Assembly: GCF_002283555.1 (NCBI RefSeq)
Contig: NZ_MVOI01000003.1
Span: forward strand, 1,228,798-1,292,797
Length of the DNA: 64,000 nt
Direction: 5' to 3'
Origin: Rubrivirga sp. SAORIC476
Lineage (GTDB): Bacteria; Bacteroidota; Rhodothermia; Rhodothermales; Rubricoccaceae
The notes beneath the pieces are model-generated. The model ran no database searches and had not been told where the DNA came from. It worked only from the letters and a program-made list of their open reading frames with translations. Every line of letters starts with the position of its first letter. Position 1 is the first letter of the stretch. The translations under genes were made by a program, and so were the position numbers. Below, piece by piece: positions 1 through 64,000 of this stretch.

Positions 1-177
1 CACCATCACGCGACACCCTCGGATGGCTTCGACGATCGACGCCGCCCAGTGGGCGCCCCCGAGCGCATCGCGCGGCGCGATCCAGCAGCGGACCCCGGCC
101 TTCTCCAGGTGCCCGCACACCGCGTCCGCCGTCGGCTTGTCGACGGAGGAGTAGGAGATGAACACGTCGTGCGCCAT
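1..177 (-). CDS. TIR-domain protein, N-terminal fragment (cut by window edge)
   Basis: Reading the minus strand from an ATG at 177 gives 59 codons without a stop, continuing off the left edge. The protein opens MAHDVFISYSSVDKPTAD, then CGHLEKAGVRCWIAPRD and an alanine-rich helix. This is the classic start of a bacterial TIR (TIR_2-type) domain: the F-I-S-Y-S strand, then the C-W-I-A-P-R-D box 2. Such proteins usually carry a second module after the TIR domain (TPRs, NACHT, cyclase or nuclease), which cannot be seen here. Many bacterial TIR domains cleave NAD or act in signalling or phage defence; the catalytic Glu region lies at the very edge, so activity cannot be judged. It sits 39 bp downstream of the CNNM-type gene on the same strand. 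The family call is secure; the function is not. Confidence 0.85.
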   Translation of the reverse strand, partial: MAHDVFISYSSVDKPTADAVCGHLEKAGVRCWIAPRDALGGAHWAASIVEAIRGCRVMV

Positions 178-216
178 GCCGGACTGAAGCGGACGTGACG
201 CAAGGTAGGACCGGGG

Positions 217-1443
217 CTACCCGACCGGCGGCGGCTCCCCTCCGGTGATCCCGCTCCGGACGACGGCCTCCTTCTCGCGGACGGCCTGCTCCACCTCGGC
301 GAGCGTCGCGTCCGGGTCGCCCGGGGCGACGAGCCCGAGGCGGGTCGCGCGCTCCGCCCAGCGCTCGCGGGCGGCCACCTGCATGTCGTGCTCGTGGTCC
401 ACCTCGTCGACGATCTCCAGCCCGAGGAGCGTTTCCACGACGTCCTCCACCGAGACCACGCCCGCCGTCCCGCCGTACTCGCCGACGACCAGCGCGAGAT
501 GCTCGCGGCGGTCGAGGAGGCGCTCGAAGAGGGTCGGCAGCGCGAGCGAGTCGGGGACGGTCAGGATCTCGCGGGCGACGCTCGACGCCGGCTTCTCCTC
601 TCCCCCCTCGGCCACCGCCGCCAGCACGTCGTCGCGGAGGACGTAGCCCGTGATGTGGTCGCGGTCGCCGTGGTAGACCGGCAGGCGCGAGAACGGCGTC
701 CCGTCGCGGGCGATGGTGCCGAGCGGCGTCTCCTCGGAGTACGCCACGACGACCGTCCGCGGCGTCATCACGTCCTTGGCGGCCAGCTGTCGGAAGCGGA
801 AGAGGCTCTGGAGGATGCGGCCCTCGGCCTCGTCGAAGACCCCCTCCTCGGTGCCGATCTGGGCGAGCGCGGCCAGCTCCTCGCGGCTCACGGCGCCCTC
901 CTTCTCACCATGGGAGAGGCCCTTCGCGATCACCTGCGAGAGCCAGATCAGGCCGGTCAGCTGGAGCGCGGTGATGATGGGCGGCAGGACGCGGGCCACG
1001 ACCGGCGCCAGCCCGCGCCAGTAGACGGCGCCGAGCGTCTTAGGGATGATCTCGGACAGGATCAGAATGCCGAGCGTGAGGACGGCCGAGAAGACGGTCA
1101 CGGCCGACACGATCCACAGGTCCTGGCCCGCCCAGATGGCGGCAGCCTGCGCGCCCGCGCCCGTCGCGCCGACGGTGTGGGCGATGGTGTTGAGCGTCAG
1201 GATGGCCGCGAGCGGCTTGTCGATGTCGGCCTTGAGAGCCTTGAGGCGGGCCGCCGTCGCAGGCGCCTCGGCCTCCTTGACGCCGATGTAGGCGGGCGAG
1301 ACGCTCAGGAGCACGGCCTCCATCACGGAGCACAGGAAGCTGACGCCGATCGCCAGCACGACGAACACGATGAGCAGCGTGAGGGAGCCGGAGCCCGCAG
1401 CGGCGGTGCCGCCGGGGACGAGAAGGAGCAGGGAGAGGGGCAT
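217..1443 (-). CDS. CNNM/HlyC-type membrane protein with CBS domains
   Basis: A 408-residue integral membrane protein. Residues about 1-190 form the DUF21/CNNM transmembrane domain with several hydrophobic helices, including the conserved L-S-E-I-I-P-K-T segment. A cytosolic pair of CBS repeats follows, opening V-M-T-P-R-T and containing S-R-L-P-V-Y and Y-G-G-T-A-G-V-V-S-V-E-D. Related proteins (CNNM/CorB/CorC) take part in Mg2+ export or homeostasis with nucleotide bound at the CBS pair. No C-terminal CorC_HlyC transporter-associated domain is evident; a short charged helix replaces it. The ATG at 1443 is chosen because it precedes the first hydrophobic segment and follows a purine-poor leader; upstream in-frame sequence is only kinase coding read in the wrong frame. 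It lies 140 bp downstream of a kinase gene. Confidence 0.85.
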   Translation of the reverse strand: MPLSLLLLVPGGTAAAGSGSLTLLIVFVVLAIGVSFLCSVMEAVLLSVSPAYIGVKEAEAPATAARLKALKADIDKPLAAILTLNTIAHTVGATGAGAQAAAIWAGQDLWIVSAVTVFSAVLTLGILILSEIIPKTLGAVYWRGLAPVVARVLPPIITALQLTGLIWLSQVIAKGLSHGEKEGAVSREELAALAQIGTEEGVFDEAEGRILQSLFRFRQLAAKDVMTPRTVVVAYSEETPLGTIARDGTPFSRLPVYHGDRDHITGYVLRDDVLAAVAEGGEEKPASSVAREILTVPDSLALPTLFERLLDRREHLALVVGEYGGTAGVVSVEDVVETLLGLEIVDEVDHEHDMQVAARERWAERATRLGLVAPGDPDATLAEVEQAVREKEAVVRSGITGGEPPPVG

Positions 1444-1583
1444 GGGGGGTGGGAAACCTCCTCCCTGTACTCCGCCCGCCGCCCGCCGGGTCCGCCCGCC
1501 TCGGACGCCCCGCGGAGACACCGGCGACAGGCCACCCTGGCGAACGGCTCGTCGGCCCCGTCCACTTCGGCGCCGAGGCGGGG

Positions 1584-3920
<2,337 letters not shown>

Positions 3921-4078
3921 GGAGGGCGGTAAGGGCGGGAGAGGCAGAGGCGAACCGTGTGCAGAGGTCGGATCCGGGACGGTAGAATTGAGCCTGAAGC
4001 TCCCTGTGATATACTCTTCAACCATCCGGCTCCGCTTCCGCGTCGCCCCCTCCCCCGCCCTGTTCCTCTCCTGATCTC

Positions 4079-4165
4079 ATGGACACGCTCCTCGATCTGA
4101 TCGCTGCTCTGTTCGGTCTCGACTCGGTCACGGTCAACAAAGCGAAGATGGCGGACAAGGCATAG
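4079..4165 (+). CDS. Possible 28-residue peptide between the kinase genes
   Basis: ATG at 4079 opens a short plus-strand frame ending TAG at 4163-4165, read as MDTLLDLIAALFGLDSVTVN then a lysine-rich tail. The first half is an amphipathic, leucine-rich helix; the tail is KAKMADKA. It fills the only spacer between the two minus-strand kinases and stops two bases before the stop codon of the kinase arriving from the other side. Codon use is unremarkable, with no clear Shine-Dalgarno. Either a real small protein (perhaps membrane-associated) or chance. Low confidence. Confidence 0.25.
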   Translation: MDTLLDLIAALFGLDSVTVNKAKMADKA

Positions 4166-4166
4166 G

Positions 4167-6482
<2,316 letters not shown>

Positions 6483-6536
6483 GGCGAGAGGGGGGTCGGC
6501 CGGAGAAGCGAGATCGGCGCCCGATCGGGCTCACCC

Positions 6537-7112
6537 CTACGCCGATGCGCCCTCATCTTCGGCGCGTTGCATCTCGCGCACGAGCCACGCGCGAGCGGCG
6601 GACCAGTCGCGCTTGACGGTGGCGGGCGAGAGGTCCAGCACCTCGGCCGTCTCGGGGACCGTCAGCCCGACGAAGTAGCGGAGGTCCACGATCTGGGCCT
6701 GCCGCTCGTCGAGGAGTGCGAGTCGGTCGAGCGCCTCGTCGAGGGCGAGCGCCTCGTCGGCGCGGGCCGGGCTGGCGAGCGCGACGTCGTCCAGCGACAC
6801 GTCGGGGGTGCCGCCGCCGCGCTTGTCCGCCTTGCGCGCCCGCGCGGCATCGATGAGGACCTGCCGGATGGCCCGCGCGGCGACGCGGAAGAAGTGGATG
6901 CGATCGGCGTAGGTGCCGTCGTGGTGGGCCAGCTTCTCGTAGGCCTCGTGGACGACGGCCGTCGTGTTGAGCGTCGCCGAGGCGCCGTTCCGGTAGCGCT
7001 GGCTCCGGGCGAGACGCCGGAGTTCGTCGTAGACGAGCGGCAGCACCTGGCCGAGCGCACGCTGGTCGCCGTCGCGGGCGAGCGCCAGGAGCTGGGTGAC
7101 GTCGTCGGGCAC
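6537..7112 (-). CDS. ECF-like RNA polymerase sigma factor
   Basis: A 191-residue sigma-70-family factor of the short (Sig-70_X6/ECF-like) type. Region 2 spans about residues 20-90 (Y-D-E-L-R-R-L-A, then H-F-F-R-V-A-A-R-A-I-R), followed by a linker and region 4 with L-D-E-R-Q-A-Q-I-V-D-L-R-Y-F and the recognition helix T-V-P-E-T-A-E-V-L-D-L-S-P-A-T-V-K-R. This subfamily is commonly encoded just before kinase-TPR genes, exactly as here, and has no classical anti-sigma factor. The start is GTG 7112; no in-frame ATG is nearer the domain start. It is likely the first gene of a sigma/kinase operon running leftward. Confidence 0.9.
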   Translation of the reverse strand: MPDDVTQLLALARDGDQRALGQVLPLVYDELRRLARSQRYRNGASATLNTTAVVHEAYEKLAHHDGTYADRIHFFRVAARAIRQVLIDAARARKADKRGGGTPDVSLDDVALASPARADEALALDEALDRLALLDERQAQIVDLRYFVGLTVPETAEVLDLSPATVKRDWSAARAWLVREMQRAEDEGASA

Positions 7113-7301
7113 AGAGAGACGAGGGCGAACGAGCGGGTACGTTACGGACGCGCGGCGGACGGGGCTCCGGGGGGCTCTGGTAACTTTCTAGAGACGGCGT
7201 GACACGTCGCAGCGGGAAATCTCGTATGGGTGAGTGGGACGGCACGTGAGGATCTGCGGCTTCGGCCGCCAGCCCTCCGTTCTCTCTCCCGAGAGACCGC
7301 G

Positions 7302-7342
7302 CTGGGACCTGCCCGCCTGTGGTGGGACGGGCAGGTGCCCAG
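7302..7342 (+). promoter_or_regulatory. Large hairpin in the leader of the ABC transporter operon
   Basis: CTGGGACCTGCCCG (7302-7315) is complementary to CGGGCAGGTGCCCAG (7328-7342) with one bulged G, giving about 14 base pairs around a 12-nt loop. It lies about 95 bp upstream of the permease start in a 320-bp divergent spacer from the sigma-factor gene. The rest of that spacer holds one CCGAGGCGG copy (7353-7361) and no gene I can support. It could be an attenuator or an operator; neither is shown. Confidence 0.4.
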
Positions 7343-7434
7343 CTCGGGCGGGCCGAGGCGGCTCCCCCGGTGGTCGGCGTGGCAACGGGCATGCCCCCAT
7401 AAAGGCGGTACGGGAGGAGGGCGATACCTGGCCT

Positions 7435-8865
7435 GTGATCCTCTCCCTGTTTCGCCTCCAGGTTCTGGCCTTCCGCCGCGCCCCCTACCTCGGAGGGCGG
7501 ATCGCCCTCGCGACGGTCAAGGGCATCGGGGTGGCGTACGCCTTCGTCTGCGCGACCATCCTCGGCGTGGTGCTGCCGGATCTTCTCGGCGTCGTCGCAC
7601 CGACGCTGGACGCCGTGGCGGTGGTCCAGCGAGCGATGCTACCGGCGCTGGCCGCCGTAGCCGTCGGTCGGCAGGTCTTCCAGGACGTGCCGACACGCGG
7701 GGCGACCGCCTTCCTGACGCTGCCCGTGTCCCGGCGGCGCATCGCGTGGGGCGTGCTGGTGCGCTCGGCGCCGTCGCCGTTCAACCTCGTCCCGCTGGCG
7801 TTCGCGGTGCCCTTCGCCGTCCGCGCGGTCCGCGCAGAGGCCGGAGTCGGGGGCGCCTGGGCCTTCGCGCTGGCGGTGCTCGCCGTGGTGGTCGTGTCGC
7901 ACGCGCTGCTGGTGGTCTGGAAGACGCGCCTCGGCGCGGCGCCCGTGCAGACGGTCGGGCTGGTGGTCGGCGTCGTCGCGGCGCTGGCCGCGGGCGACTG
8001 GGTGACCGGCGGGCTCCTGGCGCACGTCCAGGACGGCGGCCTCGGTGCACTCACGGGCCTGGGCGCGCTGGCCGGGGCGACGCTCCTGATCGCATACCGA
8101 GCCCTGGTCGCCGCGCTGTACCTCGACAGCGAGGGCACCCGCCGGACGCGGTCCCGCGGTGCCCGGCTCGGCTTCGCGCAGGGCGGCGTGCGCGCGTTCA
8201 TGGAACTGGACCGGCGCCTCGCGACCCGAATGACGTTCCCGCGCGGCGTCCTCTCCAACGCGGCCGTGGTGAGCGTCGCGATGACCGTCGGCGCTCTGCT
8301 GTTCGTGGACGGACGGACGGTGGACTTCGTGCTGCTGTTCTCGACCGGCACCGTGGCCGGGTCGTTCGGTCAGTACGCCGTTCCGTTCGCGAGCGGCTTC
8401 TACGACCGCCTGCTGACGCTCCCTGGCGGCATGGACGCCTTCATTCGGGCCAAGGTGGCCGGGCTGGCCGCAGGCACGCTGATGCTGGGGGCCATCCAGC
8501 TGGTCATCGTGCTGGTGCTGGCGCCCGCCTCGGCGTGGCTGGTGGGCGTGTCGGTGGTATTCAGCCTGGGCGTCCTCGCTCCCGCATCGCTGGTCGGCTC
8601 GACGCTCGGCCCCAAGCCGATCGACGTGGCGGACCGGTTGCTGTTCACCTACACCCAGTCGTTCGGAGCGCAGGCGCTGGTCGCCGCCACGGCGGTCGTC
8701 GCCGGGGCCGCTCTCGGGCTCGGAGGTCCGCGGTGGGGCGGCGCCATCGCGGCGGGCCTCGGCCTCGTCGGCATCGCGACGGCGCCGCTCTGGCTCCGCG
8801 CCGTCGCCGTCCGCCTCGACCGGACCCGCCACGCTGTCTCCGCTCGCTTTCGCTCAGCCCTCTAG
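7435..8865 (+). CDS. ABC transporter permease, DUF5687-like
   Basis: A 476-residue polytopic protein with about ten hydrophobic segments and short charged loops. It resembles DUF5687-type ABC-2 permeases of Bacteroidota-related bacteria, which occur beside one ATPase gene as here. GTG 7435 is chosen because the residues after it (ILSLFRLQVLAFRR) match a typical cytoplasmic N-terminal helix, and G-G-A-G-G-A-G-G lies about 15 nt upstream; in-frame sequence further upstream is low-complexity. The stop at 8863-8865 is three bases before the ATPase start, so the two are one operon. Substrate unknown; export or bacteriocin-type resistance is possible. Confidence 0.75.
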   Translation: MILSLFRLQVLAFRRAPYLGGRIALATVKGIGVAYAFVCATILGVVLPDLLGVVAPTLDAVAVVQRAMLPALAAVAVGRQVFQDVPTRGATAFLTLPVSRRRIAWGVLVRSAPSPFNLVPLAFAVPFAVRAVRAEAGVGGAWAFALAVLAVVVVSHALLVVWKTRLGAAPVQTVGLVVGVVAALAAGDWVTGGLLAHVQDGGLGALTGLGALAGATLLIAYRALVAALYLDSEGTRRTRSRGARLGFAQGGVRAFMELDRRLATRMTFPRGVLSNAAVVSVAMTVGALLFVDGRTVDFVLLFSTGTVAGSFGQYAVPFASGFYDRLLTLPGGMDAFIRAKVAGLAAGTLMLGAIQLVIVLVLAPASAWLVGVSVVFSLGVLAPASLVGSTLGPKPIDVADRLLFTYTQSFGAQALVAATAVVAGAALGLGGPRWGGAIAAGLGLVGIATAPLWLRAVAVRLDRTRHAVSARFRSAL

Positions 8866-8868
8866 TCC

Positions 8869-9585
8869 ATGCCCGGCGTCTCCCTCACCACCTCCTCCCT
8901 CACGAAGCGCTACGGCGCCGCCGAGGCGCTCCGCCTGGACGACCTCGTCCTCCACCCCGGCGAGCGGGTCGGGCTGGTCGGCAACAACGGGGCGGGCAAG
9001 ACGACCTTCCTGCGCCTCGCCCTCGACCTGATCGCGCCGACGACCGGTCACGTTGCGCTGGATGGCATCCGCGTCGGCGGCCCCGACCTCGGCTGGAAGC
9101 CTCGCGTCGGCGCGTTCCTGGACGCGGGCTTCCTGGTCGACTTCCTGCGTCCGCACGAGTACCTCCGGCTGGTGGGCACGGCCTACGGCCTGAGCGGCGC
9201 CGAGGTGGACGCCCGCATCGAGCGCTACCGGCCGTTCCTGGGGAACGCACTCGACGGCGGCCGACTCGTCCGCGACCTGTCGCTGGGCAACGCGGGCAAG
9301 GTGGGCATCGTGAGCGCGCTGTTGCCCGGCGCCGGGCTGGTGGTCCTCGACGAGCCGTTCGCCAACCTCGACCCCGGCGCGCGGATCAGGCTGGAGCGCC
9401 TCCTCCGTGAGGAGGTCGACGGCGCGACCGTGCTGGTGTCGAGCCACGACCTCGACCACGTCGTCGGCGTGTGCACGCGCGTGCTGGTGCTGGCCGACGG
9501 GCGGCTCGTCAGCGACACGCCGTCGACGCCGGACACGCTGGCCGAGTTGCGGGCCTTCTTCGCGGGCGGCGGCGTGGCCGCCTGA
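8869..9585 (+). CDS. ABC transporter ATP-binding protein
   Basis: A 238-residue ABC ATPase. Walker A is G-N-N-G-A-G-K-T-T near residue 39, Walker B is L-V-V-L-D-E-P near 158, followed by the D-loop A-N-L-D and the H-loop S-S-H-D. The signature motif is L-S-L-G-N rather than the usual L-S-G-G-Q, a change often seen in ATPases paired with DUF5687-like permeases. The start ATG lies 3 bp after the permease stop, so translation is likely coupled. It should power the adjacent permease; the transported substrate cannot be told from sequence. Confidence 0.9.
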   Translation: MPGVSLTTSSLTKRYGAAEALRLDDLVLHPGERVGLVGNNGAGKTTFLRLALDLIAPTTGHVALDGIRVGGPDLGWKPRVGAFLDAGFLVDFLRPHEYLRLVGTAYGLSGAEVDARIERYRPFLGNALDGGRLVRDLSLGNAGKVGIVSALLPGAGLVVLDEPFANLDPGARIRLERLLREEVDGATVLVSSHDLDHVVGVCTRVLVLADGRLVSDTPSTPDTLAELRAFFAGGGVAA

Positions 9586-9718
9586 CGCCCTCCGCCTCAG
9601 TGCGCCTCCAGGCCGACCGAGGCGGACCGACCGGGACAGACGGAAGCGGCGGGACGGCATGAGCCGGCCCGAGGGCGAAATCCGTTCGGTAGGGAGAGCT
9701 CCCTCCCCATGGTCTCTC

Positions 9719-11461
9719 ATGCTCCGATCCCTCGTTCTCGTCCTTCTCCTCAGCGGGACGGCCCAGGCCCAGTTCGTCCTCACCGTGCCCGGTGTCTATC
9801 GACTGTACCACGACGTCGTGTACGGTGCCGACGGTGCCGTCTACGTCGCGGGCTCGTTCTCCGGCACGACCGACTTCGACCCGACAGATGGCCCCGACGC
9901 CGACGACACCCTGACGAGCAGCGGGGGAGCCGACTACTTCGTGGCGCGCTACGGTTCGGCCGGGGCGCTCCAGTGGGTGATCGGGTTCGGCAGCAGCGAC
10001 GGGGCCTTCAACGACTTCGGCCCCCGCCTGGCCGCGGACGGGGCGCGCGTCTACGTGAGCGGCAACTTTGGGGGGACGGCCGACTTCGACCCCGGCGCGG
10101 GCACCGCCCTGCGCACGAGCCTGGGCGGGTACGACGCCTTTCTCGCGGCCTACGACGCGGCCACCGGGGCCTTCGTGTGGGCGGACGCCTTCGGCAGCAC
10201 CGGGCTCGACTTCGCGTCCAGCGTGGCCGTCGACGAGCAACGGGTCTACCTCGGCGGCGCGTTCGAGGACACCATCGACCTCGACCCGGGCTCCGGCACG
10301 GCCAGCCACACCGACGGGACGATGCTCGGGTCGGCCTTCCTCGCCGCCTATGACACCGCGACGGGCGCGTACGAGTGGAGCAACGCCTTCGAGGTGGGCA
10401 GCGACCGGGAGGTGCGGGTGGACGTGGACGCGGGTCGGGTGTTCATCGTCGGGCAACTCCGGACCGAGACGGACGTCGACCCCGGTCCCGGCGAGGTCCT
10501 CCTGGCGTTCCAGGGGGGCACGGCGGATGCGTTCGTCGCGGCCTACGACGCGGAGACGGGTGCCTACGACTGGGCCTTCGCGCTCGGGAGCAGCGGCTCG
10601 GAAACGAGCCGCGCTGTGCTTCTCCACGACGGTCGCCTGTTCGTCGCGGGGGTCCTCTCAGGCGGTACGGTGGACTTCGACCCCGGCCCGGCCGTGGAGG
10701 CCCGGACGGCGGGAATGGGAGAGTGGCTCTACCTCGCCGCCTACACCGCGGCCGACGGAGGCCTCGTCTGGGTGGATGCCATGACGGAGGGCGGCCTCTC
10801 GTACACCTTCCCGCAGGGGCTCGCGGCCGACGGGGACCGGGTCTACGTCACGGGAGCGTACTCGCTGACGGTGGACTTCGACCCCGGCCCGGGCACCGCC
10901 GAGCACACCTGGTCCGGCGGCACCCCGAGCAACTGGGATGTCTTCCTCGCGGCCTACGACGCCGCGTCAGGGGCCTACCGCTGGGCGAACGCGCTCCCGG
11001 CCTCCCCCGAAGGGATCGGAAGCGCGGTGGCCGTGTCCGGCCCCTTCGTCTCGGTCGTCGGCGGATTCCCGGCCACGCTCGACCTGGACCCCGGACCGGG
11101 CGAGGACATCCAGACGGGCGGCGGCCTGTTCCTCGCGCCGTACGACGCGGCGACCGGCGCCTACCGGGCCGATGTCGCCAGCGAGCCCGGCGTAGAGCCC
11201 CGGGGACTGGTGCTCCGCGCGGCTCCCAACCCGGCCTCGGGCCTCGCGACGCTCACGCTCACGCTCGACGGCCCGCGGTCGGTCGCGGTGTCCGTGGTGG
11301 ACGTGCTCGGCCGCGAGGTGGACCGCCTCCACAGCGGACCGCTGTCGGCAGGCACGCACCTGCTCGCGCTCGATACGAGCGCCCTGCCGCCGGGCCTCTA
11401 CGTCGTCCGCGCGACCGCGGGCCGGGCGACGGTCTCGGAGCGGCTCACCGTCGTCCGGTAA
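9719..11461 (+). CDS. Secreted repeat protein with type IX sorting domain
   Basis: A 580-residue protein with a signal peptide (about residues 1-18, cleavage after T-A-Q-A). The body is a run of about eight repeats of 55-70 residues, each with a D-F-D-P-G-P-G-T-A-like turn followed by F-L-A-A-Y-D-A-A-T-G-A-Y, as in SBBP/beta-propeller-type secreted proteins; the Asp-rich turns could bind Ca2+. The last 80 residues are a type IX sorting (Por-secretion) domain: N-P-A-S-G-L-A-T-L-T-L, V-V-D-V-L-G-R-E-V and a final L-T-V-V-R. The protein should cross the outer membrane by the type IX system and become surface-attached or released. ATG 9719 is chosen because the signal peptide follows directly. 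Confidence 0.85.
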   Translation: MLRSLVLVLLLSGTAQAQFVLTVPGVYRLYHDVVYGADGAVYVAGSFSGTTDFDPTDGPDADDTLTSSGGADYFVARYGSAGALQWVIGFGSSDGAFNDFGPRLAADGARVYVSGNFGGTADFDPGAGTALRTSLGGYDAFLAAYDAATGAFVWADAFGSTGLDFASSVAVDEQRVYLGGAFEDTIDLDPGSGTASHTDGTMLGSAFLAAYDTATGAYEWSNAFEVGSDREVRVDVDAGRVFIVGQLRTETDVDPGPGEVLLAFQGGTADAFVAAYDAETGAYDWAFALGSSGSETSRAVLLHDGRLFVAGVLSGGTVDFDPGPAVEARTAGMGEWLYLAAYTAADGGLVWVDAMTEGGLSYTFPQGLAADGDRVYVTGAYSLTVDFDPGPGTAEHTWSGGTPSNWDVFLAAYDAASGAYRWANALPASPEGIGSAVAVSGPFVSVVGGFPATLDLDPGPGEDIQTGGGLFLAPYDAATGAYRADVASEPGVEPRGLVLRAAPNPASGLATLTLTLDGPRSVAVSVVDVLGREVDRLHSGPLSAGTHLLALDTSALPPGLYVVRATAGRATVSERLTVVR

Positions 11462-11509
11462 CACCGGCCAGTGCCCACCTCGGTGGGCCTGCGGGCGGGC
11501 CGAGGCGGG

Positions 11510-12583
11510 CTAGCCCACCCACGTCACCGACACCAGCCCGACCGACTGGCTCTTGCCCCGAAGCGCGGCGTCGCCGAGGGCGAGGTGCGCCATCTCGGGG
11601 GGGGCTGGCATCCGGGCCAGCATCTCGTCCGAGACGAGCAGGCGGTGGCCGCGAGGCCGACACTCTCCCTCGATGCGCGCGGCCGTGTTGACCACATCGC
11701 CCGAGTGGACGATGTCGCGCTTGAGGTCGCCCACCTCGGCCGTCACGACCTCGCCCCCGTGGACGCCACACTTGAACGAGGGGACGGCGCCATACCGCTT
11801 CTGGTAGCGCGCCGCACGCGCCGCGACTCGCTCCTCGACGAGAAAGAAAAACCGCAGCGGCGCCGCATCCTGCTCCGCCCGCTTCATCGGCCACGACACC
11901 ATCACCTCGTCGCCCACGTATTGCACGATGCGGCCACCGGTCGCCAGCACCGGCTCGGCCACGTCGGCGAAGAAGTCGTTCTTGAAGTCGGTGAACGCGA
12001 GCGGCCCGAGGCGCTCGGCCCAGGCCGTCGAGTCGGTCAGGTCGAGGAAGGCGAACGCGCGCTCCTCGTGGACAGGGCGGCGATAGCGCCCGACGAGCAG
12101 CGCGAAGAGCGTCTCCGGTCCGAGCACGCGCCGCAACTGGAGCGACAGGTTGATGCCGAACGAGGCGGCCACCAGCAAGCCCACCATCGCGAGGAAGTCG
12201 CTCGACACCATGAAGTCGTGAAACTGAGGAGTCTGCACGAGCGCGCCGGGCGACACTCCGAACCGTCCCCACGACACCAGAAGGATGATCACCAGAACGC
12301 CCAGCAACACGGCCACCGCATAGGCCAGCGTCCGGATCACCAGCGCGGCCCAGAGGGGGAAGAGGCGCCCCACCCGCGCGAGGGGCCCCGTCTCCAACCA
12401 CGCCCCGGCGAGGCCGACCGTCACCCCCACCACGACGGACCGCACGAGCGCGACGGACAGCGTCTCGGTACCGTCTGGCCCCGAGATGCCGACGAGGCGT
12501 GCCGCGACGAACGTGGCCAACGCCCAAGACACGATCAGCGCGGGCGCCAGCCGAAGCGTCTGCCGGGCCCGCCCTCCCCTCAC
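11510..12583 (-). CDS. Membrane-bound class III adenylate/guanylate cyclase
   Basis: A 357-residue protein. The first 170 residues contain about five hydrophobic helices; the C-terminal half is a class III nucleotidyl cyclase domain. Metal-binding aspartates lie in F-L-D-L-T-D-S-T and V-G-D-E-V-M-V-S-W, and the dimer-interface/transition-state segment is G-D-V-V-N-T-A-A-R-I-E. It should make cAMP or cGMP at the inner membrane face. The start is taken as GTG 12583, which overlaps the TGA of the upstream SpoIIAA-like gene by 4 bp (GTGA); longer upstream reading is only that gene in another frame. The cyclase and SpoIIAA-like genes are therefore probably translationally coupled. Confidence 0.85.
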   Translation of the reverse strand: MRGGRARQTLRLAPALIVSWALATFVAARLVGISGPDGTETLSVALVRSVVVGVTVGLAGAWLETGPLARVGRLFPLWAALVIRTLAYAVAVLLGVLVIILLVSWGRFGVSPGALVQTPQFHDFMVSSDFLAMVGLLVAASFGINLSLQLRRVLGPETLFALLVGRYRRPVHEERAFAFLDLTDSTAWAERLGPLAFTDFKNDFFADVAEPVLATGGRIVQYVGDEVMVSWPMKRAEQDAAPLRFFFLVEERVAARAARYQKRYGAVPSFKCGVHGGEVVTAEVGDLKRDIVHSGDVVNTAARIEGECRPRGHRLLVSDEMLARMPAPPEMAHLALGDAALRGKSQSVGLVSVTWVG

Positions 12584-12957
12584 GACTCCAGCGGCTCGGA
12601 CACCCAGTCGAGGGCGTCGGCCCGGTCGTCGGTCGGGTACGCGCGCACCTCCAGGCCGGGCAGGAACGCTCCCTGCATTCGCGCCGTCGCCGCGATCCAC
12701 GGCGTGTCTGAGACGACGGCGTAGCGGTCGACCTTGCCGATGGCGGTCAGCATCTTGACGCCGCGCCCCAGGTTCTCGCCGAGCGCGTCGAGCGTGAACC
12801 CGCCGACGCCCGTGATCTCCCCGTACAGGTGGACGTGCCCGCTCTCCATGGCCCGCTCGACCTCGCGGTAGAGCGCCTCCACGTCCGGCCGCGTCGTCGT
12901 GCCGTCGATGGTGAACGCGACGACGTGCGGAGGAAGATCAGGGAGGAGGCGAAACAT
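12580..12957 (-). CDS. SpoIIAA/STAS-like protein
   Basis: A 125-residue protein resembling the SpoIIAA-like family (DUF3478). The beta strand V-V-A-F-T-I-D-G-T is followed by a helix and the strand H-V-H-L-Y-G-E-I-T, then A-V-V-S-D-T-P-W-I near residue 82 and a final L-E-V-R-A-Y segment. Family members are small cytosolic proteins related to anti-sigma antagonists or lipid-binding STAS folds; few are characterised. It overlaps the cyclase gene and lies 57 bp behind the RND pump gene, with a hairpin between. A regulatory role for the cyclase is inference. Confidence 0.7.
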   Translation of the reverse strand: MFRLLPDLPPHVVAFTIDGTTTRPDVEALYREVERAMESGHVHLYGEITGVGGFTLDALGENLGRGVKMLTAIGKVDRYAVVSDTPWIAATARMQGAFLPGLEVRAYPTDDRADALDWVSEPLES

Positions 12958-12971
12958 AGCGGGGGGTGCGG

Positions 12972-13003
12972 AGCGCGTGGAACGTAGGGATGGCCCACGC
13001 GCT
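12972..13003 (-). terminator. Hairpin between RND pump and SpoIIAA-like gene
   Basis: AGCGCGTGG (12972-12980) and CCACGCGCT (12995-13003) form a perfect 9-bp stem with a 14-nt loop, 11 bp beyond the pump's stop codon. There is no T-run after it on the minus strand, so it is either a weak or Rho-assisted terminator or an RNA-processing stem. Confidence 0.4.
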
Positions 13004-13014
13004 GCGCCTATAGA

Positions 13015-16000
13015 CTACGTCGCCGGGACGGGCGAGGGGACGAGTGGGCCGTCGGTGCCGTCGCCTGAGGCGGGCGTGCTCGCCGGCGGGCCGCTCACGG
13101 CACCGTCCGCCTCGGGCGACACGCCGCGGGCCGCAGCGATTCGCATCGCGACGCTGTCGAAGGCCGAGTACATGACCGGCACGATGACGAGCGTCAGGAA
13201 GGTCGCGAACGTCAGGCCCGAGATGATGGCCGTGCCCATCGGCCCCCAGAACTGGGTGTTCTCCGACCCGATCGAGAACGACGGGTCCAGGTCGACGATC
13301 ATGCCGACGAAGTCGATGTTGATGCCGAACGTGAGCGGGATCAGCCCGATGACGGTCGTGAACGCGGTCAGGAGCACCGGCCGGAGACGCGTCGCGCCGC
13401 CGTCCACGATGGCCTCCTGCTTGTCCTCGCCCCGTGCGCGGAGTTGCTCGACGTAGTCCACCAGCACGATGGCGTTGTTGACCACGATGCCCGCCAGCGA
13501 GATCACTCCGATGAAGGTCATCAGGCCGAACGGCGTCCGCGTCAGGATCAGGCCCAGCATCACGCCGATCAGGCTCAGGCCGACCGCGACCATGATAATG
13601 AGCGGGTTGACGACCGAGTTGAACTGCGCGATCAGGATGATGGTGATGAGCGCGAGCCCCATCAGGAGCGCCGTCGTCAGGAAGCTGAAGCTCTCTTGCT
13701 GCTCCTCGTCGGCGCCGGTGTAGGAGACCGAGTAGCCGGCCGGGATCTCCGCCAGCGTCGGGGCCAGCTCGGCCTGCACCTGGCCCAGCACGGCGGTCGC
13801 ATTCGCGCCCGGCGCGGCGTCGCCGAGGACCGTGACCACGCGTTCCTGGTCGAGCCGCGTCACCGAGCCGAGCCCGGACGACGGAACGATTCGGGCGACG
13901 GCGACCAGCGGCACCTGGATGCCCTCATTCAGGATCGTGAGGCTCTCGATCTCGCGCAGCGACTCGCGGTCTTCCTCCTGGAGGCGGACCGTCACGTCGT
14001 ACTCGTCCTTGCCGTCGCGGTACTTGCTCGCCTCGACGCCGTTGACGGCGCCGCGGACGGCCAGCGCGATCGACTGGGTGGAGAGCCCGAACGCCGCCGC
14101 CCGCTCGCGGTCGATTTCGATGCGGTACTCCGGCCGGCCGCTGTTCAGGTTGTCGCGGATGTCGACGAGCCCCTCGATGCGGCCCGCCTCGACGGCGTCC
14201 TCGAGTTGGTCCTTGAGGCGTCCGGCGATGGCCTGGATCTCGGTGAACTCGTCGCCCGAGACCTCGATGTTGACCGCGGCGCCCGTCGGCGGCCCTCCCT
14301 GGTCCTGCGTGATCGTCAGCTCGACGCCCGGGAGGCCGGTCAAGCTCTCGCGGATCCGCTGGATGGTCTCCGACGATGGCTCGGCGCGCTGGTCGTAGTC
14401 GACCATGTTCAGCGTCACGCTCGACCGCTCCGCCGAGGCGGACCCGCCCCCGAACTGGGCGTCACCGCCGACGCCGACGGAGGTGGAGATGTTGGTCGTG
14501 TTGGCCGCCGTGGCAGGCTCGCTCGCCATCAGCTCCTCGACGCGGCCGAAGACCTCCTCCGAGACCTCGTCCGAGCGCTCGATGGTCGTCCCGACGGGCG
14601 CCTCGGCCGTGATCAGAATCTGGTTCGGGTCGGTCGTCGGGAAGAACTCGACGCCCGTCGGGGCCACGAAGAAGAGCGCGATCACGCCCACCAGCGTGCC
14701 CAGCGTGGCCGTCAGCAGGCGCGCGCGGTTGTCGGTCAGCAGCAGGTACGGCGAGCCGAAGCTCGTCTGCCGCTGGTTGCGCCCGCCGAAGATCGTCCCC
14801 AGGAAGCCGAACCCCGCGATCAGGATCGGCAGCAGGAACATGCCGATGATGACCTCGATGCCCTTGATGCTCGACAGGTCGATCCGGCCCGACAGGATCA
14901 GCGGCACCAGCAGCACCGCCACGATGCCGCCGAACCAGAGCCCGGCCTTGACACTCGCCGCGCCCCCCAGGAACGCCGTCTCCAGGCTGTGGACGATGAT
15001 GCCCAGCACGCCGATGATCAGCAGGACGCCGCCGGGCGCCATCAGCAAGAAGCCCGCCGGGGCGGCCGCCGCGTTCAGCGCCGCGCCTGCGATCAGCAGC
15101 ACGAAGCCGCCCGAGAAGGCGCCCAGCGCGAACGTGTTGCGGAGCAGACCGCGCCGCATCGAGTAGTCCCGCTGGAGCATCCACCCGAGGAAGCTCCGGT
15201 AGGCGTTCGTCATACGGGGGACGGTCTTGTTCGCGAACCGCTGGTGGGCGGGCTCCAGCGCCTTCCGGTAGAGCAGCACGAGAGCCGGGATGGCGATGGC
15301 GAGGAAGATGAGAGTCTTCCAGTTCGCGATGCCCACCACCAGCGCCGTGAAGGCCGTCAGCCCGAGCGCGACCTTGCGCATCCGCGGGTCCCGACGCTTC
15401 GTCTCGGCCTTCGCGGCTCGCAGCTCCTCGTCGGTCTTGATGAAGTAGCCCGCCACGACCGGGTTGATGATGAGCGCCACGAACAGGCTCGACGTGAGCG
15501 TCACGATGAGCGTCAGCGGCATGTAGCTCATGAACTTGCCGATGATGCCCGGCCAGAGCAGCATCGGGGCGAAGGCCGCGACAGTGGTCGCCGTGGAGGC
15601 CGCGACGGCCAAGCCCACCTCGGCGGTGCCCTTGCGCGCGGCTTCCCACCGTCCATAGCCCTCCTCCCGGAAACGGTAGATGTTCTCGATGATCACCACC
15701 GCGTTGTCGACCAGCATCCCGAGCGCGATGATGAGCGAGAACAGGATGATGAAGTTCAAGGTCTGGCCCATGACCGAGAACACGAGGAAGCTCAGGAACA
15801 TCGAGAGCGGGATCGCGAGCCCCACCAGCGCCGCGTTGCGGACGCCCAGGAAGAACAGCAGCACCGCGATCACGAAGAGGATGCCTGCGATGATGTTGTT
15901 CTCCAGGTCCTTGACCAGGATGTCGACCTGCTCCGACTGGTCGCCCGTGAGCACGTAGCTCGTCCCGGTCGGGAAGGTGAAGGCCTCGATGGTCTCCTCG

Positions 16001-16944
16001 ACGCCATCGACCACCTCGATGATGTTCTCGCCGACCGACTTCTTGACGTTGAGCCGGATGACCTGCAGGTTCTCGGCGTTCTCGACCGGCTGCCACTGGC
16101 CGTCCTCGTCCTCGCGCTGGAGCACGTCGAGGCGGGCGTAGCTGGAGCGGTCCTTGTAGCCGAACGTCACGTCGGCCACGTCGCGGACGTAGACCGGCGT
16201 CCCGCCAGGGCTCTTGACCACGAAGTCCAGGATCTCGTTCGGGTCGTCGAACTCGCCGTTGACGCGGACGAGGTAGTTCTCCGGCCCGACGTCCACCGAG
16301 CCACCCGGGATGTTGGTGTTCTCCGTCTGGATCGCACTCACCAGGTCGTTGATGGACAGGTTGTAGCCCTGCAGCGCGGCCAGGTCCACGTTGATCTGGA
16401 CCTCGCGCTCCAGGCCTCCCAGCAGGTCCACGTCCGAGACGCCCGGCACCGACTCGATCTCGTCCTGCAGCTCCTCCGCCGTCGCGCGGAGCGAGGTCAG
16501 CGAGCCGTCGGTGAGGAGGTTCACCGTGACGACGGGGAAGTCGGCGAAGTCGATGTCGGAGACGATGGGCTCCTCGACGTCGCTCGGGAACTCGGTCTTG
16601 GCCAGGTCGACAGACTCGCGCACCTCACGGGAGGCCTCGTCGATGTCCTTGTCGGGGAAGAACTCCGCGATGACCGTCGAGACGCCCTCGGTGGACGTGC
16701 TCCGGACCTCGTCCAGCCCGGTGATGGTGGCCACCTCGCGCTCGATCTCCTGCGTGATGATCGACTCGACGTCGTCCGGGCTGGCGCCGGGGTAGATGGT
16801 CGTGACCACGATGGTCGCGAACTCGATCTGCGGCTGGCTCTCCTTCGGCAGCGACACGTACGAGACGAGCCCGCCGATGCTGAGCGCGATCGTCAGCACG
16901 ACGATGGCCGTCCGGTTGGAGATCGCGAAGTCGGTGATTTTCAT
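13015..16944 (-). CDS. RND efflux pump inner-membrane transporter
   Basis: A 1309-residue RND (AcrB/HAE-like) transporter, about 250 residues longer than usual. The N-terminal TM1 (M-K-I-T-D-F-A-I-S-N-R-T-A) is followed by the first periplasmic porter domain and TM4 with L-V-D-N-A-V-V-I-I-E-N (Asp about 412, proton relay). TM10 has G-I-V-V-N-N-A-I-V-L-V-D-Y. Between the TM6 and TM7 equivalents (about residues 500-755) is an extra stretch with a charged linker and five or six added hydrophobic segments. The cytosolic C-terminus is Pro/Ser/Gly-rich. It is last in the TetR-TolC-adaptor-pump run and should export drugs, bile-like compounds or metals by proton antiport. The start is preceded by heptad repeats instead of a Shine-Dalgarno. 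Confidence 0.92.
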   Translation of the reverse strand: MKITDFAISNRTAIVVLTIALSIGGLVSYVSLPKESQPQIEFATIVVTTIYPGASPDDVESIITQEIEREVATITGLDEVRSTSTEGVSTVIAEFFPDKDIDEASREVRESVDLAKTEFPSDVEEPIVSDIDFADFPVVTVNLLTDGSLTSLRATAEELQDEIESVPGVSDVDLLGGLEREVQINVDLAALQGYNLSINDLVSAIQTENTNIPGGSVDVGPENYLVRVNGEFDDPNEILDFVVKSPGGTPVYVRDVADVTFGYKDRSSYARLDVLQREDEDGQWQPVENAENLQVIRLNVKKSVGENIIEVVDGVEETIEAFTFPTGTSYVLTGDQSEQVDILVKDLENNIIAGILFVIAVLLFFLGVRNAALVGLAIPLSMFLSFLVFSVMGQTLNFIILFSLIIALGMLVDNAVVIIENIYRFREEGYGRWEAARKGTAEVGLAVAASTATTVAAFAPMLLWPGIIGKFMSYMPLTLIVTLTSSLFVALIINPVVAGYFIKTDEELRAAKAETKRRDPRMRKVALGLTAFTALVVGIANWKTLIFLAIAIPALVLLYRKALEPAHQRFANKTVPRMTNAYRSFLGWMLQRDYSMRRGLLRNTFALGAFSGGFVLLIAGAALNAAAAPAGFLLMAPGGVLLIIGVLGIIVHSLETAFLGGAASVKAGLWFGGIVAVLLVPLILSGRIDLSSIKGIEVIIGMFLLPILIAGFGFLGTIFGGRNQRQTSFGSPYLLLTDNRARLLTATLGTLVGVIALFFVAPTGVEFFPTTDPNQILITAEAPVGTTIERSDEVSEEVFGRVEELMASEPATAANTTNISTSVGVGGDAQFGGGSASAERSSVTLNMVDYDQRAEPSSETIQRIRESLTGLPGVELTITQDQGGPPTGAAVNIEVSGDEFTEIQAIAGRLKDQLEDAVEAGRIEGLVDIRDNLNSGRPEYRIEIDRERAAAFGLSTQSIALAVRGAVNGVEASKYRDGKDEYDVTVRLQEEDRESLREIESLTILNEGIQVPLVAVARIVPSSGLGSVTRLDQERVVTVLGDAAPGANATAVLGQVQAELAPTLAEIPAGYSVSYTGADEEQQESFSFLTTALLMGLALITIILIAQFNSVVNPLIIMVAVGLSLIGVMLGLILTRTPFGLMTFIGVISLAGIVVNNAIVLVDYVEQLRARGEDKQEAIVDGGATRLRPVLLTAFTTVIGLIPLTFGINIDFVGMIVDLDPSFSIGSENTQFWGPMGTAIISGLTFATFLTLVIVPVMYSAFDSVAMRIAAARGVSPEADGAVSGPPASTPASGDGTDGPLVPSPVPAT

Positions 16945-16972
16945 TGCAGTGTTGCGTGTTTCGTATTGCGTG
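16945..16972 (-). repeat. Degenerate heptad run abutting the RND pump start
   Basis: Read on the coding strand, the 28 bases directly before the ATG divide into four heptamers: CACGCAA, TACGAAA, CACGCAA, CACTGCA. Two are identical. This matches the perfect heptad arrays found directly before aroK, truA and sufE in this window, though four degenerate units could be chance. No AGGAGG-like site is present. Confidence 0.45.
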
Positions 16973-17016
16973 TCTCGGTGAAGCGGCTACGTGCTCTCGG
17001 GCAGACCACGCAACAC
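16949..17016 (-). promoter_or_regulatory. 10-bp inverted repeat in the adaptor-pump spacer
   Basis: GTGTTGCGTG (16949-16958) and CACGCAACAC (17007-17016) are perfect inverse complements. A second near-copy, GTATTGCGTG (16963-16972), differs by one base. In the transcript the upstream arm can therefore pair with either of two downstream arms, one of which occupies the ribosome-binding position of the pump gene. It may be a translational control element or an mRNA-processing site. Confidence 0.4.
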
Positions 17017-17026
17017 ACCACACGCA

Positions 17027-18373
17027 CTACTCCTCCCGGACGGCCGCCGCGGTGGGCCGGGCCGCGGACTCGCCGGACGACCCGGTGCGGGACCGCGCGG
17101 CGGCCACCTCGCGGGTTTCGGTCACGCGGACGCGCTCACCCTCGGTGAGCGAGCCGGCGCCCGAGACGATGATCCGGTCGCCCGCGGCGACGCCGGATCG
17201 GATCACGACAGTCTCGCCCGCATTCGGACCCAGCTCGACGACGCGCCGGGTGGCGACGGCGCCGGACGAGTCCTGCGTGACGATGAACACGCTCGTGCCG
17301 CGCTCGTCGCGCACGATGGCCTCGGTCGGCACCACGATCACGTTCTCCAGGATGGAGCGCGTCACGTCCATGCGGACCACCATCGACGGCTTCAGCGACC
17401 GGTCGGCGTTCTCGACGGCGACCTCGATCGGGAACGTCCGCGAGCCCTCGTCGATGGCGAGGCCGACGAACGAGACGCGCCCGCCGCGTGCCTCGACGGC
17501 GTAAGCGTTGGGCGAGACCTGGACCTGCGTGCCCTGCTCGATCTCGCCGGCGTAGCGCTCCGGCACGCCAGCCGTCACCTTGACGTTGCCCGCGCCCACG
17601 AGCCGGACGACCGGCTGACCGGGCGAGGCCAGCTCGCCCGGCTGCTGGAGCCGCGCCTCGACGACCCCCGAGAAGGGCGCCACGATGCGCGTGTTGGCGA
17701 GCTGGCTCTGAGCGCTCGCCACACCCGCCGAGGCGGCGGCGGTCTGCGCCTGCGCCGCGTTGACGCCCTCCCGGGCCGCGCGGAGCTGACCCTGCGCCTG
17801 CGCGATCCCTGCGTCGGCCTGGGCGACCTGCGCGCGGGCCTGCGCCAGCTGCGTCTCGACGCTCCGGAACTCCAGCGCCGACAGGATCGAGTCGCGGAAG
17901 AGGGGCGCCTGGCGGCGATACTGGTCCTGGGCGAGGTCGAGCTGGGCCTGCGCCGCGGCGCGCTGGGCACGGGCGGCCTGCAGGCCCGCCTCGGCACCGG
18001 CGACGGACGCCTCAGCCTGGGCGACGCCCGCGCGGCCCTGCGCCACGCCCGCCTGGGCCTGGCTGACGCCCGCCCGCTGTCCGGTCGCGCGCACCTGGGC
18101 GACCGTCTGCCCGGCACGCACGAAGGTGCCGACCGGCGCCACGTACGTCAGCGTGCCCGGCACGTCCGGCGAGAGCAGCGCGTCGTTGTCGGCGTCGACG
18201 GTGCCGGTCAGCTCGATGGTGTCCTCGAAGTAGCCGGGGTCGGCGACGACCACCTCCACGGGGATGGAGCGGTCGGCGGGGGCCTCGGCCTCGGCGGCCT
18301 CGTCGGCGCCGGGCTGGCACGCGGCGAGCGTCAGCCCGAGGGCGAGCAGGGAGAGGGGGGCGAAGTGTCGCAT
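17027..18373 (-). CDS. RND efflux periplasmic adaptor (membrane fusion) lipoprotein
   Basis: A 448-residue membrane fusion protein. The signal peptide ends in the lipobox L-A-A-C (Cys about 18), so it should be lipid-anchored in the periplasm. After the first barrel/lipoyl half comes an unusually long Ala/Gln-rich hairpin (about residues 85-220, many A-Q-A and G-V-A-Q-A repeats) that makes the coiled coil reaching TolC. The second lipoyl half (I-V-A-P-F-S-G-V-V) and beta-barrel/MP domains follow. ATG 18373 is preferred to an upstream in-frame start because the signal peptide starts there. It lies between the tolC-like and pump genes. Confidence 0.9.
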   Translation of the reverse strand: MRHFAPLSLLALGLTLAACQPGADEAAEAEAPADRSIPVEVVVADPGYFEDTIELTGTVDADNDALLSPDVPGTLTYVAPVGTFVRAGQTVAQVRATGQRAGVSQAQAGVAQGRAGVAQAEASVAGAEAGLQAARAQRAAAQAQLDLAQDQYRRQAPLFRDSILSALEFRSVETQLAQARAQVAQADAGIAQAQGQLRAAREGVNAAQAQTAAASAGVASAQSQLANTRIVAPFSGVVEARLQQPGELASPGQPVVRLVGAGNVKVTAGVPERYAGEIEQGTQVQVSPNAYAVEARGGRVSFVGLAIDEGSRTFPIEVAVENADRSLKPSMVVRMDVTRSILENVIVVPTEAIVRDERGTSVFIVTQDSSGAVATRRVVELGPNAGETVVIRSGVAAGDRIIVSGAGSLTEGERVRVTETREVAAARSRTGSSGESAARPTAAAVREE

Positions 18374-18453
18374 GGGGAGTCGCAGGACAGAGACGGGGTC
18401 TCGGAAGGAGCGTCGGAGGGGCACGGCGTGCCGTGCCCGGTCGGGGTGGACCG

Positions 18454-20133
18454 TCAGTCGGAGCCGATGGTGGGGACGGGCGAGATCACCGTCGGCGCCT
18501 CGGAGGGCGGCACGGTGTCAATGGCGGTCGGGGCGATGGTGCCCGTGGCGCGCTCGTAGGCGCTCCGCGCGACCAGCGCGTCGTAGACCGCCTGCAGGTA
18601 GTTGAGGCGAGCGAGGTCGAGGTTCTGGCTCGACACGCGCACGTCGAGTTGGCTGGCGACGCCCTCCGCGAGGCGGGCCGAGGCGAACGCGAACGCCGTC
18701 TCGGCCGTCTCGACAGTCCGCGACTGGGCCGAGAGCCGCTGGCGCGCGCTCTCCAGCTGGCGGACGGCCGCAGCCACCTCCAGCGCCGCTGCGTTGCGGG
18801 CCTGCTCCAGTTGGATCGACGCCTGGTCCACCGCGATCTGGTTCTGCTGGATCTGGCGACGCGTCTGGAAGCCGTCGAACAGCAGCCAGTTCATCCGCAG
18901 CCCGACCGTCAGGCTGGGCTGCCAGTACGCGTCCGAGAAGAAGCCCGTCGAACCCGACTCGAAGGTGAACGGGTCGGCCGGGTCGGGGTTGGTGAGGAAG
19001 CTGCGGTCGTCCGGCACGTTGCCGTTGTAGCCCGCGTTGACGAACGCGCTCAGGCTCGGGTACAGGCCCGCCTTGGTGATGTCGCGCTGGACCTCGTTGA
19101 GGCGGACGGCCAAGGCCGCCTGCTGCACGTCCGGCCGGAGGTCGAGCGCGCGCGCCGAGGCGGCGGCCAGCCCGACCGTCTGGAACAGCGCGCCCTCCGG
19201 CGGCGCCAGCTCGCCGACGAGCACGACCGGGGAGTCGACCGGCAGGCCGAGCGTCAGCAGAAGCTGGTCGCGGGCGCTCTCGGCGGCGGCCTCGGCCGTC
19301 ACGACGGCCGTCCCGGCGTTGGCGAGGTCCACCTCGGCGTTGAGGCGCTCCAGCACTGGCCGGACGCCCTGCGCCACCAGCTGCGACGACTCGCCGAACG
19401 TCTCGCGCGAGCGCTCCAGCGACGCCCGCTGCACGGCCGCCTGCTGCTCGGCGAGGAGCGCCTGGTAAAACGCCTGCCGCGTCTGGTCGATCGTCTCGTC
19501 CTCGCGCTGGGCCACCGCCGCCTCGTTGATCTCGACCAGGGAGCGCGCGCCTCGCACTGCCGCGAGCGCCGTGCCCGAGTAGATCGGCTGCGTCAGAGAG
19601 ATCGTGTTCGTGAACTGGTTGTCGGTGCCGAACGGGTTGCTGGACCCGTCGCTCGCCACGAAGCCCGCCGCCGACTGCCCCTCGCTGACGCGCCGGTTGT
19701 ACTCGGCCAACGAGATCGGCTGCGTCGCCGGGTCGTCGTCGGTGCGCGCCTGCTCGTTGTAGGCCAGCCAGCCGATGGCGCCGAGGCCGCTGAAGATGTT
19801 GCCCGCCGACGAACCAGCGAACGGGTTCGCCTGGACCACGTTGCGCGCGAACTGGCTCGTCGCGTCGACGCGCGGCAGGAGTTGGCCGTAGGCCCCGCGG
19901 ACCTGCGAGCGCGCCGTCTCGGTGTCGAGCCGCGCCAGGCGGATCGCGTAGGCCCGCTCCAGGGCGATCTGGATCGCGTCGTCCAGCGTCAGGCGGAGCG
20001 TCTCGCCCCCCGGCTGGGCCGGAGGCAGATAGACGCCCGCCACGATCGCGGAGTCGCCCGCGGTGTCGGACTGGGCCGAGGCGGCCACCGAGGCGAGCGC
20101 GAGGGCGAGGAGGGAAAGGAGTCGCAGCGTCAT
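18454..20133 (-). CDS. TolC-family outer-membrane efflux channel
   Basis: A 559-residue protein with a signal peptide (cleavage near V-A-A-S-A-Q) and two OEP (TolC) repeats rich in Ala/Gln coiled-coil helices, e.g. E-Q-A-R-N-A-A-A-L-E-V-A-A-A-V-R. Regions of beta-strand character such as S-L-T-V-G-L-R-M-N-W-L-L-F-D-G-F mark the outer-membrane barrel; the L-F-D-G motif is typical of the family. Its ATG overlaps the TetR stop by 4 bp (ATGA), so regulator and channel are coupled. It forms the outer exit duct for the adjacent adaptor and pump. Confidence 0.92.
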   Translation of the reverse strand: MTLRLLSLLALALASVAASAQSDTAGDSAIVAGVYLPPAQPGGETLRLTLDDAIQIALERAYAIRLARLDTETARSQVRGAYGQLLPRVDATSQFARNVVQANPFAGSSAGNIFSGLGAIGWLAYNEQARTDDDPATQPISLAEYNRRVSEGQSAAGFVASDGSSNPFGTDNQFTNTISLTQPIYSGTALAAVRGARSLVEINEAAVAQREDETIDQTRQAFYQALLAEQQAAVQRASLERSRETFGESSQLVAQGVRPVLERLNAEVDLANAGTAVVTAEAAAESARDQLLLTLGLPVDSPVVLVGELAPPEGALFQTVGLAAASARALDLRPDVQQAALAVRLNEVQRDITKAGLYPSLSAFVNAGYNGNVPDDRSFLTNPDPADPFTFESGSTGFFSDAYWQPSLTVGLRMNWLLFDGFQTRRQIQQNQIAVDQASIQLEQARNAAALEVAAAVRQLESARQRLSAQSRTVETAETAFAFASARLAEGVASQLDVRVSSQNLDLARLNYLQAVYDALVARSAYERATGTIAPTAIDTVPPSEAPTVISPVPTIGSD

Positions 20134-20837
20134 GCGTCGGGGGACGGGGCGTCGACGGCGGGCGTCAGAAGCCCGTCGAAGAGGACGGTCGTGATGAACT
20201 CGGCGGTCGTGGCCGAGTCGAGCGGCGGCAGGGTGGGGAGCCCGGCCGGCGCGCAGTCGTGGGCGGCGTGGGCCATCAGGAGCCCCCGCACGTTGCCGAT
20301 GAGGAGGTGGGCGACGGGCAGCGCGGGCAGCGCCCGGAGCGCCCCGCTGTCCACGGCGCGCTCGACGGCACCGGCGACGGCAGCCGTGAACGTGGCGAAC
20401 AGCTGGAGCACCTCCGCCATCCGGTCCGGGTCGTGGAAGGCGCGCGGCCCCTCGGTCATGAAGAGACGCAGCACCGAGCGGTTGCTCTCGAAGTGCGCGA
20501 GGAGACCGTGGATGAAGTCGCGGAAGGCCTCGCGGGCGTCCTCGCGCGTGCCGAGCGGACGGTCGGCAGGAAGCGTCGCCTCGACCACACGGTGGAGGCC
20601 CTCGACGACGCGCTCCTCGAAGAGGGCGTGGTAGAGTTCCTCCTTGCCGCCGGGGAAGTAGTTGTAGAGCGTCCCCTTGCCGAACTCGGCGCGGTCGGCG
20701 ATCTCATCGAGCGTGGCCCCCTCGAAGCCCTTCTCCCCGAACACGGCGAGCGCTGCGTCCAACATCGCCAGGCGGCGTGCCAGCCGCTCGCGCTCGCGAC
20801 GGCTGGGGACGGCAGAGAGAGGGGACGAGATCTCCAA
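20130..20837 (-). CDS. TetR-family transcriptional regulator
   Basis: A 235-residue regulator. The N-terminal helix-turn-helix (about residues 20-65) reads F-G-E-K-G-F-E-G-A-T-L-D-E-I-A-D-R-A-E-F-G-K-G-T-L-Y-N-Y-F, a very typical TetR DNA-binding domain; the remainder is an all-helical ligand pocket. The start appears to be TTG 20837, as the next ATG would cut into the first helix. It is the first gene of the efflux operon and probably represses it, binding the palindrome 23 bp upstream. The inducing ligand is unknown, likely a pump substrate. Confidence 0.9.
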   Translation of the reverse strand: MEISSPLSAVPSRRERERLARRLAMLDAALAVFGEKGFEGATLDEIADRAEFGKGTLYNYFPGGKEELYHALFEERVVEGLHRVVEATLPADRPLGTREDAREAFRDFIHGLLAHFESNRSVLRLFMTEGPRAFHDPDRMAEVLQLFATFTAAVAGAVERAVDSGALRALPALPVAHLLIGNVRGLLMAHAAHDCAPAGLPTLPPLDSATTAEFITTVLFDGLLTPAVDAPSPDA

Positions 20838-20859
20838 GATGAACGACGAGTGCAGGAGG

Positions 20860-20873
20860 TGACCGATCAGTCA
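20860..20873 (-). promoter_or_regulatory. Probable TetR operator
   Basis: The 14-bp near-palindrome TGACCGATCAGTCA differs from its reverse complement only at positions 5 and 10. It sits 23 bp upstream of the regulator's start, in the short AT-richer promoter region of the efflux operon. Its size and position fit a TetR autoregulatory operator. A second, weaker inverted repeat, AACCAGGG...CCCTGGTT (20881-20888 and 20910-20917), lies just upstream. Confidence 0.55.
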
Positions 20874-20941
20874 CTTTTGGAACCAGGGCGTCAGTACGGC
20901 CGCTCAAGTCCCTGGTTTCGCGGACGGGGTTAAGACAAAAA

Positions 20942-20970
20942 GAAGGGCCTCTGACTGACAGAGGCCCTTC
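20942..20970 (-). terminator. Intrinsic terminator of the dehydrogenase operon
   Basis: A perfect 12-bp stem (GAAGGGCCTCTG / CAGAGGCCCTTC) with a 5-nt loop, followed on the minus strand by TTTTTGTCTT. It lies 83 bp beyond the stop of the small dehydrogenase subunit and insulates it from the TetR operon promoter downstream. Confidence 0.9.
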
Positions 20971-21052
20971 ATGTGTGCGTCCGATGGACGCGCGGCGCAG
21001 CGTCTCCACGCCCTCCCAACCTTCTCCGAGGCCGACCGCCTCGGCGTCTGCG

Positions 21053-21676
21053 TCAGACCGTCCGTGCGGCGAAGGCGTTGGCGTCGTCCGGGCAGCCCGT
21101 CCACTCGGTCCGCGCGACGTTGCCGAGGTAGCCCAGGTCCTCGATGCCCTGCGGGCTGGAGAAGTAGCCCGTGGCGACGTAGTTACGGAAGAGGCTGAAG
21201 AACGACACGCCCGCCTCGTCCGCCGGGGTGGCGGACTCCGGGTACGCGATCCGGTCGAGCAACTGCCGCTGCTGGTCGTCGGAGGCCTCTACGAAGGACG
21301 CCGCGCCGAGATCGCGCGCCTCGGCGTCGAGCCAGGCCAGGCCTCCGCGGATCAGCGTCTGTCGGTTGGTGGGGTCACCGAGGAGTTCGTCCGTCATCAC
21401 CCAGTCGATCAGTTCGGGCGTGCCGGTCTCAGCCGCGCTCGGCCCCCGCTCGTCGGCGGGGATCACGATCCCGGCCAGCGTGCGGACGGTCTCGAACTCG
21501 TGGGGCGTGAAGAACGTCGGCGCCGCGCCGACGGCGGGCTGCATGGCTCCCCCGCTCGCCGCGTGCCGCATGGCCGACCCGGCTACGTCCTCGCCCCGAC
21601 AGGCGGATAGCAGCGCAGGAGCCGCCGCGACGACGGCGAGCTTGCGGAGGGCGTCGCGGCGGGAGATCGGAGGCAT
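21053..21676 (-). CDS. Gluconate 2-dehydrogenase subunit 3-like protein
   Basis: A 207-residue periplasmic protein of the gluconate 2-dehydrogenase subunit 3 family. The N-terminus carries a twin-arginine-type signal (S-R-R-D-A-L-R-K-L) followed by a hydrophobic stretch and a lipobox-like L-L-S-A-C, so it is probably a Tat-exported lipoprotein that carries its flavoprotein partner out. The body has the conserved T-L-A-G-I-V-I-P-A-D and W-V-M-T-D-E-L segments. ATG 21676 is chosen over one 11 codons upstream because the Tat motif follows it directly. It is 66 bp behind the GMC subunit gene; that spacer holds a CCGCCTCGG/CCGAGGCGG hairpin. Confidence 0.82.
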   Translation of the reverse strand: MPPISRRDALRKLAVVAAAPALLSACRGEDVAGSAMRHAASGGAMQPAVGAAPTFFTPHEFETVRTLAGIVIPADERGPSAAETGTPELIDWVMTDELLGDPTNRQTLIRGGLAWLDAEARDLGAASFVEASDDQQRQLLDRIAYPESATPADEAGVSFFSLFRNYVATGYFSSPQGIEDLGYLGNVARTEWTGCPDDANAFAARTV

Positions 21677-21709
21677 GAGAACGCGGGCAGGATCGGAAGG
21701 ACGAGACAT

Positions 21710-21731
21710 CCCGCCTCGGCACCGAGGCGGG
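21710..21731. repeat. Palindromic CCGAGGCGG-family element
   Basis: CCCGCCTCGG (21710-21719) and CCCGCCTCGG on the other strand (21722-21731) form a 10-bp stem with a two-base centre. It is the most complete palindromic copy of a nonamer that recurs across the window's spacers. Here it separates the two dehydrogenase subunit genes. Confidence 0.6.
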
Positions 21732-21742
21732 CCGGGCGGCGG

Positions 21743-23464
21743 TCACACGTTGCGCTGGCGGCGCTGGTCGAGGATGTAGTCCGCCGCGCGCCACGAGAGC
21801 GCGAGGATGGACCAGGTCGTGTTCTTGTGGGGCTGCGAGACGAAGGTGGCCGCGTCGACCACGAACACGTTGTCGGCGTCGTGGGCTTGGCAGAAGCCGT
21901 TGAGCGCCGAGGTCGCCGGGTCGTCGCCCATGCGGACGCAGCCGGCCTCGTGGATGATCTCGCCCGGTTTCGAGATGCCGTACTGCGTCTCCTCGGTCGG
22001 CATCTCGTCGATCTCGCCGCCGATGGACTCCAGAATCTCGCGCGCTGCCATCTGCATGTGACGGGCCTGCCGGATCTCCTCGTCGCCCCACGTCACGTCG
22101 AAGGTGAGGGTCGGGATGCCGTACTTGTCCACCGAGCCCTCGTCGATCCAGCAGCGATTGTCGGCGCGGGCGATCATCTCGCCGCGTCCCGCGAAGCCGA
22201 CGCGCGCGGCGTAGACGCGGCGGTAGTCGTCCTTGAGTTGGGCGCCGTAGCCCCCTCCGCCTCGGGAGCGCTCTCCAGGAAAGTCGGCGTTGGCGTTCTC
22301 GATGCCCCAGCCGTAGCCGAAGCCCGGCATCCCGCGCCCGCCCCACGTTTCGAGGTGGTAGCCGCGCGGGAAGTCGAGGCTGGCGTGCTGGTCATGCAGC
22401 CACCACGGGATGTAGATGTGCATCCCGCCGACGCCGTCGCAGTTGTGGGCGGGCTGGTTGGCCAGCGCCGGGACGAACGCCGACGCGCCCGCGCCGACGG
22501 TGTCCATGAGGTAGCGCCCCACCACGTCGCTCGAGTTGGCGAGCCCGTTGGGGTGCCGCGCGCTCGTCGAGTTCAGCAGCAGCCGTGCCGACTCGCACGC
22601 CGAGGCGGCCAGCACCACGATGTCGGCCTTGACCTCGTAGGCCTCCAGGGTTCCCGTGTCGACGTACGAGACGCCGGTCGCGCGGCCCTCGGCGTCGGTG
22701 AGCACCTCGCGCGCCATCGCGCCCGTGATCACGGTCAGGTTGCCGGTCGCCAGCGCGGGGTCCAGCAGGACGCGCCCGGCCGAGAAGTTGGCGCCCACCG
22801 AGCAGCCGCGGTTGCACTGGCCGCAGTAGTGGCACGCCGGGCGGTCGCCGAGCGGCCGGGTCAGGATCGAGAGCCGCGACGACAGCACGGGGATGCCGAT
22901 GGACTCGGCGCCGCGCATGACGCGCTTCTCGTAGCAGCGCGGCTCGGGAGGCGGCAGGAACTGGCCGTCGGGCTCGTTGGGGAAGCCGTCGCGGTTGCCG
23001 AAGATGCCCACGAGCCGGTCCACCTTGTCGTAATACGGCGCGATGTCGTCGTAGCCGATGGGCCAGTCGTCGCCGTAGCCGTCGAGCGTCTTGCCGCGGA
23101 AGTCGTCGGGCCCGAAGCGGAGGGAGATGCGGCCCCAGTGGTTCGTGCGCCCACCGATCATGCGCGCGCGCCACCACCGCCAGTCGGTGCCCTCGGCGGC
23201 GCTGTAGGGCTCGCCCTCGATCTCCCAGCCGCCGTCGCACGCGTCGAACTCGCCGAACGGCCGCTTGGTGGTCGAGGCGCCCCGCCTCGGCGACTCGTAG
23301 TTCCACCGCAGCATGTCCGCGTCGTCGATGGACCACGGCTGGCCGGCTTCCAGAAGGACCACCTTGGCGCCGCCCTCGGCCAGCACCTTAGCGGCCATGC
23401 TGCCGCCCGCGCCCGACCCCACGATGCACACGTCGTAGGTCTCGGAGGGCTCGATGATCTGCAT
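21743..23464 (-). CDS. GMC-family FAD-dependent oxidoreductase (gluconate-dehydrogenase-like)
   Basis: A 573-residue GMC flavoprotein. FAD-binding motif V-G-S-G-A-G-G-S lies near residue 15 and the acidic strand end V-V-L-L-E-A-G near 38. The GMC segment G-G-R-T-N-H-W-G-R follows near 110. A cysteine cluster C-H-Y-C-G-Q-C-N-R-G-C lies near residue 217. The C-terminal active site has H-E-A-G-C-V-R-M-G and P-H-K-N-T-T. With subunit 3 next to it, it should oxidise a sugar or alcohol in the periplasm. No cytochrome c subunit is present nearby, so the electron acceptor is open. ATG 23464 precedes the Rossmann strand. Confidence 0.9.
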   Translation of the reverse strand: MQIIEPSETYDVCIVGSGAGGSMAAKVLAEGGAKVVLLEAGQPWSIDDADMLRWNYESPRRGASTTKRPFGEFDACDGGWEIEGEPYSAAEGTDWRWWRARMIGGRTNHWGRISLRFGPDDFRGKTLDGYGDDWPIGYDDIAPYYDKVDRLVGIFGNRDGFPNEPDGQFLPPPEPRCYEKRVMRGAESIGIPVLSSRLSILTRPLGDRPACHYCGQCNRGCSVGANFSAGRVLLDPALATGNLTVITGAMAREVLTDAEGRATGVSYVDTGTLEAYEVKADIVVLAASACESARLLLNSTSARHPNGLANSSDVVGRYLMDTVGAGASAFVPALANQPAHNCDGVGGMHIYIPWWLHDQHASLDFPRGYHLETWGGRGMPGFGYGWGIENANADFPGERSRGGGGYGAQLKDDYRRVYAARVGFAGRGEMIARADNRCWIDEGSVDKYGIPTLTFDVTWGDEEIRQARHMQMAAREILESIGGEIDEMPTEETQYGISKPGEIIHEAGCVRMGDDPATSALNGFCQAHDADNVFVVDAATFVSQPHKNTTWSILALSWRAADYILDQRRQRNV

Positions 23465-23556
23465 GAGGTCGGGAGGAGTGCGACGCGAAGGTAGCGTGAA
23501 CGCGAGGCCCGCGGCTTGCCGAGCCGCTCCACCTCGGCGCCGACGTGGACGGGTCG

Positions 23557-24738
23557 CTACACCTTCCAGATGATGTTGCGCTGATGGAGCGCCCGCAGTA
23601 CGAGGTACCACCCACCGATCCACACGAGCGCGTACAGCAGCGACGACACCTCGGGCGGACCGACAGGGGCGAACACCGTCTCGTAGATCCACGACTGGAG
23701 CGAGCGCGGGCCGTCCGGCCCGGCGACCTGGATGCGCGCGAGCGTCTGCGCGAGCAGGCTGCTCCCCACGAACACGAGCAGGGCGTTGACGCCGTAGGCC
23801 ACGAACGGCGTCGTCCACCCGCGCCAGCCGCGCACGTCGGCGGCCCAGTAGCAGGCGCCGAGGACGCTGAACGCGAGGCCGCCCGTCAGCAGGACGTACG
23901 AGCTGGTCCAGAGTGCCTTGTTGACGGGGAACACCCAGCCCCAGGCCGACCCGGCGGCGAAGAGAGCGAGCCCGACCGCCATCAGCTTCGCGGCCGTCTC
24001 TGCCGACGCCTCCCGGTCTGCCAGCACCCACTGCCCGGCGACGATGCCGAGGAGCGTCGTCACGATGGCCGGGAGCGTGCTCAGAACGCCCTCCGGGTCC
24101 CACAGCTTGTCGGCGCCGGCCCAGAGGTGCTGCCCGAGCAGCAGCCGGTCGACGTATGCTGGAAGGGTTTCCGCGGCCACGTCGAGGTGTCCCGCTCCGA
24201 TGCCAGGCACGGGCACGAGTTCGAGCGCGGCCCAGTACCCGAGCAGGATGCCGGCGCCGACGACCACCTGCGTCCGCGCGGACGTGGTCAGGAAGAGGAG
24301 CGACGCGGCGAGGTAGCACAGGGCGATCCGCTGGAGCACGCCCAGGATGCGGAAGTCGCTCAGGTCGATCCCCTCGCCCGCCAGGAACCGCCAGCCGCGC
24401 GAGTAGAACGCCAGCCCCAGCCCGATGGCGAACAGCACCGCGGCCCGCTTGACGGTCTTGCGGACGAGGTCGCCCCGGTCCGCCCCGCGCGCCAGGCGCT
24501 TCGTGAACGCCAGCGGGATCGCCACGCCGACGATGAAGAGGAAAAACGGAAAGACGAGGTCGGTCGGCGTCCACCCGTGCCAGGCGGCGTGCTTCAACGG
24601 CGCGAAGATGGCGCCCCACGTGCCGGGGTTGTTGACGAGAATCATCCCCATGATCGTCAGCCCTCGGAAGACGTCGAGCGAGACGAGGCGGGCAGGCCGG
24701 TCGGCCTCGGCACCGAGGCGGGGGGAGTCGGGGGGCAT
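23557..24738 (-). CDS. DUF5009/HGSNAT-like membrane acyltransferase
   Basis: A 393-residue membrane protein with about ten helices. It opens with R-L-V-S-L-D-V-F-R-G-L-T-I-M-G-M-I-L-V-N-N, the signature of the heparan-alpha-glucosaminide N-acetyltransferase/NagX family, followed by P-T-D-L-V-F-P-F-F-L-F. These proteins transfer acetyl groups across membranes to amino sugars. The N-terminal residues P-R-L-G-A-E-A-D-R-P-A-R-L are encoded by a copy of the dispersed CCGAGGC element (24703-24724), so the true start could be slightly later. It lies 92 bp upstream of the GMC gene on the same strand. Confidence 0.82.
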   Translation of the reverse strand: MPPDSPRLGAEADRPARLVSLDVFRGLTIMGMILVNNPGTWGAIFAPLKHAAWHGWTPTDLVFPFFLFIVGVAIPLAFTKRLARGADRGDLVRKTVKRAAVLFAIGLGLAFYSRGWRFLAGEGIDLSDFRILGVLQRIALCYLAASLLFLTTSARTQVVVGAGILLGYWAALELVPVPGIGAGHLDVAAETLPAYVDRLLLGQHLWAGADKLWDPEGVLSTLPAIVTTLLGIVAGQWVLADREASAETAAKLMAVGLALFAAGSAWGWVFPVNKALWTSSYVLLTGGLAFSVLGACYWAADVRGWRGWTTPFVAYGVNALLVFVGSSLLAQTLARIQVAGPDGPRSLQSWIYETVFAPVGPPEVSSLLYALVWIGGWYLVLRALHQRNIIWKV

Positions 24739-24819
24739 GGCGGCAGGGTGGATGCCGCAACGTAGCGCGGAGAGCGCGGAGAGCGCGGGCGACTCGTTTC
24801 CTGTCGACCAGCGATGGCG

Positions 24820-25177
24820 GGCCGCGATCCTCTTGAGGATCCCGGCATTGACGTGCCGGTAGCGGATAGCCAGCCGCTCGGCCACCTCTCCATTCTTCGA
24901 ACTCTGCATGCACGTCCGAGAGCTTGCTGGCGCAATGCCTTGGGTACCGCCGCCTGGCCCACGCCTCCGACAGGTTCGCACCGACAGCCCGTGACGAGCG
25001 CCGCACCTGACCTGTCAGCGCACACCGCTCGGCTCTGGGCCACCGCTTCGAGTGTTCGAACAACTCCATCGCACTCGCGAACGCCTTCTTGTAGACGTAC
25101 AGGTCGGCGACGTTCTGGATGCTGATCCTCTCCGTGCTCTCTCGCCGTGGAGCGGCGGCTCTCCGTACCCCTCGCAC
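24820..25177 (-). pseudogene. Decayed four-helix-bundle protein gene
   Basis: From GTG 25177, immediately after the radC stop (TAAGTG), a frame reads I-S-I-Q-N-V-A-D-L-Y-V-Y-K-K-A then A-L-T-G-Q-V-R-R-S-S and A-N-L-S-E-A-W-A-R-R-R-Y. These are hallmarks of the about 120-residue four-helix-bundle (23S rRNA intervening-sequence-type) family. After S-K-L-S-D near 24925 the expected C-terminal helix appears only in another frame (N-G-E-V-A-E-R-L-A-I-R-Y-R, later I-L-K-R-I-A-A-R-H-R-W). Neither frame has a stop before the acyltransferase. A frameshift and loss of the native stop are the simplest reading; a nine-base repeat (GCGCGGAGA, 24765-24782) follows. The family is often found as mobile or inserted cassettes. 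Confidence 0.6.
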
Positions 25178-25966
25178 TTACCCCCCCATCAGCCCTCGCT
25201 CGGCGAGCGACGTGTAGCCCCGCCCGGCGATGATGAGGTGGTCGTGGACCGGGATGCCGAGGACCTTCCCTGCCTCGCAGAGTTGCTTCGTGATGGCTAC
25301 GTCCTCGCGGCTGGGCTCCGGGTTGCCCGACGGGTGGTTGTGAAGGCACACCACCGAGGCGGCGTGCTCCAGAATGGCCCGCTCGAACACCTGGCGCGGC
25401 TCGACGATGGACGCGGCCAGCCCGCCCGTCGTGAGCGTGTACTCGGCCGTGACCACGTTGGCCGTGTTGAGGTGGAGCACCACGAACACCTCGCGTGGCA
25501 GGTCCCGCAGGCGCGGCCCGTACGCCGCCGCCACGTCGGCCGGGCTGCGAACCTGCACGCGCTCCTCCGGCGGTGCCGCCTCCACCCGTCGCCCGATCTC
25601 GAACACCGCCGCTAGTTGCGCCGCCTTTGCCGGGCCGACGCCCTTCGTCGCCTTCACGACCTGGTTCGCGTCGCGCCGGGCCAGCTTCGCGAGCGAGCCG
25701 TAGGCCTTCAGAAGCGCCTGGCCCAGTTCCACCGCTGACACGCTCCGCCCGCCAACGCGCGTCCCGCTGCCGAACACCAGCCCGACCAGCTCCGCGTCGC
25801 TGAGCGCCGCCGGGCCGCGGGCGAGCAGCTTTTCCCGCGGTCGGTCCGCCTCGGGCCGCTCGCGGATGGGGACGTAGTCGACCTGGACCTCGGTCACGTC
25901 GGGCTCGTGGAGGGCGATGCCGGGGCGGAACTCGGACGGCATATGCGGGCGGGCGTGTCTCCCCAT
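25178..25966 (-). CDS. radC: RadC/JAB-domain protein
   Basis: A 262-residue RadC family protein. The N-terminal helix-hairpin-helix region (about residues 30-120, with A-L-S-D-A-E-L-V-G-L-V-F and K-G-V-G-P-A-K-A) is followed by a JAB/MPN metalloprotease fold with the Zn site H-N-H-P-S-G-N-P-E-P-S and S-R-E-D-V. Although named for DNA repair, the family's molecular role is unsettled. ATG 25966 is used; ATG 25942 is an equally good alternative with G-G-G-G-A-G upstream. It is followed without spacing by the decayed four-helix-bundle frame. Confidence 0.9.
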   Translation of the reverse strand: MGRHARPHMPSEFRPGIALHEPDVTEVQVDYVPIRERPEADRPREKLLARGPAALSDAELVGLVFGSGTRVGGRSVSAVELGQALLKAYGSLAKLARRDANQVVKATKGVGPAKAAQLAAVFEIGRRVEAAPPEERVQVRSPADVAAAYGPRLRDLPREVFVVLHLNTANVVTAEYTLTTGGLAASIVEPRQVFERAILEHAASVVCLHNHPSGNPEPSREDVAITKQLCEAGKVLGIPVHDHLIIAGRGYTSLAERGLMGG

Positions 25967-26051
25967 AGACCCGTACCCCTCGCCGATCTAACCCCACCCA
26001 CTCCCCGAGGCGGGCGAACCCGGCTGGCGCGACGCCCTCCAACAGAAAAAC

Positions 26052-26078
26052 GGGGGCGCCGCGCGATGCGACGCCCCC
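26052..26078 (-). terminator. Intrinsic terminator of rho
   Basis: On the minus strand, GGGGGCGTCGC and GCGGCGCCCCC form an 11-bp stem (one G-U pair) with a 5-nt loop, followed by GTTTTTCTG. It lies 23 bp after the rho stop codon. A CCGAGGCGG copy (26005-26013) follows before radC. Confidence 0.9.
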
Positions 26079-26100
26079 GAAGCGACCGAGGCCGACCGAG

Positions 26101-27657
26101 CTACTCCGCCGGGATCAGGTCGAGCAGCATCTGCTCGTTGGACGGGCTCATCTGGATCTGCTTGATGAGCGCCTGCATGGCCTCGTCTGGGAAGCGGCTG
26201 TTGAGCGCGCGGAGCAGCATGTTGCGCGCGTGCGCGATGTTGTCCGCGACGAGGCGCTCCTCGTTGCGCGTGCCCGAGCGCCGGATGTTGATGGCCGGGT
26301 AGATGCGCTTCTCCGAGAGGTCCCGGTCGAGCACGATCTCCGAGTTGCCGGTGCCCTTGAACTCCTCGAAGATGACGTCGTCCATCCGCGAGCCCGTCTC
26401 CACGAGCGCCGTCGCGATGATCGTCAGCGAGCCGCCGTTCTCGATGTTGCGCGCCGAGCCGAAGATCTTGCGCGGCATCAGCAGCGCGCGCGCGTCGAGG
26501 CCGCCCGACATCGTCCGGCCGGAGTTGCCGCCGTACAGGTTGAACGTGCGCCCGAGGCGGGTCAGCGAGTCGAGCAGGATGACCACGTCGTGGCCCTGCT
26601 CGACGAGGCGCCGCGCGTACTCGAACGCGAGCGTCGCCACGCGGACGTGGTTGTCCTCGCCGGCGTCGTTGGACGACGCGAAGACGGTGCAGTCGGTGTT
26701 GCGGCGGAAGTCGGTGACCTCCTCCGGCCGCTCGTCGATGAGCAGCGCGACCAGCTTCACCTCGGGGTGATTCTGCGCCAGCCCGGCCGCCATGCCCTTC
26801 AGGATGAAGGTCTTGCCCGCGCGCGGCGGTGCCACGATGAGCGCTCGCTGGCCCTTGCCGAGCGGCGACACCATGTCGATGACGCGCATCGAGACGTCGG
26901 ACGCATCGCTCACGATGTTGAGCTTGTCCTCGGGGTAGATGACGAGCCCCTCATCGAAGTCGGTCGTCTCGGCCCATGCCTCCGGCTCCTGGCCCATCAC
27001 CTCGGTCACCTCGGACACCTGCCACGCGCCCTTGCGGCCGGGCTTGATGGTGCCCTTGAGCTGGACGCCGTCGCGGAGGTTGTACTTCTGAATCAGCGGC
27101 GGCGGCATGAAGGGGTCGTTGTCCCCCTTGGCCAGCGAGGTCGAGATCTCGCGGATGAAGCCGAACTTCTTGTCGCCGATCAGCTCCAGCATGCCCACGA
27201 AGGGCTCGCCGGGGGCGCCTCCCCCCTGGTTGCCACCACCGTCGGACTTGGAGTTGCCGCGGGTGCGCTTCTTGCGACGGCGACGCCCGGAGCCGTCGTC
27301 CTCGTCGCTGTCGGAGGACTTGGAGTCGGCCGCCTGGGGCTCGGGCGCCGCGTCAAGCTTGTCGCTGGAGGCGACGGGCTCGGCCTCGCGGGTGCGGCGA
27401 CGGCGCTTGGGCGCCGGCTCCTCACCGGGGGCGTCGGCCTGGGGGGCCTCCTCGGGCGTCTCCTTGGGCTTCGCCTTGGCACGCGTGCGGCGCTTGGGGG
27501 CGGGCTTCTCGGGTTCGGCCGCTTCGGGCGCGCCGTTGCCGTTGGAGGACGACCCAGAATCGGTCAGGTCGATGACATGGGCCCGCGAGCGGCGTCGCTT
27601 GGGGGTCTCCGTCTCAGGGGCGTCGGCGTCAGCCGTCGCGCTCGTCTTGTCGGCCAT
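26101..27657 (-). CDS. rho: Transcription termination factor Rho
   Basis: A 518-residue Rho. The first 130 residues are an acidic/basic low-complexity insertion (K-R-R-S-R-A-H, P-K-R-R-T-R-A-K, long S/D/E runs and G-R-R-R-R-K-K-R) not present in compact Rho proteins. The RNA-binding domain follows (G-V-L/M-E-L-I-G-D-K-K-F-G-F-I-R), then the RecA-type ATPase with P-P-R-A-G-K-T (Walker A, about 275), L-L-I-D-E-R-P-E-E, the Q-loop region and the R-loop. The C-terminal L-I-P-A-E is typical of Bacteroidota-like Rho. Extended N-termini of this kind are thought to add RNA affinity or phase-separation behaviour. Driven by the promoter at 27985-28013 with a long leader. Confidence 0.95.
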   Translation of the reverse strand: MADKTSATADADAPETETPKRRRSRAHVIDLTDSGSSSNGNGAPEAAEPEKPAPKRRTRAKAKPKETPEEAPQADAPGEEPAPKRRRRTREAEPVASSDKLDAAPEPQAADSKSSDSDEDDGSGRRRRKKRTRGNSKSDGGGNQGGGAPGEPFVGMLELIGDKKFGFIREISTSLAKGDNDPFMPPPLIQKYNLRDGVQLKGTIKPGRKGAWQVSEVTEVMGQEPEAWAETTDFDEGLVIYPEDKLNIVSDASDVSMRVIDMVSPLGKGQRALIVAPPRAGKTFILKGMAAGLAQNHPEVKLVALLIDERPEEVTDFRRNTDCTVFASSNDAGEDNHVRVATLAFEYARRLVEQGHDVVILLDSLTRLGRTFNLYGGNSGRTMSGGLDARALLMPRKIFGSARNIENGGSLTIIATALVETGSRMDDVIFEEFKGTGNSEIVLDRDLSEKRIYPAINIRRSGTRNEERLVADNIAHARNMLLRALNSRFPDEAMQALIKQIQMSPSNEQMLLDLIPAE

Positions 27658-27984
27658 GGAGTGGCAGGGGGATGCGATGCAATGAGCCCTGTGGGGGCAT
27701 GGGAGGGCGCGACCGTAGGGCCGAGCGGACTCCTTGGAAGGTGCTCACGCAGAACTCGGGCGAAGCCCACAGATCTGAGAGAGATCGTTCGGGTGGCAAA
27801 GGCGGAGATGCCGCCGGGGTGCCGGAGCCTCTGGTCGGGCGAGGCCCAAGCCAGAAAGCGGAACGTGGGCCGGTGGTCGAACGGTCTGCTGCGCCTCGCT
27901 CCGCTGCGTCGGCTGTGACCTGGCCCTGAAGCCCCACGTGGCGTCGGTTGCGTTCGCGTGTGGGGCCTCTCTGTGACGCCGGTG
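27658..27984 (-). promoter_or_regulatory. Long rho leader with 5' hairpin
   Basis: About 320 nt separate the proposed rho transcription start from its ATG. Near its 5' end GCCCCAC and GTGGGGC (about 27930-27968) can form a stem. The rest is C-rich with several short stems. Bacterial rho genes are commonly autoregulated through leaders where Rho terminates its own transcript; whether this leader works so is inference. No convincing leader peptide was found. Confidence 0.4.
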
Positions 27985-28013
27985 AAGATAGATGGTTTCG
28001 CGCCGCCCTTCAA
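27985..28013 (-). promoter_or_regulatory. Sigma70-like promoter for rho
   Basis: On the minus strand: TTGAAG (28008-28013), 17-nt spacer, TATCTT (27985-27990). The -35 and -10 hexamers each match consensus at four of six positions with ideal spacing, in an AT-richer pocket of a GC-rich spacer. It points toward rho. The remainder of this 477-bp spacer up to rnhB holds no gene. Confidence 0.6.
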
Positions 28014-28134
28014 CCCCCTCCGCTCCACACCCCGTTCTACGGCCCAATAGGCATAGGGAGAGTCCCGAAACGGGAGGCCATGGCCGAGGCGACCGACTCC
28101 CACCTCCCGAACAGGCAGGCGTAGGTTCACCGCC

Positions 28135-28731
28135 ATGCCCGACCTCTCTTTCGAACGCCGCCACTGGGACGCCGGACGCCGCATGGTGGTCGGCCTCGAC
28201 GAAGCCGGTCGCGGGTGCCTGGCTGGCCCCGTGGTGGCGGCCGCGGTCGTCCTCCCCCCGGACGCCCACCTCCCCGGCCTGGACGACTCCAAGAAGCTGT
28301 CCGCCGAGGCGCGGGAGGCGCTGCTCCCTGTGATCCAGCGCGAGGCGCTGGCGGTCGGCATCGGCCAGTGCTCGCCGGCCGAGGTGGACGAACTGAACGT
28401 GCTCTGGGCCGCCATGGAGGCGATGCGCCGCGCCGCAGCCTCCCTCCCGCTCGCGCCCGACCTGTTCCTCGTGGACGGCAACCGCGAGGTCCCCGGTGCG
28501 CCGTGCCCTCAGGAGACGGTGATCAAAGGCGACACCCTGAGCCTGTCCATCGCCGCCGCGTCGGTGGTGGCGAAGGTGACCCGCGACCGGATCATGGTCA
28601 CGCTGGATGCGGCCTTCCCGGTCTACGGCTGGGCAGGCCACAAGGGCTACCCGACCGCCGCCCATTACGCCGCGCTCGCCGCCTACGGCCCGAGCCCACA
28701 CCACCGCCGCTCGTTTCGCCTGACACGGTGA
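28135..28731 (+). CDS. rnhB: Ribonuclease HII
   Basis: A 198-residue RNase HII, which removes ribonucleotides and RNA primers from RNA-DNA hybrids. Catalytic residues are visible: D-E-A-G-R-G near residue 22, the D-S-K-K-L motif near 50, Asp in L-V-D-G-N near 117, and D-R near 146. The Y-P-T-A-A-H-Y and H-R-R-S-F ends are typical. It is monocistronic, divergent from rho, and followed by a strong hairpin shared with convergent aroK. Confidence 0.95.
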   Translation: MPDLSFERRHWDAGRRMVVGLDEAGRGCLAGPVVAAAVVLPPDAHLPGLDDSKKLSAEAREALLPVIQREALAVGIGQCSPAEVDELNVLWAAMEAMRRAAASLPLAPDLFLVDGNREVPGAPCPQETVIKGDTLSLSIAAASVVAKVTRDRIMVTLDAAFPVYGWAGHKGYPTAAHYAALAAYGPSPHHRRSFRLTR

Positions 28732-28765
28732 GGCGGAGGACGAAGAGACCCACCGTCCTCCGCCT
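28731..28765. terminator. Bidirectional hairpin between rnhB and aroK
   Basis: AGGCGGAGGACG (28731-28742) and CGTCCTCCGCCT (28754-28765) form a perfect 12-bp stem with an 11-nt loop. It starts at the last base of the rnhB stop codon and lies between convergent genes. No T-run on either side, so termination may be stem-only or Rho-assisted. Confidence 0.55.
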
Positions 28766-28801
28766 GAGGCCCAGGACCAGTTCCCGATCTCTTCCGTGCG
28801 C

Positions 28802-29338
28802 CTACGCGCGGCGCCATCCGGCCAGCCCTTCTGCCACGTCTCGGGCCACCATGTCCGCCGTTCCGTCGGCGTCGACGACGAGGTCGGCCTGCGCGTAGAA
28901 CGGCTCGCGGGCCGCGAGGAGGGAGCGAACGCGCCCCTCCAGCGCGTATCCCCGGAGCGGTCGGCCGGTGGCGTCGGCGAGCATGGGGCGCCCACGCGCG
29001 CGCCCGACGCGGCGCACGACCATCGGAACCGACGCCTGGAGCCACACCACCGGACCCGCCATGCGGGCGACGACGAGGTTGGCTGGCTCTACGAGCGTGC
29101 CACCGCCGGTGGCCACCACCAAGCCCTCCCCCGCCGTCGTCTCGCGGAGAGCCTCCGCCTCGGCAGCGCGAAAGACGCCCTCCCCCTCGGCGAAGAGCGC
29201 GGGCACCGTCCGCCCCGTGCGTGCCTCGACGAGCCAGTCGAGGTCGACGAAGCGGTACCCCAGCCGGTCGGCGAGCAGCGGGCCGACGCTGCTCTTGCCG
29301 GAGGCCATGAAGCCGGTCAGGTAGATGCGGGGGGGCAC
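28802..29338 (-). CDS. aroK: Shikimate kinase
   Basis: A 178-residue shikimate kinase, fifth step of the shikimate pathway. Walker A is G-F-M-A-S-G-K-S-S near residue 10; shikimate-binding D-L-D near 33 and F-R-A-A-E-A-E near 57; G-G-G-T near 78; lid and R-G-R-P-M-L near 115. Start is GTG 29338 ([10 protein letters not shown]), the first codon before the P-loop strand. Directly upstream lie two bases and then eight GGCGGGA repeats (TCCCGCC on the coding strand), so there is no normal ribosome-binding site. Transcribed toward rnhB, divergent from truA. Confidence 0.93.
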
Positions 29339-29340
29339 GA

Positions 29341-29396
29341 GGCGGGAGGCGGGAGGCGGGAGGCGGGAGGCGGGAGGCGGGAGGCGGGAGGCGGGA
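29341..29396. repeat. Heptanucleotide tandem array (GGCGGGA)x8
   Basis: Eight perfect consecutive copies of GGCGGGA (56 bp), beginning two bases upstream of the aroK GTG. On the aroK coding strand the unit is TCCCGCC. It occupies the leader/ribosome-binding position of aroK. A 7-bp unit is not a multiple of three and would be prone to slippage. Confidence 0.97.
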
Positions 29397-29462
29397 GGAA
29401 GATGCGTCTCCCGGTCCGGGTGGAGGATCAAACCCGACGGAACTTTTCGGAGGCGCAACGCT

Positions 29463-29530
29463 CCAGAACCCAGAACCCAGAACCCAGAACCCAGAACCCA
29501 GAACCCAGAACCCAGAACCCAGAACCCAGA
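29463..29530 (+). repeat. Heptanucleotide tandem array (CCAGAAC)x9.7
   Basis: Nine perfect copies of CCAGAAC plus five bases of a tenth (68 bp), ending 8 bp before the truA ATG. Together with the aroK array it fills most of this 200-bp divergent spacer; only 66 bp (29397-29462) of ordinary sequence remain, which must hold both promoters. Confidence 0.97.
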
Positions 29531-29538
29531 CCTCCTCG

Positions 29539-30288
29539 ATGCCCACCACGCGCCTCCTGCTCGAATACGACGGCACCGACTTCCGGGGCTGGCAGATCCA
29601 GCCGGAGGGGCCGACCGTGCAGGGCGCCCTGGAAGCGGCACTGGCGACGGTTCTCCGCGAGCCGGTCGGCGTGGTCGGCTCCGGGCGGACCGACACGGGC
29701 GTCCATGCGCGCGGTCAGGTCGCCCACTTCGTCACCGAGGCGGCCGTGGATCCGTACCGGCTCAGGGCCTCGCTGAACGGGCTGCTGCCGCAGTCGGTGG
29801 TGGTCCTGGCGGCGGAGGCCGCGCCGGACGGCTTCCACGCGCGCTACGACGCGCGGCGGCGACGGTACGTGTACCAGGCGTCCACCGAGCCGCGGGCGCT
29901 CGACGGCCGCACGCGGGTCCACCTCCGCCCGGCCCCCGACCTCGACGCCATGAACGAAGCGGCACGCAGGCTCCTGGGCCGCCACGACTTCTCCTCGTTC
30001 TGCCGGACCAAGTCGGAGACGACGAACCGGACGTGCACCCTGACCCTCGCGCGCTGGGTCGCCGGCGAGCGCCCCGGCGACCTCGACTTCGAGATCGAGG
30101 CGGACCGTTTTCTGCATGGAATGGTCCGTGCGGTCGTCGGTACCCTCGTCGAGGTCGGCCGCGGACGTCGGTCGGCTGCTGACCTCGCCGACGTGCTGGC
30201 GGCTCGGGACCGCCGGGCGGCCGGGCCCGCCGCTCCTCCCCACGGGCTCGTTCTCGACCGCGTCGACTACGCCCCCTCTTCCACCTAG
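29539..30288 (+). CDS. truA: tRNA pseudouridine synthase A (positions 38-40)
   Basis: A 249-residue TruA, which isomerises U38-40 in the tRNA anticodon arm. Opening strand [14 protein letters not shown] is diagnostic; the catalytic Asp is in G-R-T-D-T-G-V-H-A near residue 54. Later R-R-R-Y-V-Y and H-D-F-S-S-F-C are conserved. ATG 29539 is preceded by CCTCCTCG and then the CCAGAAC array, so no Shine-Dalgarno. The stop is 3 bp before the following lipoprotein, probably co-transcribed. Confidence 0.95.
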
Positions 30289-30291
30289 CCT

Positions 30292-31599
30292 GTGCGCCGC
30301 CTCGCCCTCGCGTGCCTGCTCCTCGTCGCCGGCTGTGACCGCGTGCCCATCGATCCGGAGGGCACCTCGCTGCTCGTGACCTCCCCCGATCTCGGCGTCG
30401 TCCAGCTCGACTCGGACTTTCGCCTGCGTCTCGTTCCCGAAGGCACGACCGGCCCGCTGACCGTCCGCATCGAGGGGACCGACATTCCGTTCGACTCCAC
30501 GGCGGCAGCGTTCATCTTCGAGCGAAAGCTCGTGCAGGGCGTCAACTCGTTCGAGCTTACGGTCACCGGTGGGACGGGCACGGTGCAGACCGACACCCTC
30601 TATGCGTTCTACCTGCCCCTCCAGGCTCTCCCCCTCGTAGAAGCCAACGCAGGCGTCGCCCGCCTGGATGCGGCGGTGACCTCCCTGCCTACGGGGCAGG
30701 CCATCATCTCGGGAGGCCGCTCGGCGTCGGGGAGCGCGCTCCCCTCGGCGGATGTGCTCCAATCGCAGCCGTCGCGCGTGGTCGCCACGACGGTCCCCCT
30801 GCGGCAGGCGCGGGCGGGCCACACGGCCACGTTGGTCGAAGGCGGATCGCTGCTGCTGGGCGGCACGAATGCCGCTGCATCCGCAGGACCCGCGGCGTTC
30901 GTCCGCTCGCCGGAGTGGATCTCGCCCAGCGGCGAGACGCGGAACGTAGAGATTCTGGGCGGCGCCGACGGGCCGGCCCGAACCGGTCACGTCGCGCGTG
31001 CTGTCACGTTCGAGGGCACCACCTACCTCTACCTCTTTGGCGGTCAGAGTCCTGCGGGGAGCGGAGCGGCGGCGACATCGACGTTCGACATCTACCGCGT
31101 CGAGGGGTCGGGTGGCTTCACCTTTCGCCTGGAGCACCTCTCGCCGCCGGGCGGCGTGAGCGGCTTCGTCTCCCTCCCCGACGCCGCGCTCGCGTCGACC
31201 GGACCCGAGACGGCAGCGGTGTTCGGGCTCGGCGACGACGCCTCGTCGACGTTCACCGTTCGGTGGTCTGCTCCTGGCACACCCACCTCTCCGTTCAGCG
31301 TCGATGTGCAGCCGGGCACGGCGCTCCGCACCCCTCGCTCGGCGGCTGCCGCGGTCGGGCTGGGCGGCGGCCTCTCACTGATCCTCGGCGGACGAGACGC
31401 CGACGGCGACCTGGTGCCCACGCTCGAGATCTACGCGGCCTCCGTCGACCGCGCCTTCCGCTTTCCTCCCGAACTCCAGCTCCGCGTCCCTCGCTCCGAC
31501 CACATCGCAACTATTTTCGGCACCAACCGAATCGTGGTAGCTGGCGGTCGCCCGACCACGGGGTCGGCGATCACCGCGTATGAAGCCTTCCAGTTCTAA
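30292..31599 (+). CDS. Kelch-like beta-propeller lipoprotein
   Basis: A 435-residue lipoprotein beginning at GTG 30292. Signal peptide with lipobox L-V-A-G-C (Cys about 15). After an Ig-like N-terminal stretch come several kelch-type blades: R-A-G-H-T-A-T-L-V near 180, R-T-G-H-V-A-R-A-V with Y-L-F-G-G-Q, and R-S-D-H-I-A-T-I-F with V-V-A-G-G-R near the end. Such proteins sit in the periplasm or on the surface and usually mediate binding. Function unknown; co-transcription with truA suggests only positional linkage. Confidence 0.75.
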   Translation: MRRLALACLLLVAGCDRVPIDPEGTSLLVTSPDLGVVQLDSDFRLRLVPEGTTGPLTVRIEGTDIPFDSTAAAFIFERKLVQGVNSFELTVTGGTGTVQTDTLYAFYLPLQALPLVEANAGVARLDAAVTSLPTGQAIISGGRSASGSALPSADVLQSQPSRVVATTVPLRQARAGHTATLVEGGSLLLGGTNAAASAGPAAFVRSPEWISPSGETRNVEILGGADGPARTGHVARAVTFEGTTYLYLFGGQSPAGSGAAATSTFDIYRVEGSGGFTFRLEHLSPPGGVSGFVSLPDAALASTGPETAAVFGLGDDASSTFTVRWSAPGTPTSPFSVDVQPGTALRTPRSAAAAVGLGGGLSLILGGRDADGDLVPTLEIYAASVDRAFRFPPELQLRVPRSDHIATIFGTNRIVVAGGRPTTGSAITAYEAFQF

Positions 31600-31617
31600 C
31601 GCGCCCTCTCGGGACCC

Positions 31618-31809
31618 ATGCTGATTCAGCGCCTGCTCCAGATTCTCCTCGTCGCGATCGTGCTCGTGGTCGCGTTCGGCGTGCTCGGGGTCGTGCTCAA
31701 GTTCGCCGGGTGGCTGATCTGGCTGGTCGTGAAGGTCGTGCTGGTGCTGGTGGTCGTGGCGGGCCTCCTGCGCTTCGTCGAGCTCCTCCGCGAGAAGTCG
31801 CGGCGCTGA
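31618..31809 (+). CDS. Small membrane protein
   Basis: A 63-residue protein, almost entirely two hydrophobic helices (I-L-L-V-A-I-V-L-V-V-A-F-G-V and L-I-W-L-V-V-K-V-V-L-V-L) joined by K-F-A-G-W, with a basic tail R-E-K-S-R-R. No recognised family. It lies 18 bp after the kelch lipoprotein and is probably in the truA operon. The tail orientation suggests both termini are cytoplasmic. Confidence 0.6.
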   Translation: MLIQRLLQILLVAIVLVVAFGVLGVVLKFAGWLIWLVVKVVLVLVVVAGLLRFVELLREKSRR

Positions 31810-31818
31810 GGCGGGGAG

Positions 31819-31830
31819 ACGAGGCCTCGT
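31819..31830. promoter_or_regulatory. 12-bp perfect palindrome upstream of arcA
   Basis: ACGAGGCCTCGT is a perfect palindrome 29 bp before the arginine deiminase start, in the 49-bp spacer after the small membrane protein. It could be an operator for a dimeric regulator, or chance in GC-rich DNA. Confidence 0.3.
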
Positions 31831-31858
31831 AGTTTCGACGGGCACCCCCTGCGCCCCC

Positions 31859-33106
31859 ATGCCCGTCGAGCCAGCCGTCGCCCCGTTCCACATCCTGTCC
31901 GAGACGAATGCGCTGAGACAGGTCGTGGTCCACACGCCGGGCGAGGAGATGGCCCTCGTGTCGCCCGAGAACGCCGACGAGCTTCTCTTCGACGACATCC
32001 TGTTTCTGGAGGAGGCGCGGGAGGAACACGCGATGCTCATCCGCCTCTTCCAGGCGGCCGTCGGCCGGGAGGACGCGGTGCTGCAGGTCACCGACCTCCT
32101 CCGTGAAACGTTCGAGGCAGCCGAGGCGCGGACCGCGTTCGTGGACGGGCTCATCGAGCGGATGCCGTACCGCAACTTCGAGGCCTACGAGTCGGAGTTG
32201 AAGGGCCTCGACACGGACGGGCTGCTCCGCTTCGCCGTGACCGGGCAGGCGCCGTTCCCAGTGACCGCCCTCCCGATTCCCAACCTCCTGTTCACCCGCG
32301 ACCTCTCGGCGGTCGTCGGCGAGCATGTCCTGCTGAGCCACGCCGCGACGGCCGCACGGGCACCGGAGAGCGTCATCATGGGCACGATCTACGCCCACCA
32401 TCCGCGCTTCGCGGCGGTCCGTGACCGCGTGATCGTGCTGCCCGAGGACGTCTCGTTCGAGGGGGGCGACCTGCTGGTCGTCGACGAGCGCGTTGTCCTG
32501 ATCGGGCAGAGCGAGCGGACCAGCCTCGGCGGGGTCCTCGCCGTGGCCCGCGAGTTGCTCACGCGTACGAGCATCGAGCACGTGATCATGGTGAACCTGC
32601 CGAAGGCGCGCTACTGCATGCACCTCGACACCGTGTTCACGTTCGCCGACGCGGAGACCTGTGTGGTCTTCCCGCCGATCATCGAGGAGGCGCACGACCA
32701 CACGTTCATCCTGGAGGCCATCGACGGCGACCCGTCGGACCTGCGCCTCAGACCGTGCGCCACCCTCCGCGACGCGCTGGAGGATGTCACCGGCCGCGCC
32801 TACACGTTCGTCCGCTGTGGCGGCGAGGACCCGGTCCGCCAGCGGCGGGAGCAGTGGACCGACGGCGCCAACCTGTTCGCGATCCGGCCTGGCCTGGTGG
32901 TCGGGTACGATCGCAACCGGGCGACCTACGACGCGCTCCGGAGCGAGGGCTTCCACGTGGTCGACGCCGAGAGCTTCCTCGACTTCTACGGCGACTCGGC
33001 TGCGACATCGGACGCTCGCATCGCCGTCCGCCTGTCGGGCAACGAGTTGTCTCGGGGCCGCGGCGGGCCGCGTTGCATGACGATGCCGCTCGCCCGCAGC
33101 ACGTAG
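31859..33106 (+). CDS. arcA: Arginine deiminase
   Basis: A 415-residue arginine deiminase, hydrolysing arginine to citrulline and ammonia. Visible active-site segments: N-L-L-F-T-R-D near residue 141, F-E-G-G-D near 200, M-H-L-D-T near 256, and the nucleophilic Cys in G-G-P-R-C-M-T-M-P at the C-terminus. Length matches the family. No arcB or arcC is adjacent, so it does not sit in a full ADI operon here; it may serve nitrogen release or acid protection. Confidence 0.93.
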   Translation: MPVEPAVAPFHILSETNALRQVVVHTPGEEMALVSPENADELLFDDILFLEEAREEHAMLIRLFQAAVGREDAVLQVTDLLRETFEAAEARTAFVDGLIERMPYRNFEAYESELKGLDTDGLLRFAVTGQAPFPVTALPIPNLLFTRDLSAVVGEHVLLSHAATAARAPESVIMGTIYAHHPRFAAVRDRVIVLPEDVSFEGGDLLVVDERVVLIGQSERTSLGGVLAVARELLTRTSIEHVIMVNLPKARYCMHLDTVFTFADAETCVVFPPIIEEAHDHTFILEAIDGDPSDLRLRPCATLRDALEDVTGRAYTFVRCGGEDPVRQRREQWTDGANLFAIRPGLVVGYDRNRATYDALRSEGFHVVDAESFLDFYGDSAATSDARIAVRLSGNELSRGRGGPRCMTMPLARST

Positions 33107-33174
33107 TCAGCGCCGTGGGATCGTCTGCCAGGCAGGCGGCATTCCCACAGTCCCTTCGGCCCCGCTCAAGCGCC

Positions 33175-33726
33175 ATGTCCCTCGCCTCGCTGCTCGACCC
33201 CGACCGCCGCTGGATGCGCCTGGCGCTGATGGAGGCCCAGCGTGCCGCCGAGGCGGGCGAGGTGCCCGTCGGCGCGGTCGTCGTGAAGGGCGGTCAGATC
33301 GTGGGTCGCGGCCACAATCAGGTCGAGCGCCTCGCCGACCCGACGGCCCACGCGGAGATGCTGGCCGTCTCCGCAGCGTGCCAGACCCTCGGCACCAAGT
33401 TCCTCGACGGGTGCACGCTCTACGTGACGCTGGAGCCCTGCCCGATGTGCGCCGGGGCGCTCGTCTGGGCACGCCTGGACCGGCTCGTCTTTGGCGCGCT
33501 GGACGAGAAGGCGGGCGCAGCGTCGACGCTCTACGACATTCCCGGTGACCGTCGCCTGAACCACCAGATCGAGACCGTCTCGGGCGTCGAGGCCGAGGCC
33601 TCCGCCGACCTGCTCCGGGCCTTCTTCCGCGCCCGCCGCTCCGCGGCGTCGCCTGCTCCGGGAGCCGTCGCCGGCGACGGGGCGAATGGAGAGCCGCCCC
33701 CCCACCGCCCGGTGGAACCGTCCTGA
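33175..33726 (+). CDS. tadA: tRNA-specific adenosine deaminase
   Basis: A 183-residue cytidine/deoxycytidylate-deaminase-fold protein. Zn site: H-A-E-M near residue 60 and P-C-P-M-C near 90, typical of TadA, which converts A34 to inosine in tRNA-Arg(ACG). The G-A-L-D-E-K-A-G-A-A-S-T segment fits TadA. The last 25 residues are a Pro/Ala-rich tail absent from short homologues. ATG 33175 is the first before the conserved R-W-M-R-L-A-L-M-E-A; upstream in-frame sequence overlaps arcA. A guanine deaminase role cannot be wholly excluded. Confidence 0.88.
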   Translation: MSLASLLDPDRRWMRLALMEAQRAAEAGEVPVGAVVVKGGQIVGRGHNQVERLADPTAHAEMLAVSAACQTLGTKFLDGCTLYVTLEPCPMCAGALVWARLDRLVFGALDEKAGAASTLYDIPGDRRLNHQIETVSGVEAEASADLLRAFFRARRSAASPAPGAVAGDGANGEPPPHRPVEPS

Positions 33727-33868
33727 CCCAGGTCGTCTCGGCACCGAGGCGGTCAGCCACGGCACATCGCGGGGCCGAGAGAGCGACACGCACGAGCCCT
33801 CGCGCCCGCCTCCTCCGCCTTTCATACGGTACGGGCAACCGAGACGGAGGTGCTCGGGTTGGATTGGT

Positions 33869-34879
33869 ATGGACACACTCTCCCCTTCCGACCCCGTCGA
33901 CCTGCTCGTCGTGGGCGCAGGCCCTATCGGCCTCGCCTGTGCGCTCGAAGCCACCCGCGCCGGCCTGACCGCCCGCGTCGTGGAGAAGGGCGCACTCGTC
34001 AACTCCCTCGTCGGCTACCCGACCCAGATGGAGTTCTTCTCCACGCCCGAGTTGCTGGAGATCGGCGGCCACCCGCTCGCGGCCACCTACTACAAGCCCC
34101 GTCGCGAGGAGGCGATCGACTACTACCGAGCGGTGGCGCAGCGTGAAGGGCTCGACATCCGCCTCGGCGAGCGTGTGGAGCGTGTCGACGGCGAGCGTGG
34201 GGCGTTCACTGTCGTCACGTCGAAGGGGACTCATGCGGCGCGCGCCGTGGCGCTGGCGACGGGTTTCTTCGACCAGCCGAATCGCATCGGCGTACCTGGC
34301 GAGGACCTCCCCCACGTCGCGCACTACTACAAGGAGCCCTACCCGTTCAGCGGGCGGCGCGTGGTGATCGTGGGGGCGAAGAACTCGGCCGCCAAGGCTG
34401 CGCTGGAGATCAACCGCCACGGCGGCCACGCGACACTGATCGTCCGCGGTCCCGAGATCACTACGAGCGTCAAGTACTGGATCCGCCCGGATCTGTTGAA
34501 CCGCATCGGGGAGGGCTCGATCTCGGCCTATTACCACACGACCGTCGAAGCCATCACCGACGAGGAAGTCCACCTGAAGACCCCGGACGGGCCTCAGGCG
34601 GTCTCCGCCGATGCCGTGCTCCTGCTGACGGGCTACCACCCGGACTTCGCCTTTCTGGAGCGCCTCGGCCTGGCCTTCGAGGGTCCCGAGCGCGCCCCCG
34701 AGGTGAACCCCGACACGATGGAGTCGACGCGCCCCGGCATCTACCTGGCCGGCACGGTCTGCGGAGGGTACGCCACCAGCCGGTGGTTTATCGAGAACGG
34801 CCGGATCCACGCGGCACGGATCGCCGCAGATCTCGCCGGCCTCCCCATCCCCACGCTGACGGCCGCGGGCCAGCCGTAA
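33869..34879 (+). CDS. ypdA: YpdA-type thiol-disulfide reductase (bacillithiol disulfide reductase-like)
   Basis: A 336-residue FAD/NAD(P)-binding protein of the YpdA family. FAD motif G-A-G-P-I-G-L-A near residue 16; second Rossmann motif G-A-K-N-S-A-A near 170; G-T-V-C-G-G-Y near 300, with the characteristic lone C-terminal Cys region. It lacks the thioredoxin-reductase C-x-x-C. YpdA reduces bacillithiol disulfide with NADPH in Firmicutes, and homologues occur with bacillithiol synthesis in Bacteroidota relatives. Spacer 33727-33868 upstream holds a CTCGGCACCGAG palindrome. Confidence 0.85.
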   Translation: MDTLSPSDPVDLLVVGAGPIGLACALEATRAGLTARVVEKGALVNSLVGYPTQMEFFSTPELLEIGGHPLAATYYKPRREEAIDYYRAVAQREGLDIRLGERVERVDGERGAFTVVTSKGTHAARAVALATGFFDQPNRIGVPGEDLPHVAHYYKEPYPFSGRRVVIVGAKNSAAKAALEINRHGGHATLIVRGPEITTSVKYWIRPDLLNRIGEGSISAYYHTTVEAITDEEVHLKTPDGPQAVSADAVLLLTGYHPDFAFLERLGLAFEGPERAPEVNPDTMESTRPGIYLAGTVCGGYATSRWFIENGRIHAARIAADLAGLPIPTLTAAGQP

Positions 34880-34938
34880 TCGCAGCACGACCTGTTCGAG
34901 CGGTCCGCTTCCACGTCCCGCGCCTTTCTAAAACAGCC

Positions 34939-34972
34939 GAGGGGCGGCCCCGATCACTCGGAGCCGCCCCTC
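34939..34972 (-). terminator. Terminator of the TonB receptor/PorV operon
   Basis: GAGGGGCGGC and GCCGCCCCTC form a perfect 10-bp stem with a 14-nt loop. On the minus strand it is followed by GGCTGTTTTAG. It lies 25 bp past the PorV-like stop codon and also behind ypdA on the plus strand, so it may stop both. Confidence 0.8.
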
Positions 34973-34997
34973 GAAGCGGTCAGACGGTGGAGCCGTC

Positions 34998-36029
34998 TTA
35001 GAACCCGATCTTCGCGGTGATCAGGTTCGTCTCGCCGAGGTCGCCCATCGAACGGTAGGCGTAGTCGACGGAGAGCGACGAGTTGGACACCGGCACGTTG
35101 ACGCCAGCGCCGACGCTCCAGAGCGCGAACTCGTTGCGGTCCTGCTCGGGCAGCACGTTGACACCGCCGCGGGCGTAGACGAGGTCGGCGTAGCCGAGCT
35201 CGAGGCCACCAGCGAATTCGGCCTGGTCGTACGCGTTCGAGCGGAAGTTGCCGAGCACCGACGCCGTCACGTCTCCGGCGAACTCACGCGAGTAGGTCGC
35301 ACCGAAGTTGAGCAGCGAGGGCAGTTCGTAGCTGTCCGCCTCGAGCGCCACCGGGAAGGTGCCGCCGTTGGGGTCGAACTGGACGGACTGGCTCAGGCCG
35401 TTGCCCGAGTAGCTCATCTTCGTTCCGAAGTTGCGAAGGCTGACGCCGAACTGGAGCCCGCTCTCGCCGACCGTGTAGGTCATGCCAGCGTCGAAGGCGA
35501 CAGCGCTACCGTTGATGTTGTCAATGGTCTCGTTGACGGCCTTGACCGTGACACCGGCCGAGATGCGGTCGGTGAAGGCGCGGGCGTAGCTCGCACCGAC
35601 GACCACGGCCGACGCGTCGAACGTCAGCTCGGACGGGTCCGAGAACTCAGCGCTGGTTTCGAAGAGCTGGCCGAAGTCCCAGGACGTCACCGTGAGGGCG
35701 ATGTTCGAGGTTCCGAAGCTCTGGGCGACGCCGAAGTAGTTGACGCCGACGTCCGCCACGTAGTTGTTGTAGCTGAACAGGGCCTCCGTGCCCGAGTTGC
35801 CCATCAGGGCAGCCGGGTTGGACTGGAGGGCCTCGACGCCGGAGAGCGACCGGACGCCGCCGGTCAGCCCGTTGCCGAGCGACGTCGTGCGTGCGGTCGT
35901 GGGGACGAGGAGGAACGAGGCGCCGGCAGTACCGGCGCGCTCGTCCCCATCGACCTCACGAGTCTGAGCCTGGGTGGGGGCCGCGAGGGCGCCCACCAGG
36001 AAGGCCAGAATGAGAAGAGTGCGGTTCAT
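34998..36029 (-). CDS. PorV/PorQ-family outer-membrane protein
   Basis: A 343-residue protein with a signal peptide (cleavage after T-Q-A). It follows the PorV/PorQ pattern: T-A-G-A-S-F-L-L-V-P-T-T-A-R-T-T-S-L-G-N, then N-P-A-A-L and many alternating beta strands, ending in I-T-A-K-I-G-F with a C-terminal Phe, so a 14-strand barrel is likely. PorV acts in the type IX system as an outer-membrane shuttle for secreted cargo. ATG 36029 is chosen because the signal peptide follows; in-frame sequence upstream is His/Pro-rich. Third gene in its operon, 43 bp behind the large secreted protein. Confidence 0.85.
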   Translation of the reverse strand: MNRTLLILAFLVGALAAPTQAQTREVDGDERAGTAGASFLLVPTTARTTSLGNGLTGGVRSLSGVEALQSNPAALMGNSGTEALFSYNNYVADVGVNYFGVAQSFGTSNIALTVTSWDFGQLFETSAEFSDPSELTFDASAVVVGASYARAFTDRISAGVTVKAVNETIDNINGSAVAFDAGMTYTVGESGLQFGVSLRNFGTKMSYSGNGLSQSVQFDPNGGTFPVALEADSYELPSLLNFGATYSREFAGDVTASVLGNFRSNAYDQAEFAGGLELGYADLVYARGGVNVLPEQDRNEFALWSVGAGVNVPVSNSSLSVDYAYRSMGDLGETNLITAKIGF

Positions 36030-36072
36030 GAGAATGAGGTCTCTGTGTGGATGCGGATGGTGAGGGGTCGGC

Positions 36073-39000
36073 TTAGTAGACGTCCAGCTGCACACGGCGC
36101 TGGACGACGCCGAACTTCAGCACCCGCTCCCCGATCACGCTGCCGTCCGAACGACGGGCTTCGACGTGGACGAGGTAGATGCCGCTTGCGATTTGGAGGC
36201 CGGCCTCCGACTGGAGGTCCCAGTCGACCGTCGTGCCACCGTTATCGACCTTCTCGATCGACCGGATCTGGGTTCCACTGAGCGTGAAGACCCGGATGGT
36301 CGCCTGAGCCGGCAGGTTCACGAACCGGACGATGCGGCTGTCACCGGAGGCTTCGTAGCCCGAGGCGCCGCGGTACGGGTTCGGCGTCACAGCGATCAGG
36401 TCGAGCGCGGACTGAGCCGTGGCATCGTCTCCGCCCACCGCGGCCGACTCGGCCGTGTTGATGGTGAAGGTGTCGCCGGGCTGGTTCGGGTCCGTGGTGT
36501 AGAACCGAATGACCGTGCCGGTGAGATCGTTGATGCCGACGTCACTCGTCTGCTCCATCACGAAGCGCTGGAGCGGACGGCCACGACCGAAGTCGATGGA
36601 GCCAGACGCTGCAGCCGTCGCCGGGTCCGTCGGGCACCCATTCGGGTCGGCAGTCACGAGCGGTTCGATCGCCGTCTCCCAGTCCGAGTACGAGGTCGTC
36701 GGGTAGTAGGCGTAGATCCGCTGCGTGATGTTGCCGATGTCGAACTGCGACGGGCCGAAGTAGCCGAACTCGCACTCGATGTCACCATCGGCGAACAGGT
36801 TCGGGATCAGCTGGACGTCGTCGGAGGGATCGTTGGCCGAGCCCGGAGGCGTCAGGCCGATGTCCCAGACCTCGAAGGGCACCTTGATCGCGTTGCCCGT
36901 CGAGAACGGGTAGTACGCGTAGGACCCCTCGTCCGTGAACCGGATCTCGTAGTCGTTCGGAGCGAAGGCGCCGAGGCTGGCCTCCGGACCGTCACCGACG
37001 TGCGTGGCAGCGTAATCCGCAGTTCCGTTGAAGGAACCGTAGATGTTGTTGCCCAGCGGGCAGCCGGCCGTCGAGGCCGCATCCGGACCACACGAGTCGA
37101 TGCCACCGGGGCCGGTGATCTCGACGAACGCGTTGGTACCGCCCGGGAAGAGCGGTCCAGCGACCGGGCCCTGGACGTCGAAGAGGAGGCCGTCGCGACG
37201 CAGGACACTCGTGGTCTGCAGCAGGACTTCGCCGTTCTCTTCGAAGAACTCGGCTCCATCGAGGAGGACCTCGCCCGTCGTGGCGTTCACGATGTTGTAG
37301 TTCGTCTCGAGGATCTCGGTGTCGTCCGACGGGTCGTTGGGCGTCCCGTGCTGGTCGATACCGACCACCTGCGAGAAGAACTCGACGCGGTAGGTGTCAC
37401 CCGTGATCGCGAGCGGATCGACGACCGTGGCCGTGATCTGACCGCCACCGACGTTGTTGGCACCCGCCTCGACCGGCAGGCTCGCGCCCGAGGTCGTCTG
37501 CACCACCGTACCGTCGTTCCGCGGAGCGGAGATCGAGGGCCGGACGGAGACGCGGGTCACCGGGGCAGCGAAGATCCGGTTCGGCGACGAGAACTCGTTG
37601 TACGCGTACGGCTGGACGCCGAAGTAGTACGTCGTGTTGTTCCGCAGCTCGGAGCCGGTGAACACGTCGTTCTGGATCAGGATCGAGGTCGGCGTGGCCG
37701 TCTCGGACCCACTGTTCGTGCCCTGCGCCACCACGTTGTTGATGATGGCACCGGTGTTACAGTCGAGGCCGTTGTCGACCACCGTCGTCACCGAGTTGTT
37801 GATGTCGAAGGTGGCGATCAGCGTCCCCTCCGTGCTGGTGGCATCCCGGTACTGGATGATCTTGAAGCCTTCGAAGTTGTACGTGGCGTCGGGCGCGCCG
37901 CCGATGGCGAACGGGCTGTCGACCTCGTAGTTGAAGATGTCCGCGTTGTCGCCGGTGACACTGTCGAACTGGAGGACGACCTCCTGATCGAGCGGCGTCG
38001 CCTGGACCGTGACCGCCGGGGGCGGCGACGGCAGGTTGAAGTCGGCGTTGAAGGCACCCTGCACGGTGATGTCGTCGAACTTCAGCTGCTGGAGCGACGC
38101 GATCTGCGGGGTGGCCGTGGCCTGACAGGCCTGCGGGGCCTGGGCCCACACGATGCCGAAGACGATCTCCTGGATGTCACCGGGCTTCATGGTGAAGGGA
38201 CCGGTCACGACGCCGAAGCGGCGGTCGTCCGGGGCGTTGGCCCGGCCGAGGCCGTTCGAGTTGTACTCACTCCAGAAGGCCGGCGGGTCGTCCGGGAAGG
38301 CGAAGAGCGTGAAGTCCTCGCTGCCGGGGTTGTAGCCGTCACCACCGCGCGTGAAGGGCACGCCGTCCTTCCAGAGGCCCTGCATGAGGCGGTACGACAC
38401 GACGCCGCGGTCCTCACTGGCCGCCGGGTCACCGGTCGGGCCACCCTGGTTGGTGAAGTAGTAGAACGTCTCCACCTGGAGGCGCTCATCGTCCTCGTCG
38501 ACGACACCGTTGCCGTTGTTGTCGATGCCGTCGTCGTTGACGAGCGGGCCCTGGAAGAAGTCGTAGCCGAGAGCCGGCGGGAGCGAGCCGTAGCCGCCCG
38601 CACCTTCGTCGTTGTTGTCGCCGTTGTAGACGAAGCCGAGACCCAGCTCCGGGTCACTGCCGACGTAGTCGTCGCCGAAGTTGCCGAGGTCCGGATCCGA
38701 CCACAGGGAGATGTAGCTCTCCTCGAGGTCGCTGGGCCCGCGGTAGACGAACTGGTAGCGGTAGAAGGTCGTGTTGTTGAGGGCGTCGGCCGTCGAGAAC
38801 GCGAACGCCTGAGCGCGAACCTCCACCTCGAGCGGCGCCGCGCCACTCCAACCGTGGGTGTTGCCGTTGTCGTTCATGACCCACCAGACGGCCTGGTCAC
38901 CGATGATGTCGGGACGGAAGCCAGCGGCGAGGTCGAGCGTCGCGCCACCGCCACGGGTGAGGCTGTAGCCCGGGTCGCCGAGGTTGAGCTCGATGCGCTC

Positions 39001-39624
39001 CTCGTCGGGATCGCGGCGGTCGTTGCCGTTGGTGTCGAGGAAGTAGGGCGCGCCCTGCGCGATCGGCCAGCCCGTGAGGTCCTGGTTGGTCTCAGACGTG
39101 AGGCCGTTGGCCGTGTAGTCCTGGACGTCCTCGAAGCTGACGCGCCAGAGCTTGTCGAAGCTCGTGCAGCGACCGGCCGTGGTCTCGCCCTGGGCGTCGA
39201 GCGGGCCGGGCCAGAACTCCCAGTTGTTGTACGTGGAGCCGGCGAAGCGGAGGTTGTCCGGGTTGCCGTCGAGGAGGCCTGCGACCCAGATGCCGGAGGC
39301 GAAGATGGAGCCCGGACCGGCCGCCTCAGCGTCGGGGTTGTAGGGCACTTCGTACTGAGCGCCGCCGCCGCGCCAGAAGAGGCCACCGATGTTGTACATC
39401 TTGGCCCGGACGTTGTTGATGTTCAGGTCGACGTCGGCCGCGCCGAGGACACAGTCCGCCGCGTTGGCCGCCGCCGTAGCCGCCGCCGCCTCAGCGGTCA
39501 GGCGAGCCGGCGGGCTGTCGATCCCGTCGCGGAGCACCTTCTGGGCGCTCGCGTCCGCCGTGAGCAGGACGACGCCCAGCAGGACGAGAGTCGCTCGACG
39601 GACGAGGATGGTGAGGGTAGTCAT
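36073..39624 (-). CDS. Large secreted protein with C-terminal sorting-like domain
   Basis: A 1183-residue exported protein (signal peptide ending S-A-Q near residue 27). The body has many Asn/Asp/Gly-rich strands, D-x-N-x-N-G-type Ca2+-binding-like turns (D-D-G-I-D-N-N-G-N-G near 390) and fibronectin-like segments (Y-Y-F-G-V-Q-P-Y-A-Y-N). The last 90 residues (V-T-P-N-P-Y-R-G ... I-R-V-F-T-L-S-G ... S-G-I-Y-L-V-H-V-E-A) match a FlgD-like/type IX sorting fold. With a TonB receptor upstream and a PorV gene downstream it is probably a surface protein of a nutrient-capture or attachment system. Enzymatic function not recognised. Confidence 0.8.
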   Translation of the reverse strand: MTTLTILVRRATLVLLGVVLLTADASAQKVLRDGIDSPPARLTAEAAAATAAANAADCVLGAADVDLNINNVRAKMYNIGGLFWRGGGAQYEVPYNPDAEAAGPGSIFASGIWVAGLLDGNPDNLRFAGSTYNNWEFWPGPLDAQGETTAGRCTSFDKLWRVSFEDVQDYTANGLTSETNQDLTGWPIAQGAPYFLDTNGNDRRDPDEERIELNLGDPGYSLTRGGGATLDLAAGFRPDIIGDQAVWWVMNDNGNTHGWSGAAPLEVEVRAQAFAFSTADALNNTTFYRYQFVYRGPSDLEESYISLWSDPDLGNFGDDYVGSDPELGLGFVYNGDNNDEGAGGYGSLPPALGYDFFQGPLVNDDGIDNNGNGVVDEDDERLQVETFYYFTNQGGPTGDPAASEDRGVVSYRLMQGLWKDGVPFTRGGDGYNPGSEDFTLFAFPDDPPAFWSEYNSNGLGRANAPDDRRFGVVTGPFTMKPGDIQEIVFGIVWAQAPQACQATATPQIASLQQLKFDDITVQGAFNADFNLPSPPPAVTVQATPLDQEVVLQFDSVTGDNADIFNYEVDSPFAIGGAPDATYNFEGFKIIQYRDATSTEGTLIATFDINNSVTTVVDNGLDCNTGAIINNVVAQGTNSGSETATPTSILIQNDVFTGSELRNNTTYYFGVQPYAYNEFSSPNRIFAAPVTRVSVRPSISAPRNDGTVVQTTSGASLPVEAGANNVGGGQITATVVDPLAITGDTYRVEFFSQVVGIDQHGTPNDPSDDTEILETNYNIVNATTGEVLLDGAEFFEENGEVLLQTTSVLRRDGLLFDVQGPVAGPLFPGGTNAFVEITGPGGIDSCGPDAASTAGCPLGNNIYGSFNGTADYAATHVGDGPEASLGAFAPNDYEIRFTDEGSYAYYPFSTGNAIKVPFEVWDIGLTPPGSANDPSDDVQLIPNLFADGDIECEFGYFGPSQFDIGNITQRIYAYYPTTSYSDWETAIEPLVTADPNGCPTDPATAAASGSIDFGRGRPLQRFVMEQTSDVGINDLTGTVIRFYTTDPNQPGDTFTINTAESAAVGGDDATAQSALDLIAVTPNPYRGASGYEASGDSRIVRFVNLPAQATIRVFTLSGTQIRSIEKVDNGGTTVDWDLQSEAGLQIASGIYLVHVEARRSDGSVIGERVLKFGVVQRRVQLDVY

Positions 39625-39699
39625 GTTGAGAGAGTATCGGGTTCTAGAACCGGTGCCCTGCCCGCGCCGAAGCGCGGGCAGAGCGCACACGGCGGGTGT

Positions 39700-42600
39700 T
39701 TAGAAGTCGAGGGTGACGCCGAGACGGATCCGGCGCGGCGGGCTGTAGAAGTTGCCGCTGGTCACCTTGAACGCACCCGGGTTGACCGGTCCACCCACGT
39801 ACTGCGAGTAGAGGTACCGGTAGGCGTCCTGCTGGATCTGGCTGCCGAGGTTGGCGATGACGTCCGGGTCGGTGGCCAGGAAGCCGTCGTCGTCGGCGAG
39901 GCCGGTCGTCCGGTAGACGCCGATCACGTTGTCCGAGTCGAGCAGGTTCTGGACCCACACGTAGCCGCGGAAGTTGGCGCCACCGAGGTTGAACCCACGG
40001 TCGACCTTGAGGTCGAGGCGGCTCGTCGCTGGGATGACGACCTCGTTCGGCGCGCCCGTGATGGCCAGGCCGATGTTCTGGGCGTAGTCCGACTTGAGCG
40101 CCTCGTCCGAGAGCTGCGTGTAGCGGTTGCCGCTCTTGTAGACGCCGAGCAGGTTCAGGCCGAACCCGGCGAACGGGCGGATGCCGCCGATCATCGGGCC
40201 TTCGCCTTCGCCGAGCCGGTAGTCAACGGAGACGTTGACGTTGTGGCGCTGGTCGAAGGAGAGCGGCGAGAGCGTCTCCGGGAAGATGTTGCTCGTCGTC
40301 CGGAAGGACAGCAGGTTCGCCGAGGCGGCGTCCGAGCCGGTGCCCTCCGCAAACTGCAGGGTGTAGTTGGCGTTGACCTGGAGGTTGCGCGTCCGACGGA
40401 GGTCGAACCCGAACTCGAGGCCCTTCGTCGTCGTGAAGTCCTGGTTGGTGTAGGCCGTGTAACCCGAGGGGAACGCCTGGTTGAAGTTGCGCAGCGTGAT
40501 CTTGTTACGCTGCGTCCGGTAGAAGCCCGAGATGGTGAGGGCGGCCCGGTCGGTGAGCGCCTGGCGGAAGCCGAGCTCGTACTGGGTCGTCGTCTCCGGG
40601 CGGAGGTTGGCGTTGTTCAGCGTGCCCGAGCTCTCCGAGGCGTACGCGAAGTCCTGGATGGACGCGAACGCGTTCTCGCTCGGCCGCTGGCTGGTCACGT
40701 TGTAGGACGCGAAGAACAGCGCCCGGTTGGTGACCGGGAACGTCACGCCGATGCGCGGCATGACCGTCAGCGCCGGCTCGTAGTCCTCGAACGCGTCCTC
40801 GGTGAGCTGACCGCCGGCGGCCTCGTCGAGCTGCGGCGAGCCGCCGAGCTGAGCGAGAACCGTGGTGGCGTCCGTCTCGGCGCCGAGGGCGTTGTAGAAC
40901 TGACCGTTCAGGTCACGGTAGCCGACGACCGTCTGGCCGTTGACGTACACCGCGTAGTCGCCTTCGATGTTCGAGGGCAGGTTCGTGATCGGGTTGATCC
41001 CGACCGCGGAGCCGCCGAGCACGTCGTCGACGCGGTAGATGTCCGCCAGCGCGAACGGGTCACGGAGCACGCGGGTGTTGTTGTCGAACACGTCGAGACG
41101 AAGCCCGAGGTCGATCACCAGGTCGCGGTACTCAATGCGGTCGCGAACGTAGCTGCCGTAGTAGAGCGGCTTGTAGGGAGCCACGTTGCGGTTGAACTGG
41201 TCCGGCGTGCCGTCACCGTCGGTGTCGATGCCGACGTACTCCGACACGTTGTCCTCGTCCACCTCGTTGAGGCCGAGGTAGTCGTAGCCGTAGTAGCGCA
41301 CGTTCACGCGCGGGTTGTCGAAGCCAGCGTTGAAGGGCAGGTCGTCGTAGGACGCCACCTGATCCTCCTCCGGGATGCCCTCGATCGTGCCGTCGGACGC
41401 GTAGCGAGCCAGGCCGCGCGCGAAGGCGCCGCCGATGCTCCAGGAGCGCTGCGTCAGCGTCTCGTACTCACCACCGAAGGAGAGCTCGTGGACGCCGACC
41501 TGCGTCTGGGCCGAGCCGAACACGCGGAACTGCGTCTGGTCGAACATCGAGTAGCCCGTGGACGGGGTGCCCGGGGCGGAGAAGCCGATGCCCTGGTTCG
41601 TCGCGGTCGGGCTGATGGCGCCGTCGCGGTAGGTGGGCGTGTAGACCCCCGTCGCCGCGTCGTAGTTGTAGTAGCGACGCGCGACCTCGTTCTGAGGAGC
41701 GTCGATGTCGCCGTAGCTCAGGATGGTGCGGATGTCGCTACCGAACTCGTCCGGGTAGTTGTTCTGGGTCCGGGTCGAGTACTCGGCCTGGAGCTGGTAG
41801 AACGCCGTGTTCGAGAGCACCTGGCGGAGCGACGCGTAGCCACGCGTGACCTCGTCCTCCGTCGTGGTGAAGCGGTCCCGGTTGAAGAGGGAGCGCGAGA
41901 AGGAGAAGCCGCGATCCTCGTTGTACGTGTAGGCTCCACCGAAGCGGAGGTTCACGCCCGTCACGGGGCGAAGCTCGATGTTGCCCGTCGTCGAGATCTG
42001 CGTGGACGGGTCGTCCTTGCCCGTGCGGCTCGTGAAGCTGTCCCCGTTGGTGAACAGGTCGTACGAGAGCAGCGGGCTGCCCGCGATCACGCCGGCGTCG
42101 AGGCCGAGGGCCTCGGCGAGCGCGTCGATGTCGAAGGCGAGCTCCGCGTCCGGATCCGTCGGGTCGAAGTCGATGCCCGGATCGAGGCTGGCCGGAATGC
42201 CGACGTAGAAGAAGTCGGAGTCGGTGTGGATCGTGCCCGTCGGGGCCACGTCACCGACACCGCCGCGGTTCACGCGAACCACCTGCGGCGACTGCTGGAT
42301 CGCGTTGTAGACGTCGTCGTTCAGCTGGAGCGTCTCGAGCGCGTACGGCGAGTCGTCCTCGGTGTAGGTGCCCTGCACCGACACGAAGAAGCTCGCGAAG
42401 TCCTTCACGATCGGGCCGCCGATCGAGAGCGCGCCGAGGTTGTACCCGAACGCGTCGAGACCCGTCGAGGTGATCGCCTCAAGGGAGCCGAAGAAGTTGT
42501 TGCCGCCGGACAGCGTCGAGATCGAGATGATGCCGGCCGTCGCGTCGCCGTACTGCGGCGGGATCGTGCCGATGAGCATCTCCTGCTCAGCGATGGCCGC

Positions 42601-43182
42601 CTGGGGGACGGCACGGCCCGCGGCCCCACCGATCACCTTGACGCCGTCGATGTAGTAGGTCACCTCCTCGCCGCGACCACCGCGGATGTTGAGGGTGCCG
42701 GAGCCGTCGTTGGAGACGACGCCCGCCTGGATCGAGGCCACGCTCTCGACACCGCGAACCGGGAGGTTCTGGATGTCGGCGCCGGTCACGACCTTCGGCA
42801 CGCCGATGGCGTCCTGCTGGATCAGCGGACGCTGGTACTCGACGACGACCTCACCGAGCGACTCGCCGGAGAGTTCGACGTCGACCACACGGGTGCGGCC
42901 CTGCGAGAGTTCGACGTCGGTCTGCGTCTGCGACTGGTACCCCGTGTAGGAGAACGTGATGTCGTAGAGGCCGACGGGGATGCCGAGGATGGTGTAGTTG
43001 CCGTCGATGTCGGTGGCTGCGCCACGCTGGACGGCGGGCAGATACACGTTGGCCCCGATGAGGGGGTCGCCGGTATCTGCATCCGTCACGCGGCCGGACA
43101 GCTTTCCTGTGTTCTGCGCATAGGCCACGCCGGGCAGCGCGAACAGCAGCAGGAGCACGACGGTGCTCAGTGAACGAAACAT
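39700..43182 (-). CDS. TonB-dependent receptor (SusC-like)
   Basis: A 1160-residue outer-membrane transporter. After the signal peptide (A-Y-A-Q near 23) comes a carboxypeptidase-regulatory-like domain (G-K-L-S-G-R-V-T-D-A-D-T-G-D-P-L-I-G-A-N-V), then the plug (V-V-V-E-Y-Q-R-P near 115; G-V-E-S-V-A-S-I-Q-A-G-V; I-R-G-G-R-G-E-E) and a beta-barrel ending in L-G-V-T-L-D-F. It carries no SusD partner nearby. ATG 43182 has a perfect AGGAGG at 43188-43193. First gene of a three-gene operon with the large secreted protein and PorV; ligand unknown. Confidence 0.92.
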   Translation of the reverse strand: MFRSLSTVVLLLLFALPGVAYAQNTGKLSGRVTDADTGDPLIGANVYLPAVQRGAATDIDGNYTILGIPVGLYDITFSYTGYQSQTQTDVELSQGRTRVVDVELSGESLGEVVVEYQRPLIQQDAIGVPKVVTGADIQNLPVRGVESVASIQAGVVSNDGSGTLNIRGGRGEEVTYYIDGVKVIGGAAGRAVPQAAIAEQEMLIGTIPPQYGDATAGIISISTLSGGNNFFGSLEAITSTGLDAFGYNLGALSIGGPIVKDFASFFVSVQGTYTEDDSPYALETLQLNDDVYNAIQQSPQVVRVNRGGVGDVAPTGTIHTDSDFFYVGIPASLDPGIDFDPTDPDAELAFDIDALAEALGLDAGVIAGSPLLSYDLFTNGDSFTSRTGKDDPSTQISTTGNIELRPVTGVNLRFGGAYTYNEDRGFSFSRSLFNRDRFTTTEDEVTRGYASLRQVLSNTAFYQLQAEYSTRTQNNYPDEFGSDIRTILSYGDIDAPQNEVARRYYNYDAATGVYTPTYRDGAISPTATNQGIGFSAPGTPSTGYSMFDQTQFRVFGSAQTQVGVHELSFGGEYETLTQRSWSIGGAFARGLARYASDGTIEGIPEEDQVASYDDLPFNAGFDNPRVNVRYYGYDYLGLNEVDEDNVSEYVGIDTDGDGTPDQFNRNVAPYKPLYYGSYVRDRIEYRDLVIDLGLRLDVFDNNTRVLRDPFALADIYRVDDVLGGSAVGINPITNLPSNIEGDYAVYVNGQTVVGYRDLNGQFYNALGAETDATTVLAQLGGSPQLDEAAGGQLTEDAFEDYEPALTVMPRIGVTFPVTNRALFFASYNVTSQRPSENAFASIQDFAYASESSGTLNNANLRPETTTQYELGFRQALTDRAALTISGFYRTQRNKITLRNFNQAFPSGYTAYTNQDFTTTKGLEFGFDLRRTRNLQVNANYTLQFAEGTGSDAASANLLSFRTTSNIFPETLSPLSFDQRHNVNVSVDYRLGEGEGPMIGGIRPFAGFGLNLLGVYKSGNRYTQLSDEALKSDYAQNIGLAITGAPNEVVIPATSRLDLKVDRGFNLGGANFRGYVWVQNLLDSDNVIGVYRTTGLADDDGFLATDPDVIANLGSQIQQDAYRYLYSQYVGGPVNPGAFKVTSGNFYSPPRRIRLGVTLDF

Positions 43183-43187
43183 TGCTA

Positions 43188-43193
43188 CCTCCT
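43188..43193 (-). promoter_or_regulatory. Canonical Shine-Dalgarno of the TonB receptor
   Basis: On the minus strand AGGAGG lies 5 bp upstream of the receptor's ATG. It is notable because most starts in this window lack such a site, including those behind heptad arrays. Confidence 0.85.
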
Positions 43194-43476
43194 GAAGGGT
43201 GGTGTGTGAGCCCGAGCGTCGGATAGCCCGGGAAGGAAGTGCGTCAAGCGACGCCGGTCGGGAAATGCCGGGACCCGAGGGCCGAGGCGGTGGGGCGTAC
43301 GGGACGAGCCCAAAGCCAAGGGTCTGAGTCTAAGGCCGCCCGAACGGCCTGTGCGACCCCGCGGTCGCGCTTCGCCCTGACGTGCCCACGCACGCTCGGC
43401 TGGTCCTGAGTAGGGGAGGACAGTATCAACCTGAGCGGGTGGGCGTTCGGTAAAGGACGTGTTAAGCGACAGGGCG

Positions 43477-43506
43477 AATATACCCGGCGCCTGAAAACCG
43501 TGTCAA
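43477..43506 (-). promoter_or_regulatory. Consensus sigma70 promoter of the TonB receptor operon
   Basis: Minus strand: TTGACA (43501-43506), 18-nt spacer, TATATT (43477-43482). This is the best promoter in the window, pointing to the TonB receptor with a leader of about 285 nt. The -35/-10 layout is the general bacterial one rather than the -33/-7 form of classical Bacteroidetes. The rest of this 550-bp spacer (43183-43732) contains one CCGAGGCGG copy (43282-43290) and no gene that I can support. Confidence 0.85.
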
Positions 43507-43732
43507 GGCACCGGGGCGTCCCCCCACGTTTGCACCGGGTCGATCCCGAGCAATACGCCTCGAGAGTCCCCTGAGAGCCTTCAGGGCACGATGCAGCCGG
43601 CTTCGAAAAGGCCTCGTGAAGAGCCCGCGCGTGCATACGATCCTGTATGGAAGCGTTACCGCGCCCAGAACAGGCTGCGGCGGATCGGCGGCGCTGCAGC
43701 CGGGTACCTTCGCTCCCTCTCCCCCACGCACC

Positions 43733-44614
43733 ATGTCCGAACACGCCCACCCCGAGGTTCTCGTCTCTACCGACTGGGTCGCCAAGCACCTCGCCGACAC
43801 CGCGAACGTCCGCGTGATCGAGTCGAACGAGGACGTCCTCCTCTACGCCACCGGCCACCTCCACAATGCGGTCCACGTGGACTGGCAGACGGACCTCCAG
43901 GACGCCGACGTTCGCGACTACATCAGCCAAAAGCAGTTCGAGTCCCTGTGCTCCCGCCTCGGCATCCGCCCGGACACCACGCTCGTGTTCTACGGCGACA
44001 AGGCCAACTGGTGGGCCACCTATGCCTTCTGGACCTTCAAGATGTTCGGACACGAGGACTGCCGCGTCATGGACGGCGGCCGGGCCAAGTGGGAGGCGGA
44101 GGGACGGACGATGACCACGACCCGCCCCCAGTACGAGAGCACCGACTACACGGCCTCCCACCCGGACACCTCCATCCGCGCCTTCCGCGACGACGTGCTG
44201 CGCCACATGAAAGCGGGCGGCGCGATGGTGGACGTGCGGAGCCCCCAGGAGTTCATCGGCGAGATCTCGCACGCGCCCGGCAACCCCCAGTCGGAGTCGG
44301 CGCTGCGCGCGGGGCACATCCCGGGCGCGCTCAACGTGCCCTGGAGCCGAGCGGCCAACGCCGACGGCACCTTCAAGTCACGCGACGAGCTGGCGGCGAT
44401 CTACCTCGACGAGCAGAGCCTCGACCCGAAGGACGAGACGGTCGCCTACTGCCGCATCGGGGAGCGCTCCAGCCACACGTGGTTCGTGCTGACGTACCTG
44501 CTCGGCTTCAAGCACGTCCGCAACTACGATGGCTCGTGGACGGAGTGGGGCAACCTGGTCGGCGTGCCGGTCGAGAAGGGCGTGCCGGAGGACGACGGCG
44601 GGATCGGGGACTGA
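43733..44614 (+). CDS. Thiosulfate/3-mercaptopyruvate sulfurtransferase
   Basis: A 293-residue two-domain rhodanese. The N-terminal (inactive) domain has the D-W-V-A-K-H-L start; the C-terminal domain holds the active Cys in [12 protein letters not shown] near residue 245 and R-A-G-H-I-P-G-A-L near 200. The C-R-I-G-E-R-S loop is that of thiosulfate sulfurtransferases. ATG 43733 is chosen over an in-frame ATG 39 codons upstream since the extension is low-complexity. Gene order with sufE suggests a role in sulfur mobilisation for Fe-S or thiolation. Confidence 0.9.
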
Positions 44615-44678
44615 ACGGCCAGGGGCGAACCCGCCGCGCCCCGAACCGTCGGCGCGGAACCCTGCGCGCCGCGCCGTT

Positions 44679-44776
44679 GAACTCCGAACTCCGAACTCCG
44701 AACTCCGAACTCCGAACTCCGAACTCCGAACTCCGAACTCCGAGCTCCGAACTCCGAACTCCGAACTCCGAACTCC
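44679..44776 (+). repeat. Heptanucleotide tandem array (GAACTCC)x14
   Basis: Fourteen consecutive GAACTCC units (98 bp), all identical but the tenth (GAGCTCC). The array ends on the base immediately before the GTG start of sufE, so the whole leader of that gene is repeat. The 64 bp between the sulfurtransferase stop and the array hold no other signal. Confidence 0.98.
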
Positions 44777-45199
44777 GTGAACGCCCGCCTCCAGGAGATC
44801 GCCGACGAACTGGCCTCCGTCCCCCGCGACCTCCAGGTCGAGCTGCTGCTCGAGCACGCTCGCCAGTTCCCGCCTCTGCCCGACCGGTACCGCGCGGCCC
44901 GCGAGGCCGGGCTCGGGCGCGTCCACGAGTGCCAGGCGGAGGTCTACTTCTTCCCCGAGGTCGAGGACGGCGTCGTCCACCTCCACGCCGACATCCCGGG
45001 CCACGCGCCGACCCAACGCGCGCTCGTCGGCATTCTGATGGAGGCGTACGAGGGCGCGACGCCCGCCGACGTGGCGGCCATCCCCGACGACCTCCTCCGC
45101 CACCTCGGCGTGGACGCCCTGCTGGGCCCCCAGCGCCAGCGCGGATTCGCCGGCGTGCTGGCCCGCCTCAAGTACGGCGTCGCCCAGGCTGCTACCTGA
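44777..45199 (+). CDS. sufE: SufE-family sulfur acceptor
   Basis: A 140-residue SufE, which accepts persulfide sulfur from the cysteine desulfurase SufS for Fe-S cluster assembly. Key region: G-L-G-R-V-H-E-C-Q-A-E-V-Y with active Cys about 52, and the L-H-A-D-I-P-G-H segment. Length and fold match E. coli SufE. Start GTG 44777 is the only candidate before the conserved N-terminal helix; the codon follows directly on the heptad array with no Shine-Dalgarno. It overlaps the next gene by one base (TGATG). Confidence 0.9.
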   Translation: MNARLQEIADELASVPRDLQVELLLEHARQFPPLPDRYRAAREAGLGRVHECQAEVYFFPEVEDGVVHLHADIPGHAPTQRALVGILMEAYEGATPADVAAIPDDLLRHLGVDALLGPQRQRGFAGVLARLKYGVAQAAT

Positions 45200-46143
45200 T
45201 GACTCGACTCTCCCTCTTCGCGGCGCTCCTCGTCCTCGCCGGGTGCGGCTCCTCCCGCCCCGTCGGCCTCGGCGAGCGCCCCGCCGACCGCGTCGCCGTC
45301 CCGGTCTCGTCGATCCACTACCGCGACGCGACCTCCGCCGACGACCTGGCGGCCAGACTTCGGTGGACCGAGGACGCCCCGCTCCTCGTCAGCGCACACC
45401 GCGGCGGGCCGGTGCCAGGCCTCCCCGAGAACGCCCTCGAAACGTTCGAGTACGCGCTCAACCACGCCCCCGCGCTCATCGAGGCGGACGTGCGCCGCAC
45501 CGCCGACGGCGTGCTCGTCCTCATGCATGACGAGACGCTGGACCGCACCACCACCGGCACCGGGCGCGTCGACGCGACGACGTTCGCCGAGATCCGCCGC
45601 CTCCGCCTCCTCGCCGATACGGTGGTCACCGCGTTCCGCGTCCCGACCCTCGCCGAGGCGCTCGCCTGGGCCGACGGCCGCGCCGTCCTCATGCTCGACG
45701 TCAAGCCCGACGTGCCGTACGAGACGCTCGTCGCCGCGCTCCGCCAGGCGGACGCTGCCGACCGCGCCGCGGTCATCACGTACTCCCTCGCCGACCACCG
45801 GCGGCTGGTCGCCCTCGCGCCGGACCTCGTCGTCTCGGCGACGGCCGAGACCCTGGCCGACGTGGACGCCCTGCTCGCCTCGGGCCTCGACCTGAGCCGC
45901 GTCGTCGCCTGGACCGGCGTCGGCGTGCCGGATCCGGAGGTCGTGGCGCGGCTCCACGCGGCGGGCATCCGCGCCCAGGCTGGAGCGTTCGGCGCCATCG
46001 ACGAGGCGGCCCGCACCACGGCGTCCCCGGCGCCCTACGACGCGATCCTCGCCGCGGGCGCCGACGTGATCGCGACGGACGTGGTCCCGATGGCTGCGCT
46101 GGCCACGCGGAACGCCGCCCTCATCCGACGAGCCCGGCGATAA
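45199..46143 (+). CDS. Glycerophosphodiester phosphodiesterase lipoprotein
   Basis: A 314-residue GDPD-family phosphodiesterase. Signal peptide with lipobox L-V-L-A-G-C (Cys about 16). Catalytic/metal residues: S-A-H-R-G near 68, E-N-A-L-E-T-F near 79, E-A-D-V near 96, M-H-D-E near 110. TIM-barrel fold; hydrolyses glycerophosphodiesters to glycerol-3-phosphate in the periplasm. Its ATG shares a base with the sufE stop, so it is translationally coupled to sufE, although the functions have no obvious link. Confidence 0.88.
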   Translation: MTRLSLFAALLVLAGCGSSRPVGLGERPADRVAVPVSSIHYRDATSADDLAARLRWTEDAPLLVSAHRGGPVPGLPENALETFEYALNHAPALIEADVRRTADGVLVLMHDETLDRTTTGTGRVDATTFAEIRRLRLLADTVVTAFRVPTLAEALAWADGRAVLMLDVKPDVPYETLVAALRQADAADRAAVITYSLADHRRLVALAPDLVVSATAETLADVDALLASGLDLSRVVAWTGVGVPDPEVVARLHAAGIRAQAGAFGAIDEAARTTASPAPYDAILAAGADVIATDVVPMAALATRNAALIRRARR

Positions 46144-47707
46144 ACGTCGACAGGGCCTCTTCGGCGCCGGGCGCGAGGGGGATCGCTCCGACGCCGAGGT
46201 CGGCAAGGCTGGTCCAGAGACGACTGCGCAGGAAGGCCGCGTCCGGCACGCCGGGAAAGAGCGCGGCGGCCTGGAGGATGGGCGGCCCCTGCACGATGGC
46301 GTCGCGGTAACGGTGCAGCACGCCGAGGGCGTCTTCCGGCGGCCCCGCCGCGCCGTACCGACGCCGGTACCCGGCCGAGTCGTCGCGGCGGTACTTCGCA
46401 TCCAGCACCACCCGCCGGGTCCTGTCGCCGGTGCGGACGGTGAGAAGCAGGTCGGGGCGCTGGGCCAGCAGCGCGGGCGGCGCCGGGAAACGCGGACTGT
46501 AGACGACCTCCACCTCGGTATGTCCTGCGGCGAGGCGGACCCCATGCTGACGCCCTTGTCTCAATCGGACATCCGCCCCGACCGTGTCGATGCCGAACGG
46601 CCGCTCCGGCACGGGGCACCCGAGCACGTCGGCGACGGACCTTACGACGGCGAGCGCAGCCCACGTCTCGTACAACACCGCGAGGTCCTGCATCGACACA
46701 TCGAGGGCGCCGTCGCGAAGGGCAACCCCGCGGTCGAGGGACTGGAGCGCCTCGAAGGCCTGGGCGTAGGCCGGAGCCCGCCGGAGCACGAGCGGCGGAA
46801 CGCTCGGAGCACGCCCCAGGTCACCTGCGAGGACTCCTGTGGAGCGCAGCGCTCGTAGTCGATCCCGATGCAGGGAGAGGTCTCGGACGAGAGCCGCCCT
46901 GCGGAGCGTCGGCCGCCGTGCTCCCTCCTCCCGAGCCAGTGTCTCCAGCCGGCTGACCACGTCGTCGAGGCGGGCCGCCAGCCATCGGTGTGCCGGCGTG
47001 TCCGCGGTCAGGCGAGGGGGCCTCGCCGGAAGTCGCTCGACCTCCATCCCCGTACGCAAGGCGACGCGACGTGTCTCCGACGACGGACGCCGAATCTGCC
47101 CTGCTGGCTGGATCGAGACGCTTCGAGTCGTGTCGAGCGTCGGCCGGCGATCGATCTCGCGGACGGCACCGACCAGCGCCTCGGTAGCCTCCCGAAGCGC
47201 CGCGAGCCAGAATGGCGGTGCGGTTTCCCCCACCTCGGTCGTGAGGTCGACCGTCGCAGGACGGAGCGCAGATGCTGACAGGCCGGCTGCGAACCGCTCC
47301 ACGTCGTCACGCATCGACTCCACCTCGGAGGTCGACATCTTTACCGGGAGCACGCCAATGTCGAACGCCACGGTTGGCTTGCTCCCGAGCCACACCTCGA
47401 ACCGCATCCGGCCCGCCTGCGAGCCGGTCCGAACCGGACCGTGGAGCACACGCCCGCCGTCGGCCGAGGCGAGGCTCGCCGTCACGACGGGGTCGCGGTG
47501 GACGAGCGTGACGGCTTCCTCGCAGAGGCTCTGCACGAGGACGAGACTGGTCGTCTCCTCCTCCAGCCAAACCGCCTCGGCGTCCACGTGGACGGGGTCT
47601 GCCCCCAGGGAGACGACAGTCAGAGGCGACGCCCCCGGCCGCGACGAAGGGCGCGCGCTCCATGTCAGGCGGAGGCGGGGGGTCTGGATCGTGAACAGCG
47701 TCTGCAC
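46121..47707 (-). CDS. mcrC: McrC-like protein: DUF2357 plus PD-(D/E)XK nuclease
   Basis: A 528-residue protein with the DUF2357-type N-terminal region and a C-terminal PD-(D/E)XK (DUF524/McrC) nuclease: R-P-D-L-L-L-T-V near residue 418 and R-V-V-L-D-A-K-Y-R near 434, providing the catalytic Asp and D-x-K. Family members pair with McrB AAA+ ATPases in modification-dependent (type IV) restriction. Starts at GTG 47707 and converges on the glycerophosphodiesterase gene, overlapping its 3' end by 23 bp. The matching McrB lies 640 bp away on the same strand, beyond a GNAT gene on the other strand. No coiled-coil insertion of the CoCoNuT type is obvious. Confidence 0.82.
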   Translation of the reverse strand: MQTLFTIQTPRLRLTWSARPSSRPGASPLTVVSLGADPVHVDAEAVWLEEETTSLVLVQSLCEEAVTLVHRDPVVTASLASADGGRVLHGPVRTGSQAGRMRFEVWLGSKPTVAFDIGVLPVKMSTSEVESMRDDVERFAAGLSASALRPATVDLTTEVGETAPPFWLAALREATEALVGAVREIDRRPTLDTTRSVSIQPAGQIRRPSSETRRVALRTGMEVERLPARPPRLTADTPAHRWLAARLDDVVSRLETLAREEGARRPTLRRAALVRDLSLHRDRLRALRSTGVLAGDLGRAPSVPPLVLRRAPAYAQAFEALQSLDRGVALRDGALDVSMQDLAVLYETWAALAVVRSVADVLGCPVPERPFGIDTVGADVRLRQGRQHGVRLAAGHTEVEVVYSPRFPAPPALLAQRPDLLLTVRTGDRTRRVVLDAKYRRDDSAGYRRRYGAAGPPEDALGVLHRYRDAIVQGPPILQAAALFPGVPDAAFLRSRLWTSLADLGVGAIPLAPGAEEALSTFIAGLVG

Positions 47708-47737
47708 ATCGTATGCTACCGCACGCCCTCCCCTGCC

Positions 47738-48352
47738 GTGCCCGACCCGCCCGTTCTCCGGCTGACGCTCCGTGACGGCCGCCCCGTGGCCCTTCGCCCC
47801 ATCGAGCCCGCCGACCGCGACCGGCTCGCCACAGGCTTCGACGCCCTGTCCACGGCCTCGCGGCGGCTACGTTTTCTCGGGTCCGTGTCGAACCTGAGCG
47901 AGGCCCACCTCTCCTACCTCACCGAGGTCGACGGTCACGACCACGTCGCATGGGGCGCGCTCGACCTCACCGACCCCGCGCTACCGGGCTTCGGCGTTGG
48001 CCGGTTCATCCGCCTCGGGAAGACCGAGGGCCTCGACACGGTGGCCGAGTTCTCGCTGACTGTGCTCGACTCGGCCCAGGGGCACGGCGTCGGGCAGTTG
48101 CTCCTCGCCGTCCTGGCCGTGGTCGCGCCGTCGGTGGGCGTGGAGACGCTCCGTGGCGTCGTGGCGCAAGACAACGACCGGATGCTCCGCTGGCTCCGGC
48201 GCCTCGGAGCCGTCGCCATCGGGTCGGCCGAGGAAGAGACGCTCGACCTCCCGCTTCCCGTGGATCCGTCTGTCAGCGACTCGGCCGCCGCGTTCGTGGA
48301 CACGATGGAGAGAATCCGGGCCGAGATGCGCGCGTCCGAGAGGAAGGGCTAG
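47738..48352 (+). CDS. GNAT-family N-acetyltransferase
   Basis: A 204-residue GNAT protein starting at GTG 47738. The N-terminal R-P-I-E-P-A-D-R-D strand-helix is followed by the acetyl-CoA-binding strand and loop A-Q-G-H-G-V-G-Q-L-L-L near residue 115 (Q/R-x-x-G-x-G/A) and a final D-N-D-R-M-L-R-W-L-R-R-L-G segment. It resembles the GNAT domains that follow acyl-CoA synthetase modules and can acetylate protein lysines. It lies on the plus strand between McrC (30 bp from its start) and McrB (4-bp convergent overlap). Its place may be chance or part of the locus. Confidence 0.85.
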   Translation: MPDPPVLRLTLRDGRPVALRPIEPADRDRLATGFDALSTASRRLRFLGSVSNLSEAHLSYLTEVDGHDHVAWGALDLTDPALPGFGVGRFIRLGKTEGLDTVAEFSLTVLDSAQGHGVGQLLLAVLAVVAPSVGVETLRGVVAQDNDRMLRWLRRLGAVAIGSAEEETLDLPLPVDPSVSDSAAAFVDTMERIRAEMRASERKG

Positions 48353-50079
48353 GCCCAGAACGACGCGACGCCATCGGCCAGAGCCCCCTCTGCGATGCGG
48401 GCGAGGCGCGCCGCCGTTCGGGGGAAGCGACTGCCGAGGACGTCGGGGCGCCCGTCCGCCGCCCAAGCGTCGACGGAGACCCGGGCCGCGCGCGCATCCA
48501 TCGGGCGGCCGTCCACGGCCCACCCGAGCAGGGCATACGTGGCGTCGCGAGCCGGTCCGCGTGCGCCGTCGATCCGAGGCACGAGCTTCATCAGCAGCGC
48601 GAGGTCCGCGGGGTCGACGGAGTCCCCCGACGCAGCCCGGAAGGCGGCGGGCGTCTCGCTGGCATGGAGCACGAACAGAGCCGCCTCGTCCCGCGCGCGA
48701 TACCCGACGCCCATGCCCGACGGGGCCAGGAGGGCGTCCGCCTCGGCGACCGCGGCGATCACCCGCTCCATCCCTGTGCGTTCGGTCGGCGTGAGGTCCA
48801 ACGATTCACCCAGGCGGACGGCCCGTGGGGACCAGGCCTCCACGGGCCAGGGGAGGGGTGCCACGGCGTCCGCAGGTCCGGGCCCCCAGTCGCCGAGGTC
48901 TCGGGCGGCCAGTTCCAGCACGAAGGCCCGGTCCAGCACCTTCCGGCTGAACGCGTGCGCGCTCTCGTCCACGTTGACCGTCCCGACGATGCCGAGCGAG
49001 GGCGGCAACCGGACCGCCTGCCACTGCGCGTCCGCCGCGGCGAGCGACTCCGACAGCAGTGGGGAGCTCTCGTACCCGCCTGGCGCGGGAGCACGAGACT
49101 CGATCCGGCTCAAGACCTCGGCGAGGTAGTGCTCCGGACGCCCCAGGTTCATCTCGTCGAGCACGAGCGTCCGGAAACGGTCGGTGTGCTCGGCCGCATC
49201 GCTCGCTGCGCGCAGCACCGCGCCGGGACGAAAGCGCCCAGAGAGGTCCGTGTAGCCCATCGTCTCCGACGGGTCGGTCCAGTCCGGGCGGACGGGGAGC
49301 ACCGTCGCGACGCCTCCCGTCGCGTCCGCGACAAGCGAGGGCAGGCGGCTCTTGCCGACGCCCGTCACGCCTGCCAGGAGGACGAACGGCTTGGTGCGGA
49401 GTGCGGTCACGTAGGCTGCGATCTCCCAGGGCTCGAACCGAAAGCCGCGCGCAGCCACCGCGTCGACGAGAGACGCCATCGCCGTCGCCCGGTCGAACCC
49501 CGTCGGCGCCACATACCCGACCGCTGGCTCGGCCACCTCAGGGGTCGGGAGCACTACTCCAGGCTCCATCTGCTCCGCCTGCTCATCTGCCTGTCGCCGC
49601 GCATCACGGACCGCCTCGACGGCCGCCATGAGGGCGTCAGGATCGGCTCCGAGGCGGGCCTGGACGACGAACTCCAGCACCTTGCCGTCGAGCACGGGCA
49701 GCGGGTGGAGCACCTGCTGGACGACCCGCCGAAAGCGTGCCTCGGGCGGCACGTCGGGGTACTCGTCGAGCACCCGCAGGTCGGCCGCGGCGCGGTCGCG
49801 GGCGATCCACAACTCCTCAGGGAGCACGGCGACCGGACGGACGCGGAGCCGGTGCGGCAGGTGGCGTCCCGGCGCCAGCACGGTCGCGTCCTCGAACGGC
49901 ACGCCGACGGCCTCGAACAGTCCGGCGAACGCCTGATGGCCCGAGAGGTACACGATGATCCGGTCTCCCGCGCGCACCTCCGCCAGTCGCCGCCGCCCCT
50001 GCTGCCGCAGCGCAAGCGTCCCCGCGCGAACCGCAGCGGGGAACACATCGGGAGAGAGAGACCAGAGCCAGTAGGCCAT
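48349..50079 (-). CDS. mcrB: McrB-like AAA+ GTPase with N-terminal EVE domain
   Basis: A 576-residue fusion. Residues about 1-130 (M-A-Y-W-L-W-S-L-S-P, G-D-R-I-I-V-Y-L-S-G) form an EVE/PUA-like domain known to bind modified cytosines. A linker follows, then a McrB-type AAA+ domain: Walker A G-V-T-G-V-G-K-S near 235, Walker B L-V-L-D-E-M-N near 303, and the sensor region T-V-N-V-D-E-S near 367 with K-V-L-D-R-A. McrB rings translocate DNA and activate McrC. ATG 50079 is preferred to GTG 50088 because it starts the EVE domain exactly. Target modification not predictable from sequence. Confidence 0.87.
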   Translation of the reverse strand: MAYWLWSLSPDVFPAAVRAGTLALRQQGRRRLAEVRAGDRIIVYLSGHQAFAGLFEAVGVPFEDATVLAPGRHLPHRLRVRPVAVLPEELWIARDRAAADLRVLDEYPDVPPEARFRRVVQQVLHPLPVLDGKVLEFVVQARLGADPDALMAAVEAVRDARRQADEQAEQMEPGVVLPTPEVAEPAVGYVAPTGFDRATAMASLVDAVAARGFRFEPWEIAAYVTALRTKPFVLLAGVTGVGKSRLPSLVADATGGVATVLPVRPDWTDPSETMGYTDLSGRFRPGAVLRAASDAAEHTDRFRTLVLDEMNLGRPEHYLAEVLSRIESRAPAPGGYESSPLLSESLAAADAQWQAVRLPPSLGIVGTVNVDESAHAFSRKVLDRAFVLELAARDLGDWGPGPADAVAPLPWPVEAWSPRAVRLGESLDLTPTERTGMERVIAAVAEADALLAPSGMGVGYRARDEAALFVLHASETPAAFRAASGDSVDPADLALLMKLVPRIDGARGPARDATYALLGWAVDGRPMDARAARVSVDAWAADGRPDVLGSRFPRTAARLARIAEGALADGVASFWA

Positions 50080-50226
50080 GCGGAACACGAAGAGGGGCAG
50101 CGACCGGCTGCACGCGGAGCCTACAGGCTAGCGACGATGCGCGGCCGTGGTCTGCCGCGTATGCGACGCGTGAGATCGCGTTCCGGACGCACGCTCGTGC
50201 CCCAGGCGAAGCCCCCGCATTTTCTC

Positions 50227-50254
50227 TTAGCACTGTTCGCCCGGCGCCTAGATT
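50227..50254 (+). promoter_or_regulatory. Sigma70-like promoter for the pectin-acetylesterase-like lipoprotein
   Basis: TTAGCA (50227-50232), 16-nt spacer, TAGATT (50249-50254), ending 36 bp before the gene's ATG. Hexamers match the consensus at four or five positions. It lies in the only AT-rich pocket of this 210-bp divergent spacer. Confidence 0.5.
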
Positions 50255-50289
50255 CGAAACCGCTTCCATCGTCCCACCGACTCTCCATT

Positions 50290-51390
50290 ATGACCCGACT
50301 TCGCTCGCTCGTCGTCCTCGCGACGCTCGCACTCACCGTCTCTGCCTGCGACTCGTCCGGCGAGGACGGTCTCCTCGCCGGTGCCGAGGCCAACCTCGGC
50401 CAGTGGACCTGGATCGACGTGGCGGGCTCGCAGTGCCGCGACGGCTCCTCGACGGGCATTGGCGTCCGCCTTCAGGACGGCGCCACCGACCTCGCCATCT
50501 ACCTCGAGGGCGGCGGGGCGTGCTTCAACGGAGCCACCTGCGCCACCAACCCCAAGACGTTCGGCGAGGCGGAGTTCAACGCCCGCGCGGCGGCGGTGGG
50601 CAACAACGGCCTGTTCAGCACGGCCGCCGGCAACCCCGTCGGCGACTACAACATGGTCTACGTGCCGTACTGCACGGGCGACCTCCACGGCGGCAGCTTC
50701 CCCAACAGCTCGCTCCTCGGCGAGGAAATCGGCGTGCAGCAGTTCGTCGGGCACCAGAACGTCCAGCGCGCCGTCGCCCTCCTGGCGGACGAGTTGGACA
50801 CGCCCGGGAAGGTGCTCCTGACCGGATCCAGCGCGGGCGGCTTCGGGACGCTCCTCAACTTCGGCGAGGTGGCCGACGCGTTCACCGGCTCCGACCTCTA
50901 CCTCGTCGACGACTCCGGCCCGGTGTTCTTCCAGGACAACGTCTTCAGCCCGCAACTGGCCAGCAGCGTGACGGCGCTCTACAACCTCCCGGCGACGCTC
51001 CCGACGGCTCCCCAGCTGTTTCAGACGGACGGCCTGCCGGGCATCTACGCCTACTACGCCTCCACCTACCCGAACGCGACGTTCGGCCTCTCCAGCTACC
51101 TCGGCGACGACGTCATCCAGCAGTTCTTCGGCTTCGGCCAGGCGCCGGGCGACCCGATCACGGACGACGAGTACGCAGCGGGCCTGCGCGACGTGCGCAG
51201 CCAGATCCCGAGCGACTGGGGCACCTACTTCGCCACGGGCGGCGAGCACACGTTCCTGCTCGTCCCGAACCGCTACGCGGGCACCTCGGCGGGCGTCGCG
51301 TACGATGCCTGGCTCGCGGGCATCCTGGACGGCTCGCCGACGAACGTGGACCCGGCCGTGGCCGTCCGCGCCCCGCTGGCAGCCCGCTAG
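50290..51390 (+). CDS. Pectin-acetylesterase/Notum-like lipoprotein
   Basis: A 366-residue alpha/beta-hydrolase. Lipobox S-A-C near residue 20. The oxyanion segment Y-L-E-G-G-G-A-C near 73 and nucleophile elbow G-S-S-A-G-G-F-G near 178 are conserved in the pectin acetylesterase (PAE/Notum) family; H-T-F-L near 318 gives the catalytic His. It should remove O-acyl groups from polysaccharide or lipid-modified substrates in the periplasm or on the surface. It is a single gene followed by a 10-bp-stem hairpin. Confidence 0.85.
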   Translation: MTRLRSLVVLATLALTVSACDSSGEDGLLAGAEANLGQWTWIDVAGSQCRDGSSTGIGVRLQDGATDLAIYLEGGGACFNGATCATNPKTFGEAEFNARAAAVGNNGLFSTAAGNPVGDYNMVYVPYCTGDLHGGSFPNSSLLGEEIGVQQFVGHQNVQRAVALLADELDTPGKVLLTGSSAGGFGTLLNFGEVADAFTGSDLYLVDDSGPVFFQDNVFSPQLASSVTALYNLPATLPTAPQLFQTDGLPGIYAYYASTYPNATFGLSSYLGDDVIQQFFGFGQAPGDPITDDEYAAGLRDVRSQIPSDWGTYFATGGEHTFLLVPNRYAGTSAGVAYDAWLAGILDGSPTNVDPAVAVRAPLAAR

Positions 51391-51411
51391 CACGTCTCTC
51401 GTGATGGCCCT

Positions 51412-51445
51412 CGCGCCCCGCTCCGCCTCGGTGGGGCGGGGCGCG
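51412..51445. terminator. GC-rich hairpin between convergent genes
   Basis: CGCGCCCCGC (51412-51421) and GCGGGGCGCG (51436-51445) form a perfect 10-bp stem; the loop contains a CCGCCTCGG copy (51423-51431). It lies between the pectin-acetylesterase-like gene and the convergent YaiO-like gene. Another CCGAGGCGG lies at 51474-51482. No T-run. Confidence 0.5.
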
Positions 51446-51496
51446 GTGCGTTCCAGGCCCTGCGGCGCGCTCCCCGAGGCGGGTGGCCCTACGGGT

Positions 51497-52240
51497 CTAC
51501 CAGCGGACGAACACGCCCGCCTCGGCGTGGCTCCGGGAGAGGTCGCCGTCGGCCGTGTAGCCGACGCCGAGCGCGCCGCCGAGGCGGCCCACCAGTGGGC
51601 GCTGCGCGCGCGCGCCGACGGACCACGCGTCACGTACCGAGGACTGGCCCTCGGCCTCGACGCGGACCTCCTGGCCGCGTCCGGCGGAGACCTCCCAGAA
51701 CGACCCGAACGCACCGCCGCCGGTGTCGCCGAAGCGCCGGGCGACGACCCGCGCCGAGACCGGCACGCCTGGCTGGCCAGGCACGATCGCCGCCTCGCCG
51801 CGCAGCAGCCAGGCCCCGCGGTAGACCTCCGCCCCACCCGTCGCGATCACCACCGCCTGGTCGGCGAAGGCCATGCGCCGCGCCCCGACCGACGCCACCC
51901 AGCCGCCCCCCAGGGCCACCGAGAGCGACGCCGCGAGGTCGGTCTGCGCCGTCACCTCGGAGCCGGGCGCCCAGCGCCCACGGACGTTGCCCGAGACCCC
52001 GCGCCCGAGGTCGGGGTAGAGATCCGCCCCGACGAACGGCGCCGTCGCCCCGAACCGATCCACCGCGCCCGCCTCGACGACGCCCCCGCCCAGGTCGCCC
52101 GCACGGCCGCCGACGCGCACGGTCGAGGTGACCCACGTCCCGCGGTCGCCGACGGCCTCCGCCTCGACGGTCGCGCCCCCTCCCCACGACTGGGCCGAGG
52201 CGGGCGAGATCGCGACCAGGAGCAGGAGCACGCGCCACAT
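51497..52240 (-). CDS. YaiO-like outer-membrane beta-barrel protein
   Basis: A 247-residue protein with a signal peptide (cleavage after P-A-S-A-Q) and about 14 alternating beta-strand segments, ending in A-G-V-F-V-R-W with an aromatic C-terminus typical of outer-membrane barrels. Size and place beside a glycosyltransferase fit the YaiO family, which serves as outer-membrane exit for exopolysaccharides in related operons. It is 4 bp behind the glycosyltransferase stop, so it is the last gene in that operon. Confidence 0.65.
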   Translation of the reverse strand: MWRVLLLLVAISPASAQSWGGGATVEAEAVGDRGTWVTSTVRVGGRAGDLGGGVVEAGAVDRFGATAPFVGADLYPDLGRGVSGNVRGRWAPGSEVTAQTDLAASLSVALGGGWVASVGARRMAFADQAVVIATGGAEVYRGAWLLRGEAAIVPGQPGVPVSARVVARRFGDTGGGAFGSFWEVSAGRGQEVRVEAEGQSSVRDAWSVGARAQRPLVGRLGGALGVGYTADGDLSRSHAEAGVFVRW

Positions 52241-52244
52241 GGGA

Positions 52245-53648
52245 TCAGGAGGTCTGGAAGCCGGTGCGCGTCATCACGCCCCAGGACTGGGTCTTGCGGA
52301 AGTAGCTCACCAGGCCGCGGATCCGCCAGTAGACGGTCATTTGCCGGTAGCCGATGTTTTCGAGCACGGCGAGCCCCAGGAGCAGCGCGATGTCGCGGAG
52401 GCGCGTGTAGCGGCGGAACGCGAGCTGCTCCAGCGCCACCGACGCGATCGACTGGGCTACGCCGAGGGCCACCGCGAGCGCCAGCAGCAGCACCGCCACG
52501 GGCCCATTCACCAGGCCCAGCGCCACCAGCACCGCGAGCACCACGTAACCCAACGCCTCGACCACCGGCCCGAGCAGCTCCACGAGCACGTACACCGGGA
52601 ACGCGAGCATCCCCACGCGGCCGTAGCGCGGGTTGAAGAACATCTTCCGGTGGCGCCACAGGATCTGCGCCAGCCCCCGATGCCAGCGGTCGCGCTGCCG
52701 CCCCAGGACGGCCCGGTCCTCCGGGCACTCGGTCCACGAGATCGCGTCGGGGGCGTAGGCCACGCGGTACGGCTGGCCGGTCTCGCGAAAGTGCTGATGG
52801 AGGTGGAGCACCAGTTCCATGTCCTCCCCCACCGTCGTGTGGTCCAGGCCGCCGAGGGCGACGACGGGCTCCAGCCGGAACAGGCCGAACGCGCCGGACA
52901 CGATAGGCAGCGCGTTCAGGTGGTCCCACGCCGTCCGCGAGGCGACGAAGGCGCGCAGGTACTCGAGCGCCTGGAAGCGAGCCAGCCAGTTGGTCGGCAT
53001 CCGCACCTCGGCGACCTGCCCGTGGCGCACCCGGCTCCCGTTGACGATGCCGACCGTGCCGCCCACCACGATGGTCCGCGCGTCGTCCAGGAAGGGGCGG
53101 ACGGCGCGGAGCAGCGCGTCGCGGGCGAGCAGGCTGTCGCCGTCGAGCATGCAGAAGAGCGGCGTCCGGCAGTACGCCAGCCCCGCGTTGACGGCGTCCG
53201 CCTTGCCGCCGCCGTTGATCTTGGAGAGGACCCACAATTCAGGCTGCACGCGGCTCCGGAAGACCCGCTGGACGGGCGCGTGCGGGATCGCCGAGGTCGG
53301 CGGCCGTACGGCCTCGACCAGGTCGAATGCCTCGTCGAGGCGGGCCACGGTGTCGTCCGAGGAGCCGTCGTCGATGATGAGGACTTCCTTGGCGGGGTAC
53401 TCCACGGCCAGCAGCGCGAGCGTCGCCTCGACCGCCACCACGCCCTCGTTGTACATCGGCACGAGCAGCGTGATCGCCGGGATGTCGGCCGTGGCAGCCA
53501 CCTCCTCGACGTGGAACGACGACAGCCGTCGGCGGAGTCGCACGAGCGCCCCGAGCGCGATGCCGGTCCCGATGAGGTAGTGGCCCACCACCAGCACCAC
53601 GTACGTCAGCACGACCGCGTCAACGATCCAGAGGAGGGAGGCGGGCAT
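52245..53648 (-). CDS. Processive family 2 glycosyltransferase
   Basis: A 467-residue GT2 (BcsA/IcaA-like). An N-terminal TM helix is followed by the cytoplasmic GT-A domain: D-D-G-S-S-D near residue 95, M-L-D-G-D-S near 166, V-G-E-D-M-E near 280, and Q-R-D-R-W near 324 (QxxRW of processive enzymes). Four or so TM helices follow (360-440). It should polymerise and translocate a polysaccharide such as a poly-N-acetylglucosamine- or cellulose-like chain. ATG 53648 overlaps the HEAT protein stop by one base. No c-di-GMP PilZ domain is fused. Confidence 0.9.
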   Translation of the reverse strand: MPASLLWIVDAVVLTYVVLVVGHYLIGTGIALGALVRLRRRLSSFHVEEVAATADIPAITLLVPMYNEGVVAVEATLALLAVEYPAKEVLIIDDGSSDDTVARLDEAFDLVEAVRPPTSAIPHAPVQRVFRSRVQPELWVLSKINGGGKADAVNAGLAYCRTPLFCMLDGDSLLARDALLRAVRPFLDDARTIVVGGTVGIVNGSRVRHGQVAEVRMPTNWLARFQALEYLRAFVASRTAWDHLNALPIVSGAFGLFRLEPVVALGGLDHTTVGEDMELVLHLHQHFRETGQPYRVAYAPDAISWTECPEDRAVLGRQRDRWHRGLAQILWRHRKMFFNPRYGRVGMLAFPVYVLVELLGPVVEALGYVVLAVLVALGLVNGPVAVLLLALAVALGVAQSIASVALEQLAFRRYTRLRDIALLLGLAVLENIGYRQMTVYWRIRGLVSYFRKTQSWGVMTRTGFQTS

Positions 53649-54697
53649 CACAGATAGGGCGTAGGCTCGATCGTGGGGCGCGCGCGCCACGGCCGAACCG
53701 GGGAGGGCCCGAGGAGCGCACGGTCGTACCGCTCCAGCGCCTCGGTGGCCCGGAGCGCGACCCAGGCGTCGGGGTCGGCCTGCGCGCGCCGGAGAATGCC
53801 GAGGTCCTCGGGACCGCTGCGGAGCTGGCCGAGCGCCTCGACCGCGGGGAGCCGGAGGGCGACCTCCGGGGAGGCGCACCACGGCCGCACCACGGCCGCC
53901 TCGGCGGGGCCGCCGACCTCTCCGAGGAACCGCAGCAACGACGCGCGGACCTCGGGCCGCACGCGCTCTCGTCCCAGCAGTTCGCACGCCGCCGCCGCCG
54001 CCGGGACGTAGCCCAGCCGCCGCAGCGCCTCGGTCGCGATCAGCCGCGCCCGCGGGCCGGTGCGCGGGTGGACGAGCGCCGCCGCGATGGGCGCGCCGCC
54101 GTGAATCCCGAACCGAGCCAGGAGCGAGGCCACGGTCGCCGCCTCGGCGCCGCCGTAGCGCGACAGGCCGGTGAGCGCCACCTGGCATGCCGCCGCCCCC
54201 CCCACCTCGGCCAGCGCCGTCGCCGCGGCCAGCACGACCCGCTGGGACGGGTCCCGGAGGGCGCCGCCCAGCGTCACGAGGGGAGGCCACTCGCTGAGCA
54301 CACCGAGCGTGTGGACGCCCAGCACCCGGAGCTCGGCCGACCGCGAGATCGAGTAGCGCCGCGCGACACGCAGCAGCGGCGCTGCGGCCTCGGCCACCAG
54401 GCGCCGGTCGGCGCCGCGCAGGCGCACCGCGTAGGTCACGAGAAAGCGGAGCATGTCGGCCCGCTGGTGGGGCCACACGGAGGCCGCGAAGTCCTCGGGC
54501 GCGAGGTCGCCGTCGAGCAGGGCGAGCAGACGGGGCACCCAGCGCCGCGCCCGGCTCTCCCGGCGGGCTGCCACGCGCGCCTCCCACGCGTGCAGCCCGA
54601 CCGTCGCGGCCACGAGCAGCACGTTCACGGCGACCGCCGCGGCCAGCAGAGCACCCAGCAGCGGAACCAAGCCGACCTCCACGTCGAGGCCGCTCAT
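53648..54697 (-). CDS. HEAT-repeat protein with N-terminal TM helix
   Basis: A 349-residue protein. One membrane helix ([14 protein letters not shown]) near the start, then about eight HEAT-type alpha-alpha repeats (e.g. [37 protein letters not shown]). These solenoids serve as protein scaffolds. It starts 4 bp inside the receiver gene and ends in the glycosyltransferase start, so it probably links regulation and synthase at the membrane; that is inference. Confidence 0.85.
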
Positions 54698-55125
54698 GCC
54701 AGGCGCGCGATCCGCGCGACGACTTCGGCGAGCGACAGCGGGCGCACGACCACGTCGGCCACGCCCGCGTCGAGCGCCTCGGCGATGGCGGCGCCGTTGC
54801 CCGGCCAGAACACGAGCACGACGGGCGGCGGCAGGTCCAGCCGCGCTTCGAGTTGCTGGAACAGGCCCAGTCCGTCGAGCCCCGGCAGGCGAGCGCCCGC
54901 CACGACCACGTCCGGCACCTCCCGGGCGATCGCCACGAGCGCATCCGGGCCCGTCCGCTCCGTGGCAACCGAGAAGCCCGCGCGCGTCAGCCGGTGGCCG
55001 ATCACGTCGAGCGTCGGCTCGTCGGTGTCCACCAGGAGCGCGCGGCGGACCCGCCGCGGGCGGGCCGCAGCCGGACGCGAGATCCAGCCGACCGAGTCGA
55101 GCGTCGAAGCTGCAGGATCAGACAC
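54694..55125 (-). CDS. Degenerate response-regulator receiver protein
   Basis: A 143-residue receiver-fold protein. It begins L-L-V-D-T-D-E-P-T (acidic pair kept), but the phosphoacceptor position is Gly: the usual L-L-D-x-x-L-P-G-x-D-G reads [12 protein letters not shown]. The conserved Lys before the last strand is Arg (V-V-V-R-P-L). It can therefore not be phosphorylated at the normal site and is a pseudo-receiver, possibly a binding protein for the polysaccharide synthase. Start GTG 55125 is chosen as the first in-frame start before the fold. First gene of the HEAT/GT2/YaiO operon. Confidence 0.85.
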
Positions 55126-55319
55126 ACACGGACAGAGGTGGGTCGGAGGTATCGGCCTCGCGCGGGCCACCTCAAGCGCCCGTCTCCACCTCGGGGGTCT
55201 CCCCACTAGGCCCGAGGCGGGCGAACCCGCCGCGCGCCACCCGGTACAGGGTGGGCTGCGACACACCGTCGTCACCCGACGGGTCTAGCATCCCCGGCTG
55301 CCCCACCGCGACACCTCTG

Positions 55320-57404
<2,085 letters not shown>

Positions 57405-57405
57405 C

Positions 57406-57443
57406 CCGCCTCGGCGCCCCTGCGGACGGTGTCGCCGAGGCGG
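57406..57443. terminator. Hairpin after uvrB built from the CCGAGGCGG element
   Basis: CCGCCTCGGCG (57406-57416) and CGCCGAGGCGG (57433-57443) make a perfect 11-bp stem with a 16-nt loop, one base after the uvrB stop. Convergent with the next lipoprotein. Both arms are copies of the window's dispersed nonamer. No U-run. Confidence 0.6.
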
Positions 57444-57501
57444 ACCGAGGGCCGGGCGGTCTCCGACCCGACGGAGACCACTCGGCCGGACCGCGCGCTG
57501 C

Positions 57502-58113
57502 CTACGGGCAGCCGTACTGCGACGAGACGGTGACGGACTTCGTCAGTGTCCCAACCGGAGTCGTCACAGTGATGGTGAACGAGGTGTCGTCGGTCAGCAG
57601 CGACAGCGACCGCGGGTAGCCGTACGAGCCCGGGCCGTTGACGTAGATGTCCCGGTCGAAACCCCAGTTGATGGACGGGTACGGGTAGACCGTGCCCGGC
57701 TTCGAGACGTAGTACTCGACGTTGCAGAACTCGCCGACCTGCGTCGGGCCCTGCAGCGTCAGACAGTGACTCGTGTTCCGGGGGATGGTGTCGTCGTAGT
57801 TGCTGCCTGACGAGATCCACCTGACCAGCGGGTTGCTGTTGCCCCCATCCGTCTCGATCGTGACGGTTCCGGAGGAGGAACTCATGAGGGCCGCACCGGA
57901 GAGGACCGTCCAGTTCGAAGCCGGGGAGGGGTCGGCGAGGTACGTGCCGACGCAGTAGTCGCCAAGCGAACTCGGTGTGTCGAAGATGGGCGTCAGCTCA
58001 CCGGCGATCTCTTTGGCATCCGCGACGGCCGATACAGAGCCGTCGGGGCCGGAGGCGTCGCAACCGGCGAACACGAGAAGAGAGGCGGCGAACGCGAGAG
58101 AGAGTGTTCTCAT
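57502..58113 (-). CDS. Hypothetical lipoprotein
   Basis: A 203-residue lipoprotein (lipobox L-V-F-A-G-C, Cys about 18). The mature part is a Ser/Thr/Gly-rich beta-sandwich-like sequence with four or more Cys (D-Y-C-V-G, S-H-C-L, E-F-C-N, Q-Y-G-C-P) that could form disulfides, and ends C-P. No family recognised. ATG 58113 starts a clear signal peptide; the frame extending upstream is unrelated. Convergent with uvrB. Confidence 0.65.
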   Translation of the reverse strand: MRTLSLAFAASLLVFAGCDASGPDGSVSAVADAKEIAGELTPIFDTPSSLGDYCVGTYLADPSPASNWTVLSGAALMSSSSGTVTIETDGGNSNPLVRWISSGSNYDDTIPRNTSHCLTLQGPTQVGEFCNVEYYVSKPGTVYPYPSINWGFDRDIYVNGPGSYGYPRSLSLLTDDTSFTITVTTPVGTLTKSVTVSSQYGCP

Positions 58114-58370
58114 GGCAGGAAGGGAGGGGCAGGAAGAGAGGGGACGACGCCCGATGGCGCACAGCCAACGTATCGGACCCGGGCTAGACCCGCATGGGAT
58201 GAACGTCCCGAGTCCCCATGACTTGGGCACCACCAGGTCGGTACGAATCGCGAGTTCCCGCACGAGACGACCGCCTCCCATCGGCGACTCACTCGGCCGA
58301 CTCCCCGAGGCGGGGGAGGCGAATCAGGCCGGTCCACGACGAGACTGCCGGCTCCCCTTCAGGCCCTCCC

Positions 58371-58913
58371 ATGCGCGCGTTGCTCCTCGTCCTGGCGCTC
58401 GCCGTTCCCGTCGGCGCCCAGACCTGCGGCGGTGTCCTCTCGATCCCGCTCCGCCGCGTCCACACCCACACGTACACCGGCACCCGCGTCGACACGCTGG
58501 TGGCAGCCAGCGCGGCCCGCTACGACGTGACCGCGCTCGCCATCGAGGCCGACGCGTTCCCCGCGCCGCCCGACCTTCGCGCCCGGCCGACACCCGAGGC
58601 CCTCCGCGCCGCCGATCCCCACCTCTCCGTCACCATCGACTCGCTCGGCGACCCGCACGACGGCCGTCTCTTCTGGCCCCGCGACGACCTCCGGACGTGG
58701 ACGCGCTGCGGCTTCGCCCTCCTCCGCTACACGCTGACGATCCGGACCGGGGAGGACCCGCCGCCCGTCATGGTGCTGGACCTGTACCACGTCCCGGCGC
58801 ACGTGCCCATCGAAGCCGAGGAGCCGCTCACCGTCCGCCCCGGCCGCTGGTCGTTCGACTTCGCCGACGGGCTCCCGCTCCGCGACGAGAACCTGCGTCC
58901 AGAGCCCGAGTAA
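58371..58913 (+). CDS. Hypothetical secreted protein
   Basis: A 180-residue protein with a short signal peptide (M-R-A-L-L-L-V-L-A-L, cleavage after V-G-A). The body has H-T-H-T-Y-T-G-T near residue 37 and a run of alternating strands; two Cys residues (T-C-G-G, T-R-C-G). No family recognised. ATG 58371 precedes the signal peptide directly. The 257-bp divergent spacer upstream (58114-58370) holds a CCGAGGCGG copy at 58305-58313 and no clear promoter. Confidence 0.6.
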   Translation: MRALLLVLALAVPVGAQTCGGVLSIPLRRVHTHTYTGTRVDTLVAASAARYDVTALAIEADAFPAPPDLRARPTPEALRAADPHLSVTIDSLGDPHDGRLFWPRDDLRTWTRCGFALLRYTLTIRTGEDPPPVMVLDLYHVPAHVPIEAEEPLTVRPGRWSFDFADGLPLRDENLRPEPE

Positions 58914-59027
58914 GCCGCGCGACAGGGCCACGCGGAGCGCGACCGCCGCGGCCGGGACCAGGCAGGCGAGGAGGCCCCGACCACCGGCACACGGCGCGGC
59001 CTCCCGACCGGGCCCTCCACCGAGGAC

Positions 59028-59909
59028 ATGCCAGGAGCCCCCGTAGCCCCTCGGGCGGTAGTCTCTGCCTCCTCCCCAACCTCGTTCGTGTCCGAGTCCT
59101 CCCGTCGCCCGATTCCGCAAACGCTCAAGGAGTACGGGCGTGCGACGGCGGGCGGATTGCTGTTCGCTTCGGCGTCGCTGTACACGATGGAGATCTGGTG
59201 GCAGGGGTACACCGTGCCCAGCCACATCGTGTTCGTCCGGTTCCTCGGCGTGCTGGCGCTGCTGACGGCCTACTCCCACTATGACGGGCTCCACGACGGG
59301 GCCTCGCTCTGGCACGACGTGTTCGAGGCCTTCGAGGCGATCGCGCTCGGCTTCCTCATTACCGTCGTCACGCTCAAGCTGGCCGGGCAGTTACCGTCCG
59401 GCATCGGCGGACGAGAGGCGATCCAGCGCGTCGTGATGGCGGGCGGCGTGACGGCCATCGGCGTGGCCGTCGGGACGGCGCAGTTGGGCGCGGAGGACGA
59501 CGACGAGGACGAGGACGCATCCCACGGAGGCATGCTCCACGGCCTCGCGCTGTCGGTGCTGGGGGCCTTCCTCATCGGGTCCAGCGTGGCGCCGACCGAG
59601 GAGATCCTCATGATCGGCTCCGAGTCTCCGGGCTGGGCGGCCCTCGCGGCCGCGCTCCTGTCGTACGTCCTCGCGCTCGGCATCGTCAGCTACGTGCAGT
59701 TTCGCGGCTCGGGGCGCGTGGGCGAGATCACCGGACACGCCGCGGCCGACGCCGTCGTGACGTACGCGGTGGCGCTCACGGTCTCGGCCTACCTCCTGTG
59801 GTCGACCGGCCAGTTCGAGGGGCTGGGTGGCCTCGCCGCACTCGACCTCGTCGTGTACCTCGGCTTCCCGTGCACACTCGGTGCCGCGGCGGGCCGGCTT
59901 CTTCTCTAA
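59028..59909 (+). CDS. TIGR02587-family (DUF2391) membrane protein
   Basis: A 293-residue protein with seven or eight TM helices. It reads like the TIGR02587/DUF2391 family: E-Y-G-R-A-T-A-G-G-L-L-F-A near residue 36, M-E-I-W-W-Q-G near 55, and S-V-A-P-T-E-E-I near 188. An acidic loop (E-D-D-D-E-D-E-D) with nearby His lies near residue 160 and could bind metal. The following gene is the usual TIGR02588 partner. Function unknown. The N-terminal 25 residues are unstructured, so the start could be later. Confidence 0.75.
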   Translation: MPGAPVAPRAVVSASSPTSFVSESSRRPIPQTLKEYGRATAGGLLFASASLYTMEIWWQGYTVPSHIVFVRFLGVLALLTAYSHYDGLHDGASLWHDVFEAFEAIALGFLITVVTLKLAGQLPSGIGGREAIQRVVMAGGVTAIGVAVGTAQLGAEDDDEDEDASHGGMLHGLALSVLGAFLIGSSVAPTEEILMIGSESPGWAALAAALLSYVLALGIVSYVQFRGSGRVGEITGHAAADAVVTYAVALTVSAYLLWSTGQFEGLGGLAALDLVVYLGFPCTLGAAAGRLLL

Positions 59910-59911
59910 CC

Positions 59912-60301
59912 ATGTCCTCGGATTCCCAGCCCGACGGGCGCAAGGATCGCAACGCGCTCGAGTGGGCCGTCTTCGGCCTGGGCCTCGTCATCGTCGTCGG
60001 CGTGCTCGGGTTCCTCGTCTACCAGTTGGTGGTCGGCTCCGACGAACCCGCCGACCTCGTGGTGACCCTCGACGCGCCCGAGGAGCAGCGCGGCACCGTG
60101 CTGATTCCGCTCACGGTCGTCAACGAGGGGGACCAGGTCGCAGAGGCGGCCGTCATCGAGGTCTGCTCCGGTCCCGACGCGTGCGGCGAGGTCACCTTCA
60201 CGTACGTCCCCCAAGGCTCGACGCGCGAGGGCGTGGTCGGGCTGTCGGCTCCGCTGGCGGCTCCGCTGACCTCCCGGGTCGTCTCGTACCGAACGCGCTG
60301 A
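59912..60301 (+). CDS. TIGR02588-family protein
   Basis: A 129-residue single-pass membrane protein: R-N-A-L-E-W-A-V-F-G-L-G-L-V-I-V-V-G near residue 14, then a small beta-sandwich domain (D-L-V-V-T-L-D-A-P ... V-P-L/I-T-V-V-N-E-G) likely outside the membrane. This matches TIGR02588, which occurs with TIGR02587 proteins. ATG 59912 is two bases after the partner's stop, so they are co-translated. Role unknown. Confidence 0.7.
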   Translation: MSSDSQPDGRKDRNALEWAVFGLGLVIVVGVLGFLVYQLVVGSDEPADLVVTLDAPEEQRGTVLIPLTVVNEGDQVAEAAVIEVCSGPDACGEVTFTYVPQGSTREGVVGLSAPLAAPLTSRVVSYRTR

Positions 60302-60409
60302 GGACCTCGTCGCGGCTCGCCTGCTGCCCGAGTCCCCGAGGGCTGGGACGACCGAGGCGCCGCACCGAGCAGGAGCACAGGTAGACTTGGCATCCGCCCT
60401 CCTGTCTCC

Positions 60410-61381
60410 ATGACCCTCCTCTTCCTCGGTGGCACCGGCACCCTCTCGTCCGCGTGTGCGGCGCGGGCTGTCGCCCGCGGCCACCAGCTTACCCTCGTCA
60501 CGCGCGGCCGGGCCGACCACCGTGCTCCCGACCGGGCCGAGATCCTCCACGCCGACGCCCGCGATCCCGAAGCCGTCGCCGCCGCGATCGGCGACCGCAC
60601 GTTCGACGCCGTCGTCGACTGGGTCGCGTTCGCGCCAGAGCACGTCGAGGACGACCTCCGCCTGTTCCGCGGCCGAACCGGTCAATACGTGTTCATCTCG
60701 TCCGCCTCGGCGTACCAGACGCCGCCCCGGTCGCTGCCGGTGACCGAGGAGACGCCGCTCGACAACCCCGTCTGGGCGTACTCGCAGGCCAAGATCGCGT
60801 GCGAGGCGCGCGTCTGGGAGGCCCGCGACGCCGGGATGCCCGTCACGGTCGTCCGCCCGTCGCACACCGTCGCGCCGTGGTCGATGCCGTTCCGTGGTGG
60901 CTACACCGTGATCGACCGGATGCGGCGCGGCGCGCCGGTGCTGGTCCACGGCGACGGCCTCTCGCTGTGGACGCTGACCAACCACCGAGACTTCGCGACC
61001 GGCTTCGTCGGGCTGCTGGGGCACGAGGGCGCGCTGGGCCGAGCCATCCACATCACATCGGACGAGGTGCTGACGTGGGACGCCATCACCCACACGCTCG
61101 CCGAGGCGGCCGGGGCCGAGGCGCGCATCGTCCACGTCCCGTCAGACCGCGTGGCAGCCGTCGATGCCGACTGGGGCGACAGCCTGCTCGGCGACAAGGC
61201 GCACAGCCGCGTGTTCGACAACGCCCTCGTGAAGCGTCTCGTCCCGGACTTCGCGGCGCCGACGACGTGGGCCGAGAGCGCCGCCGAGATGGTCGCCTGG
61301 TTCGACGCCGACCCGCGCCGGCGAGTGGTGGACGAGGCGGCAGACCGCACGATGGACGCCCTGATCGCGCCCCTGCTTTGA
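60410..61381 (+). CDS. NAD(P)-dependent extended SDR/epimerase-like protein
   Basis: A 323-residue extended short-chain dehydrogenase. It begins with L-F-L-G-G-T-G-T-L-S-S near residue 4 (G-x-x-G-x-x-x nucleotide loop), and the active-site region has S-S-A-S-A-Y and Y-S-Q-A-K near residue 125. It resembles atypical epimerases acting on sugar nucleotides or on RNA. The 107-bp spacer upstream has no clear promoter. Substrate not predicted. Confidence 0.8.
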   Translation: MTLLFLGGTGTLSSACAARAVARGHQLTLVTRGRADHRAPDRAEILHADARDPEAVAAAIGDRTFDAVVDWVAFAPEHVEDDLRLFRGRTGQYVFISSASAYQTPPRSLPVTEETPLDNPVWAYSQAKIACEARVWEARDAGMPVTVVRPSHTVAPWSMPFRGGYTVIDRMRRGAPVLVHGDGLSLWTLTNHRDFATGFVGLLGHEGALGRAIHITSDEVLTWDAITHTLAEAAGAEARIVHVPSDRVAAVDADWGDSLLGDKAHSRVFDNALVKRLVPDFAAPTTWAESAAEMVAWFDADPRRRVVDEAADRTMDALIAPLL

Positions 61382-61467
61382 GACTGGAAGCGCGCGACAT
61401 GGTGAAGCACGGGTGAACCGACAGCGGTATTCTGGCGGTCCCCGCTGCCGTCCCCCCCCGTACCGCC

Positions 61468-62610
61468 ATGACCCTCGGAGTGCCCCGCGAGACCGCGCCC
61501 GACGAGCGCCGCGTCGCCCTGACGCCGGACGCCATCCGGCGGCTCGCACGGGCCGGGGTCGAGGTCGTCGTCGAGCGAGGCGCGGGCGCGACGGCGTTCG
61601 TCTCAGACGCCGCCATGGAAGCCGCGGGCGCCCGCCTCGGAGACCGCACCGAGGCCCTCGGCGCCGACGTGGTGGCCACGGTGAAGGGCCTCCCGCCCGA
61701 GGACGTGGCGCAGGTCCGCGAGGGCGCCGTGGTGCTGGGCCTGCTGCGTCCGCTGGACGCGCCTGAGGCGCTGGCACCACTCGCAGAGCGTGGAGCCACG
61801 GCCATCGCCATGGAGTTGGTGCCTCGCATCTCACGGGCGCAGAAGATGGACGCCCTCTCCGCGATGAGCACCGTCGCCGGGTACCGGGCCGTGCTGCTGG
61901 CCGCCGAGCGGCTGCCCAAGTTCTTCCCGCTGCTGACGACCGCCGCCGGGACGGTCCGCCCCGCGAAGGTGCTGGTGCTGGGCGCGGGCGTGGCCGGGCT
62001 CCAGGCCCTCGCGACGGCGCGGCGGCTGGGCGCGGTGACCTCCGCCTACGACGTTCGGGCAGCGGCCCGCGAGCAGGTCGAGTCGGTCGGCGCCGACTTC
62101 GTGGAGTTGGACCTGGGCGCGGGCGACGCCGAGGACGCGAGCGGCTACGCGAAGGCGCTCACCGAGGACCAGCTCGTCCGCCAGCGCGCCCAGCTCGCCG
62201 ACCTCGTGGCGAGCGTGGACGTGGTCATCACAACGGCCCTCATCCCCGGCCGCCCGGCGCCGCTGCTGCTCACCGAGGACGCGGTCGCGGCCATGCCGCC
62301 CGGCTCGGTCATCGTGGACCTCGCGGCGCCCAACGGCGGCAACTGCGCGGCCACGGTCCCCGGCGAGACCACCGAGGTGAGCGGGGTCTCGATCCTCGCT
62401 CCGCTCGACCTTGCCGCCGAGATGCCGCTCCACGCCAGCGACATGTACGGCCGCACCGTCGGCGCCCTCGTGCTGGACTTCATGACTGACGACGGCGCGT
62501 TCCGGGTCGACCTGGAAGATGAGATCCTGGCCGGGGCGGTCGTCACGCACGGCGGGGTCGTCGTCCACCCGCGCGTGCTCTCGCTGCTGCCCGAGGCGGA
62601 CTCCCCCTAG
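61468..62610 (+). CDS. pntA: NAD(P) transhydrogenase subunit alpha (PntA part 1)
   Basis: A 380-residue soluble domain I of the proton-translocating transhydrogenase. N-terminal G-V-P-R-E-T-A-P-D-E-R-R-V-A segment; NAD-binding loop G-A-G-V-A-G-L-Q-A near residue 172; R-A-A-A-R-E-Q-V-E-S near 196. Together with the next two genes it couples hydride transfer from NADH to NADP+ to proton flow. This three-gene arrangement is common in bacteria. Confidence 0.93.
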   Translation: MTLGVPRETAPDERRVALTPDAIRRLARAGVEVVVERGAGATAFVSDAAMEAAGARLGDRTEALGADVVATVKGLPPEDVAQVREGAVVLGLLRPLDAPEALAPLAERGATAIAMELVPRISRAQKMDALSAMSTVAGYRAVLLAAERLPKFFPLLTTAAGTVRPAKVLVLGAGVAGLQALATARRLGAVTSAYDVRAAAREQVESVGADFVELDLGAGDAEDASGYAKALTEDQLVRQRAQLADLVASVDVVITTALIPGRPAPLLLTEDAVAAMPPGSVIVDLAAPNGGNCAATVPGETTEVSGVSILAPLDLAAEMPLHASDMYGRTVGALVLDFMTDDGAFRVDLEDEILAGAVVTHGGVVVHPRVLSLLPEADSP

Positions 62611-62714
62611 ACGCGCCAGATGCCCCTCAACGCCTCGCGCAGTTCGCGCATCGTCGTGCGTGGGGCCTCCGACTTCTCCCAGAGCAGGCCTACGCTCTAC
62701 GCCCCCCTCTTCCG

Positions 62715-63008
<294 letters not shown>

Positions 63009-63011
63009 CAG

Positions 63012-63044
63012 ACGCCTCGCCTCACGCCTCACCGCTCACGCCTC
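63012..63044 (+). repeat. Degenerate heptad run upstream of pntB
   Basis: ACGCCTC, GCCTC (truncated), ACGCCTC, ACCGCTC, ACGCCTC lie back to back, ending 6 bp before the pntB ATG. Three units are identical. Together with the perfect arrays at aroK, truA and sufE it fits a habit of heptads in front of starts. Confidence 0.6.
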
Positions 63045-63050
63045 TCCCCG

Positions 63051-64000
63051 ATGACCGACTCCCTCGTCACGCTCGCGTACCTCGTCGCGGCCTCGCTGTT
63101 CATCCTCGGCTTGAAGAAGCTGGGCTCGCCGCGGACGGCGCGGGCGGGCAACCGGCAGGCGGCGGCCGGCATGCTGGTCGGCGTCGTGGCGGCGCTGTTC
63201 GAGACCCAGATCCTGAACCCGGTCGAGCTGATCGCCGGGCTGGCGGTGGGCGGGCTGGTCGGCGTGTGGCTGGCGCGGCGGACGCCGCTGACGGAGATGC
63301 CGGAGCTGGTGGCCGTCTTCAACGGCTTCGGGGGCGCGGCCTCGGCGCTGGTCGCGGGTGCCGAGGCGCTCCGGCTGCTCACGCCCGAGACGACGTGGGC
63401 CGGCGAGATCGGGGTCTACCCCGGCCGCGTGGTCACCGAGGCGGGGAATGTGGCAGGCCAGGCGGCCTCGACGTTCGGCGTCGTCCCGGGCCTGATCGTG
63501 GCCGCCTCGGTGCTGATCGGGACGGTGACGCTGTCCGGCTCGTTCGTAGCCGTCGCCAAGCTGCGCGGCCGCGGGCCGGGCGCGTTCCCCGGCATCCGCC
63601 TCGCCTCGATCGTGGTCGGACTGGCGACGCTGGCGATGATCGCTGCGGCCGGGTGGGCCGCGGCGGTGTACCCGGCGGTGGGCTGGTTCGCCGTCGCGCT
63701 CGGCGCGCTGGCGGTGCTGTCGCTGGTGCTGGGCGTGCTGCTGGTGGCACCCATCGGCGGGGCCGACATGCCGGTCGTGGTGGCGCTCTTGAACGCGTAC
63801 TCCGGGCTGGCCGCCGCCGCGACGGGCTTCGTGCTGGGCAACTACGCGTTGATCGTGTCCGGCGCCCTCGTCGGCGCGAGCGGCCTGATCCTGACGCGGA
63901 TCATGTGCGAGGCCATGAACCGGTCGCTGGGCAACGTCCTGCTCGGCGGCTTCGGCGCGACCGCATCCGCCTCGGGCGGGTCCGGCGACGAGGAGGACCG
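63051..64000 (+). CDS. pntB: NAD(P) transhydrogenase subunit beta, partial (cut by window edge)
   Basis: ATG 63051 opens a frame that stays open to the window end (316 codons). It begins M-T-D-S-L-V-T-L-A-Y-L-V-A and has the PntB membrane pattern, with F-N-G-F-G-G-A-A-S near residue 87, A-P-I-G-G-A-D-M-P-V-V-V-A-L-L-N-A-Y-S-G near 236, and M-C-E-A-M-N-R-S near 284. The NADP-binding C-terminal domain lies beyond the edge. It completes the three-gene pnt operon. Confidence 0.95.
   Translation, partial: MTDSLVTLAYLVAASLFILGLKKLGSPRTARAGNRQAAAGMLVGVVAALFETQILNPVELIAGLAVGGLVGVWLARRTPLTEMPELVAVFNGFGGAASALVAGAEALRLLTPETTWAGEIGVYPGRVVTEAGNVAGQAASTFGVVPGLIVAASVLIGTVTLSGSFVAVAKLRGRGPGAFPGIRLASIVVGLATLAMIAAAGWAAAVYPAVGWFAVALGALAVLSLVLGVLLVAPIGGADMPVVVALLNAYSGLAAAATGFVLGNYALIVSGALVGASGLILTRIMCEAMNRSLGNVLLGGFGATASASGGSGDEED

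Follow-up and report, generated by a model that had tools for sequence, protein, structure and literature searches.

The window, i.e., the whole stretch of 64,000 nucleotides analyzed here, contains an EVE-fused McrB-like ORF and an McrC-like ORF encoded on the same strand and parted by a GNAT acetyltransferase gene on the opposite strand (Table 1). The three genes occupy the places assigned to them in the preliminary description, as open frames with Pfam support, and the 30-bp gap and the 4-bp overlap that it gave are both exact, the latter comprising positions 48349-48352, where the two stop codons share the tetranucleotide CTAG. The McrB ORF probably starts at the ATG at position 50079, which aligns with the start used in several homologues.

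Table 1. Features of the locus in window coordinates
Feature	Position	Strand	Remarks
GDPD (glycerophosphoryl diester phosphodiesterase family)	45199..46143	+	Convergent with McrC, overlapping its 3' end
McrC-like ORF	46121..47707	-	GTG start; beta-rich N-terminal part, DUF2357, PD-(D/E)xK nuclease with intact PD...DAK
McrC-GNAT intergenic gap, 30 bp	47708..47737		Between the divergent McrC and GNAT genes
GNAT, Pat-type, 204 aa	47738..48352	+	Acetyl-CoA motif QGHGVG; Glu104
EVE-fused McrB-like AAA+ ORF	48349..50088	-	GTG start; NxD motif GTVNVDE
EVE domain (predicted)	49786..50076	-	Residues 5-101 of the McrB ORF
uvrB	55320..57404	+	Divergent from McrB

The flanking genes of the window encode, by Pfam, a TonB receptor, a rhodanese, SufE, GDPD, a pectinacetylesterase, YaiO, a glycosyltransferase, HEAT repeats, and UvrB. 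Seven of these nine proteins have no match in PADLOC, the HEAT-repeat protein shows a marginal one (E 3.3e-4), and UvrB matches the helicase parts of defence models only. By Pfam and PADLOC together, no clear defence gene is found among the nine, and these ordinary surroundings lack the appearance of a defence island.

Domain architecture and folds of the encoded proteins

McrC from the window scores 69.9 bits against PDDEXK_7 (cut-off 22.1) and 54.4 bits against DUF2357 (cut-off 23.3), and the PD...DAK residues of the nuclease are present in 24/24 McrC proteins of the order Rhodothermales (23 by pattern, that of G014 by eye). The structural model has its top matches among solved McrC chains, including (i) 7vsr_M (Z 9.3, 256 residues, rmsd 9.8), (ii) 6ut7_G (Z 9.1, 310 residues, rmsd 11.7), and (iii) a third McrC chain (Z 8.8, 282 residues, rmsd 12.3), with two non-McrC chains, 1xmx (Z 8.7) and Can2 (8q42_B, Z 8.3), tied with them. 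Residues 1-120 are beta-rich in the model and weakly resemble a filamin Ig repeat (3rgh_B; Z 7.3, below 8, with an rmsd of 2.7 over 84 residues).

The EVE match of the window McrB reaches 23.5 bits in Pfam, 0.5 bit above the cut-off of 23 and marginal for a single protein, and AAA_5 reaches 20.5 bits, under the cut-off of 22; a family profile of 12 McrB sequences matches the EVE structure 1wmm (E 2.7e-6) and E. coli McrB (6hz4, E 4.7e-4). McrB has the Walker A, Walker B, and NxD motifs of an McrBC-type AAA+ protein: Walker A and NxD are preserved in 23/23 genomes of the order, the NxD count being confined to the order because the search pattern for the wide set itself contained NxD, and DEMN is found by pattern in 19/23 and is invariant among the 12 aligned sequences. 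The occurrence of NxD instead of NxxD in all 23 places these proteins in the NxD branch of McrB (Bell et al. 2024). The model of the AAA part has E. coli McrB as its top structural match (6ut6_D; Z 18.1, 182 residues, rmsd 3.1), tied with the AAA+ ATPase 2r44 (Z 17.4). The EVE part (McrB residues 1-154) is poorly modelled, with pLDDT mostly below 50, and no EVE structure occurs among the 50 best structural matches to it; an assignment of the EVE fold from the structure model was dropped on account of the low pLDDT. With a marginal match and a poor model, the EVE domain fused to McrB is a predicted reader of modified bases. Altogether, Pfam, the family profile, and the folds bear out the gene identities proposed beforehand, a DUF2357/PD-(D/E)xK McrC, an opposite-strand GNAT, and an EVE-McrB, and with them an McrBC-type system.

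The GNAT matches Acetyltransf_3 (28.1 bits) and Acetyltransf_1 (23.9 bits), both above cut-off, as well as mycobacterial Pat (4ava; phmmer E 2.9e-17), with Glu104 aligned to Glu235 of the latter, which we take to be its catalytic residue. It shares the GNAT domain and the aligned Glu235 with mycobacterial Pat, whereas it comprises 204 aa of GNAT only, without the N-terminal regulatory domain, and its score against the mycobacterial Pat family NF058543 (81.8 bits) lies below the full-length threshold of 460. Both QxxGxG and the catalytic Glu are intact in 8/8 GNATs linked to mcrBC, and the protein is probably an active protein acetyltransferase. Among four members of the genus, dN/dS amounts to 0.27-0.46 for the GNAT, 0.16-0.30 for McrB, and 0.31-0.38 for McrC, values that point to purifying selection on the GNAT.

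As excerpts of Bell et al. 2024 (PMC11090510) describe them, NxD-branch McrBC systems have in common with the window an NxD followed by E and an McrC with DUF2357 and PD-(D/E)xK domains; the Ig-like N-terminal domain, a beta-sandwich, that these excerpts ascribe to NxD-clade McrC may be present in the window McrC too. The window system differs from those in the excerpts in its EVE reader, in genes that are split by the GNAT or unlinked, and in its mainly vertical inheritance, and no methyltransferase, HEPN, or two-component gene is named among the nine flanking proteins scanned. According to the same excerpts, no NxD McrB had been characterized as of 2024. The modelled AAA+ and McrC folds appear common to the window proteins and E. 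coli K-12 McrBC, whereas, in the portions of PMC11090510 and PMC7641849 concerned, E. coli McrB carries a DUF3578 reader and NxxD in place of EVE and NxD, and E. coli McrC is without the N-terminal beta-sandwich that is probable in the window McrC. CoCoNuT systems comprise an McrB-like GTPase fused to long coiled coils and an McrC whose nuclease is often lost or inactive, with a HEPN or other nuclease nearby; the nuclease residues of the window McrC are intact. In PADLOC, the window McrB matches PDC-M26A (E 8.3e-35), as do 5/5 McrB relatives scanned; of this candidate system, formed by an McrB-like A and an McrC-like B protein, the B model is unmatched, as the window McrC has no PADLOC match with an E-value of 1 or below. 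The name PDC-M26 is not used among the literature matches listed for it; among those listed for McrBC, no title or abstract opening describes an EVE-McrB/GNAT/McrC arrangement, and the words 'GNAT' and 'acetyltransferase' do not occur in the main text of PMC11090510.

Distribution, gene order and descent in the Rhodothermales

McrB matches are present in 24/114 genomes of the order, 23 of them full-length and in one copy each; the remaining one, in G009, is weak and partial (40% over 70 aa, E 1.1e-4) and was left out of the counts. All 23 McrB genomes also encode McrC, including six in which the genes are unlinked. In a set of 99 genomes, McrC occurs in these 23 and in G013 (77% complete), which has no McrB match, so that one or both genes are found in 24/26 genomes of eight families, the partial match of G009 not included, and in 0/73 elsewhere.

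Three gene orders are observed: (i) the pair adjoins without a GNAT in 9/23 genomes (G004, G017, and seven of family f3), with an McrB-McrC gap of 2-4 bp as called; (ii) the GNAT lies between the pair on the opposite strand in 8/23 (G000-G003, G006, G007, G029, and G039), the locus of G006 being split over two contigs with 17 bp in common at their ends, with the McrC start readable past the GNAT; and (iii) the pair is unlinked in 6/23, separated by 11.5 kb in G015 and by ~423 kb in G019, and located on separate contigs in G014, G018, G027, and G030. The GNAT accompanies the pair in 8/10 McrBC genomes of families f1 and f10, including 6 of the 7 f1 genomes with the pair, and no GNAT of the window type is found by the pair in the stretches fetched from the other 13 McrBC genomes. 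Order and orientation thus recur in seven other genomes from two families, which makes the arrangement more than chance and a real, conserved feature of these two families; an overlap of exactly 4 bp is seen in none of the other carrier genomes of the order, where McrB and GNAT overlap by as much as 22 bp or lie as far as 149 bp apart. An absence of the GNAT from this pair in other genomes had been put forward as an argument against the association, an objection that fails given its recurrence in 8/23 McrBC genomes. The idea of the GNAT as a needed part of the system fared less well: the locus is without it in 15/23, and G004 and G017 keep McrBC with no match to this GNAT family anywhere in the genome.

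Families f1 and f10 are sisters in both the RpoB and the McrC tree (100/100 each), and the RpoB, McrB, and McrC trees show the same branching order within f1 and within f10. The McrB tree unites f1, f10, and the long-branched G018 (f11) against the other 12 sequences (100/99), with G018 next to f1 (80/73), a placement that differs in the McrC tree. The RpoB tree comprises 27 rows (G005 dropped, G022 24% filled, G006 and G013 without an RpoB match), and its deep nodes are unresolved, so that transfer into some families is possible. As to synteny, 18/23 genomes (7 of f1, 3 of f10, 7 of f3, and G019) have a divergent uvrB no more than 5.3 kb from McrB, and no uvrB is seen in the stretches fetched from the remaining five; in each of the seven f1 genomes with the pair, GDPD is found at most 3 kb from McrC, and it adjoins McrC in G013, G027, and G030 too. 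Since the three trees largely agree and uvrB accompanies McrB in 18/23, the system is a resident one with mainly vertical inheritance, and the patchiness between families may stem from losses or some transfer.

Among 24 sequences, the linked GNATs fall into a single group (support 79/68, 80% of bootstrap trees; a 56-aa row from G055 was left out). Within it, G007 falls outside G006 plus g1 (86/80), unlike the McrC (100/100) and McrB (100/99) trees, in which g1 is joined with g2 and G006 stands outside. Relatives occur in four genomes without McrBC (G052, G063, G095, and G100), and an unlinked relative of 40% identity is found in G027, where no McrC start is recognizable by eye at the contig end beside it. 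As the linked sequences form one group restricted to two sister families, a single insertion followed by two losses, in G004 and G017, is the simplest account, and the tree favours, rather than proves, a single origin.

Another reading, which we consider quite unlikely, is that the pair is a nuclease serving mainly in genome surveillance or repair, with modified or damaged bases as its substrates, and is not mainly an anti-phage system. Its mainly vertical inheritance in single copy near uvrB, the lack of a clear defence gene among the nine flanking proteins of the window, and the nearly binary distribution by family in the 99-genome set would all suit such a role; however, the proximity of uvrB may reflect synteny alone, several families of the order are entirely without the pair, which is therefore not essential, and the wider family is treated as defence in excerpts of PMC11090510 and in PADLOC.

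The interposed acetyltransferase and a model of the locus

The gap before mcrC contains the motif GTAGCATACG (positions 47710-47719, minus strand), exact in 5/6 GNAT-carrying f1 genomes (G000-G003 and G007), with GTAGTCTAC in the gap of the sixth, G006, and no exact copy in the two f10 gaps. This 10-mer occurs once in the window, against an expectation of about 0.05 copies for its inner 8-mer, and the pattern GTAnnnTAC is symmetrical. Near-symmetrical -10 elements are able to drive divergent transcription, as reported in excerpts of PMC10268837, and the 30-bp gap is probably a divergent promoter for mcrC and the GNAT. The geometry of the locus, with same-strand genes around an opposite-strand gene in 8/8 carriers, equals that of the noncontiguous operons described in part of PMC7154746, in which case mcrB and mcrC would be co-transcribed and the antisense GNAT mRNA would control their expression, either through collision or via RNase III processing. 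We regard this as highly improbable: the promoter-like motif conserved in f1 directly before mcrC suggests separate transcription, and the unlinked pairs of 6/23 genomes indicate that co-transcription is not needed in the order.

Beyond the order, 11 genomes of the class match McrB over the AAA part only, with at most 37% identity, and different N-terminal modules are seen among ten McrB relatives scanned from outside the order, with MrcB_N in 5/10 (one also with EVE), a sub-threshold SRA in one, and no named module in four. A wide scan covered the best 80 of 114 relatives, three of them from the order (L092-L094) and six without the pair in view. That McrB and McrC normally adjoin, as had been presumed, agrees with 63/73 non-order pairs lying less than 450 bp apart (HMM boundaries, among the matches listed). 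Ten non-order loci among the matches listed show gaps of at least 450 bp; in five interposed ORFs scanned, Pfam identifies a GNAT (L169), Fic (L151), RhuM (L149), Schlafen AlbA_2 (L147), and an FMN oxidoreductase as one of several ORFs (L136). The ORF interposed in L152 resembles that of L149 by its first residues, and L142, L146, and L168 show no clear interposed gene. The subfamily of the window GNAT is found at 0/77 non-order loci among these best 80 of 114 relatives. A GNAT of a different subfamily (Acetyltransf_1, 24.2 bits) separates an NxD-McrB from McrC in one uncultured Muribaculaceae genome, where it shares their strand. This second kind of GNAT has two further clear relatives among 397 Muribaculaceae genomes: one contains an internal stop and is flanked by a C5-methyltransferase ORF and by McrC, the 12 kb fetched there including no McrB match, and the other, in G325, has no McrB or McrC match on its 11.8-kb contig. 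Because the gap accepts Fic, RhuM, and Schlafen genes in other Bacteroidales, the Muribaculaceae GNAT is a hint at most.

These observations bear on whether the GNAT is a working accessory that, by acetylating McrB, McrC, or a host factor, determines how active or toxic the nuclease is, which we think unlikely. Its position and opposite strand are the same in 8/8 carriers of two families, with the catalytic Glu and QxxGxG intact in all of them, and its conserved position, a dN/dS of 0.27-0.46, and the gap motif common to f1 could fit a functional GNAT equally; the GNATs beside McrC in two Muribaculaceae genomes, one of them stop-interrupted, point the same way. A linked GNAT is also found in 5/8 McrBC genomes with a C5-methyltransferase and in 3/15 without (Fisher one-sided 0.058, post hoc and with relatedness ignored). 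Against such a role, the GNAT is absent from the locus in most McrBC genomes, with G004 and G017 lacking any match, its relatives occur in genomes without McrBC, and one of the three second-kind Muribaculaceae GNATs, that of G325, has neither partner on its contig. No McrB lysine is specific to carriers, and McrC Lys123, present in 8/8 carriers, occurs in 8/16 others as well. Flanks that are presumably unlinked in function persist equally or almost equally well (uvrB near McrB in 10/10 and GDPD near McrC in 7/10 McrBC genomes of f1 and f10), so that persistence alone shows no functional link of the GNAT. A dispensable neighbour is favoured over a needed third component, and a regulatory role for the GNAT is possible.

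On the whole, we find it fairly probable that the locus encodes a resident, EVE-guided McrBC nuclease of the NxD branch, whose operon was opened by a GNAT, a neighbour that the nuclease does not need and that probably shares a divergent promoter with mcrC. The EVE domain would bind a modified base as reader, the AAA+ ring of McrB would assemble and hydrolyse NTP, and McrC would dock via DUF2357, activate the ring, and cut with its PD-(D/E)xK domain. As a resident chromosomal system, inherited mainly vertically and usually near uvrB, the pair would be under no selection to travel as a unit, and its operon would thus have come apart, (i) through insertion of a Pat-type GNAT on the opposite strand in the common ancestor of f1 and f10, and (ii) in other families, with mcrB and mcrC now in separate places. 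mcrC would then probably be expressed from its own promoter within the short region that it has in common with the GNAT, which would share regulation with mcrC without being required by the nuclease. Read in this manner, the pair represents a simple NxD system of two genes, with the nuclease residues intact and a single predicted EVE reader, mainly inherited by descent; a single order offers natural contrasts of presence and absence and of linked and unlinked genes for NxD McrBC, and restriction partners can lose linkage yet persist together across genomes, which bears on the clustering of defence genes. A further reading, very unlikely in our view, holds that the EVE-NxD-McrBC beside uvrB surveys the cell's own modified or damaged nucleic acid, with the GNAT, wired to the mcrC promoter, as an acetyl-CoA-linked switch in Rubrivirga and the sister family.

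The preliminary description had proposed modified cytosine in T4-like hypermodified DNA as the target. This target is unsupported, and nothing points to T4-like DNA. A system directed at plain 5-methylcytosine would be expected to avoid host C5-methyltransferases; C5-cytosine methyltransferase genes co-occur with the pair, and across the 114 genomes of the order no signal is seen of McrBC genomes avoiding them. E. coli K-12 tolerates Dcm alongside McrBC through sequence context, so that the co-occurrence makes 5mC less likely, yet still possible. C5-methyltransferase genes are present in 8/23 genomes with the pair, compared with 28/91 without it, and the genome of the window is among the eight.

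Separated and interrupted McrB-McrC pairs

Both McrB and McrC are present, although unlinked, in the Rhodothermales genomes G014, G015, G018, G019, G027 and G030 (loci L046-L055 and L085), with G019 retaining the two genes at a separation of ~423 kb. In Bacteroidales, the genes located between NxD-McrB and McrC include (i) a RhuM gene in locus L149 and a gene resembling it in L152, (ii) a Fic gene in L151, and (iii) a Schlafen AlbA_2 gene in L147. The Muribaculaceae locus L228 comprises a C5-methyltransferase ORF (PF00145), followed by a GNAT gene broken by a stop and then McrC.

The mcrB-uvrB interval and heptamer arrays

A pectinacetylesterase-family gene lies between mcrB and uvrB in the window, with relatives in the corresponding stretch of the Rhodothermales genomes G003, G017, G029 and G039. 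The window also contains heptamer arrays of perfect or near-perfect repeats.

Coordinates of the loci and repeat arrays
Feature	Sequence	Position	Copies
GAACTCC array	window	44679-44777	14.1
CCAGAAC array	window	29463-29530	9.7
GAGGCGG array	window	29339-29398	8.6
Pectinacetylesterase-family gene	window	50290-51390	
L228	Muribaculaceae genome	4676-8618
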